Shown piece after piece: positions 1 to 35,731 of a DNA stretch of 35,731 bases. The stretch comes from Methylobacterium sp. (GTDB lineage: Bacteria; Pseudomonadota; Alphaproteobacteria; Rhizobiales; Beijerinckiaceae): the NCBI RefSeq assembly GCF_019750675.1, contig NZ_JAIEOF010000277.1, positions 1 through 35,731 on the forward strand. Direction: 5' to 3'. How positions within the stretch are numbered: the stretch's first letter is position 1; each line of letters begins with the position of its first letter. A program made the translations under genes and the position numbers. The notes beneath the pieces are model-generated. The model saw only the letters and a program-made list of their open reading frames with translations, searched no databases and was not told where the DNA came from.

Positions 1-377
1 CGGCCCACGGCATCACCATCGAGGCGATGCCGTTGAACAGCGCGATCTGCGAGCCCGCCCGCGGCGCGGCGTTGAAGCCCGGCCGGCACGCGATCCGCGG
101 CTACGCCATCGCCAGCGACCGCGCGGTCGCCCGCGTCGACGTCTCGACGGATGGCGGCCGCAGCTGGGCGCAGGCCCGGATCGACCGCGATGCGGACGCG
201 CCCTACGCCTGGACGTTCTGGGAGATCGAGCGCGAGCTGACCGCTGGCGAGCACGAACTCGCGGTGCGGGCCTGGGATTCCGCCGGCCAGACCCAGCCGG
301 CAGCCCCCGACGACACCTGGAACTACAAGGGCTACCTCAGCGCCGCCTGGCACCGGGTGCGGGTGAGCGTCGCCTGA
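1..377 (+). CDS. Sulfite oxidase-type molybdopterin enzyme, C-terminal fragment
   Basis: The reading frame is open from base 3 and ends at TGA 375-377, so only the last ~125 residues are present and the gene starts outside the window. The fragment has the Ig-like fold signature of the Mo-co oxidoreductase dimerisation domain: an IRGYAIASD-like strand, a VDVSTDGGRSW strand-turn, 'WTFWEIE', and a terminal 'WNYKGYLSAAWHRVRV' with the conserved WN.KG. This domain follows the catalytic Moco domain in sulfite oxidases, which oxidise sulfite to sulfate, usually in the bacterial periplasm. The catalytic cysteine is not in view, so activity and cofactor are inferred from the family. Its stop lies 6 bases from the stop of the convergent DUF202 gene. 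A LysR regulator of the YeiE/CysB style nearby may be functionally linked. Confidence 0.8.
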   Translation, partial: AHGITIEAMPLNSAICEPARGAALKPGRHAIRGYAIASDRAVARVDVSTDGGRSWAQARIDRDADAPYAWTFWEIERELTAGEHELAVRAWDSAGQTQPAAPDDTWNYKGYLSAAWHRVRVSVA

Positions 378-383
378 TGACCC

Positions 384-755
384 TCACGCCCAGAGCAGGG
401 CGGTGGCCGCGAGACCCGAGATCGCGATCAGCAGGGCCCCGATCCCGACGGTGAGGAGGCGCGGCATCATCGGGATTTCGGCATGGGCCAGTCGCGCCCG
501 GATCGCACGGTCCCGCCACACGGCGCCGGCGAATGAGGCGAGCGCGCAGGCGATCAGCGTCAGCGACAGCACCTTCAGCGGCCAGACCGCCAGCACCTCC
601 CGCAGGAGGCGCTGCGCGGCGAGGCCGACGCCGAGGAAGGCGAGCCCGGTGCGAAGCCACGCCACGAAGGTGCGCTCGGCCGCCAGCACGGTCCGGTCCT
701 CGGCGAGCCTTACCCGGGGGTCGTCGGGGGGCACGGGTTTCGCGGGCTCGCTCAT
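384..755 (-). CDS. DUF202 (YidH-type) small membrane protein
   Basis: A 123-residue protein. Residues 13-45 carry the DUF202 signature (LAEDRTVLAAERTFVAWLRT), followed by three predicted membrane helices at about 31-50, 62-80 and 100-122. The biochemical role of this family is not established. The ATG at 753-755 overlaps the TGA of the upstream LysR gene (752-754) in an ATGA arrangement, so translation is probably coupled and the protein is the last member of the leftward sigma/anti-sigma/LysR operon. The same strand stays open upstream in this frame, but those upstream residues are arginine-rich shadow sequence, which is why the start is placed here. Membership in the ECF operon suggests an envelope-stress role; this is inference only. 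Confidence 0.82.
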   Translation of the reverse strand: MSEPAKPVPPDDPRVRLAEDRTVLAAERTFVAWLRTGLAFLGVGLAAQRLLREVLAVWPLKVLSLTLIACALASFAGAVWRDRAIRARLAHAEIPMMPRLLTVGIGALLIAISGLAATALLWA

Positions 756-1642
756 CCGGCATTCGCTGCCGCGATCAGGTCGAGAAGTGCATCGGCGGCC
801 CGGCTGCGGTAGCGCTCCTTGTGGCGCAGCACCCGGAACGGCCGGCTCGGTAAGTCGAACGCCGCCCGCACCAGGGTCCCGGCCCGAAGTGCTGCGGCGA
901 CCACGGTCTCGGACAGTACGGCGGCCCCGCCCCCGGCCTCGACGGCAGCGCGGACCGCCTCGTTCGAGGGCAGTTCGAGCGTGACCCGAAGCTGGGCGGC
1001 TGCGAGGCCGGCCGCACCCAGGGCCGCCTCGAAGGCCGAGCGGGTTCCCGATCCAGCCTCGCGCAGCACCCAATCGACCCCGGCGAGGTTTTCGGGTTCG
1101 AGGTCGGTCGCCCCGGCGAAGGCATGGCCAGGGGCGACCACGAGGACCAGTTGGTCCTGCGCGATGGTCGTACTCGCGAGCGTCGGGTCGTCCAGCGCCC
1201 CCTCGACAAAGCCGAGTTCGGCCTGCCCCGCGCGCACCGCGTCGGCGGCGTCGGTGGTGTTGCCCACCGCCAACCGGATGGCGATCTCAGGGTAGGCCCG
1301 GCGGAAGGCGACGAGGTGGCGCGGCAGCCAGTCGCTGGCGATGGTCTGGCTGGCATAGAGGGCCAGCGTCCCGCGTCGCATGCCACTGAGGTCGGCGAGC
1401 ACCAGTTCGGCAGCCTCGGCACGGGCGAGCACGGCGCGGGCCTCGACGAGGAACACGCGTCCCGCCTCGGTCAGCTCTATCCCGCGGCCGACCCGGTGGA
1501 ACAGCTTCGTCGCGTTTCGTCCCTCGATATTGGCGATCGCCGTGCTGACCGCCGACTGGACGAGGTTGAGCGCCTCGGCGGCCCGCGTCACGTGCTGCCG
1601 CTCGGCCACCGCCACGAAGATGCGGAGTTGGTCGAGGGTCAT
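752..1642 (-). CDS. LysR-family transcriptional regulator (YeiE/CysB-like)
   Basis: A 296-residue protein of standard LysR length. The N-terminal winged helix-turn-helix spans about residues 1-60 (MTLDQLRIFVAVAER, then RAAEALNLVQSAVSTAI). The C-terminal two-lobe effector domain runs from about 88 to 290 and includes 'GSGTRSAFEAAL', typical of the subgroup containing YeiE and CysB-like sensors of small anions. Its start codon (1640-1642) overlaps the anti-sigma stop, and its stop overlaps the DUF202 start, so it is embedded in an ECF operon rather than standing divergent to a target gene as LysR regulators usually do. A sulfite-oxidase gene ends just downstream on the other strand, so a sulfur-oxyanion ligand is plausible but not shown. 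Confidence 0.88.
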   Translation of the reverse strand: MTLDQLRIFVAVAERQHVTRAAEALNLVQSAVSTAIANIEGRNATKLFHRVGRGIELTEAGRVFLVEARAVLARAEAAELVLADLSGMRRGTLALYASQTIASDWLPRHLVAFRRAYPEIAIRLAVGNTTDAADAVRAGQAELGFVEGALDDPTLASTTIAQDQLVLVVAPGHAFAGATDLEPENLAGVDWVLREAGSGTRSAFEAALGAAGLAAAQLRVTLELPSNEAVRAAVEAGGGAAVLSETVVAAALRAGTLVRAAFDLPSRPFRVLRHKERYRSRAADALLDLIAAANAG

Positions 1643-2448
1643 GGTTGCCGCGGTGGAACCGGCAATCCACGGATCTGCGCATCAACCGCCTGCGCGACGG
1701 TCAACAGCCGCGCCTCGTCGGTGCGACCCGTGACGACGTAGGACATGCCGCCATCGACCCAGGAGAAGGCAGCCACATCGCCCTCGCGGGCGAAGCGGAA
1801 CACCGTGCGGCCATCCGCATCGCCCACGCGGCTGTAGAGCGTCAGCCGGGTGCCGTGATCGTCATCGTACATCAGCATCGCGGCGGCTTCGGAACCCGCC
1901 GGCAGCAGCCGGCCGCCCATCAGGCGGAAGCCGTAGGCCGTGAGGTCGGGGGTGGTCACCGCCCGGCCGAGGCGCTTCGAGAGCCACGTCACGAGGTGTG
2001 GCTTCTCGTCGGCGCGCACCTCCACCGGATGCAGCGCCTCGACCACGTAGGTGCGGAAGGCCGCCACCGCGTCGTCGGTCGCCGGCTCGGTTCGCGCGAG
2101 CGTGACCGTGGGTACCTGCCGCGCGGCATGGCCGAACCAGCCGGCGGCACCGCCGACCGCGAGGCAGAGCACGGCAGCCGCCGCGACCGGAAGCCAGCGC
2201 CCAGTTATCGGGCGATGTCGCGAGCGGATATTGGCCACCCGGAGCCGCGCCGGGATCGCCTCCTCGGCGATCGGCGCGAGGCGGGCACGCAAGCGCTCAC
2301 GCAGGGCGCGATCCGCCGAGACCTCGGCCGCCCGCGCGGGGTTTCCCCTGAGCCATGCCTCGACCAGCGCCTGCCGCTCCGGTTCAAGATGACCGTCGAT
2401 CAGGCCGTGCAGGTCGTCCTCGCCGACCGGGCGCGGATCCCCGCTCAT
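1639..2448 (-). CDS. Anti-sigma factor, single-pass membrane protein
   Basis: A 269-residue protein. The cytoplasmic N-terminal part (residues 1-80) has the short-helix composition of anti-sigma domains ('DDLHGLIDGHLEPERQALVE', then 'ERLRARLAPI'). One membrane helix lies at about 85-107 (WLPVAAAAVLCLAVGGAAGW). The C-terminal ~160 residues would be periplasmic. No HxxxCxxC zinc motif is present; the only cysteine I see is in the membrane helix, so this is not a zinc (ZAS) type. The GTG/ATG start region overlaps the sigma-factor stop by 4 bases (2445-2448) and the gene's own stop overlaps the LysR start, the classic coupled sigma/anti-sigma layout. It probably holds the preceding sigma factor at the membrane until an envelope signal releases it; the signal is unknown. 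Confidence 0.85.
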   Translation of the reverse strand: MSGDPRPVGEDDLHGLIDGHLEPERQALVEAWLRGNPARAAEVSADRALRERLRARLAPIAEEAIPARLRVANIRSRHRPITGRWLPVAAAAVLCLAVGGAAGWFGHAARQVPTVTLARTEPATDDAVAAFRTYVVEALHPVEVRADEKPHLVTWLSKRLGRAVTTPDLTAYGFRLMGGRLLPAGSEAAAMLMYDDDHGTRLTLYSRVGDADGRTVFRFAREGDVAAFSWVDGGMSYVVTGRTDEARLLTVAQAVDAQIRGLPVPPRQP

Positions 2449-2954
2449 TTCACCCTCCTCAACAAGCCGGTTCGGCCCGTTTCCAGAAAACTTCGCATCC
2501 GCTCCCGGGCTCGGCTTAACCGCGACATCACCGTGCCCAGCGGTACTCCGAGCACCTGCGCCGCTTCCGCATAAGACAGATCCTCGACCGCGACGAGCAG
2601 TAGCACTGAGCGCTGCTCCTCGGGCAGGGCGTCGAGTCCGGTGAGCACGTCGCGTGCCCCCATAACGGCCTCGGGGTCGGCACCCGGATCGGGCACCTGC
2701 TCCAAAGCCTCAGCGCCGACATCGATGCCGCGCCGGCCCCGGCGTCGAACAGTGCCGAGGAACAGGTTGCGCTCGATCGTGAACAGCCAGGCTCGCAGGT
2801 CGCCATCGCGGCGACGTCCAGACCAGGCGGATAACGCCCGCTCGAGGGTGTCCTGGACGAGGTCATCCGCCGCCTCGCGGTCCCGCAACAGCGCGACGGC
2901 GTAGCGCCGCAACGCTGGGATCTGCGGTTCGATGAGGGCGGCGATCTCGTCCAC
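2445..2954 (-). CDS. ECF-family RNA polymerase sigma factor
   Basis: A 169-residue protein consisting of sigma region 2 (about 12-75, with 'DLVQDTLERAL' and 'LRAWLFTIERNLF') and region 4 (about 110-160, with 'LSYAEAAQVLGVPLGTVMSRL'), as expected for an ECF sigma. The start is a GTG at 2952-2954, 13 bases after the stop of the upstream YxFxxD protein gene, so the two are probably co-transcribed. The stop overlaps the anti-sigma start. The spacer between the neighbouring divergent genes carries two copies of a -35/-10-like motif that are the obvious candidate targets; if so, the sigma factor activates its own operon. Confidence 0.93.
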   Translation of the reverse strand: MDEIAALIEPQIPALRRYAVALLRDREAADDLVQDTLERALSAWSGRRRDGDLRAWLFTIERNLFLGTVRRRGRRGIDVGAEALEQVPDPGADPEAVMGARDVLTGLDALPEEQRSVLLLVAVEDLSYAEAAQVLGVPLGTVMSRLSRARERMRSFLETGRTGLLRRVK

Positions 2955-2967
2955 GAGGCTTTACCGA

Positions 2968-3351
2968 TTAGGGCTTGGCGATGTGCCATGCACCGTTGAG
3001 GAATCCGTCGCCGGTGATGTCGCCGGGCTTCGTATCCTTGGCGAAGGTGTAGAGCGGCTTGCCCTTATAGGCCCACTGCATCGTGCCGTCGTCCCGCGTC
3101 ACCATCGTCCAGTCGCCACTAGCAGCCGAGCCGGAGGCGGCCATCAGTGCCGGCCAGTTGGCGGCGCAGGGGCCGTTGCACATCGACTTGCCGCCCATGT
3201 CCTTGTCGAAGGTGTAGAGGGTCATGCTCTTGGCATCGACGAGCGCCGGCCCCTTGGCAGTCTCGGCCGTCATCGCAGGCGCAGCGGCCTGGGCGGCGAC
3301 GGCGGAGAAGGCGAAGGCCGCAAAGGCGGCGCGGATCAGCATGGTGCGCAT
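2968..3351 (-). CDS. Secreted protein with two YxFxxD repeats (COG4315-type)
   Basis: A 127-residue protein with an N-terminal signal peptide (about residues 1-23, ending AQAAA). The mature part carries two copies of the repeat that defines this family of small secreted proteins: 'LYTFDKD' (45-51) and 'LYTFAKD' (100-106). Between them lies a conserved 'CNGPCAANWPAL' segment with Cys58 and Cys62. No lipobox cysteine follows the signal peptide, so despite the family's usual label it is probably soluble in the periplasm. Its function is unknown. The ATG at 3349-3351 is preceded by a GGAG site. It is the first gene of the leftward unit and has a candidate ECF promoter (3387-3417) about 35 bases upstream. 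Confidence 0.88.
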   Translation of the reverse strand: MRTMLIRAAFAAFAFSAVAAQAAAPAMTAETAKGPALVDAKSMTLYTFDKDMGGKSMCNGPCAANWPALMAASGSAASGDWTMVTRDDGTMQWAYKGKPLYTFAKDTKPGDITGDGFLNGAWHIAKP

Positions 3352-3386
3352 GAGTGAGGTCTCCGGCGGTCGACCATGACCGCATT

Positions 3387-3417
3387 GGGAGAGATGCCGA
3401 ACGGGCGCGTCTATTCC
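3387..3417 (-). promoter_or_regulatory. Candidate ECF-sigma promoter driving the leftward operon
   Basis: Read on the minus strand, GGAATA (3417-3412) is followed by 13 bases and then GGCATCTCTCCC (3398-3387). The same two blocks with the same spacing occur on the plus strand at 3476-3506. The motif ends about 35 bases before the start codon of the YxFxxD protein gene. The GGAA-type -35 element and short C-rich -10 element fit ECF promoter architecture. Assigning it to the adjacent sigma factor is inference. Confidence 0.65.
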
Positions 3418-3475
3418 ACTGACATTTGGAAAAGATCGATCACATCGGCAGGGCCGCCAATTCGTCCCCGGCCAG

Positions 3476-3506
3476 GGAATAAAATCGTTTCCCCGGCATC
3501 TCTCCC
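3476..3506 (+). promoter_or_regulatory. Candidate ECF-sigma promoter driving DUF305 and propeller genes
   Basis: GGAATA (3476-3481), 13 bases, then GGCATCTCTCCC (3495-3506). This is the exact counterpart of the minus-strand motif at 3387-3417, with identical 12-base downstream block and identical spacing. It ends 27 bases before the ATG of the DUF305 gene (3534), leaving room for a short leader with a GGGAGG ribosome binding site. Confidence 0.65.
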
Positions 3507-3533
3507 CTCGACAACGAACAGGGAGGACGGCTC

Positions 3534-3989
3534 ATGCGCGGAGCATTGGGATTTGCGCTCACGGCCGCCGTGATGGCCGGCGGCCTCGTCGGCGGCCGGA
3601 TGATGATGCCCCCGACGCTGGCCGCTGCCGAGCCGCCGGCCGTCGTCTCCGCGTCCTTCGACGCGATGATGGCGCAGTCGATGACGCGAATGCATGCCGA
3701 CATGATGGTCCCGCCCTCGGGCGATCCGGACCGCGACTTCGCCGCGATGATGATCCCGCACCACGAGGGCGCGATCGCGATGGCCCAGGCGGAGCTGCTC
3801 TACGGCAAGGATCCGGTCCTGCGCCGCCTCGCGCAGGGGATCATCGTCGAACAGGGCCAGGAAATCGCGGTGATGCGCCGGGCGCTCGCCGATCTCCCTC
3901 CCGCGCCGGATTCGTCCGCCGCAGCCACCCACCTTCACCACCATGGCACGGCCCCTGCCGCCGAGATGCCTTCGGAGAACCGCCGATGA
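3534..3989 (+). CDS. DUF305 family secreted protein, His/Met-rich
   Basis: A 151-residue protein with an N-terminal signal or anchor helix (about 5-31). The core DUF305 motif is 'MMIPHHEGAIAMAQAELL' (72-89), preceded by a Met-rich stretch (Met45-Met58) and by 'DPDRDFAAMM'. The tail has a 'HLHHH' cluster (133-137). DUF305 proteins have a ferritin-like helical fold and are often found near copper-handling genes; the density of His and Met here suits metal binding, but this is not demonstrated. A GGGAGG site precedes the ATG and the candidate ECF promoter at 3476-3506 lies just upstream. The stop overlaps the start of the next gene by 4 bases (3986-3989), so the two proteins are co-translated. 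Confidence 0.85.
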   Translation: MRGALGFALTAAVMAGGLVGGRMMMPPTLAAAEPPAVVSASFDAMMAQSMTRMHADMMVPPSGDPDRDFAAMMIPHHEGAIAMAQAELLYGKDPVLRRLAQGIIVEQGQEIAVMRRALADLPPAPDSSAAATHLHHHGTAPAAEMPSENRR

Positions 3990-5422
3990 AGACCGCCCTG
4001 ACCGTCCTCGCCCTCGCGTTGCTCTCCGGCTCGGCTCTCGCCGGGCAGGTTCCGGGCCCCGCGTCAGCACCCAATGTGCCGATCAGCGGCAAGGATCGGT
4101 TCTACACCTCGGATCAGTTCTCCAACACGGTCTCGGTGGTCGATCCCGCCGCCAACACCATGCTTGGGGTGATTCGGCTCGGCGACCCGACGCCGATGAA
4201 CCTGAGCCCGCTCTATCGCGGGCAGCTCCTCGTCCACGGCATGGGCTTCTCGCCCGACCACAGAACGCTGCTCGCGGTCTCGATCGGCTCGAACTCCGTA
4301 AGCTTCATCGACACGGCGACCAACACGGTCCGCCACACCGCCTATGTCGGCCGCGCGCCGCACGAGTCCTTCTTCACGCCGGACGGCCGGGAGGTCTGGG
4401 TGAGCGTGCGCGGCGAGGACTACATCGCCGTGCTCGATGCCGCGACCGCCAAGGAGACGCGCCGGATCACCGTGCCGAACGGGCCCGGCATGACGATCTT
4501 CTCGCCGGACGGCGCCTACGGCTATGTCTGCTCCAGCTTCAGCCCCGAGACGGTAGTGATCGACACGAAGACCCACACCATCGTCGGGCGCGTGAAGCAG
4601 GAGAGCCCGTTCTGCCCCGACATCGCCGCGACACCGGACGGCAAGCAGGTGTGGTTGACCCTCAAGGATGTCGGCCGGACCCAGGTGTTCTCTGCGACGC
4701 CGCCCTTCGCGCCGCTGAAGACCATCGAGACCGGGCCGATCACCAACCACGTCAACATCGTCTCGACCAAGGCCGGCCAGTTCGCCTACGTGACGATCGG
4801 CGGCCTGAACCAGGTCAAGGTGTTCCGCACCGACGACTTCACCCAGGTTGCCACCATCCCGACCGGCGCCCTGCCGCACGGGCTCTGGCCCTCGGGCGAC
4901 GGCAGCCGCGTCTATGTTGGCCTGGAGAACGCCGACAAGGCGGCGGTGATCGACACCGCATCGAACACGGTGATCGCCGAGGTGCCGATCGGCCAGGGAC
5001 CGCAGGGCGTGGCCTACGTCCCGAACGCCGTGCCGGAGGGGGACGGAAAGCAGAACCTCCAGCCGCTGGGCGCCGCCGGCAAGACCAGCGCGCTGACGCT
5101 CGCGGGCACCGATGGCAAGCCGGCGACGCAGGTGACCCTGTTCGACCAGGGCGTGTTGCAGACGCTGCAGGCCGCGGTCACGGGACTACCCGCGAAGATG
5201 CCGTTCGTGCTGGCGCTGGCCGCCGATCCGAAGGGGGCCGCCGGCCTGGAGCCGCTCGCCGCCTTCATGACCAACCCGGCCGGCGCGGCCATCGTCAACG
5301 CGATCGGCCCGATCCGCCAGATCACCCGCACGGATGCCGGCGCGAGCCGGCGCTACCTCGTGGTGGTCTCAGGCAGGCCCGGTGAACTCGGCGGCGTCGT
5401 CCAGATGCAGACTGTGGATTGA
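3986..5422 (+). CDS. Periplasmic YVTN/YncE-type beta-propeller protein
   Basis: A 478-residue protein with a signal peptide (about 1-19, SGSALA then GQ). Residues ~30-345 are built of repeated YVTN-like blades: 'FYTSDQFSNTVSVVDPAANT', 'VSFIDTATNTVRHTAYVG', 'AVLDAATAKETRRITV', 'VVIDTKTHTIVGRV', 'AAVIDTASNTVIAEVPIG'. Each has the D-x-A/T-T-N-T turn typical of the family. The last ~120 residues form a separate region with no motif I recognise. Such propellers occur in periplasmic metal, redox and surface functions, and the exact role cannot be read here. Translation is coupled to the DUF305 gene through the ATGA overlap, so the two probably act together under the adjacent ECF system. Confidence 0.85.
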   Translation: MKTALTVLALALLSGSALAGQVPGPASAPNVPISGKDRFYTSDQFSNTVSVVDPAANTMLGVIRLGDPTPMNLSPLYRGQLLVHGMGFSPDHRTLLAVSIGSNSVSFIDTATNTVRHTAYVGRAPHESFFTPDGREVWVSVRGEDYIAVLDAATAKETRRITVPNGPGMTIFSPDGAYGYVCSSFSPETVVIDTKTHTIVGRVKQESPFCPDIAATPDGKQVWLTLKDVGRTQVFSATPPFAPLKTIETGPITNHVNIVSTKAGQFAYVTIGGLNQVKVFRTDDFTQVATIPTGALPHGLWPSGDGSRVYVGLENADKAAVIDTASNTVIAEVPIGQGPQGVAYVPNAVPEGDGKQNLQPLGAAGKTSALTLAGTDGKPATQVTLFDQGVLQTLQAAVTGLPAKMPFVLALAADPKGAAGLEPLAAFMTNPAGAAIVNAIGPIRQITRTDAGASRRYLVVVSGRPGELGGVVQMQTVD

Positions 5423-5987
5423 ACGGGCGGCCTCACGAGCGCAGGAAGCAGGAATCCGAGAGCATACGTTCGCAGCACGCGTCCGGCTGCGATGTCTGCT
5501 TTCAAGGCCGCCATTGGATTGCTTCTATGACCGAGTAGGGTCGGAGGCAGAACGGCCGCTTCAGGGGGGAAGAACTCGGCTTCGCTCCCCACGCTTTGCG
5601 GACCGCTCGCTCGGTACCAGGCGTCAAACCGTTACGGCTGGATGCGAAGCTGCCTTTGTACAGTCCAGTGAAATCCTCACGCTGGGTGAGGTCATGCGCC
5701 TAATTTCGGCATGCTGCCTCCCTCTGTGAGTCGGTCGATAGGATATGTTTCGAAACGAGGTCCCTGGACCGATCTCGACGTTCTTGGCTATTTCCGTCCC
5801 TCGGTGAGATCGGAACGAGACCGTCCCTCGGAGCCGACTTGCGATCCGAAGACCACCGCGCGCAGTGGAGGTGAAGGGGGCGCGCAGCGCCGCTTGCGCT
5901 TGCCCCTTCGCCGGAACGAGCACGGTGGTATCCTGGCGCGGGTGGATCAGGGGCTTTTTCCAGAACCCGCCGGGAGGACGTACTCGG
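5423..5987. other. Gene-free, lower-G+C spacer before the helicase gene
   Basis: No convincing coding frame, RNA gene or terminator was found in these 565 bases. By hand count the rows 5641-5700 and 5701-5760 are 57% and 50% G+C, clearly below the coding rows on either side. The stretch contains an 11-base direct repeat (5794-5804 and 5821-5831). Around 5490-5560 the text (ATGTCTGCTTTC... GACCGAGTAGGGTCGG) resembles degenerate intergenic repeats seen in Hyphomicrobiales, from memory only. It may be the scar or flank of an insertion. Confidence 0.5.
5794..5831. repeat. Direct repeat CCGTCCCTCGG, two copies
   Basis: CCGTCCCTCGG occurs at 5794-5804 and again at 5821-5831, 27 bases apart from start to start (about 2.5 helical turns). 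It lies 157-194 bases upstream of the helicase start. It could be a regulator site or chance. Confidence 0.5.
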
Positions 5988-7904
5988 ATGTCGTCGGTCC
6001 ACGAACGGACGGCCATCGTCCGCCATCTCGCCGAAGACCCTGCCTTCGTCGGCATCGGCTACGCGACCGCCGGTAGGCTCTCGACCTTACTCGGCGACGA
6101 TCTCGCCCGCGCGCTTGCGGAAGGCGATCTCGCTGCCCTTACCCCGATCCTGGGCGCCGAACGATCCGAAACTCTCGTTGCGGCATGGCGCGACCGGCAG
6201 GGGGAGGGCGATGTCGTCGTCTGGCTCGCCGAGAACGGCTTCGAGGGTCGGCTCGCCCGGAAGGTGGTCGGTCTGTGGGGCGCCGAGGCGGCATCGCGCC
6301 TCCGGGCCGATCCGTGGCTGATGATGGCGCTCGCGGACTTCGAGCCGGTCGACGCCGCCGCCCGACGCCTCGGCCTGCCTCTCGATGCGGATGAACGAAG
6401 AATCGCCGCCGTCGAGGCGGTCCTGTACCGGCGCCTGGACGAGCACCACACCTGGACGGAGAGGGGCGAGGTCGAGCGGCGAGCGGGACGGCTGCTGCGC
6501 TGCCGACCTGCCGAAGCGGCGGAAGCGGTGTCGAAGGCTGTCGCCATGAGGGCCGCCGTCCCTCTCGGCACCGGTCTGCAGCCTGCCGGTGCCGCCATGA
6601 TGGAGGCGTTCGTCGCAGATGCCCTGGCGGGATTGCTTGCCGAGCGTCGCAGCGAAGACCTGATCGCGCGCGAGGTCGGCGCAGAGGAAATCGATGCATG
6701 GCTCGACGATGCTTCAGGAACCATCGGGGTCGATCTCGGCATCGAACAGCGGACGGCGGTCCGGATGGCGCTCAGCAGCCGGTTCGGACTGTTGACCGGC
6801 GGAGCCGGTGTCGGGAAGACCACGGTCTTGAAGGCTATCGTCGACGCCTCGGAGCACTTCGGCCGCGCCGTCCACCAGATGGCGCTCGCCGGTCGTGCGG
6901 CTGTCCGGATGACCGAGGCCACCGGCCGGAAGGCATGGACGATCGCTGCGTTCCTGAAGAGCGTGGAGGCCAGGCAGATCGTCGTCGGCCCGGAGGCTCT
7001 GCTTGTCGTGGACGAGAGCTCGATGCTCGATCTGCCGACCCTCTATCGAATTCTGAGGGCGATGCCGGCGAGCGGTCGTCTCCTTCTGGTCGGCGACCCG
7101 GCGCAGCTTCCACCGATCGGGTTCGGTCTGACGCTTCACGCGCTCGAACGGATTCCCGCGATCCCGAAGGTCGAACTGCGGACGATCCGGCGCCAGTCGA
7201 CGACCTCCGGGATCCCGGTCGTAGCTGCAGCCATCCGAGACGGCAGGCTTCCAGGGCTCGAACCGTTCGATCGCGAGACCGGCGGCGTGTCCATTCTGGA
7301 TTGCGGACCCAATGAGATCGCGAGCCAGCTCGTCGATGTCGTCGCCGAACTCGGCGGAATCGGACCGGTGCGCATCCTCTCCGCTCTGAAAGCCGGAGCG
7401 AGCGGCACCGCCGCCATGAATGCCTGCTTCCATCGCATCGTGTCTCTCGGAGGCACCGCAGGACCATCTCGCTTCGTCGCCGGCGAGCCGGTGGTCTTTC
7501 TGCGCAACGACTACCGGCGGGATCTCCGCAACGGCAGCCTGGGCGAGGTGGTCTCTGTCGAGACGGACGGCGCCGTGATCACCTTATTCGACGGGTCCGA
7601 GCATCGCCTGACTGGTCGAGATCTCGACGATCTGGACCACGCCTATGCGATCACCGTGCACAAGGCTCAGGGCTCTGCCTTCCGCACCGTCGTAATCCCG
7701 ATCGTCGCGTCGAGGCTCCTGGATCGATCATTGATCTACACGGCCCTGACGCGAGGGATCGACCGTGTCGTTTTCGTCGGCAGCCGGGACGTTCTGCGTT
7801 TGTCTGTGGAAAAGTCGCCGAATTCAGCCTTCCGGCAGACCGGCCTGATCGAGGCGATCGACGAGCATTTGGGGGGAGAGAACCAATCCAGTGAGCTCGT
7901 ATGA
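5988..7904 (+). CDS. RecD2-like SF1B DNA helicase (AAA family)
   Basis: A 638-residue protein from the ATG at 5988, which is preceded by GGGAGG at 5972-5977; the frame is open further upstream but has no ribosome binding site there. The N-terminal ~200 residues resemble the helix-hairpin-helix region of RecD2 (repeated 'GIGYATAGRL' and 'WLAENGFEGRLARKV'). The motor follows: motif I GGAGVGKTT (271-279), motif II VVDESSMLDL (Asp342, Glu343), motif III GDPAQLPPIG (from 369), motif V 'AITVHKAQGSAFRTVV' and motif VI 'IYTALTRGIDRVVFVG'. These features define a 5'-3' SF1B helicase; no RecB or RecC partner is nearby, as expected for RecD2. It is shorter than typical RecD2 (about 720-850 residues). 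It is a single gene with lower-G+C flanks, so lateral acquisition is plausible. Confidence 0.85.
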   Translation: MSSVHERTAIVRHLAEDPAFVGIGYATAGRLSTLLGDDLARALAEGDLAALTPILGAERSETLVAAWRDRQGEGDVVVWLAENGFEGRLARKVVGLWGAEAASRLRADPWLMMALADFEPVDAAARRLGLPLDADERRIAAVEAVLYRRLDEHHTWTERGEVERRAGRLLRCRPAEAAEAVSKAVAMRAAVPLGTGLQPAGAAMMEAFVADALAGLLAERRSEDLIAREVGAEEIDAWLDDASGTIGVDLGIEQRTAVRMALSSRFGLLTGGAGVGKTTVLKAIVDASEHFGRAVHQMALAGRAAVRMTEATGRKAWTIAAFLKSVEARQIVVGPEALLVVDESSMLDLPTLYRILRAMPASGRLLLVGDPAQLPPIGFGLTLHALERIPAIPKVELRTIRRQSTTSGIPVVAAAIRDGRLPGLEPFDRETGGVSILDCGPNEIASQLVDVVAELGGIGPVRILSALKAGASGTAAMNACFHRIVSLGGTAGPSRFVAGEPVVFLRNDYRRDLRNGSLGEVVSVETDGAVITLFDGSEHRLTGRDLDDLDHAYAITVHKAQGSAFRTVVIPIVASRLLDRSLIYTALTRGIDRVVFVGSRDVLRLSVEKSPNSAFRQTGLIEAIDEHLGGENQSSELV

Positions 7905-8259
7905 ACCCGCGCAATTGATTCAGAAAGCGCATTCAATGACTAACACACACAGTGCGCACACACAGTCGGGTTTTAGTTTTTAGGGATCGGCGCGGTCTCG
8001 CGGGCGATATCGGGCGCGGCTCCATCGGGGTCGCGCCCGTTCGCTTTCGTGACCCCTTCGCGCCGGTTCGCCGAGCCGCGCCGGACGGGCCAGGGGCACC
8101 GGCGGGCAAGTCCTTGGTTGCCAGGGGGTTAAGGGTCCTTTCCTGGCCCGGACCGAACGGATGTGCTATGGGTTTGCGCAGGTTCCTGCGCGGCTCTGTG
8201 CCCCTGCCGGAGACGCGCGCAACAATCCCGTGAGCGGGGGCGGCTGACGGCCGCCGCCG
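7905..8259. other. Spacer between helicase gene and gyrA, probable gyrA promoter region
   Basis: No gene is supported in these 355 bases. The left end is A/T-rich and carries the CACACACAGT direct repeat and T-rich runs (7971-7981) that might weakly terminate helicase transcription, though no stem precedes them. The right half is G+C-rich. A TGCTAT block at 8164-8169 is a possible -10 element for gyrA, but no convincing -35 lies at the right distance. Confidence 0.4.
7944..7966. repeat. Direct repeat CACACACAGT separated by GCG
   Basis: CACACACAGT occurs at 7944-7953 and 7957-7966 with GCG between them. It lies 40 bases past the helicase stop, at the edge of the lower-G+C segment. It could be a short replication-slippage product, an insertion footprint or a regulator site. 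Confidence 0.6.
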
Positions 8260-11031
8260 GTGCTCCGGGCCTCGTATCAGCAGAGACCGAAGACCTTGGC
8301 AGAGAACGACATTCCGGGCGCCGGCACGCCTTCGCCCGCCTCCGACATCAAGCCCGTGTCGATCACCGACGAGATGAAGCGCTCCTACCTCGATTACGCC
8401 ATGAGCGTGATCGTGAGCCGGGCGCTGCCCGATGCGCGCGACGGCCTCAAGCCCGTGCACCGGCGCATCCTCTACTCGGCTTACGAGAGCGGGCACCTGC
8501 CCGAGCGCAAATACGTCAAGTCGGCCCGCATCGTCGGCGACGTGATCGGTCTCTACCACCCGCACGGCGACCAATCGATCTACGACGCCTTGGTCCGCAT
8601 GGCGCAGGACTTCTCGATGCGCCTGATGCTCATCGACGGGCAGGGCAATTTCGGCTCGGTCGACGGCGATCCGCCGGCCGCCATGCGCTACACCGAGTCG
8701 CGCCTGGCCAAGCCCGCCAACGCGCTGCTGGCCGACATCGACAAGAACACCGTCGACTTCCAGCCGAACTACGACGAGTCGCGCGAGGAGCCGACCGTCC
8801 TGCCCGCCCGCTTCCCCAACCTGCTGGTCAACGGCGCCGGTGGCATCGCGGTCGGCATGGCCACCAACATCCCGCCGCACAATCTCGGCGAGCTGATCGA
8901 CGCCTGCGTCGCGCTCATCGACGATCCGGGCCTGTCGATCGAGCAGCTCACCGAGTTCGTGCCGGGCCCCGACTTCCCCACCGGTGGCTCCATCCTCGGC
9001 CGGGCCGGCACGCGCCAGGCCTACGCCACGGGCCGCGGCTCCGTCATCATGCGGGCGAAGTCCCATGTCGAGGAGCTGCGCAAGGAGCGCGAGGCGCTGA
9101 TCTTCACCGAGATCCCGTATCAGGTGAACAAGGCGACGCTCATGGAGAAGATCGCCGAGCTGGTGAAGGAGAAGCGCGTCGAGGGCATCTCGGACCTGCG
9201 CGACGAATCCGACCGCGACGGCATGCGCATCGTCGTCGAGATCAAGCGCGACGCCATGGCGGACGTTGTGCTGAACCAGCTCTACCGCTTCACGCCGCTG
9301 CAATCGTCCTTCGGCTGCAACATGGTGGCGCTGAACGGCGGCCGGCCCGAACTGATGAACCTGAAGGACCTGCTCCAGGCCTTCATCGATTTCCGCGAAG
9401 AGGTGGTGTCGCGGCGGACCAAGTTCCTGCTGAACAAGGCCCGCGAGCGCGCCCACGTGTTGTGCGGTCTGGCCATCGCGGTCGCCAACATCGACGAGGT
9501 GATCCGGCTCATCCGGACCTCGCCCGATCCCAACACCGCCCGCGACGCCCTGATGGCCCGCAGCTGGCCGGCCCACGACATCGCCCCGCTCATCGCCCTG
9601 GTGGACGATCCGCGCCACCGGGTCTCCGACGACGGCACCTACCGCCTCTCCGAGGTGCAGGCCCGCGCCATCCTGGATCTGCGCCTGCAGCGCCTCACGG
9701 CGCTGGGCCGCGACGAGATCGGCGACGAGTTGAAGAAGCTCGCCGACGAGATCGCCGACTACCTCGACATCCTGCGCTCGCGCCTGCGCATCATGGGCAT
9801 CGTCAAGGACGAGTTCGCGGAGGTGCGCGAGGCGTACGCCACCCCGCGCCGCACGGTGATCCTCGACTGGGATTCGAACGTCGAGGACGAGGACCTGATC
9901 CAGCGCGAAGACATGGTCGTCACCGTGTCCCACGCCGGCTACGTCAAGCGCGTGCCGCTCTCGACCTACCGGGCCCAGCGCCGGGGCGGCAAGGGCCGCT
10001 CGGGCATGTCGACCCGCGACGAGGATTTCGTCACCCGCCTGTTCGTGGCCAACACCCACACGCCGGTGCTGTTCTTCTCGAACCAGGGTCAGGTCTACAA
10101 GGAAAAGGTCTGGCGCCTTCCCATGGCGGCCCCGAATGCGCGCGGCAAGGCGCTCGTGAACATCCTGTCCATGGATGCCGGCACCGAGCGCATCACCACC
10201 ATCATGCCGCTGCCCGAGGACGAGGCCTCCTGGGAGACCCTCGACGTCATGTTCGCCACCGCGAGCGGCGGCGTCCGGCGCAACAAGCTCTCGGATTTCG
10301 TGCAGGTGAACCGGGCGGGCAAGATCGCCATGAAGCTCGACGCGGGCGACCACATCGTCCACGTCGAGATCTGCCGCGCCGACCAGAACGTGCTGCTGAC
10401 CACCCAGGCCGGCCAGTGCATCCGCTTCCCCGTCGAGGACGTCCGCGTCTTCAAGGGCCGCGATTCGACGGGCGTGCGCGGCATCAACCTCGCCAAGGAC
10501 GACCGCGTCATCTCGATGACGATCCTCAACAGCTTCGACGCCTCGCCCGAGGAGCGCGCGGGCTACCTGAAGATGCGCCGCGCCGTGATCGGCGAGGGGG
10601 TCGAGGGCGAGGAGACGGCGAGCCCCGAGGCGGAGGAGGGGGTGGCCGAGGCCAGCGCCATCTCCCTGGAGCGCTACAACGAGATGGGCGCCAACGAGCA
10701 GTTCGTGCTCACCCTGTCCGAGCGCGGCTTCGGCAAGCGGACCTCGTCCTACGAGTACCGGACCTCGGGCCGCGGCGGCAAAGGCATCACCGCCATGCGG
10801 GTCAACGCCCGCAACGGCAACCTCGTGGCCTCGTTCCCGGTCCAGCCCTCCGACCAGATCATGCTGGTCACGGACGGCGGCCAGCTCATCCGGGTGCCGG
10901 TGGACGACATCCGCATCGTCGGCCGCGCCTCCCAGGGCGTGACGGTGTTCAACACGGAGAAGACCGAGCGCGTCGTGTCCGTCGAGCACATCGAGGGCGA
11001 GGACGAGAGCGAGGGAACCGAAGAGAGCTGA
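8260..11031 (+). CDS. gyrA: DNA gyrase subunit A
   Basis: Breakage-reunion subunit of gyrase, which introduces negative supercoils with GyrB. The protein is up to 923 residues. The catalytic tyrosine is in '[12 protein letters not shown]' (Tyr144, codon 8689-8691). The quinolone-determining loop reads '[18 protein letters not shown]', and the GyrA box QRRGGKG begins at residue 573. The C-terminal pinwheel domain carries an acidic insertion (about residues 780-805, '[16 protein letters not shown]') before its final blades, common in alphaproteobacterial GyrA. The start is uncertain: GTG at 8260 gives the longest frame, while TTG at 8296 (residue 13, 'LAENDIPG') is also likely and sits just after GAAGA. 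Glutamine and serine occupy the positions of E. coli Ser83 and Ala84. Confidence 0.97.
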
Positions 11032-11047
11032 GACCTCTCGATACATC

Positions 11048-11092
11048 GATCATCCCCGCGCGCATCACGAAGCCGTGTCCGTGGGGATGATC
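11048..11092 (+). terminator. Inverted repeat after gyrA, possible terminator
   Basis: GATCATCCCC (11048-11057) pairs perfectly with GGGGATGATC (11083-11092), leaving a 25-base loop that itself contains CACG/CGTG. It starts 16 bases after the gyrA stop. No T tract follows, so an intrinsic terminator is possible but not certain; mRNA end protection is an alternative. Confidence 0.5.
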
Positions 11093-11191
11093 AAGTCATT
11101 CAAAGCGTGTCGAAATATTTTCTCGATCTTGCGTCATTACTGAGATGTGTGACGCAGATACAATAGCGAAACACCCGCCGGCACCGTATCC

Positions 11192-11218
11192 CGAATGTCG
11201 AGCCGCCCCTGACATTCG
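11192..11218 (+). promoter_or_regulatory. Leader hairpin just upstream of the outer-membrane barrel start
   Basis: CGAATGTC (11192-11199) and GACATTCG (11211-11218) form a perfect 8-bp stem with an 11-base loop, ending 12 bases before the GTG start of the barrel gene. In the mRNA it would stand next to the ribosome binding region and could tune translation or stability, as leader structures of porin mRNAs often do. A TACAAT block at 11159-11164 is a possible -10 element. Confidence 0.45.
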
Positions 11219-11230
11219 TGGGATTTTCAA

Positions 11231-12070
11231 GTGCTGAAGCATATTCTCCTCGCCAGCGCCGCCAGCGCTCTCCTGTGCGGCGCCGCCTCGGCCGCCGATC
11301 TTCCGCGCCGCGCGGCCCCGCCGGTCTTCGTTCCGGTCCCGGTGTTCACCTGGACGGGCTTCTACCTCGGCGTGAACGCTGGCTACGCCTTCAGCGAGAA
11401 CGACACGATCCGCACCACCGGCATCAATACACCCGGCGGCGCTCAGTTGCAGAACAACGTCAACAACGGCCTGCGCCAAGCCTCGGTCCGCAACGCGACC
11501 GAAGGCTTCTCCGCCGGTGGCCAGATCGGTTACAATTATCAGTTCACGCCGGGCTCCGGCTTGGTCATCGGCGTCGAGGCCGATGCTCAGTACATGGACC
11601 TGCAACGCACCACGACCCAGGTCATTTTCAACCCGGTCTTCAACCCGAACCAGCTCACCAACACCTATCGTACCGAGTTGTCGTTCCTCGGCACCGTACG
11701 TGGCCGCATCGGTTACGCCTTCGACAGGTTCCTCGTGTACGGGACCGGCGGCTTCGCCTACGGCGACGTCACCCAGCGCATCACCTTCACGACCGGCGCC
11801 CCGGTGACCTATGCGGGTGCGCGTTCCAACATCGAGACCGGCTACGTCTACGGCGGCGGCATCGAGTACGCGCTGCCCACCGACTCGTTCCTGAATTTCT
11901 TCAAGTCCAGCGCCGTGACCATCAAGGCGGAATACCTGCGCTACGATCTCGGCAACCGGAACCTTCTGGTCGGCAGCGTCGGCGGTCCGGGCGTCGGCTA
12001 CAATGCACGCATCTCCACGGAGGGCAGCATCGCCCGCGCCGGCATCAACTACAAGTTCGGCACCTACTAG
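11231..12070 (+). CDS. Outer-membrane beta-barrel protein (Omp25/RopB-like)
   Basis: A 279-residue protein with a GTG start. A signal peptide spans about residues 1-21 ([13 protein letters not shown], then AD). A proline-rich linker ([15 protein letters not shown]) leads to '[14 protein letters not shown]', the first strand of the small OMP_b-brl family common in Hyphomicrobiales. The remaining sequence alternates polar and aromatic residues as in an eight-stranded barrel and ends 'INYKFGTY' with an aromatic C-terminus, the usual BAM-recognition signal. It has its own leader and a strong terminator, so it is probably a monocistronic, well-expressed surface protein inserted between gyrA and coaD. 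Confidence 0.88.
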
Positions 12071-12109
12071 GATCACCCGGCGCCGGAATCCCGGCCTGGA
12101 TCCTGAGAG

Positions 12110-12141
12110 AGGCGGGCTCCCGAAACGGGGCCCGCCTTTTT
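12110..12141 (+). terminator. Intrinsic terminator after the outer-membrane barrel gene
   Basis: GGCGGGC-T-CCCG (12111-12122) pairs with CGGG-GCCCGCC (12126-12136), with one bulged T and an AAA loop, followed directly by TTTTT (12137-12141). It begins 40 bases past the stop codon and separates this gene from coaD. Confidence 0.9.
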
Positions 12142-12195
12142 CGTTGCGGGCGGGGAGGTTCCGTTCCGGGGCGAAATGCTCTACCCCGGGCCGCG

Positions 12196-12696
12196 ATGAT
12201 CCGCACCGCCCTCTATGCCGGCTCGTTCGACCCGGTCACGAACGGACACCTCGACGTCATTCGTCAGGCCTGCCGACTCGTCTCCAACCTGGTCATCGCC
12301 ATCGGCGTGCATCCCGGCAAGGCGCCGATGTTCTCGCCGGACGAGCGTGCGGAGTTGCTGCGCATTACCTGCGGGCCACTGGCGCAGGCCGAGAGCACCG
12401 AACTCACCATCGTCACCTTCGACGACCTCGCCGTGACCGCGGCCCGTCGGGTCGGCGCGTCGGTGTTCATCCGGGGTCTGCGCGACGGCACCGACCTCGA
12501 TTATGAGATGCAACTCGCCGGCATGAATGGCGCCATGGCGCCGGAGGTGCAGACCGTCTTCCTGCCGGCCTCCACCGGCGTCCGGCCGATCACCGCCACC
12601 CTGGTCCGCCAGATCGCCGCGATGGGGGGCGACGTCTCGCCCTTCGTGCCTCCGGCGGTGGCCGAGCGCCTGAACCGGCGCTTCGGCAGATCCTGA
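12196..12696 (+). CDS. coaD: Phosphopantetheine adenylyltransferase
   Basis: A 166-residue protein, the usual length. It catalyses the fourth step of coenzyme A synthesis, transferring AMP from ATP to 4'-phosphopantetheine. The N-terminal '[16 protein letters not shown]' holds the T/HxGH nucleotidyltransferase motif (His18 region). '[22 protein letters not shown]' is the substrate-binding segment, and '[12 protein letters not shown]' with 'GGDVSPFVP' corresponds to the C-terminal ISSTxxR-type ATP site. The ATG at 12196 is preceded by little recognisable Shine-Dalgarno sequence. Gene order gyrA-(barrel)-coaD-cyclophilins matches the common alphaproteobacterial arrangement apart from the inserted barrel gene. 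Confidence 0.95.
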
Positions 12697-12731
12697 TCCC
12701 CTCGACCCGACTGAAGAGAGAACGCCTGCCC

Positions 12732-13316
12732 ATGAAGTTCGGCAACACCCTCGGCCTCAATCGCCGGATCGCCCTCCTCAGCCTCGCCGCCCTGATCGGC
12801 ACGGCACCCGCGGCCTTCGTGACCGGAGCCTTGGCGGCGGACGAGAACACGGTGTTCCTCGACACCAAGGACGGCCGGGTCACCATCGAGTTGCGGCCCG
12901 ACCTGGCACCCAAGCACGTGGCTCAGCTCAAGACCCTCATCAAGAAGGGCTTCTACAACGGCCTGAAGTTCCATCGCGTCATGGACGGCTTCATGGCCCA
13001 GACCGGCGATCCGAAGGGCAACGGCACCGGCGGCTCGGACCTGCCGAACATTCCGGCCGAGTTCTCGCAATCCCCGTTCCGGCGCGGCACCGTCGGCATG
13101 GCCCGTTCGTCCGATCCGAACTCCGCCAATTCGCAGTTCTTCATCTGCCTCGGCGACGCGCCGTTCCTGAACGGCCAGTACACCGTGGTCGGCCTCGTCT
13201 CCTCGGGGATGGAGGCGGTCGACGCGATCAAGAAGGCGGCCCCCGGCGCGCCGGGTGGAGCGGTGCAGAATCCCGACAAGATCGTGAAGATGCAGATGGC
13301 ACAGGGAGCCAAGTAG
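12732..13316 (+). CDS. ppiA: Periplasmic peptidyl-prolyl cis-trans isomerase (cyclophilin)
   Basis: A 194-residue protein. An extended signal peptide (about 1-36, ending TGALAADE) precedes a cyclophilin domain (41-185) that begins 'VFLDTKDGRVTIEL'. Catalytic and binding residues visible include 'KFHRVMDGFMAQTGDP' (Arg and Phe/Met/Gln of the active site) and 'NSANSQFFICL'. It accelerates proline isomerisation during folding of exported proteins. The ATG lies 36 bases after the coaD stop, with GAGAG upstream. It is followed after one base by a small secreted protein gene and then by a cytosolic paralogue, so the three probably form one operon. Confidence 0.93.
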   Translation: MKFGNTLGLNRRIALLSLAALIGTAPAAFVTGALAADENTVFLDTKDGRVTIELRPDLAPKHVAQLKTLIKKGFYNGLKFHRVMDGFMAQTGDPKGNGTGGSDLPNIPAEFSQSPFRRGTVGMARSSDPNSANSQFFICLGDAPFLNGQYTVVGLVSSGMEAVDAIKKAAPGAPGGAVQNPDKIVKMQMAQGAK

Positions 13317-13317
13317 T

Positions 13318-13824
13318 TTGCGGGGCGTCGGCCGGCACCTCGGGGCACTCGCGGCGTTCCTCGCCGCCGGGGCTCCCGTGCGGGCGACGCCCTCGGCAGG
13401 TCCGCTGACCCTGCCGGAGACCCTGAGGGGCACCGTTCAGGTTCCCCTGAACGGGCCTCGGAACGGCATGGCCGACACTCCCAAGACGCCTGATGGCGAG
13501 AAGCCGGCCGACACCCTGCGGGCGCTCTATCCCGTGCTCGCCGCGTGCTGGCAGGTCCCCGAGGGCCTGTCCCGCTTCGAGCGCACCGAGATCACCGCGC
13601 GCTTCGCCCTGCGCCGTGACGGTTCCGTGATCGGCACGCCCCGCGTGACCTTCTCGACACAGAATTCGGATACCCGCGCCTATCGCATCCTCACCGAGGC
13701 GACCCTGGCGGCGATCCGGCGTTGCACGCCCGCCCGGATCACCCCCGCCCTCGGCGCGGCCATCGCGGGGCGCCCCATCGCGCTCCGCTTCATCTACCAA
13801 GGACCCAAGGGACAAGGAGTCTAG
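13318..13824 (+). CDS. Small secreted protein with a TonB/TolA C-terminal-like domain, function unknown
   Basis: A 168-residue protein starting with TTG immediately after the ppiA stop. A short signal peptide (about 1-23, ending PVRA) is followed by a linker. Residues ~65-165 hold 'LYPVLAACWQVPEG', 'ITARFALRRDGSVIGTPRVTF' and 'ALRFIYQG'. The pattern of a Cys-Trp near the start, a strand 'RFALRRDGSVIG' and a second cysteine near 'AIRRCTPA' resembles the C-terminal domains of TonB/TolA-like proteins found in Hyphomicrobiales. The two cysteines may form a disulfide. No specific function is known to me. Its place between two cyclophilins suggests an envelope role, but this is inference. Confidence 0.7.
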   Translation: MRGVGRHLGALAAFLAAGAPVRATPSAGPLTLPETLRGTVQVPLNGPRNGMADTPKTPDGEKPADTLRALYPVLAACWQVPEGLSRFERTEITARFALRRDGSVIGTPRVTFSTQNSDTRAYRILTEATLAAIRRCTPARITPALGAAIAGRPIALRFIYQGPKGQGV

Positions 13825-13828
13825 ACCC

Positions 13829-14287
13829 ATGGCAGAGACCGAGACCATCATCCTGGAGACCACCAAGGGCCGCGTCGTGATCGGCCTGCGCCCCGACCTC
13901 GCGCCGAACCACGTGGAGCGCCTGAAGACCCTCGCGGCCCAGGGCTTCTACGACGGCGTGCCGTTTCACCGCGTGATCGACGGCTTCATGGCCCAGACCG
14001 GCGACCCGACCGGCACCGGCTCGGGCGGCTCCGACCTGCCCGACCTCAACGCCGAGTTCAACGCCGAGCCGCACGTGCGCGGGACCTGCTCGATGGCGCG
14101 CACGAACTTCCCGCACTCGGCCAACTCGCAGTTCTTCATCTGCTTCGGCGATGCCCGCTTCCTCGACAAGCAGTACACCGTCTGGGGCAAGGTCGTGGAA
14201 GGCATGGACGTGGTCGACACCCTGAACAAGGGCGAGCCGCCGCGCACCCCCGACAAGATCGTCAAGGCGACGGTCGGCGCCGCCTGA
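13829..14287 (+). CDS. ppiB: Cytosolic peptidyl-prolyl cis-trans isomerase (cyclophilin)
   Basis: A 152-residue cyclophilin without a signal peptide, closely similar in sequence to the periplasmic copy two genes upstream. Its active-site segments are 'PFHRVIDGFMAQTGDP' and 'NSANSQFFICFGD'; the shared wording points to duplication followed by retargeting. The ATG at 13829 is preceded by AAGGAG in the end of the upstream gene, and the stop of that gene is 4 bases away. Transcription of the unit ends at the strong terminator at 14315-14350. Confidence 0.95.
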   Translation: MAETETIILETTKGRVVIGLRPDLAPNHVERLKTLAAQGFYDGVPFHRVIDGFMAQTGDPTGTGSGGSDLPDLNAEFNAEPHVRGTCSMARTNFPHSANSQFFICFGDARFLDKQYTVWGKVVEGMDVVDTLNKGEPPRTPDKIVKATVGAA

Positions 14288-14314
14288 TCCGGGCCGCACA
14301 ATTCGCGTTCGAGG

Positions 14315-14350
14315 GAAGTGTCCGTGCGAAAGTGCGGACACTTCTTTCGT
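14315..14350 (+). terminator. Intrinsic terminator after ppiB
   Basis: GAAGTGTCCG (14315-14324) pairs perfectly with CGGACACTTC (14335-14344) across a 10-base loop. It is followed by TTTCGTTT. It starts 28 bases after the ppiB stop. Confidence 0.85.
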
Positions 14351-14404
14351 TTCAGGCGCAAGCGAGGCTTGGCACGCCACCCCGAGGCTGGAAAACGGCG
14401 GGCC

Positions 14405-15307
14405 ATGACCGGCACTCTCCCACTTCGCGACGTCCTCCTCGCCCTGGCGGTGGTGGCGGTCTGGGGCACGAACTTCGTCGTGATCCGGATCGGGCTCGAC
14501 CACCTGCCGCCGTTGCTCTTCGCCGCCCTGCGCTTCGTACTCGCGGCCCTGCCGGGCGTGTTCCTGCTGCGCCGCCCGGCGGTTCCGTGGCGCAATCTCG
14601 CCGCCTACGGCCTGCTGATCGGGGCCGGACAGTTCGGCCTGCTGTTCATCGCCCTGCGCGGCCACATCGCCCCCGGCCTCGCCTCCCTGGTGATCCAGAT
14701 CCAGGTCTTCTTCACCATCGGCCTCTCGGTCCGGCTCACCGGCGAGCGGGTGTCCGGCCATCAATGGGCGGCCCTCGGCCTCGCGGCGGCGGGCCTCGCC
14801 GTCATCGCCGCCCACACCGATGCCGCGACGACGCCCTTCGGACTCGGGCTGGTCGTCTGCGCCGCGATGAGCTGGGCTGGCGGCAACATGGCGGCCAAGC
14901 GCAGCGGCGCGCGGTCGATGCTGCCCTACGTGATCTGGGCGAGCCTGTTCTCGGCCCCGCCGCTCCTCGCCGCCTCGTTCCTCCTCGAAGGCTGGGACGC
15001 CATCCGCGACGGCCTCGTGCGGGCAGACCTGGCGACCTGGGGCGCGGTGGTCTGGCAGGCGGTGGGCAACACCCTGTTCGGCTACGCGATCTGGGGCTGG
15101 CTGCTCGCGCGCCACCCCGCCGCCCTGATCACCCCGATGGCGCTGCTGGTGCCGGTCTTCGGCATGGGGGCCTCGGCCCTCTGGCTCGGCGAGCCGCTGC
15201 CCGGCTGGAAGCTCGGCGCCGCGGGCCTCGTCCTCGGCGGCCTCGCCCTCGGGCTGCTCTACCCGCGCTGGCGGGCGCGCGCCGCGGTCAAGAGCGCTCC
15301 GACCTGA
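14405..15307 (+). CDS. EamA/DMT-family transporter
   Basis: A 300-residue membrane protein with about ten hydrophobic helices in two EamA repeats. The first begins 'LLALAVVAVWGTNFVVIRIGL', the second 'GLGLVVCAAMSWAGGNMAAKRSG'. Sequence style, including 'APGLASLVIQIQVFFTIGL', is closest to the EamA branch that exports O-acetylserine and cysteine in E. coli, but the substrate cannot be fixed from sequence. The start is ATG 14405, where the hydrophobic protein begins; the frame upstream runs through the terminator and is not coding. The gene is convergent with mobA, with the two stop codons inside one perfect 14-bp palindrome. Confidence 0.88.
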   Translation: MTGTLPLRDVLLALAVVAVWGTNFVVIRIGLDHLPPLLFAALRFVLAALPGVFLLRRPAVPWRNLAAYGLLIGAGQFGLLFIALRGHIAPGLASLVIQIQVFFTIGLSVRLTGERVSGHQWAALGLAAAGLAVIAAHTDAATTPFGLGLVVCAAMSWAGGNMAAKRSGARSMLPYVIWASLFSAPPLLAASFLLEGWDAIRDGLVRADLATWGAVVWQAVGNTLFGYAIWGWLLARHPAALITPMALLVPVFGMGASALWLGEPLPGWKLGAAGLVLGGLALGLLYPRWRARAAVKSAPT

Positions 15308-15316
15308 CGCGTCAGG
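15303..15316. repeat. Perfect palindrome spanning both convergent stop codons
   Basis: CCTGACGCGTCAGG is its own reverse complement. It contains the TGA of the EamA gene (15305-15307) and, on the other strand, the TGA of mobA (15312-15314). With only 4 bases between the genes, it may act as a minimal two-way end signal or may be a consequence of the symmetric stops. Confidence 0.8.
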
Positions 15317-15932
15317 CGTCTTCCATCCCGGCGAGGCGGGCTTCGGCCGCCGCCAGGTCTTCCGGTGCGTTGATGTTGGCGAAGGGGTCGTGGGGCTCCG
15401 CCGGCCAGGACACCGCCACCGCGCCGTGGCGCCTGAGAAAGGCGCCGACCCGGCGCTCGCCGCGCTCCACCAGGGCCGCGCGCAGGTCCGCCCGCAGGGC
15501 CACGGGCCAGAGCGCCACCGTGAAGTGCTCGCGCCCGCCCGACGCCGCCATGGCGATGGCGTCATCCCGCCCGACCGCCCCGGCGAGGCGGGCGACGAGG
15601 TCCCGGGGCAGGAACGGCGCGTCGCCCGAGACGCTGGCGACGTGGCGCACGTCCGGATGAAGGGCGGCCGCATGGTCAAGCCCGGCGAGGATACCGGCCA
15701 GGGGCCCGGGATTGTCGGGCACCCCGTCGGGAACGATCGCGCCCGGGAAGTCGGGAAAGCGGCTTGGATCGCCGTTGGCGTTGAGGATCACGCCGGCCGC
15801 GCATTGGGGCGCGAAGCGGGTGTACACCCGGTCGAGCAGGGTGCGGCCCCCGAGGGTGCGCAGGGGCTTGTCGCCCCCGCCCATGCGGCGCGCGAGCCCG
15901 CCGGCGAGGATCACACCCAGCACCGGCGGCAT
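15312..15932 (-). CDS. mobA: Molybdenum cofactor guanylyltransferase
   Basis: A 206-residue protein with the nucleotidyltransferase fold. 'LGVILAGGLARRMGGGDKPL' at residues 5-23 is the GTP-binding signature (GGxxxRMGxxK), and 'VASVSGDAPFLP' supplies the metal-binding Asp. It attaches GMP to molybdopterin to make the MGD form of the cofactor. Enzymes of the DMSO-reductase family need MGD, whereas sulfite oxidases use unmodified Moco, so MobA is not required for the enzyme at the left end of the window. The ATG at 15930-15932 is 5 bases after the mrp stop, so both are read from the mrp promoter. Confidence 0.93.
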   Translation of the reverse strand: MPPVLGVILAGGLARRMGGGDKPLRTLGGRTLLDRVYTRFAPQCAAGVILNANGDPSRFPDFPGAIVPDGVPDNPGPLAGILAGLDHAAALHPDVRHVASVSGDAPFLPRDLVARLAGAVGRDDAIAMAASGGREHFTVALWPVALRADLRAALVERGERRVGAFLRRHGAVAVSWPAEPHDPFANINAPEDLAAAEARLAGMEDA

Positions 15933-15937
15933 CGCGG

Positions 15938-17065
15938 CTACTCGATGACGATGCGGGGGGCCGCCCGCGGGGCCGGGCCGCCGGTCAGGTTGCCCCAGAG
16001 CTTGGCGGCGATGGCGCGATAGACCTGGGCGTGCGGTCCGTCGGGGTCCACCGCCACCACGGGACGGCCGGCATCCGAGGTCTCGCGGATCGTCATGTTC
16101 AGCGGCACCTCGCCGAGGAACGGCACCTCCAGCCGCTCCGCCTCCGCGCGGGCGCCGCCATGACCGAAGATGTGCGAGGCCGTGCCGCAATGCGGGCAGA
16201 CGAAGGTCGCCATGTTCTCGATCACGCCGAGGATCGGCACCGCAACCTTGCGGAACATCGTGACGCCGCGGCGCGCGTCGATGAGGGCGAGGTCCTGCGG
16301 CGTCGAGACGATGACCGCGCCGGAGAGGGGGGTCGCCTGGGCCATGGTGAGCTGCGCGTCGCCGGTGCCGGGGGGCATGTCGACGATCAGAACGTCGAGT
16401 TCGCCCCAGGCGACCTCCCGCAGCATCTGGGTGATGGCCGACTGCACCATGGGGCCGCGCCAGATCATCGCCGTCTCGGGCTCGATCAGGAAGCCGATCG
16501 ACATCACCTTGATGCCGAAGCCCTCCATCGGGGCGAGCAGGCGCTCCTCGATGACCTTGGGTTTCCCGGAGAGCCCGAACAGCTTGGGCACCGAGGGACC
16601 GTAGATGTCGGCATCGAGCAGCCCGACCTTCAGACCCTGGGCCGAGAGCGCCAGGGCGAGGTTGCAGGCGGTGGTCGACTTGCCGACGCCGCCCTTGCCG
16701 GAGGCGACGGCCACGATGTGGCGTACGCCCGGAAGGGCTGGGCCGGTACGCGGCGGCGGCGGAGCGGCCGGGCGTCCCGGGGCGGGCGGCGGCGGCTGAG
16801 CCGGCTGGTTCGGCCCGCGCTCGGAGGTCAGGCTGGCGAAGACGCCGGAAACGCCCGGCGTCGCCAGGATCGCGCCCTCGGCCCGGCGCCGGATCGGCTC
16901 GAAGCGCTCGGCCTCGCTCGGGTCGATCAGGATCGAGAACATCACCCGGTTCGTCGGGTCCACCACGACCTGCGACAGCCGCCCGGAGGCCGGCAGCGTG
17001 GTCCCGGCGGCATCGACCGTCACGGTCGAGAGGACCGCCAGCACATCGTCTCGGGTGATCGCCAA
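15938..17065 (-). CDS. mrp: Mrp/ApbC-type P-loop iron-sulfur carrier ATPase
   Basis: A 375-residue protein. Residues 1-80 form the MIP18/DUF59-like domain ('AITRDDVLAVLSTV'). A proline-rich linker (88-108) joins it to the NTPase domain, whose deviant Walker A reads GKGGVGKST (123-131), with 'LLDADIYGPSVPKL' and 'VDMPPGTGDAQLT' following. The CPHC pair (Cys290, Cys293) bridges a Fe-S cluster between two subunits. It delivers clusters to apo-proteins. The start is TTG at 17063-17065, supported by a perfect AAGGAG (17074-17079, minus strand) 8 bases upstream; the longer frame beyond is arginine-rich and has no such site. Together with mobA it forms a cofactor-maturation pair. Confidence 0.93.
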   Translation of the reverse strand: MAITRDDVLAVLSTVTVDAAGTTLPASGRLSQVVVDPTNRVMFSILIDPSEAERFEPIRRRAEGAILATPGVSGVFASLTSERGPNQPAQPPPPAPGRPAAPPPPRTGPALPGVRHIVAVASGKGGVGKSTTACNLALALSAQGLKVGLLDADIYGPSVPKLFGLSGKPKVIEERLLAPMEGFGIKVMSIGFLIEPETAMIWRGPMVQSAITQMLREVAWGELDVLIVDMPPGTGDAQLTMAQATPLSGAVIVSTPQDLALIDARRGVTMFRKVAVPILGVIENMATFVCPHCGTASHIFGHGGARAEAERLEVPFLGEVPLNMTIRETSDAGRPVVAVDPDGPHAQVYRAIAAKLWGNLTGGPAPRAAPRIVIE

Positions 17066-17421
17066 GGGTCTGGCTCCTTGCCGCGGCGGGCCGGACGGAG
17101 GGCCACGGCGCGGACACAATCGGGAGAGGCTCGCGCACGCCGCGGCGCAGGCCGTCGCGTTCACGAAGAGCCCATGCGACAGCACAGCCAGCGCTTCGAC
17201 GCAAGCGCGGAGCGCGCGACGCGGGGCGACAGCCGGTCGCGGCCCCGTGCTACGAGCGGACCTCAACCAAGCGCGGTCGCGAATTCGGTTCAGGGTTTGG
17301 TAGGGATGTCGCGAGGGCACGCAGCCGTGATTGCGCCCTCCCACCGCCCGGCCACGTTCGGTCCCGAGAGATTGGGGCGCCTCCGGCAAGGACGGCGCGA
17401 ACGGACCGGGATCGTCACATC
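17066..17421. other. Divergent spacer between mrp and the diguanylate cyclase gene
   Basis: These 356 bases separate two divergent genes and must hold both promoters. I see the mrp ribosome binding site (17074-17079, minus strand) but no sigma-70 pair that I would defend, and no RNA gene or strong hairpin. Confidence 0.4.
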
Positions 17422-18783
17422 GTGCTCGATTGCATTCGCCGCTGGCTCGCCACGCCCGAGCGGGCTTTCACACGTCGGCCGCGCGGCGAGGTCGCCCTGA
17501 CCGACCTCACGGTGAGCCCGCGCCTCCTGCGCTTCTCCCGCCCCGTCTCGGCCCGCTACGAGATCGACACGCGCCAGGAGCGTGCGCGCCACCTGCGCAG
17601 CACGATCCTGATCGGACTCGTCTTCCACAACGGCTTCTCCCTCACGACATGGCTGCTGGCGCCGGAGATGCTGCCCCTGGCCTTGGGGCTCCGCCTGGGT
17701 CTCGTGACGCCGCTGGCCCTGCTCCTGGCCTGGGCCGTGCCCCGGATGCAGGGCCCGCGGCGCGAGCGCATGGTCACAGCCACGATGCTGCTCGTGACGG
17801 GGGTGCCGATCCTGCTCTTCTGTCTGGGGCAAGGCACCCTGAGCGCCATCGGCTTCATCGAGTATCCGCTGATGGTGGTGTTCGCCGCGCTGATGCTCGT
17901 GCTGCGCTTTCCCCATGCCCTGGTGCTCACGGGCCTCGGCGCGGCAGGCGCCCTCGCGGCCATCGGCTTACGGGGCGACCTGAGCCCCGAACTCGCCCTC
18001 TGCCTCGCCTTCCAGGCGGTGACGGCCAGCGTGTTCGTCCTCTACGGCAACCACCAGATCGAGGGCGTGCGTCGGCGGGCCTACCTCGTCTCCCTGCGCG
18101 AGATCCTGCGCTCGGCCGGCCTCGAGCATGACCGGCGCGTCCTCACCGTGCTGTCCGAGACCGACGCCCTCACGGGTCTGGCCAACCGCCGCGCCCTCGA
18201 CGCGGCCCTGGCGGCCTCCGCCGACGAGACGCGCGGCACCGCCCTCCTCATGATCGACGTGGATCACTTCAAGCGCTTCAACGACGCCTACGGTCATCCG
18301 GCCGGGGACGCCTGCCTGCGCCGCATCGCCGAGGCCCTCGCCGGGCAGACCCGCGGCGGGCGCGATGTGGTGGCGCGCTACGGCGGCGAGGAATTCTCGC
18401 TGCTGATGCGGGCCTGCGACCGGCGCGGGGTGGAACGCGTCGTCCGGCGCCTGAATCTCGCCATCGCTCGCTTGGCCATCCCGCACGCGGACCGGGACGA
18501 CGGGCTGTCGCGCATCACCGTGAGCGTCGGAGTCGCGCTCACGGGGCCGGGCCGGAGCGCAGGGCCGGACGAACTCCTGGCCGAGGCCGACGGGGCCCTC
18601 TACGAGGCGAAGCGGCGGGGCCGGAACACCCACGTGATCCGGCAGATCGGCGCGGGCGACCTGTCCGCCCGCGAGCGGCCGTACGGTCGCCTGACGGTGC
18701 TGCGCCGGCCGGCCGCACGGACGGCACCACCGAAGGTCGTGCCGCTGCGCCATGCCGAAACCAATGCCGCCCTGGCTCGTTGA
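17422..18783 (+). CDS. Membrane diguanylate cyclase (GGDEF), without canonical I-site
   Basis: A 453-residue protein with a GTG start. Residues ~60-210 contain six predicted membrane helices (61-79, 84-106, 117-136, 143-162, 165-184, 190-209). The GGDEF domain spans ~245-405: 'SETDALTGLANRRALD' (246-260), 'MIDVDHFKRFNDAYGH' with the metal Asp, and the active-site GGEEF (321-325). It should make c-di-GMP from two GTP. The position where the inhibitory RxxD site normally lies, five residues before GGEEF, reads GGRD (312-315), with Arg at 311 instead, so product inhibition may be absent or altered. No EAL domain is present. The C-terminal ~45 residues are basic and of unknown role. Confidence 0.9.
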   Translation: MLDCIRRWLATPERAFTRRPRGEVALTDLTVSPRLLRFSRPVSARYEIDTRQERARHLRSTILIGLVFHNGFSLTTWLLAPEMLPLALGLRLGLVTPLALLLAWAVPRMQGPRRERMVTATMLLVTGVPILLFCLGQGTLSAIGFIEYPLMVVFAALMLVLRFPHALVLTGLGAAGALAAIGLRGDLSPELALCLAFQAVTASVFVLYGNHQIEGVRRRAYLVSLREILRSAGLEHDRRVLTVLSETDALTGLANRRALDAALAASADETRGTALLMIDVDHFKRFNDAYGHPAGDACLRRIAEALAGQTRGGRDVVARYGGEEFSLLMRACDRRGVERVVRRLNLAIARLAIPHADRDDGLSRITVSVGVALTGPGRSAGPDELLAEADGALYEAKRRGRNTHVIRQIGAGDLSARERPYGRLTVLRRPAARTAPPKVVPLRHAETNAALAR

Positions 18784-18793
18784 GCACACGAAC

Positions 18794-18817
18794 CGGCAGC
18801 GCGCGACCGCGCTGCCG
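18794..18817 (+). terminator. Strong hairpin after the diguanylate cyclase gene
   Basis: CGGCAGCGCG (18794-18803) and CGCGCTGCCG (18808-18817) form a perfect 10-bp G+C-rich stem with the tetraloop CGAC, 10 bases past the stop codon. No T tract follows, so it may be a partial terminator or an RNase barrier. Confidence 0.5.
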
Positions 18818-18849
18818 ACGCCGATCGACGAGTTGGAGACAACGATCCC

Positions 18850-19353
18850 ATGCACCAGGGCAACCACCGCGACCACGAGGGCGCCAAGAAGCTGTTCGCC
18901 CTCATCAAGGACGTCAAGGTCGCGATGATGACCACCGCCGACCAGGACGGGAAGCTCTACAGCCGCCCGATGTGGTGCCAGGAGGCGGACGAGAACGGCG
19001 ACCTGTGGTTCTTCACCAAGCTGCATTCGCCGAAGACCGCCGAGATCAGCAAGGACAATCAGATCAACCTCGCCTACTCGGACCCATCGAGCCAGACCTA
19101 CGTTTCGATCGCCGGCAAGGCCGAGATCGTCACCGATCAGCCGACCATCAACGACAAGTGGAGCGAGAGCCTCAAGACCTGGTTCCCCAACGGCAAGGAA
19201 GACCCCGAGGTCGCTCTGCTGCGCGTCCACCCCGAGAAGGGCGAGTACTGGGACAGCCCGAACGCCACGATGCTGCATATCTACGGATACGTGAAGGCGG
19301 CGCTCACAGGCGAGTCGCCCAAGACCGAGACCAAGAAGGTCGACCTCGCCTGA
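18850..19353 (+). CDS. Pyridoxamine 5'-phosphate oxidase-fold general stress protein
   Basis: A 167-residue protein of the split-barrel flavin-binding fold, in the branch often labelled general stress protein 26-like. Recognisable pieces are 'VAMMTTADQDGKLYSRPMWC' (26-45), 'DLWFFTKLHSPKTAEI' (51-66) and 'YVSIAGKAEIVTD'. Members bind FMN or FAD; their substrates are mostly unknown, and this is not PdxH. The ATG lies 14 bases after a GGAGAC site (rather long spacing). It is a single gene bounded upstream by the hairpin at 18794-18817 and downstream by a terminator at 19379. Confidence 0.85.
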   Translation: MHQGNHRDHEGAKKLFALIKDVKVAMMTTADQDGKLYSRPMWCQEADENGDLWFFTKLHSPKTAEISKDNQINLAYSDPSSQTYVSIAGKAEIVTDQPTINDKWSESLKTWFPNGKEDPEVALLRVHPEKGEYWDSPNATMLHIYGYVKAALTGESPKTETKKVDLA

Positions 19354-19378
19354 TCGTCGGGCCTCGTCGATAGAATGC

Positions 19379-19417
19379 GAAGGCGGCGCTCCCTCGTGTG
19401 CGCCGCCTTCTTCGTTT
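19379..19417 (+). terminator. Intrinsic terminator after the stress-protein gene
   Basis: GAAGGCGGCG (19379-19388) pairs perfectly with CGCCGCCTTC (19401-19410) across a 12-base loop and is followed by TTCGTTT. It starts 26 bases after the stop. Confidence 0.85.
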
Positions 19418-19434
19418 GGCAGCCCCTTGAGGTC

Positions 19435-19460
19435 GTCGCGGCGCAGCCCTGCGTCGCGAC
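19435..19460 (+). promoter_or_regulatory. Hairpin upstream of pncB
   Basis: GTCGCG-G-CGCA and TGCG-T-CGCGAC form an 11-pair stem including one G-T pair, with loop GCCC. It lies about 70-95 bases upstream of the pncB start. No T tract follows. It could be a leader structure or a DNA site for a NAD-metabolism regulator; neither can be decided here. Confidence 0.35.
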
Positions 19461-19530
19461 CGATTGACTTACCATCGGATGCCATGCGCCTCTCTGCCTC
19501 GCGGGCGCTGAGGGCGCCGCTTGAGGGGCC

Positions 19531-20835
19531 GTGATCCGTACCATGCTCGATCTTGCCACGCGGGTGTACAACCACAGCTTCAAGATCGACCCGATCGTCC
19601 GGTCCCTGCTCGACACGGACTTCTACAAGCTCCTGATGGCGCAGACGATCTTCCGCCGTCATCGCGACGCCCGCGTCACCTTCGGCATTCAGAACCGTTC
19701 GCGGCAGGTGCGCCTGGCGGATTTCGTCGATGCCGGCGAGTTGCGCGAGCAGCTCGACCACGCCCGCTCCGTCTCCCTAAGCCGGGGTGAATCCACCTGG
19801 CTGCGCGGCAACACCTTCTACGGCCAGCGCCAGATGTTCTCGGCCGACTTCATGGACTGGCTCGAGGGTTTTCGCCTGCCCGAGTACGAACTGGAGGCGC
19901 GGGACGGGCAGTACGTCCTCACCTTCCACGGGCCCTGGCTCGAGACCACCATGTGGGAGGTGCCGGCGCTCGCCATCCTCAACGAGTTGCGCACCCGTGG
20001 CGTGGTGCGCCACCTCGGCAAGCTCGACCTTCAGGTGCTGTATGCCCGCGCGATGACCCGGGTCTGGGAAAAGATCGAGCGGCTGCAGCGCCTGCCCGAC
20101 CTATCCATCGCGGATTTCGGGACCCGGCGGCGCCACGGCTTCCTGTGGCAGGACTGGTGCGTCGAGGCCATGCACGAGGCCCTGGGCGACCGCTTCCTCG
20201 GCACTTCGAACTGCCTCATCGCCCTGCGCCGCGAGGTCGAGGCGGTGGGCACCAACGCCCACGAGTTGCCGATGGTCTACGCCGCCCTGGCCGACGACGA
20301 TGCGGGCCTTGCCCGAGCGCCCTACGACGTGCTGGCCGACTGGCAGCAGGATTACGCCGGCAACCTCCTGGTGATGCTACCGGACACCTACGGCACCACC
20401 GGCTTCCTGGCGAAGGCCCCCGACTGGATGAACGCCTGGACCGGGATCCGCATCGACTCGAAGGAGCCGATCGCCGGCGGCGAGGAGGCCATCGCCTGGT
20501 GGCGCTCGCGGGGCTCGGACCCCCGCGAAAAGCTCGCGATCTTCTCCGACGGTCTCGACATCGACACCATCGAGGCGATCCACGCCCATTTTCACGGCCG
20601 GATGCGGATCGGCTACGGCTGGGGCACGCTGCTCACCAACGATTTCCGGGGTCTTGTCCCGGACGGGCGCCTGGATCCGATCTCCATCGTCTGCAAGGTG
20701 ATCGCGGCGGACGGCCGGCCCACCGTGAAGATCTCCGACAACCCGTCGAAGGCGATCGGCCCGGCCGAGGAGATCGCGCGCTACACCCGCGTCTTCGGCA
20801 TCGAGAGCCAGCCCGCGATGCCGGTTCTGGTCTGA
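19531..20835 (+). CDS. pncB: Nicotinate phosphoribosyltransferase
   Basis: Up to 434 residues, family-typical. It converts nicotinate and PRPP to nicotinate mononucleotide in the NAD salvage pathway. Visible signatures are '[14 protein letters not shown]' near the N-terminus, '[16 protein letters not shown]', '[25 protein letters not shown]' split across the active site with the His that is phosphorylated in this family, and '[14 protein letters not shown]' near the C-terminus. The start is uncertain: GTG 19531 has GAGGGG only 2 bases upstream, whereas ATG 19543 has it 14 bases upstream; homologous N-termini ('..DxATRxYNH') fit either. The gene is convergent with the chemoreceptor-like gene, with 7 bases between the stops. 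Confidence 0.95.
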
Positions 20836-20842
20836 CGGACGC

Positions 20843-21922
20843 TCAACGCGGGGACTGGACGATGACCCCGTACCAGCCGAGCCCCGCATAGGTCTCGTAG
20901 CCCGGCGTGCGGTGGAAGGCGACGATCCGCCCGGTCCGGGGATCGAGATCGGCTCCGCTCGCCCGGCCGTTGGCGGCCAGCGGCAGGGTTTCCTCCAGCA
21001 CGCCGCGTCCGTCCGAGGCCGCGATGACGCGGTGGCGCGCATCGACGAGGAGGACACGGGTGCGAGCCTTGTCCTCGCCCGACACCCGCACGCCCTCGAC
21101 GATGGCGCGGGCCTGGGCCTGCCAGTCGAAGTGGATGGCCAGGACACCGATCGGCCGGGCCCGGGTGTCCCCATCGGCGCGCACGCTGGCGCAGTAGGTC
21201 GCGACCTGCGCACCGCCGAGGCCGGGCTGGTCCGTCACATCGGCGGCGACGTAGGCGTCACCGTCGGGCAGCGCGGCCGCACGCCGAAACCAGTCCTGAT
21301 CGGCGACGTTGCGCCCGACGAGGCCGGGATAGCGGTCCGGCCGGCCGTGGGCGAGGACGTTGCCCTGCAGGTCGCAGAGCCAAAGGTCGAGATAGACCGT
21401 GTAGGCGTCGAGGATGATGCCCAGGCGCCGGGTGGCGTGGGCCATCGCCTCGGGCGTCGGCGTCGCGGCGCAGGCCACCAGGGCCGCGTCGGTGGCCCAC
21501 CAGCGCACGTCGCAGGTACGCTCGTAGAGATTCCGATCGATGAGTTCGACCGCGTTGAGGGCGAGATCGATCAAACGGTCGGTCTGCGATCCCTCCGCGA
21601 AGCTCCGGACCCGGATCTGGAGGCTGGCGATGCGGTTCGACAGTTCGACCTCCAGGGCGCGGGCGACATTCTCCACCTCCGCGCCGATCGCCCGCACCTC
21701 CTGAGCAACCACCGAGAAGCCACGGCCCATCTCGCCGGCGCGGGCCGCCTCGATCAAGGCGTTGAGGGCAAGCATCTTCACCTGTCCGGTGATCGCCTGG
21801 ATGCGCCGGCTCTTGTCGAACGAGATGCGCTGGAGTTCGGCGATCTCGGTTGCGATTCCGCTCAGGCTGGTCGCGTCGGGCAAGGAAGAACCGGCGCCCA
21901 CGTCCATCGCCGTGTCGTGCAA
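20843..21922 (-). CDS. Soluble chemoreceptor-like protein with N-terminal signalling tip and C-terminal Cache-like sensor
   Basis: About 359 residues with no membrane helix. The N-terminal ~100 residues contain the methyl-accepting protein hairpin tip, 'ITGQVKMLALNALIEAARAG', then 'MGRGFSVVAQEVRAIG'. The arms on either side are short. The C-terminal ~230 residues resemble a Cache-type sensor: 'TVYLDLWLCDLQGNVLAHGR', 'VADQDWFRRAAALPDGDAYV', 'GVLAIHFDWQAQARAIVEG', 'RVLLVDARHRVIAASDG'. Chemoreceptors normally have the sensor first and the tip last, so this order is inverted. TTG at 21920-21922 is chosen because GGAGG (21928-21932, minus strand) is 5 bases upstream; GTG 21926-21928 is the alternative. 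A 21-bp palindrome lies just upstream. Confidence 0.8.
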   Translation of the reverse strand: MHDTAMDVGAGSSLPDATSLSGIATEIAELQRISFDKSRRIQAITGQVKMLALNALIEAARAGEMGRGFSVVAQEVRAIGAEVENVARALEVELSNRIASLQIRVRSFAEGSQTDRLIDLALNAVELIDRNLYERTCDVRWWATDAALVACAATPTPEAMAHATRRLGIILDAYTVYLDLWLCDLQGNVLAHGRPDRYPGLVGRNVADQDWFRRAAALPDGDAYVAADVTDQPGLGGAQVATYCASVRADGDTRARPIGVLAIHFDWQAQARAIVEGVRVSGEDKARTRVLLVDARHRVIAASDGRGVLEETLPLAANGRASGADLDPRTGRIVAFHRTPGYETYAGLGWYGVIVQSPR

Positions 21923-22482
21923 AACCACCTCCCCGTTTCGTCGGATGTCGTCCGTCGCCGTACGTCACCGTGACTTACGAAAACAAGCTTATCGTTCGAT
22001 TAAAGTCCGCGCTCGGCACAATCTCGTCGCGTAATCCGACGGCTTCGGCGGAGGCTGTGACTTGGAACAGCTTGGCGACCGACCGGCTTCGGCAAATACA
22101 TCATTCCGATTTGCGGAAGTCGCTTGTGTGCATTCCCGCCTGACACGGCCGGCACGCCAGCAAAATATCCGGCGGCGAAAGACATGTTTTGGTAGTGCCG
22201 CGGCAAAGCCACCGATCTTGACGTCGGCCCTGGCGACGAGACCACGGCACCCGGAGCGAAGAACGCAGGGACGCGGCGTCGGATACGACTTTCCCGATCC
22301 CGTTGCCGGCGTGGCGGTGCCCTTCAGCTATGCCGTGGATGCAGGGCGAAGTGCATCCGATCACGGTTTCGCGACGAGACGACCCGGCCGAAGGGATCGT
22401 TTTTCGCGAGCGCTTCGTTCTCATCGCGGTGGTGCCCGCATGCGCGCGGTCCCGCGCGTCGCGTCTGGAACACGGAACCGGA
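21923..22482. other. Divergent spacer between chemoreceptor-like gene and AI-2E permease gene
   Basis: No gene is supported in these 560 bases; frames that are open here lack coding character. The part 21975-22110 is comparatively A/T-rich and is the likely promoter region of the minus-strand gene. TTGACG at 22218-22223 is a good -35 match but has no -10 partner at 16-18 bases. The 21-bp palindrome at its left edge is listed separately. Confidence 0.4.
21959..21979. promoter_or_regulatory. 21-bp near-perfect palindrome, candidate operator
   Basis: CGTA-c-GTCAC-c-GTGAC-t-TACG, centred on base 21969. Nine of ten symmetric pairs match. It lies 37 bases upstream of the chosen start of the chemoreceptor-like gene, where a repressor or activator dimer could control it. 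Confidence 0.55.
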
Positions 22483-24441
22483 ATGGCCCTGCGATCAACC
22501 TCGAAGCCGTCCCTCGTGCAGCCGCGACCGACACGCATCTCGGCCGCGGCCACGCCGCCCCAGACCCTGACCTCGCCCTTCATCATGACCGCCCTGATCA
22601 TGGTCGGCCTGTATGTCGGACGCGACGTCCTGATTCCGATCGCCATCGCGATCCTGCTCTCCTTCGTGCTTGGCCCGTTGGTCAACCTGCTCCGGCGCTG
22701 GCACTTCGGCCGGTTCCTGTCGGTGGCCACCTCCGTGCTCCTTGCGCTCGGCACGGCAGCGGCCCTGGCGACCCTGATCGGCGTGCAGATCGCCGATATC
22801 GCCAAGGACGTGCCGCGCTATCGCAGCACCATCGAGCGCAAGATCGAGGGCCTGAACGACACCCCGGCCGGACGGCTCGCCGGCTACGTCGCCAGCATTG
22901 GCCGGACGATGCACGACAGCCATGAGGAGAAGGCGCCCGAAACCGCCCCGAAACCGGAGCCGCAGGCCGGCCCGGCGCCCCCCGAGAAGGCGATCCTGGT
23001 CGAGGTCAAGGAGCGGGCGCCGGGCCCCGTGACGCTGGCGGGCACGCTGCTTTCGCCGATCCTGCATCCGCTGGCCACTATCGGCATCGTGTTCGTGGTG
23101 CTGCTCTTCCTGCTCATGCAGCGGGAGGACCTGCGCGACCGGATGATCCGGCTGGCAGGCTCCAGCGACCTCCATCGCACCACCGTGGCGATGGACGACG
23201 CTGCCAAGCGCCTCAGCCGCTACTTCCTGGTCCAGCTCGGCCTGAACGCCTCCTTCGGGATCGTGGTCGGCGTCGGGCTCTACTGTCTCGGCGTGCCGAA
23301 CCCGGTCCTGTGGGGCATCTTCTCGGCGCTGATGCGCTTCGTGCCCTATATCGGTGCCTTCGCCTCGGCCCTGTTTCCCCTGGCGCTCGCCGCCGCGGTC
23401 GATCCCGGCTGGTCGATGGTGATCGGGACGCTGATCCTGTTCCTAATCCTGGAGCCCCTGGTCGGGCACTTCATCGAGCCGATGCTCTACGGCCAGTCCA
23501 CCGGCATGTCGCCCTTCGCGGTGCTGGTCTCGGCCCTGTTCTGGACCTGGCTCTGGGGACCCGTCGGCCTGCTCCTGTCGACGCCGCTGACGGTCTGCCT
23601 CGTGGTGCTCGGGCGCCATGTCGACAAGCTCGAATTCCTCGACGTGCTGTTCGGCGACCGGCCGGCCCTGACGCCGGTCGAGAACTTCTACCAGCGCATC
23701 CTGGCCGACGACCCGGAGGAGGCACAGGAACACGCCGACCTGATCCTGAAGACCTGCTCGCTCACGGCCTACTACGACGAGGTCGTGGTGAAGGGCCTCG
23801 AACTCGCCGCCCGCGACGCGGCCCGCGGCGTGCTCACCACGGAGCAGAAGAGCGATATCCGGGCCAGCGTCGGCGGCCTCATCGATGAACTGGCCGACCG
23901 CGACGACCTGCGCAGCGACACCGAGGTGAAGGCCGATCCCGACGCGCCGCGTCCCGAGCCGGTGCCGGAGACGTGGCGGACCACCGGCACGGTGCTGTGC
24001 GTGGCCGGGCGCAGCTTCGTCGACGAATCCGCCTGCGCGATCCTGGCCCAGCTCCTGGCCAAGCGCGGGATCGGGGCCCGGGTGGTGCCCTTCGCCGATG
24101 TGGCCCGGGCGCGGATCGGGGATTTCGACCCGGGCCCGGCCAAGCTCGTCTGCATCGTGTCGATGGCGATCAACGGCGAGCCCACGCACCTGCGCCGGCT
24201 GGCCGAGCGCCTGCGCCGCAAGCTGCCGGGCACGTGCTTCGTCCTCGGCCTGTGGCAGGCGGACGATGCGAGCCTCGACGAGGCGACCCGGCACCGGGCG
24301 GTCGATGCCGACATCCACGTCTCGTCCCTGCGCGCGGCCGTGGAGGCCGTGGTGGCGACCGCGCAGGGCAAGCGTGCCCCGGATGCGATGCCGGCCGAGC
24401 CCGGGGGCGAGTTCGGCCGCGTGCAGCCCATGCCGGCCTGA
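22483..24441 (+). CDS. AI-2E-family permease with extra C-terminal soluble domain
   Basis: A 652-residue protein from ATG 22483 (GGAA just upstream). Residues ~28-400 are the AI-2E/PerM-type membrane part: two or three helices at the N-terminus ('GLYVGRDVLIPIAIAILLSF'), a soluble segment with a Pro/Glu-rich insertion (about 145-175), then five or more helices including 'GIFSALMRFVPYIGAFASAL' and 'LLLSTPLTVCLVVLGRHVD'. After ~410 the protein leaves the membrane. Residues ~505-620 look like a Rossmann-type domain ('GTVLCVAGRSFVDESACAIL', 'AKLVCIVSMAINGEPTHLRR', 'GTCFVLGLWQ'), recalling B12-binding folds but without the DxHxxG cobalamin motif. Substrate is unknown; AI-2 transport should not be assumed. 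Confidence 0.88.
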   Translation: MALRSTSKPSLVQPRPTRISAAATPPQTLTSPFIMTALIMVGLYVGRDVLIPIAIAILLSFVLGPLVNLLRRWHFGRFLSVATSVLLALGTAAALATLIGVQIADIAKDVPRYRSTIERKIEGLNDTPAGRLAGYVASIGRTMHDSHEEKAPETAPKPEPQAGPAPPEKAILVEVKERAPGPVTLAGTLLSPILHPLATIGIVFVVLLFLLMQREDLRDRMIRLAGSSDLHRTTVAMDDAAKRLSRYFLVQLGLNASFGIVVGVGLYCLGVPNPVLWGIFSALMRFVPYIGAFASALFPLALAAAVDPGWSMVIGTLILFLILEPLVGHFIEPMLYGQSTGMSPFAVLVSALFWTWLWGPVGLLLSTPLTVCLVVLGRHVDKLEFLDVLFGDRPALTPVENFYQRILADDPEEAQEHADLILKTCSLTAYYDEVVVKGLELAARDAARGVLTTEQKSDIRASVGGLIDELADRDDLRSDTEVKADPDAPRPEPVPETWRTTGTVLCVAGRSFVDESACAILAQLLAKRGIGARVVPFADVARARIGDFDPGPAKLVCIVSMAINGEPTHLRRLAERLRRKLPGTCFVLGLWQADDASLDEATRHRAVDADIHVSSLRAAVEAVVATAQGKRAPDAMPAEPGGEFGRVQPMPA

Positions 24442-24525
24442 CGCCGCCCCCAGGACCGTTTGGGGCTTGACCGGCGGCCCATCCGTCCGCTTCGCTCGTC
24501 CGCGTCTCGGTTAGGGGAAGGCTCG

Positions 24526-25314
24526 ATGAGCGTCGTCGATCTCGCGCGGTTCATGGACGATCTCGCCACCGCCTCGGGGCAGGCGATCCTACCCTTCTTC
24601 CGGGCCGCGTTCGGCATGGACGACAAGGCCCGCGGCGGGGCGGCCTTCGACCCTGTGACGGAGGCCGACCGGGCCGCCGAGGTGGCGATGCGCGGCATGA
24701 TCCGGCGCCATCTGCCGACCCACGGCATCCTGGGCGAGGAGTTCGGCTCGGAAAATCTCGATGCCGAGTGCGTCTGGGTGCTCGATCCCATCGATGGGAC
24801 CCGGGCCTTCGTCGCCGGCCTGCCGACCTGGGGCACGCTGATCGGCCTGACCCATCACGGCGCGGCGGTGCGCGGCCTGATGCACCAGCCGTATCTGGGC
24901 GAGCTGTTCTCCGGCGACGGCGCGCAGGCCCGCCTGCGCTCACCGCGCGGCGAGCGCAAGCTGCTGACCCGCCGCGGTACCGCCCTCGACCAGGCGGTCC
25001 TCGCCACCACCGACCCGCGCCTGTTCGCCGAGGGCGCGGAGCGGGAGCGCTTCCTCGGGCTGGAGGGCGCGGTGCGCCTCTCCCGCTACGGCACCGACTG
25101 CTACGCCTACTGCATGCTGGCGGCCGGGCAGATCGACCTGGTGGTGGAGGCCGGCCTCAAGCCCTACGACATCGTCGCGCTGATCCCGATCATCGAGGGG
25201 GCCGGCGGCATCGTGACGACCTGGGACGGCGGGACGGCGACCGGGGGCGGGCGCATCGTCGCCGCGGGGGACCGGCGCCTGCACGAGGCGGCTCTGCGTC
25301 ACCTCAACCCGTGA
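24526..25314 (+). CDS. hisN: Inositol-monophosphatase-family phosphatase, probable histidinol-phosphatase
   Basis: A 262-residue protein starting at ATG 24526 with AGGGGAAGG just upstream. Metal-binding motifs of the lithium-sensitive phosphatase superfamily are clear: 'HGILGEEFGSE' (Glu71, Glu72), 'WVLDPIDGTRAFV' (Asp87, Asp90) and 'EAGLKPYDIVALIPIIEGAGG' near the C-terminus with the third Asp, here PYD rather than the usual xWD. The 'GTRAFVAGLPTWGTLIGL' wording matches HisN-type histidinol-phosphatases of alphaproteobacteria better than SuhB or CysQ. It would remove phosphate from L-histidinol phosphate. Substrate assignment is by resemblance. It is convergent with the hydrolase gene, with three bases between the stops. 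Confidence 0.85.
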   Translation: MSVVDLARFMDDLATASGQAILPFFRAAFGMDDKARGGAAFDPVTEADRAAEVAMRGMIRRHLPTHGILGEEFGSENLDAECVWVLDPIDGTRAFVAGLPTWGTLIGLTHHGAAVRGLMHQPYLGELFSGDGAQARLRSPRGERKLLTRRGTALDQAVLATTDPRLFAEGAERERFLGLEGAVRLSRYGTDCYAYCMLAAGQIDLVVEAGLKPYDIVALIPIIEGAGGIVTTWDGGTATGGGRIVAAGDRRLHEAALRHLNP

Positions 25315-25317
25315 GGC

Positions 25318-26298
25318 TCAGGCCTCCAGGCGCTCCCGCTGGGCCGGCTCCGCCCCGTCCGAGCCCGGCATGAAGGCGTCGAAGGCCGCCCAGAAATCCT
25401 GCCGGATCGCGTCGCGTTCGGACAGGATCTCGTGGCGCGCGTCCGGAAGCACGAGGATGTGCCCCGCCCGCAGGCCGCGGGCGAAGCGCTCGGTGGTGCG
25501 GGTGCCGCAGACGGGGTCGGCCCCCGCCGCCACGATCAGGGTCGGCACCCTGATCCGCCCCGGCACGCGCGGATCGGAAAGGCGCCGCATCGCCCGGAAG
25601 GCGCCCGCGAGCCAGGCGATGCTGGGATCGCCGACGGCGCCGGCGCCGACGTCCCGGGCGGCGGCCGCGTTGCGGGCATAGCGCTCCGGATCCCGGCAGA
25701 GGCGGTTGTTCGGATAGGGCTTGGTGGCGATCGAGACGGCCGAGCCGAAGGGGATGTAGCGTCGCCCCCAGCCGATCGCCTGCAGGATACCGGCGAGGAG
25801 CGCCGCGCCGGCGGGCCAGCGCACCATCCGGATCGACAGCATCGGCGCCACGGTGACGATGCGGCGGAAGGGCAGCCAGCCGTCGAGGGCGCCGGCGAGC
25901 GCCACGGCGCCGCCCATGGAATGGGCGAGGCAGAGATGCGGATGCGGCATCAGGGGGCGCAGGATCGCCTCCTCGATCGCCTTCAGGTCCCTTCGGTAAT
26001 CGTCGAAATGAGCGACGTGGCCGCGGTGGGGATCGCCGACCTGGCGCTGCGACTCGCCCTGTCCGCGCCAGTCGAAGGCCACCACGGCGAAGCCGCGCCC
26101 ACGCAGGTCGGCAATGGTCTCGTAGTACTTCTCGATGAACTCGGCCCGGCCCTGGAGCAGGCAGACGGTTCCCTTCACGAGCCGCGTGGTCGGGCGCCAA
26201 TGGGCGGCCCGCAGCTCGACCCCATCGTCGGTGCGCACCGCCTTCAGGGCGCCGCCGGGGGGCACGGGATTGTCGGGCGTCGAGCGCAGGGTCAGCAT
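25318..26298 (-). CDS. Alpha/beta hydrolase, monoacylglycerol lipase/lysophospholipase type
   Basis: A 326-residue protein. The nucleophile elbow is 'LAHSMGGAVAL' with Ser127 (AHSMGG). 'FDWRGQGES' (75-83) is the conserved loop of the PldB/MGLL group. The acid is in 'VAAGADPVCGT' and the catalytic His in 'LPDARHEIL' near residue 295. It probably hydrolyses lysophospholipids or monoacylglycerols. It has no signal peptide. ATG 26298 is used; the frame continues to a GTG at 26379, but that stretch overlaps the sigma-32-like promoter of the divergent heat-shock gene and is not conserved in character. Confidence 0.87.
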   Translation of the reverse strand: MLTLRSTPDNPVPPGGALKAVRTDDGVELRAAHWRPTTRLVKGTVCLLQGRAEFIEKYYETIADLRGRGFAVVAFDWRGQGESQRQVGDPHRGHVAHFDDYRRDLKAIEEAILRPLMPHPHLCLAHSMGGAVALAGALDGWLPFRRIVTVAPMLSIRMVRWPAGAALLAGILQAIGWGRRYIPFGSAVSIATKPYPNNRLCRDPERYARNAAAARDVGAGAVGDPSIAWLAGAFRAMRRLSDPRVPGRIRVPTLIVAAGADPVCGTRTTERFARGLRAGHILVLPDARHEILSERDAIRQDFWAAFDAFMPGSDGAEPAQRERLEA

Positions 26299-26358
26299 CG
26301 GAGAAGTCTCGCGCAGAGTAGGAAACCGAAAATTTTGGCCTCGCGGCGCGTCCAGGCT

Positions 26359-26387
26359 CTTGCGAGGCCCAAACGGCACGCCGATAT
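26359..26387 (+). promoter_or_regulatory. Possible RpoH (sigma-32) promoter of the small heat-shock gene
   Basis: CTTGCG (26359-26364), 15 bases, then GCCGATAT (26380-26387). This follows the heat-shock pattern CTTGAA / CCCCATNT with several mismatches (last two bases of the -35, first and fourth of the -10). Transcription would start near 26394, giving a leader of about 85 bases, the length expected for a ROSE element. Confidence 0.45.
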
Positions 26388-26393
26388 CATGGG

Positions 26394-26477
26394 AGCACCG
26401 GCCAATACGGCGGTGCGACTGGTCCGGCCCTCGGGCGGACCCGAAACCAGCATGTTGCTTCTTTTGGAGAATATGTG
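26394..26477 (+). promoter_or_regulatory. Probable ROSE-type RNA thermometer in the small heat-shock leader
   Basis: Three consecutive hairpins fill the leader. I: GCACC-GCC (26395-26403, one bulged G) with GGC-GGTGC (26409-26416). II: GGTCCG (26421-26426) with CGGACC (26436-26441), extended by CTGG/CCAG (26419-26422, 26447-26450, alternative). III: the hallmark UUGCU (26455-26459) faces the Shine-Dalgarno region, pairing with AGAAU (26468-26472) so that G26457 opposes A26470. The Shine-Dalgarno sequence GGAGA (26466-26470) is 7 bases before the ATG. In ROSE elements such pairing blocks translation at low temperature and melts on heating. Classical ROSE has G opposite the conserved G; here it is A. 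Confidence 0.75.
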
Positions 26478-26951
26478 ATGCGTCAGTTCGACCTTGCTCC
26501 CCTGTATCGCTCCACCGTTGGCTTCGACCGCCTGTTCTCGGCCCTCGACCAGTTCGTGAGCGCCGACGCGGCCCCGACCTACCCGCCCTACAACATCGAG
26601 CGCACCGGCGAGAATGCCTACCGGATCACGGTGGCGGTGGCCGGCTTCACGGACTCCGATCTCGCGATCGAGGTCAAGGAGAATGCGCTGACGCTGAAGG
26701 GCGAGCGCAAGTCCGACTCAGACAAGCCGGCGGAATTCCTGCACCAGGGCATCGCGGCCCGCGCCTTCGAGCGCCGGTTCCAGCTCGCCGACTATGTCCA
26801 GGTGACCGGTGCCGTCCTGGAGAACGGGCTCCTGCACATCGATCTCGTCCGCGAGATTCCGGAGGCCAAGAAGCCGCGCCAGATCCAGATCGCATCGGGC
26901 CGCGCCACCGCCGCCCCGGTGATCGAAGGCTCGGTGCAGCAGGCTGCGTGA
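26478..26951 (+). CDS. Small heat-shock protein (Hsp20, IbpA-like)
   Basis: A 157-residue protein. 'FDLAPLYRSTVGFDRLFSAL' (4-23) is the N-terminal arm typical of class A rhizobial Hsp20s. The alpha-crystallin domain spans ~38-130 ('YRITVAVAGFTDSDLAIEVK', then 'VLENGLLHIDLVREIPE'). It binds unfolding proteins and hands them to DnaK. The C-terminal I-x-I anchor reads 'IQIASG' just after 'PRQ'. ATG 26478 is chosen over the GTG one codon earlier because GGAGA is then 7 bases away. Expression is probably heat-controlled both by the sigma-32-like promoter and by the ROSE-like leader. A perfect terminator follows. Confidence 0.95.
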   Translation: MRQFDLAPLYRSTVGFDRLFSALDQFVSADAAPTYPPYNIERTGENAYRITVAVAGFTDSDLAIEVKENALTLKGERKSDSDKPAEFLHQGIAARAFERRFQLADYVQVTGAVLENGLLHIDLVREIPEAKKPRQIQIASGRATAAPVIEGSVQQAA

Positions 26952-26965
26952 CGCCGTGCAACTTG

Positions 26966-26989
26966 TCACGCCGTAAGCCGATGGCGTGA
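26966..26989 (+). repeat. Hairpin in the tail of the small heat-shock mRNA
   Basis: TCACGCC (26966-26972) pairs with GGCGTGA (26983-26989), loop of 10 bases. It lies between the stop codon and the main terminator at 27000-27027, so the transcript ends with two stacked hairpins. Confidence 0.5.
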
Positions 26990-26999
26990 TGCCTGCGAG

Positions 27000-27027
27000 C
27001 GCCCCGGTCGCCAGACCGGGGCGTTTT
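27000..27027 (+). terminator. Intrinsic terminator after the small heat-shock gene
   Basis: CGCCCCGGTC (27000-27009) and GACCGGGGCG (27014-27023) form a perfect 10-bp stem with loop GCCA, followed by TTTT. It lies 8 bases before the end of the convergent small secreted protein gene. Confidence 0.92.
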
Positions 27028-27034
27028 CACGCGT

Positions 27035-27328
27035 TCAGAAATCGTCCAGCCAGTTGCGGCTCGGCTCCTTGCAACGATAGCCGATGAAGCAGCGTGGGGT
27101 GTTGCCGGCCGGGACGAAGGCCGGGACCGTGATCTCGGTGACCTCGCAGAAGCTGCGGTCGCGCACGAAGCGGTCGTAGGTCTGGCCGCCGGTGCCGAGC
27201 ACGAGACCGCCGCTGCGGTCCACCAACGCCTTGGCCTGACGGCACGACATCTCCGGCGTGGCGGGACGTTGAGCCAGCGCGGGACCGGCCGGAACCGCGA
27301 GGGCGAGGACGAGGAGGGGCAGGCGCAT
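27035..27328 (-). CDS. Small secreted cysteine-containing protein, function unknown
   Basis: A 97-residue protein. The signal peptide is clear (1-19, 'LLVLALAVPAGPALA' then Q). The mature protein has four cysteines (in 'EMSCRQAKALV', 'RSFCEVTEI', 'TPRCFIGYRCKEP'), enough for two disulfides, and a 'TGGQTYDRFVRD' segment. I recognise the type as a small periplasmic protein frequent in Methylobacterium-like genomes but know no function. The ATG at 27326-27328 has no strong ribosome binding site. It ends close to the terminator of the convergent heat-shock gene. Confidence 0.75.
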   Translation of the reverse strand: MRLPLLVLALAVPAGPALAQRPATPEMSCRQAKALVDRSGGLVLGTGGQTYDRFVRDRSFCEVTEITVPAFVPAGNTPRCFIGYRCKEPSRNWLDDF

Positions 27329-27422
27329 GGCACGGTGACTCCGGCAGCCCGGGGGGCGGCGTGCGCCGACAACGCGGGTCGGGGTCCGGGCGATCCCCGG
27401 GGCCCCGCCGACTCCAGAGGAC

Positions 27423-27881
27423 CTACAGGTCTCCGAAGATCAGTTGCCCCTGCGGACTGGGCGGCCGGGCCGCATTCGTCCGCTTGACGGCCGACTTTGG
27501 GGATTTCGACGCGCGGCGCGGAGCCGGCGGCCGCTTCGCCACTGGGTCCGAGCGCATCCGGGCCTTGGCCCGGTCGCGGGCCACCGCCTCGGGGGCGTGG
27601 GGATCGTCGTCGAGCCACTTGCCGTGCTTGATCACTTCGTTGACCCGGCCCTGGTTCACCCCAACCTTGAAGGCGATCTCCTGCTGGGTCATGCCGGTGG
27701 CGGCATGCAGGTCCAGGATGGCGCGGGCGAGCTCCGGCGTCATCTTCTGGCCGGTGAGGCGACGGGCGGGCTTGATCGTGCGGGTCGCCCGGTCGCGCGC
27801 GCGCAGGCGTTCCAGCAGGGCGAGCGCCATGTGCATGCCGTGCTCGCGCAGGGAGTCCTCGAATTCCTTCAGCGTCGCCAT
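27423..27881 (-). CDS. Putative DNA-binding protein with a central helix-turn-helix
   Basis: A 152-residue protein. Residues 1-45 are helical and charged ('FEDSLREHGMHMALALLERL'). A helix-turn-helix follows at ~62-92: 'LHAATGMTQQEIAFKVGVNQ', then 'GRVNEVIKHGKWL'. The tail (105-150) is Lys/Arg/Pro-rich and ends 'GQLIFGDL'. It looks like a small nucleic-acid-binding regulator of a type seen in Methylobacterium-like genomes; the target is unknown. ATG 27879-27881 is the natural start. It is divergent from the dioxygenase gene, with a 292-base shared promoter region. Confidence 0.72.
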   Translation of the reverse strand: MATLKEFEDSLREHGMHMALALLERLRARDRATRTIKPARRLTGQKMTPELARAILDLHAATGMTQQEIAFKVGVNQGRVNEVIKHGKWLDDDPHAPEAVARDRAKARMRSDPVAKRPPAPRRASKSPKSAVKRTNAARPPSPQGQLIFGDL

Positions 27882-28173
27882 CGTCGGAATCCTCGTCGCC
27901 GCGGGGGTTCCGTGAAGTCCGGAACCGCGACTGTTTCATCAACGCCACCGAACCGCCCGGGTTGCGCATCGCTCATCAGGGTTGAGCCGGGGCGCGAGGC
28001 GTGACAACCGGGGAATGTCGTCATCCACCGGTATTCGCGCGCCTGTTCGCGACGAAGACTGGACGCGGTCCCCGCGCGAGCAGGCGGACGCATCCGCGAC
28101 GGGCGGTTGGCCACCGGCGCGCGCTTCGGCTAAACCGCCGGTCCCGCCGCGGTTTTGCGAGGAGTCCCGCCCG

Positions 28174-29040
28174 ATGATCAGCCCGATCGTTTCCGTCCCG
28201 CGCACAGGTCCGGCGCCCGGCACGCCCGCCCTGGTGGACGCCCTGGAGGACGGTGCGGTCCTGATGTTCCCGGACCTCGACTTTCCCCTGAGCGCCTTCG
28301 AACAGCGCTTCGTCGAGCGGCCCTTCGCGGACGGCAAGGCCAAGAACGTCAACATCCGGGGCGCCGCATCCACCCTGCGGGGGGCGGCGGGCACGCCGGA
28401 GGAGCAGGAGGCCCTGCGCCAGGTGCTGATCCGCTACCGGGGCTTCGCCGAGGCGCTGGTCGCCGCGCACCTACCGGCCTACGCCGGCAAGGTCACGTTC
28501 GCCGGCACCTCCTACCGGCCCTTCGACGTCGATCGGCGCAAGATGAGCTGGCGCCGCGACGACACCCGCCTGCACGTGGACGCGTTCCCGTCGAACCCGA
28601 TCGGCGAGAAGCGCATCCTGCGCATCTTCCGCAACATCAACCCGGACGGACAGCCGCGCCACTGGCGGGTCGGCGAGGACTTTTCCACGATGGCGGAGAA
28701 GTTCCTGCCGCGCCTGCCCGGCTACTCGCCGCTCTCGGCCCGGATGCTGGCGGTCCTCAAGATCACCAAGGCCCGGCGCTCGGAATACGACCACCTGATG
28801 CTGCACCTGCACGACGCCTTGAAGCAGGACATGACCTATCAGGAGACGGCGCCCCAGACCGACGTGCACTTCGCCCCCGGCCAGACCTGGGTGACCTTCT
28901 CGGACCTCGTCATGCACGGCGCCATGGGCGGTCGCTACATGCTGGAACAGACCGCCTACCTGCCGGTGGCCGACCAGGCCCGCCCCGAGCGCAGCCCGCA
29001 GCGCCTCCTCGCCAAGGCGCTCGGCCGCGCCCTACGCTGA
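28174..29040 (+). CDS. Fe(II)/2-oxoglutarate dioxygenase, Kdo 3-hydroxylase family
   Basis: A 288-residue protein from ATG 28174, preceded by GAGGAG. The iron site fits the family: 'DDTRLHVDAFPSNP' supplies His134 and Asp136, and 'VTFSDLVMHGAMGGRYMLEQ' supplies the second His (about 248) and the downstream Arg for 2-oxoglutarate. Other family marks are 'TSYRPFDVDRRKMSWRRDD' and 'RILRIFRNINPDGQPRHWRV'. KdoO enzymes hydroxylate the Kdo sugar of the lipopolysaccharide inner core at position 3, converting it to Ko. It is followed after 30 bases by an ABM-domain gene that is probably co-transcribed. Confidence 0.82.
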   Translation: MISPIVSVPRTGPAPGTPALVDALEDGAVLMFPDLDFPLSAFEQRFVERPFADGKAKNVNIRGAASTLRGAAGTPEEQEALRQVLIRYRGFAEALVAAHLPAYAGKVTFAGTSYRPFDVDRRKMSWRRDDTRLHVDAFPSNPIGEKRILRIFRNINPDGQPRHWRVGEDFSTMAEKFLPRLPGYSPLSARMLAVLKITKARRSEYDHLMLHLHDALKQDMTYQETAPQTDVHFAPGQTWVTFSDLVMHGAMGGRYMLEQTAYLPVADQARPERSPQRLLAKALGRALR

Positions 29041-29070
29041 TCCCCGACACGCCCACACGGAGTTCCCCCG

Positions 29071-29370
29071 ATGATCCTCGAAATCGCCCAGATCGACGTC
29101 AAGCCCGACATGGAAGCCACGTTCGAGGCCGGCATCGCCGAGGCCGCGGCGATCTTCAAGGCGGCCAAGGGCTGCCGCAGCTTCGCGGTGCGCCGCTCCG
29201 TCGAGAAGCCGCAGCGCTATCGCCTGCTCATCGAGTGGGAGACCCTGGAGAACCACACCGTCGACTTCACGGGCTCGCAGGCCTGGAAGGATTACCGCGC
29301 GATGGTCTCGCCCTGCTTCGAGGCGCCCCCCAGCGTCGAGCACACGGAACTGACCTTGCAGGCCTTCTGA
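29071..29370 (+). CDS. Antibiotic biosynthesis monooxygenase (ABM) domain protein
   Basis: A 99-residue protein, one ABM dimeric alpha-beta barrel unit: 'ILEIAQIDVKPDMEATFEAG' first strand and helix, 'GCRSFAVRRSVEKPQRYRLL', 'IEWETLENHTVDFTGSQAWKDY'. Despite the name, members include quinol monooxygenases, haem-degrading enzymes and proteins with no known activity, so no reaction is assigned. The start is ATG 29071. It lies 30 bases after the dioxygenase stop on the same strand. Confidence 0.85.
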   Translation: MILEIAQIDVKPDMEATFEAGIAEAAAIFKAAKGCRSFAVRRSVEKPQRYRLLIEWETLENHTVDFTGSQAWKDYRAMVSPCFEAPPSVEHTELTLQAF

Positions 29371-29423
29371 GACAACATCCCGGCCAGTTGCTTCGGACGC
29401 TGTCACGGTGCTCCCGCCGGCAC

Positions 29424-30026
29424 TCAGTCGCGCGCACCCGTCGCGTGGCGCGCGAGAACCCGCCCGAGTGCCCACAGGAGGGGATCGATCGCACGGAGCA
29501 ACACCAGTCTCTCGCGGTCCTCGATCTTCTCGATGGCTTCACGCGCCTCCAGCGCGAGGGTGGCGGCGCGTTCCAGTGGGGAACCGCCCGCATCGGGCGC
29601 GATGAACAGTGCTCGGTCGTCGACGTGCCCGTCGAGCTTGCTTTCCGTGATGTCGATGAGGATGCCTCGGCCCTGCATCTCGCCCGTCGCGGGGTTCCGT
29701 TCGTAGCGGCCCCGTCCCAGGACCCATCGCACTTCGTTGGGGCGTGGTGTCGTGCGGTACTCCATGACGAAGAGGCCGCCGTGCTCGATCGAACGGCCAA
29801 TCCTGTCCCGGAAGAGTTTCCGGTCGCCGGGGTGAATGGCCTTGAGGAAGTTCATGAGGAGGAACCCCTCCGCTGCCTTCGCCGCATCGAGGCCGAATAA
29901 AGCCGCGGCTGCCTCATCGACGATGTAGTGATGGACGCTTTGTCCGGTCTGCCAGGTCCCGACGTTCGAAGCCGCGAGAGCTTCCGGTATATGAGCGGGC
30001 ACGGTTCGCATCATAAGTTGTGACAC
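29424..30026 (-). CDS. PAS-domain protein without output domain
   Basis: A 200-residue protein. A single PAS fold occupies ~15-130: 'ALAASNVGTWQTGQSVHHYI', 'FLKAIHPGDRKLFRDRIGRS' (the conserved HPxDR), 'FVMEYRTTPRPNEVRWVLGR', 'GRGILIDITESK' (the closing PAC strand). The remaining 70 residues are helical with no kinase, GGDEF or HTH domain, so it may act by protein contact. The start is GTG 30024-30026 with GGGGAT 11 bases upstream; ATG 30012-30014 (MMRT...) is an alternative and would place the start inside the inverted repeat shared with the divergent gene. Confidence 0.8.
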   Translation of the reverse strand: MSQLMMRTVPAHIPEALAASNVGTWQTGQSVHHYIVDEAAAALFGLDAAKAAEGFLLMNFLKAIHPGDRKLFRDRIGRSIEHGGLFVMEYRTTPRPNEVRWVLGRGRYERNPATGEMQGRGILIDITESKLDGHVDDRALFIAPDAGGSPLERAATLALEAREAIEKIEDRERLVLLRAIDPLLWALGRVLARHATGARD

Positions 30027-30141
30027 GATTTTCTATCCCCGCGCCTGAAGCCACCATACAAATCCATAAGAATGACATAAGTTGCAGGACCCGCGGGATC
30101 GCGGCAACGCTGTAAGCACATTGTTGCAAACTTGTGATGCG
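30007..30141. repeat. Inverted 13-bp repeat plus extra half-site in a divergent promoter region
   Basis: CGCATCATAAGTT (30007-30019) and AACTTGTGATGCG (30129-30141) are reverse complements with one mismatch, and each lies at the start of one of the two divergent genes. CATAAGTTG of the left arm recurs at 30076-30084 in the middle. Three related sites in about 135 bases, facing inwards and in a relatively A/T-rich spacer, suggest a shared operator set. Confidence 0.6.
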
Positions 30142-30166
30142 ATCCGAATTGGGAGGGAGGAATGCG

Positions 30167-30547
30167 ATGACGCCCGATTCGAGGCTGATGCAATCTATCC
30201 CTCACTCATCGGCGGAGCTACTGTGCCGGATCGCCGGTGCTCTTGATGTTCCCATCGAGACTTTCAATGCGCATGGTACAGCGCGCTTACTCTACACGGA
30301 CAATGTCGATCAATCCTGGCATCTGGCGCGAAACGGGTGTGGGAGCATCATCGTTCGCCACATCAGCGGCGTCGGCGGCGATCAGCGCGTTACCGACCGG
30401 ACAATGCTCGATTTTCTTCTCGTCGAGAAAGGCACGCCTCAGGGTATCGTCGTGGCTACTCTCATCGACCAACTCCTGGTCGCGCATCTCGCGGACGGAC
30501 TCACCTCCCTTGCCGATGCCGCGCCGAAGCTGCCGGACGGCGGATGA
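30167..30547 (+). CDS. Small protein of unknown function, divergent from the PAS gene
   Basis: A 126-residue protein from ATG 30167, chosen because GGGAGGGAGG ends 6 bases upstream; a GTG at 30134 in the same frame is less likely. The N-terminal 'SSAELLCRIAGALDVPIETF' resembles the last helices of Cro/C1-type repressors, but no full helix-turn-helix is present. The rest ('SIIVRHISGV', 'DFLLVEKGTPQGIVVATLID') suggests an alpha/beta fold. I do not recognise the family. Base use is less G+C-rich than neighbours. It shares an operator-like repeat set with the PAS gene, so the two may respond to the same signal. Confidence 0.7.
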   Translation: MTPDSRLMQSIPHSSAELLCRIAGALDVPIETFNAHGTARLLYTDNVDQSWHLARNGCGSIIVRHISGVGGDQRVTDRTMLDFLLVEKGTPQGIVVATLIDQLLVAHLADGLTSLADAAPKLPDGG

Positions 30548-30710
30548 GCGGCCGCGCTTTCTTCGCGCGGCGTGCCGAGCGGCAGCTGTTGGCCATGCCA
30601 TCGACGGCATCGGCCGTCCGCTGCGGTTTCGACGGAAGCCGGTGACAGCGCCGCGCGGACTGCGTACCTAGGAAGCCCGGTTCCACCCAGCGTCCGAGCG
30701 ATCCGCGCCC

Positions 30711-31634
30711 ATGATCCAACGCCCTCTCCGCATCGGCACGCGCGGCAGCCCGATGGCGCTCGCCCAGACCGGCATGGTCCGCGACCAGATCGTCGCGGCC
30801 AACCCGGGGCTCGAGACCGAAATCGTGGTGGTCAACACGGTGGCCGACCGCATCCTCGACCGCCCCCTGTCGGAGATCGGCGGCAAGGGCCTGTTCACCA
30901 AGGAATTGGAGCAGGCGCTCTACGCCGACGTGGTCGATGTCGCGGTCCACTCCATGAAGGATGTCGAGACCTGGCTTCCGGACGGGCTCGTCATCGCCTG
31001 CATCCTGGAGCGGGACGACCCGCGCGACGCCTTCCTGTCGCCGCGCGCGGCGGGCTTTGCCGACCTGCCGGCGGGGGCCCGGGTTGGCACCTCGTCCCTG
31101 CGCCGCGCCGCCCAGGTGCTGATGCGCCGCCCCGACCTGCGGATCGTGCCCCTGCGCGGCAACGCCAACACCCGGATGCGCAAGCTGGAGGAGGGGACCT
31201 GCGACGCGACCCTGCTGGCGCTTTGCGGCCTCGAGCGCCTCGGCATGGCCGACATGGCCCGCAGCGTGCTCGCCGTGGAGGAGATGCTGCCGGCGGTGGC
31301 GCAGGGGGCGCTCGGCATCGAGTGCCGCGAGGCGGACGCGGCGGTGCGCGCGCTCCTCGAACCCCTGGTCTCGGCGCGCGCCACGGCCGAACTCGCCGCC
31401 GAGCGGGGCCTGCTCGCCGAACTCGACGGCTCCTGCCGCACGCCCATCGCCGCCCTGGCGCGGATCAGCGGCGACACCCTCGACCTCGACGGCCTGCTGT
31501 TCCTGCCCGACGGCAGCGCCCATTGGGCGACGCGGCGCTCCGGTGCGGTCTCGGACGCGGCCCGGATCGGCCGGGAAGCCGGCGCCGAACTCAAGCGAGC
31601 GGCCGGCGACACCTACGCGCGGCACCTCCAGTAG
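30711..31634 (+). CDS. hemC: Porphobilinogen deaminase (hydroxymethylbilane synthase)
   Basis: A 307-residue protein. It links four porphobilinogen units into hydroxymethylbilane for haem, sirohaem, cobalamin and, where present, bacteriochlorophyll. Signatures: 'LRIGTRGSPMALAQ' (6-19), 'IGGKGLFTKELEQAL' (56-70), the catalytic Asp84 in 'VHSMKDVETW', 'GTSSLRRAAQ' and 'PLRGNANTRMRKLEEG' for the propionate and phosphate-free arginine cluster, and Cys242 in 'DGSCRTPIAA', which carries the dipyrromethane cofactor. All key residues are present. The ATG at 30711 begins at the first conserved strand. There are no other haem genes next to it. Confidence 0.96.
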   Translation: MIQRPLRIGTRGSPMALAQTGMVRDQIVAANPGLETEIVVVNTVADRILDRPLSEIGGKGLFTKELEQALYADVVDVAVHSMKDVETWLPDGLVIACILERDDPRDAFLSPRAAGFADLPAGARVGTSSLRRAAQVLMRRPDLRIVPLRGNANTRMRKLEEGTCDATLLALCGLERLGMADMARSVLAVEEMLPAVAQGALGIECREADAAVRALLEPLVSARATAELAAERGLLAELDGSCRTPIAALARISGDTLDLDGLLFLPDGSAHWATRRSGAVSDAARIGREAGAELKRAAGDTYARHLQ

Positions 31635-31689
31635 GGCAGGTGCCATCGGCCAGGGGCAACCGGCCGAAGGGCGCGTCGGAGATCCGAGC

Positions 31690-32100
31690 TCAGCCCACGG
31701 CGAGCAGGGGTTGCGGCTCCAGCCGCCCCTGCATCATCGCGCCGGCGAGGTCGATCACGTCCTGGATCCGGAAGGGCTTGTTGAGGAAGACGCTTCCCGG
31801 CACGGCGCGCCGGTCGCTGCGGCCCCCCGTGGAGGTATAGATCACCGGCTGGCCGGGATTGAGGGTGCGGTAGGCCTCCGCCACGGCCCAGCCATCGATG
31901 AGGCCGGGCAGGTTGATGTCCGTGATCAGCAGCGCCAGTTCGGGCGCGCGCGGATGGGAGCCCGCCTGCCGGATCGTCGCCACCGCCGCCTCGCCGCTGG
32001 ACACCGAGACGACGCCGATGCCGCGCCGCTCGCACAGGCCCGTGAGCATGTCGAGCAGCAGGTAATTGTCTTCCACGATGAGCACTTGACGCTGTCGCAT
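31690..32100 (-). CDS. Single-domain response regulator (CheY-like)
   Basis: A 136-residue receiver domain with no output domain. The acidic pocket is 'LIVEDNYLLL' (Glu10, Asp11), the phosphorylated residue is Asp61 in 'LLITDINLPG', and the conserved Lys108 is in 'FLNKPF'. Such regulators pass phosphate to partners or work by protein binding. The ATG at 32098-32100 is followed at once by the first strand. It is divergent from an Hpt gene 138 bases away, so the two are natural candidates for one phosphorelay whose histidine kinase is elsewhere. Confidence 0.9.
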   Translation of the reverse strand: MRQRQVLIVEDNYLLLDMLTGLCERRGIGVVSVSSGEAAVATIRQAGSHPRAPELALLITDINLPGLIDGWAVAEAYRTLNPGQPVIYTSTGGRSDRRAVPGSVFLNKPFRIQDVIDLAGAMMQGRLEPQPLLAVG

Positions 32101-32167
32101 CGGTCGCACCAACTCTTTGCAGCGCCGAATTAGTCCGATATTCGTTAAGCACGGATCAACGGGCGCC

Positions 32168-32211
32168 GTGTTTCCGCCCTCGCGCACGCATCGGACGGCG
32201 CACGGAAACAC
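32168..32211. promoter_or_regulatory. Inverted repeat between response regulator and Hpt genes
   Basis: GTGTTTCCG (32168-32176) and CGGAAACAC (32203-32211) are perfect 9-bp reverse complements 26 bases apart. They lie 28-71 bases upstream of the Hpt start codon and could be a leader hairpin or a pair of operator half-sites. Confidence 0.5.
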
Positions 32212-32238
32212 CCTTCTCCGACGCCATTGGACGACGCC

Positions 32239-32676
32239 ATGCCGACCCCGTCGCCGGTTTCCTCGCCCGTACCTTCGCCGCAGCCGGACGCCGGCACGGC
32301 GCACGATGCCGCGCGGCTGCCGCCCGGCGACCGTCGGCCCGTCTACGATCCCGGGACCCTGGCGGAGCTCGAAGGCATCTTCGGGCAGACGCGCCTGCTG
32401 GACCTGCTCGCGCGCCTGAAGGGCGAGATCGCGCAGCGCCTGCAGGCCGGCGTGGCCGAGCGTGCCACCCTCGGCCACGACGCCCACACCCTGCTCTCGG
32501 TGAGCGGGTCCCTGGGCTTCTTCGACCTCTCGCAACGCTGCTCGGAGATGGAACAGGCCTGCCTGCGCGGGTCCGACCTCGACGCCCCCCTGGACGCCGC
32601 CCGCGCCGCCGCTACCCGCGCCGTCGCGGCGATCGACGTCATCGCCGCGACGGCGCGGGCCGCGACCCCGGCCTGA
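32239..32676 (+). CDS. Histidine phosphotransfer (Hpt) domain protein
   Basis: A 145-residue protein. The first ~35 residues are Pro/Ser-rich and probably disordered. The four-helix Hpt domain covers ~38-140, with the phosphorylatable His83 in 'HDAHTLLSVSGSLGF'. The usual pattern is HxLKGxSxxLG; here the Lys-Gly after the histidine is replaced by Leu-Ser, though the following SGSLG is kept. It would move phosphate between a hybrid kinase and a response regulator, possibly the divergent one. Start ATG 32239 is preferred to a TTG at 32227 in the same frame. Confidence 0.82.
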   Translation: MPTPSPVSSPVPSPQPDAGTAHDAARLPPGDRRPVYDPGTLAELEGIFGQTRLLDLLARLKGEIAQRLQAGVAERATLGHDAHTLLSVSGSLGFFDLSQRCSEMEQACLRGSDLDAPLDAARAAATRAVAAIDVIAATARAATPA

Positions 32677-33019
32677 AACGGGAGCCCTCGGGGCGTTGCC
32701 GAAGCGCAACAGCTTGACTGTAATCGACAGTGCGGCGCGCCGGGACGCGGCGCCGCCGCAATCGCGGCCGATGAGCGCCGGGCCGGCCGCTGCGGCGCAG
32801 GGTCCGCGAGATGCCGATCTCGGGACGCTGATCTTGGCGACCGCGGATCCGGCAAAACCCAATAACGGCGGATTCCGGGGGCGTCATGGCTAACGGAACC
32901 TTCGCTTAACCGAGTCCGACTAAGTACCGGTCCCGACGAGCCCCCCGGGGGCATGCGGCGACGAAGCCGGCCTTTTCCCTCGCACCGGCCGGCGGGGTCT
33001 GCCCGAGGAGAACAGGATC
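32677..33019. other. Spacer between Hpt gene and pal, leader of pal
   Basis: No gene is supported in these 343 bases. Left of centre is ACTGT-aatcg-ACAGT (a short inverted repeat near 32714-32730). GCCGGCC (32966-32972) and GGCCGGC (32987-32993) could form a 7-bp hairpin in the pal leader. The pal ribosome binding site GAGGAG lies at 33004-33009. Somewhat A/T-richer sequence around 32885-32930 is the likely promoter zone, but I cannot fix a -35/-10 pair. Confidence 0.4.
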
Positions 33020-33523
33020 ATGTTCATGACTGCGCGCCTGCGCGTGTTTCCGCTGGCGGCCGCCCTCTGCGCGGCCCTCAGCGTCGCCGCCTGCACCAAC
33101 GACAAGGATCTGGCCGACGCCTCCGGCTTCGGCGGGGGCGCCAACACTCCCGGCAGCGCCCAGGACTTCGTGGTGAACATCGGCGACCGCGTGTTCTTCG
33201 AGTCCGATTCCACCGACCTGACGCCCACCGCCACCGCCACCCTCGACAAGCAGGCGAACTGGCTGCAGCGCTACCCTCGCTACACCTTCCTGGTCGAGGG
33301 CCACGCCGACGAGCGCGGCACCCGCGAGTACAACTTCTCGCTCGGAGAGCGCCGGGCCCAGTCCGTGAAGGACTATCTCGCCTCGCGCGGCATCGCGAAC
33401 GGCCGCATCCGCACCGTCTCGTACGGCAAGGAGCGCCCGGTGGCGGTCTGCAACGACATCTCGTGCTGGTCGCAGAACCGCCGCGCCGTCACCGTCCTCG
33501 ATCGCGGCGGCGCCGGCTCGTAG
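33020..33523 (+). CDS. pal: Peptidoglycan-associated lipoprotein Pal
   Basis: A 167-residue lipoprotein. The signal peptide ends in the lipobox 'LSVAAC', so Cys25 is acylated and the protein sits in the outer membrane. The OmpA-like domain (about 52-162) carries 'VFFESDSTDLTP', 'FLVEGHADERGTREYNFSLG' and 'NRRAVTVL', which bind the meso-diaminopimelate of peptidoglycan. It works with TolB and the TolQRA motor in outer-membrane constriction at division. TolQ, TolR, TolA and TolB are not upstream here. GAGGAG lies 10 bases before the ATG. The cpoB gene follows after 98 bases. Confidence 0.96.
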   Translation: MFMTARLRVFPLAAALCAALSVAACTNDKDLADASGFGGGANTPGSAQDFVVNIGDRVFFESDSTDLTPTATATLDKQANWLQRYPRYTFLVEGHADERGTREYNFSLGERRAQSVKDYLASRGIANGRIRTVSYGKERPVAVCNDISCWSQNRRAVTVLDRGGAGS

Positions 33524-33566
33524 GGCCGCCGGCCGCAACCGGTCAGGCCCGACTTTTGCCCCGGAC

Positions 33567-33590
33567 GGGTGCCACTGCTATCCGGCACCC
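33567..33590 (+). promoter_or_regulatory. Hairpin in the pal-cpoB spacer
   Basis: GGGTGCC (33567-33573) pairs perfectly with GGCACCC (33584-33590) across a 10-base loop, followed by TT only. It could be a weak terminator or processing site that sets the pal to cpoB ratio. TGCTAT inside the loop (33576-33581) is also a possible -10 element for cpoB. Confidence 0.4.
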
Positions 33591-33621
33591 TTCCGCCAAC
33601 CGATCATCGGTGACGATTGTC

Positions 33622-34584
33622 ATGCTCCGCCGCCTCCTCCTCGCCACCGCCCTGTGCGCGGCCAGCCTCGTCCCGGGCGCCCTCTCCGGAGCGCGGGCGC
33701 AGGACGCCTCCGACTTCGTGGTGCGCCTGAACCGGCTGGAGAACCAGTCGCGCCAGACCGCCGGACAGATCGAGACGCTCCAGCACGAGAATCGGCAGTT
33801 GAAGGAACAGCTGCGCAAGTTCCAGGAGGATGTCGAGTTCCGCCTGCAGGAGGCCAAGGGCGGACGCCCGGGCGCGCCGGCAGCCAGTCCGTCGGGCACA
33901 AATCCGGGCGCGGCCAAGCCCCAGAAGCGTAGCGACGCCTTCGACCCCGACCAGAACCCCGGCCGCCCCGGCGCGCCGATGCCGCTCGGCACCACGACGC
34001 CGTCCTCCGCCGTGGCCGAGGCGCCGCGCGGCCGCAGCGTGCCCCCCACCGTGGTGGACCCAGACGACGAAGAGCCGGGCCTGACCCCGCCCGGGCTCGG
34101 CGGCCCCGTCGACCTCTCGCCTCCCGCCCGGGTTCCGACCACCGGCGCGCTGCCGAACCCGGCCCGCGCCCCAAGCGTGGCCTCCACCGGCTCGGGCGAC
34201 GCGCGCGCCGATTACGAGGCGGCCTACGCCTACATCCTCCAGCGCCAGTACGAGCAGGCGGAGATGGGCCTGCGCCAGTTCATCCAGTCGCACCCGCGCG
34301 ACGCCCTGGTGCCCTCCGCCACCTACTGGCTTGGCGAGAGCTACCTGCAGCGCAACCGCAACCGCGAGGCGGCCGAGCAGTTCCTCAAGGTCTCCACCGA
34401 CTACGCCCGCTCGGCCCAGGCGCCCGACGCCATGCTGAAGCTCGGCGCCTCCCTGAACGCGCTCGGCGCGCGCGAGCAGGCCTGCGCGACGCTCGCCGAA
34501 CTCGAGCGCAAGTTCCCCTCCGCCAGCACATCCGTCCGCCAGGGCGTCGCGCGCGAGCAGAAGCGCGCGCGCTGCGCCGCCTGA
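33622..34584 (+). CDS. cpoB: Cell-division coordinator CpoB (YbgF)
   Basis: A 320-residue periplasmic protein. Signal peptide about 1-26 (LSGARA, then Q). Residues ~30-78 are a coiled coil ('FVVRLNRLENQSRQTAGQIE', 'QLKEQLRKFQEDVEF') that trimerises the family. A long Pro/Gly-rich linker (about 80-190) follows, longer than in E. coli. The C-terminal ~120 residues hold TPR repeats ('YEAAYAYILQRQYEQAEMGL', 'TYWLGESYLQRNRNREAAEQ', 'PDAMLKLGASLNALGAREQA'). CpoB binds TolA and tunes PBP1b with Tol-Pal at septation. No clear ribosome binding site precedes ATG 33622; GTG 33610 is the alternative. Confidence 0.92.
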   Translation: MLRRLLLATALCAASLVPGALSGARAQDASDFVVRLNRLENQSRQTAGQIETLQHENRQLKEQLRKFQEDVEFRLQEAKGGRPGAPAASPSGTNPGAAKPQKRSDAFDPDQNPGRPGAPMPLGTTTPSSAVAEAPRGRSVPPTVVDPDDEEPGLTPPGLGGPVDLSPPARVPTTGALPNPARAPSVASTGSGDARADYEAAYAYILQRQYEQAEMGLRQFIQSHPRDALVPSATYWLGESYLQRNRNREAAEQFLKVSTDYARSAQAPDAMLKLGASLNALGAREQACATLAELERKFPSASTSVRQGVAREQKRARCAA

Positions 34585-35606
34585 GCCCGCAAGATCTGCT
34601 CCCGAGCGACGCCGCGATCGCGGCGGCGCTCCGGCCCTACCTCGCGGGCCGCGCGGCGCCGGTGTTGCTCGCGGTCTCGGGCGGTCCCGACTCGACAGCC
34701 CTGCTGGCCGCCTGCGCGGCCTCCCGCGCCGAGACGCCCGTCCACGCGGCGACCGTCGACCATGGCCTGCGCCCCGAATCCGAAGCGGAGGCCCGCGCCG
34801 TGGCCGCACTGTGCGGCGAACTCGGCGTCCCCCACCGGGTCCTCGCCTGGACCGGGCCCAAGCCCGCCCACGGCCTCCAGGCGGCCGCCCGCACCGCGCG
34901 CTACGACCTCCTGGCGCGCCACGCCGCCACGATCGGCGCGGACCTCCTGCTCACCGGCCACACCCGCGACGACCAGGCCGAGACCGTACTGATGCGCCTC
35001 CTCGCCGGGAGCGGACCGGCGGGCCTCGCCGGCATGCGGCCCGCCCGCCCCCTCGGCGCCCTGTGCCTCGCGCGGCCCTTCCTCGACATCTCGAAGGCCG
35101 ACCTCGTCACCTATTGCGCGGCGCGCGGCCTCGCCTTCGCCCGCGATCCCGCGAACCATGACGCGCGCTTCGCCCGCGCCCGCCTGCGCGCGCTGCTGCC
35201 GGTGCTGGCGGGGGAGGGGCTCTCGCCCGAGCGCCTGTGCCGGCTGGCAGCGCGGTGCGCCCGCGATGCCGAGGCCCTCGACCGGGCCGCCGCCGAAGCC
35301 CTGGCCACCGCGTGCGAAACGACGGACGAATCCCGCCTCGTCCTCGACGGGGGGCGCCTGCGCGCGTTACCCGAGGCCGTGCTGGTGCGGGTCGTCGGCC
35401 TTGGGCTCGCCCGCCTCAACCCGGACGGGGCCGAGCGCCTGGAGCGCCTGGAGCGCCTCGTGTTCGAGGCCGTCCTGCCGGCCCTTCGCAGCGGGCGGAC
35501 CCTGCGCCGGACCCTGCGGGCGGTGCTGGTGGCGGTGACGCCCCGGGGCGACTTGGTTCTGTCCCCGGCACCGGCTCGACGGGGGCCACCGACGCGTGTC
35601 CTCTGA
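34581..35606 (+). CDS. tilS: tRNA(Ile)-lysidine synthetase
   Basis: It modifies C34 of tRNA-Ile(CAU) with lysine, an essential step for reading AUA. The PP-loop is 'AVSGGPDSTALL', followed by 'TVDHGLRPESEAEARAVAAL' and 'LLTGHTRDDQAETVLMRLL', the family signature. The middle and C-terminal parts ('RDPANHDARFARARLRALLP') are as in short alphaproteobacterial TilS. The start is unclear: GTG 34662 puts the PP-loop at residue 6, which is short. The same frame is protein-like upstream ('SPQDLLPSDAAIAAALRPYL') to the cpoB stop, where only a CTG (34581) overlapping TGA is available; I use that as the outer limit. Confidence 0.9.
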   Translation: MSPQDLLPSDAAIAAALRPYLAGRAAPVLLAVSGGPDSTALLAACAASRAETPVHAATVDHGLRPESEAEARAVAALCGELGVPHRVLAWTGPKPAHGLQAAARTARYDLLARHAATIGADLLLTGHTRDDQAETVLMRLLAGSGPAGLAGMRPARPLGALCLARPFLDISKADLVTYCAARGLAFARDPANHDARFARARLRALLPVLAGEGLSPERLCRLAARCARDAEALDRAAAEALATACETTDESRLVLDGGRLRALPEAVLVRVVGLGLARLNPDGAERLERLERLVFEAVLPALRSGRTLRRTLRAVLVAVTPRGDLVLSPAPARRGPPTRVL

Positions 35607-35659
35607 GCGCGTGCGTCGTCAGGGCCCGGTGGGTGCGCGCTTCGCCTCGTGCGCTCGAC

Positions 35660-35688
35660 TTGGCAAGGGGTGGCGCGCTGCCTACATT
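35660..35688 (+). promoter_or_regulatory. Sigma-70-like promoter for the next gene (probably ftsH)
   Basis: TTGGCA (35660-35665), exactly 17 bases, then TACATT (35683-35688): a good -35/-10 pair at ideal spacing, 54 bases after the tilS stop. Transcription would begin near 35695. In related genomes ftsH follows tilS, so that gene is the likely target; it is outside the window. Confidence 0.65.
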
Positions 35689-35731
35689 GGCGACGAGCAC
35701 CCGGATCGACCCGCCCCATTTGGCGCGGCGG

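What the first reader, a model, noticed from the sequence alone, without database searches (positions are those of the whole stretch)
3387..3506. Two mirror-image copies of one ECF-type promoter between divergent genes next to the ECF sigma operon
The minus strand reads GGAATA - 13 bases - GGCATCTCTCCC toward the YxFxxD protein, and the plus strand reads the same two blocks with the same 13-base gap toward the DUF305 gene. The intervening bases differ, so only the contact regions are conserved, which is what selection for a sigma factor would leave. The sigma factor gene itself lies in the leftward unit, giving an autoregulated regulon of seven genes.
Basis: partly seen in the sequence, partly recalled or inferred. 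Interest (0 to 1): 0.82.

Follow-up and report, generated by a model that had tools for sequence, protein, structure and literature searches.

The report
Back-to-back promoters of a sulfite-stress regulon
Two copies of one DNA motif sit back to back between two gene sets in a Methylobacterium-like bacterium, and the sigma factor encoded next door is predicted to read both as start signals and would thereby likely switch on its own genes together with sulfite-removing enzymes.

Summary
Comparative evidence supports promoters read by the adjacent ECF sigma factor (2445-2954 -). The motif occurs in 25 of 25 genus genomes with a close copy of this sigma gene and 2 of 12 without. The mirror copy occurs in 30 of 31 loci with the divergent DUF305 gene and 0 of 11 without. 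The layout matches the ECF26 sulfite circuits of Sinorhizobium and Starkeya (PMC3511301, PMC6527743); the first already names Methylobacterium. What departs is the -10: CATC, where the published consensus has CGTC/GT and most relatives examined have CGTC or TGTC. ECF residue 67 follows that dinucleotide best of all columns, with modest hold-out support. Stimulus, sigma dependence and base contacts are inferred. It is a well-supported new variant of a known regulon type, not a new kind of system.

The parts
3387..3417 (-). Predicted ECF promoter towards the sigma operon: -35 GGAATA at 3417-3412, -10 block GGCATCTCTCCC at 3398-3387 (CATC 3396-3393); 41 bases from CATC to the ATG at 3351
   Evidence: conserved in genus
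3476..3506 (+). Predicted ECF promoter towards DUF305-YVTN: -35 GGAATA 3476-3481, -10 block 3495-3506 (CATC 3497-3500); 33 bases from CATC to the ATG at 3534
   Evidence: present in 30 of 31 loci with the DUF305 gene, 0 of 11 without
3418..3475 (.). 58 bp between the two -35 elements
   Evidence: 57 or 58 bp in the 18 loci measured; 18 of 58 columns invariant
2968..3351 (-). Secreted Lipoprotein_15 (COG4315-like) protein, first gene of the sigma operon
   Evidence: Pfam PF03640, E 5.7e-37
2445..2954 (-). ECF sigma factor (GTG start, 169 aa), predicted reader of both promoters
   Evidence: sigma region 2 and 4 Pfam matches; RNA polymerase sigma matches in NCBIfam
1639..2448 (-). Likely anti-sigma factor with one apparent membrane segment (by eye)
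   Evidence: no Pfam match; weak NCBIfam anti-sigma matches below cut-off; position overlapping the ECF gene by 4 bases
752..1642 (-). LysR-type regulator, overlaps the anti-sigma gene by 4 bases
   Evidence: Pfam PF00126, PF03466
384..755 (-). DUF202 membrane protein, overlaps the LysR gene by 4 bases
   Evidence: Pfam PF02656
3534..3989 (+). DUF305 protein (NCBIfam CopM family metallochaperone), divergent unit
   Evidence: PF03713; NF049983 above cut-off
3986..5422 (+). YVTN beta-propeller protein, overlaps DUF305 by 4 bases
   Evidence: TIGR02276
1..377 (+). C-terminal end of a second sulfite oxidase, cut by the contig end; in L256 it lies behind the second propeller gene
   Evidence: 97-98% match to the SOE gene of L253, L255-L257; intact copy in L256 is Oxidored_molyb + Mo-co_dimer

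Best explanation
The two mirror-image motifs are predicted to be promoters of one RpoE1-type (ECF26-like) sigma factor encoded next door, which likely answers sulfite or a related sulfur compound and would switch on its own operon, the DUF305-propeller pair and nearby sulfite-oxidizing enzymes together. The likely mechanism: the anti-sigma factor holds the sigma factor until a sulfur signal releases it; region 4 then reads GGAATA and region 2 reads CATC, so RNA polymerase can start in both directions from -35 elements 58 bp apart, and also at two single copies of the motif before sorA-cytochrome c and before a second propeller with a second sulfite oxidase. Shown: the motifs, their conservation, their co-occurrence with the sigma gene and with the divergent gene, and the protein families of the genes behind them. 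Inferred: sigma dependence, the stimulus, the operon boundaries and which residues read which bases.
For: Motif in 25 of 25 genus genomes with a close copy of the ECF gene, 2 of 12 without; 60 of 71 hits in 61 genomes lie within 10 kb of it or on the own contig C126; the reversed-pattern control gave 4 hits. Mirror copy in 30 of 31 loci with the divergent DUF305 gene and 0 of 11 without. Blocks invariant where spacers vary. Own genome: GGAATA-N13-RGCATCTC has 4 sites, two here, one before a SorA homologue (2blf chain A, E 4.8e-124) with a cytochrome (2blf chain B, E 1.8e-14), one before a second propeller. Whole island with 4 sites on one contig in named Methylobacterium loci L255-L257. Same gene order and -35 as S. 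meliloti RpoE1 (Lipoprotein_15-ECF-anti-sigma; GGAATA) and same DUF305-YVTN target as Starkeya RpoE1 (PMC3511301, PMC6180224, PMC6527743).
Against: No transcript or binding data. The -10 is CATC, not the published CGTC/GT (PMC6180224, PMC6527743). Seven other own-genome matches to GGAAT-N15..17-CATCTC and six to the looser GGAATA form (its control gave 1) are unassigned. SorA homologues at 80-85% identity (L090, L091, L264) have no site within 400 bp. The 11 loci without DUF305 share similar replaced DNA, so they are few events, and L031 ends too near to tell whether the gene is there. L025 has DUF305 remains but no exact mirror copy.
Confidence: 0.83

Rival explanations
1. The inverted repeat is an operator for a dimeric repressor or for the operon's LysR regulator, not a pair of promoters.
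For: The arms are exact inverted copies, and a LysR gene lies in the operon.
Against: The same motif stands as a single copy before sorA and before the second propeller, and a single copy remains where the divergent gene is absent. The gap between the copies differs between lineages, about 45-48 bp in L104, L106, L107 against 57-58 in the genus. GGAATA plus CATC at this distance is the form of mapped ECF26 promoters (PMC6180224).
Confidence: 0.05
2. The promoters are real but are read mainly by another ECF sigma factor of the cell, such as a paralogous ECF26 or the general stress sigma factor.
For: Cross-activation among ECF26 sigma factors is documented (PMC3511301, PMC6527743, PMC10880074), and many genomes of the genus hold a paralogue.
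Against: The motif follows the presence of this sigma gene. The paralogue sits beside CGTC promoters. The own genome's next-best ECF match to this protein is at E 3.6e-29.
Confidence: 0.07
3. The regulon is right but the signal is not sulfite: copper, tetrathionate or another stress releases the sigma factor, and sulfite oxidases are only part of the answer.
For: DUF305 matches the CopM metallochaperone model; Starkeya RpoE1 answered tetrathionate (PMC6527743); not all ECF26 genes of S. meliloti answer sulfite sources (PMC3511301).
Against: Two sulfite-oxidizing enzyme units share the promoter, and RpoE1/RpoE4 of S. meliloti answer sulfite-generating compounds (PMC3511301).
Confidence: 0.2

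Closest known systems
Sinorhizobium meliloti RpoE1/RpoE4 (ECF26) sulfite response (PMC3511301, PMC6180224; passages read)
   Same: Lipoprotein_15 gene first, then ECF, then anti-sigma; -35 GGAATA; autoregulation there; sulfite dehydrogenase among the targets
   Different: Mapped -10 is CGTC or TGTC there, CATC here; sorT lies in a separate rpoE4 locus there, while here a sorAB-like unit lies on the same island; no DUF305 unit is named among the RpoE1 targets in the passages read
Starkeya novella RpoE1 and SigE circuits (PMC6527743; introduction, results and discussion read)
   Same: RpoE1 drives a DUF305-YVTN unit and, in reporter assays, sorA; sorAB encodes the same kind of enzyme (2blf)
   Different: DUF305, YVTN, ECF and anti-sigma are numbered in a row (Snov_0990-0993), and the region upstream of rpoE1 was not activated; here the units are divergent with a promoter each; consensus -10 CGTC
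ECF26 with sulfite-oxidation genes in Methylobacterium chloromethanicum and M. radiotolerans (PMC3511301; passage and figure legend read, figure not held)
   Same: ECF26, anti-sigma and sulfite-oxidation genes together in this genus
   Different: The passages read do not describe the mirror-image pair, the four-promoter island or the CATC -10

Membership tests
ECF26 sigma factor circuit, RpoE1 type | ECF architecture: sigma regions 2 and 4 only | tested here: met
   Pfam Sigma70_r2 and Sigma70_r4_2 on 169 aa
ECF26 sigma factor circuit, RpoE1 type | Assignment to group ECF26 by the published group models or by comparison with S. meliloti RpoE1 | not tested
   Group models not on hand and the S. 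meliloti protein was not fetched; assigned here by gene order, -35 and a tree of its relatives
ECF26 sigma factor circuit, RpoE1 type | Lipoprotein_15 gene upstream in the sigma operon | tested here: met
   PF03640 at 2968-3351; feature described in PMC3511301 and PMC6180224
ECF26 sigma factor circuit, RpoE1 type | Co-directional anti-sigma gene with a membrane segment downstream | tested here: inconclusive
   Position fits; only weak NCBIfam matches; membrane segment judged by eye
ECF26 sigma factor circuit, RpoE1 type | -35 GGAATA | tested here: met
ECF26 sigma factor circuit, RpoE1 type | -10 with GT (CGTC), a typical rather than a defining trait | tested here: not met
   CATC in both window promoters and on the sigma side in 42 of 42 filtered genus loci; hence filed as a variant
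ECF26 sigma factor circuit, RpoE1 type | Sulfite-oxidizing enzyme genes behind the same promoter type | tested here: met
ECF26 sigma factor circuit, RpoE1 type | Induction by sulfite or sulfite-generating compounds | not testable with these tools
   needs expression data

The most novel reading that the evidence does not exclude
A natural rewiring of sigma-factor specificity: in Methylobacterium a sulfite regulon moved its -10 from CGTC to CATC, driven by loss of the polar residue at sigma2 position 67 (helped by loss of Arg43), which insulates it from the CGTC-reading ECF26 paralogue in the same cell. Residue 67 would be the general ECF26 reader of the two bases before the TC: Asn for TG, Ser or Asp for CG, small or other residues for CA.
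Probability: 0.3. Interest if true: 0.62.

Novelty: new variant of a known kind. Interest (0 to 1): 0.42.

Why it matters
It extends a characterised sulfur-stress sigma circuit to a complete four-promoter island in a common environmental genus. It also supplies natural variants of the -10 (CGTC, TGTC, CATC) beside the genes of the sigma factors that presumably read them, so the reading code of ECF sigma factors can be tested directly. If the change is real insulation, it shows how a cell keeps two sister sigma factors apart.

Tried and rejected
Residue 43 as the switch. It looked perfect at first (A/G/V in 27 CATC rows, R/H in 13 CGTC rows). But CATC occurs with Arg43 in L199 and in four rows of one other genus, and Ala43 occurs with TGTC (2 rows; 1) and CGTC (1). 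It may help but is not required.

A strict, regulon-wide switch. The second propeller promoter reads CGTC in 7 of 23 loci and CATC in 16, while sorA reads CATC in 23 of 23 (16 more loci of that call gave no genus sorA site or belong to other lineages). L199 has CATC on one side and CGTC on the other. Tolerance of both purines is possible.

Residue 67. It is the top column by mutual information, uncorrected for kinship (0.85; residue 81 follows at 0.83, which I did not expect as a contact). In 122 rows: TGTC has Asn in 22 of 24; CGTC has Ser/Asp in 47 of 66, Asn in 10, Thr in 7, Gly in 2; CATC has no Ser/Asp/Asn in 32 (one of them a gap). On supported branches only one independent pair exists for each comparison, so no test. 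On all branches of the weakly supported quick tree (which still held column 67) 9 pairs gave 5 agreeing, 0 opposing, 4 equal in 244 of 300 draws and 4/0/5 in 56. Hold-out, written down first: 13 of 60 loci had a site; TGTC had Asn in 3 of 3, CGTC in 1 of 9 (Fisher p 0.018; rows partly related). One CATC hit had Asn67, against my prediction; its gap is 14 and may be chance. Before the tree I dropped 6 of 128 rows with a site (5 not GGAATA, 1 TATC); rows without a site were left out.

Whether Todor et al. 2020 (PNAS; cited in PMC8103513 and PMC11588781; not held) already lists this residue I cannot say. L139 and L181 (Ala43) gave no clean extra test. No structure prediction was run.

Full report
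What is there. The plus strand at 3476-3506 and the minus strand at 3417-3387 both read GGAATA, 13 bases, GGCATCTCTCCC; the 31-mers share 22 letters, all 18 of the blocks and 4 of 13 spacer letters. The pattern is not expected by chance in the window. Leftward lie a Lipoprotein_15 protein, an ECF sigma factor, a likely anti-sigma factor, a LysR regulator and a DUF202 protein, packed with a 13-base gap and three 4-base overlaps. Rightward lie a DUF305/CopM-family protein and a YVTN propeller, again with a 4-base overlap.

More of the regulon. The own genome has 11 matches to GGAAT-N15..17-CATCTC and none for the reversed control. Four sites have the form GGAATA-N13-RGCATCTC: the two here and two on contig C126. 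One lies before a 407-aa SorA homologue followed by a small cytochrome. SorA matches chain A of sulfite:cytochrome c oxidoreductase 2blf, and the cytochrome, tested in its L256 copy, matches chain B; I recall 2blf as the Starkeya novella enzyme. The other lies before a second propeller gene. In Methylobacterium sp. NEAU 140 (L256) four sites and these genes lie on one contig, and the window's left-end fragment (1-377) corresponds to the C-terminus of a second sulfite oxidase behind that propeller; its best PDB matches are chains named sulfite oxidase (2a9d, 1sox). The other seven matches are unassigned; looser patterns give 10 CATC sites (4 of them these; reversed control 1) and 7 CGTC sites in the own genome, which I did not follow up.

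Is it the sigma factor's promoter? (1) Among 37 genomes of the genus, GGAATA-N13..14-RGCATCYC occurs in 25 of 25 with a close copy of this ECF gene and in 2 of 12 without; over all 61 genomes searched 60 of 71 hits lie within 10 kb of the gene or on C126 and 11 elsewhere, with 4 hits for the reversed pattern. (2) Of 42 loci that passed my filter (residue 43 A/G/V and the letters IEPQIP; one genome appears twice as L209 and L264), 42 have the sigma-side copy with CATC. The mirror copy is present in 30 of 31 with the divergent DUF305 gene and 0 of 11 without. L257, dropped by the filter, also has both copies. The exception, L025, has TGAATA at the -35 and only partial DUF305 and YVTN matches. 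Several of the 11 share the same replaced DNA, so they are not 11 events, and L031 ends too near to tell. (3) In 18 loci that I picked (15 distinct) invariance is 12 of 12 in the -35s, 19 of 24 in the -10 blocks, 14 of 26 in the spacers and 18 of 58 between.

The arrangement is old. Back-to-back copies with DUF305-YVTN on the other side also occur with CGTC in L104, L106, L107 and L109 and in mixed form in L199. A paralogous ECF family in the same genus has its own back-to-back CGTC pairs (L166, L168-L172, L175, L177, L180).

What it works like. In S. meliloti RpoE1 and RpoE4 (ECF26) answer sulfite-generating compounds and control the sulfite dehydrogenase SorT; [quoted passage not shown] passages). 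In Starkeya novella an RpoE1-like sigma factor drives a DUF305-YVTN unit and, in reporter assays, sorA; tetrathionate was its signal (PMC6527743; introduction, results and discussion read). PMC3511301 already lists M. chloromethanicum and M. radiotolerans as having ECF26 and sulfite-oxidation genes together. So the kind of system is known and the genus had been pointed out; what I read does not mention the mirror pair or CATC. My searches of the held library listed no paper devoted to this regulon in Methylobacterium; most subscription papers are not held.

What is different. The published -10 is GT or CGTC (PMC6180224, PMC6527743). On a quick tree of 122 ECF proteins with a GGAATA site the window's clade (27 rows, support 100) is all CATC; the base changes between A and G three times. 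The sorA promoter is CATC in 23 of 23 genus loci with a site, but the second propeller promoter is CGTC in 7 of 23, so the shift is strong, not absolute. In the numbering of PMC6372665 (passages) the changed base is '-13', and that paper suggests that sigma-L residues 78-82 could touch '-14/-13'. Residue 67 of this ECF falls in the corresponding helix (aligned to sigma-H; the step to sigma-L, about residue 79, uses recalled numbering). It is the column most informative on that dinucleotide. The hold-out written down beforehand agreed on T versus C at '-14' (p 0.018), but rested on 13 of 60 loci and included one CATC hit against prediction; the tree is too weak for a formal independent-pairs test. 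I therefore keep this as the novel case, not the verdict.

Verdict. A confirmed observation and a mostly right reading: a divergent promoter pair of an RpoE1/ECF26-like sigma factor in a four-promoter sulfite-oxidation regulon, with a lineage-specific CATC -10. Sigma dependence and the sulfur signal are inferred from relatives.

Noticed in passing
L166, L168-L172, L175, L177, L180 (upstream of their ECF gene): A paralogous ECF26-like sigma factor in the same genus has its own back-to-back promoter pair, with CGTC, towards a different divergent gene.
   Followed up: partly
L199, about 507 and 565 bases upstream of the ECF gene: A same-family relative (G457) carries CATC on the sigma side and CGTC on the DUF305 side, a possible half-way state.
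   Followed up: partly
L025 (G009): Only partial DUF305 and YVTN matches remain, and the mirror promoter reads TGAATA at the -35; promoter and genes seem to decay together.
   Followed up: partly
window 1-377 and G000 contig C126:37-846: A second sulfite oxidase gene is cut by a contig break, so the regulon island is split over two contigs in this assembly.
   Followed up: yes
G684 (contigs C4, C6, C9, C29) and G679:C1:3503666: One genus member holds four close copies of this ECF gene; another holds a second copy with a TAG inside.
   Followed up: no
L160, L242, L243, L244: Another genus of the family (g30) has CATCTC at its promoter before a YVTN-DUF305-ECF unit while keeping Arg43, an apparently independent CATC case.
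   Followed up: partly
window 5988-7904: A RecD2/TraI-like helicase gene stands beside the rightward unit; not linked to the motif by anything I saw.
   Followed up: no
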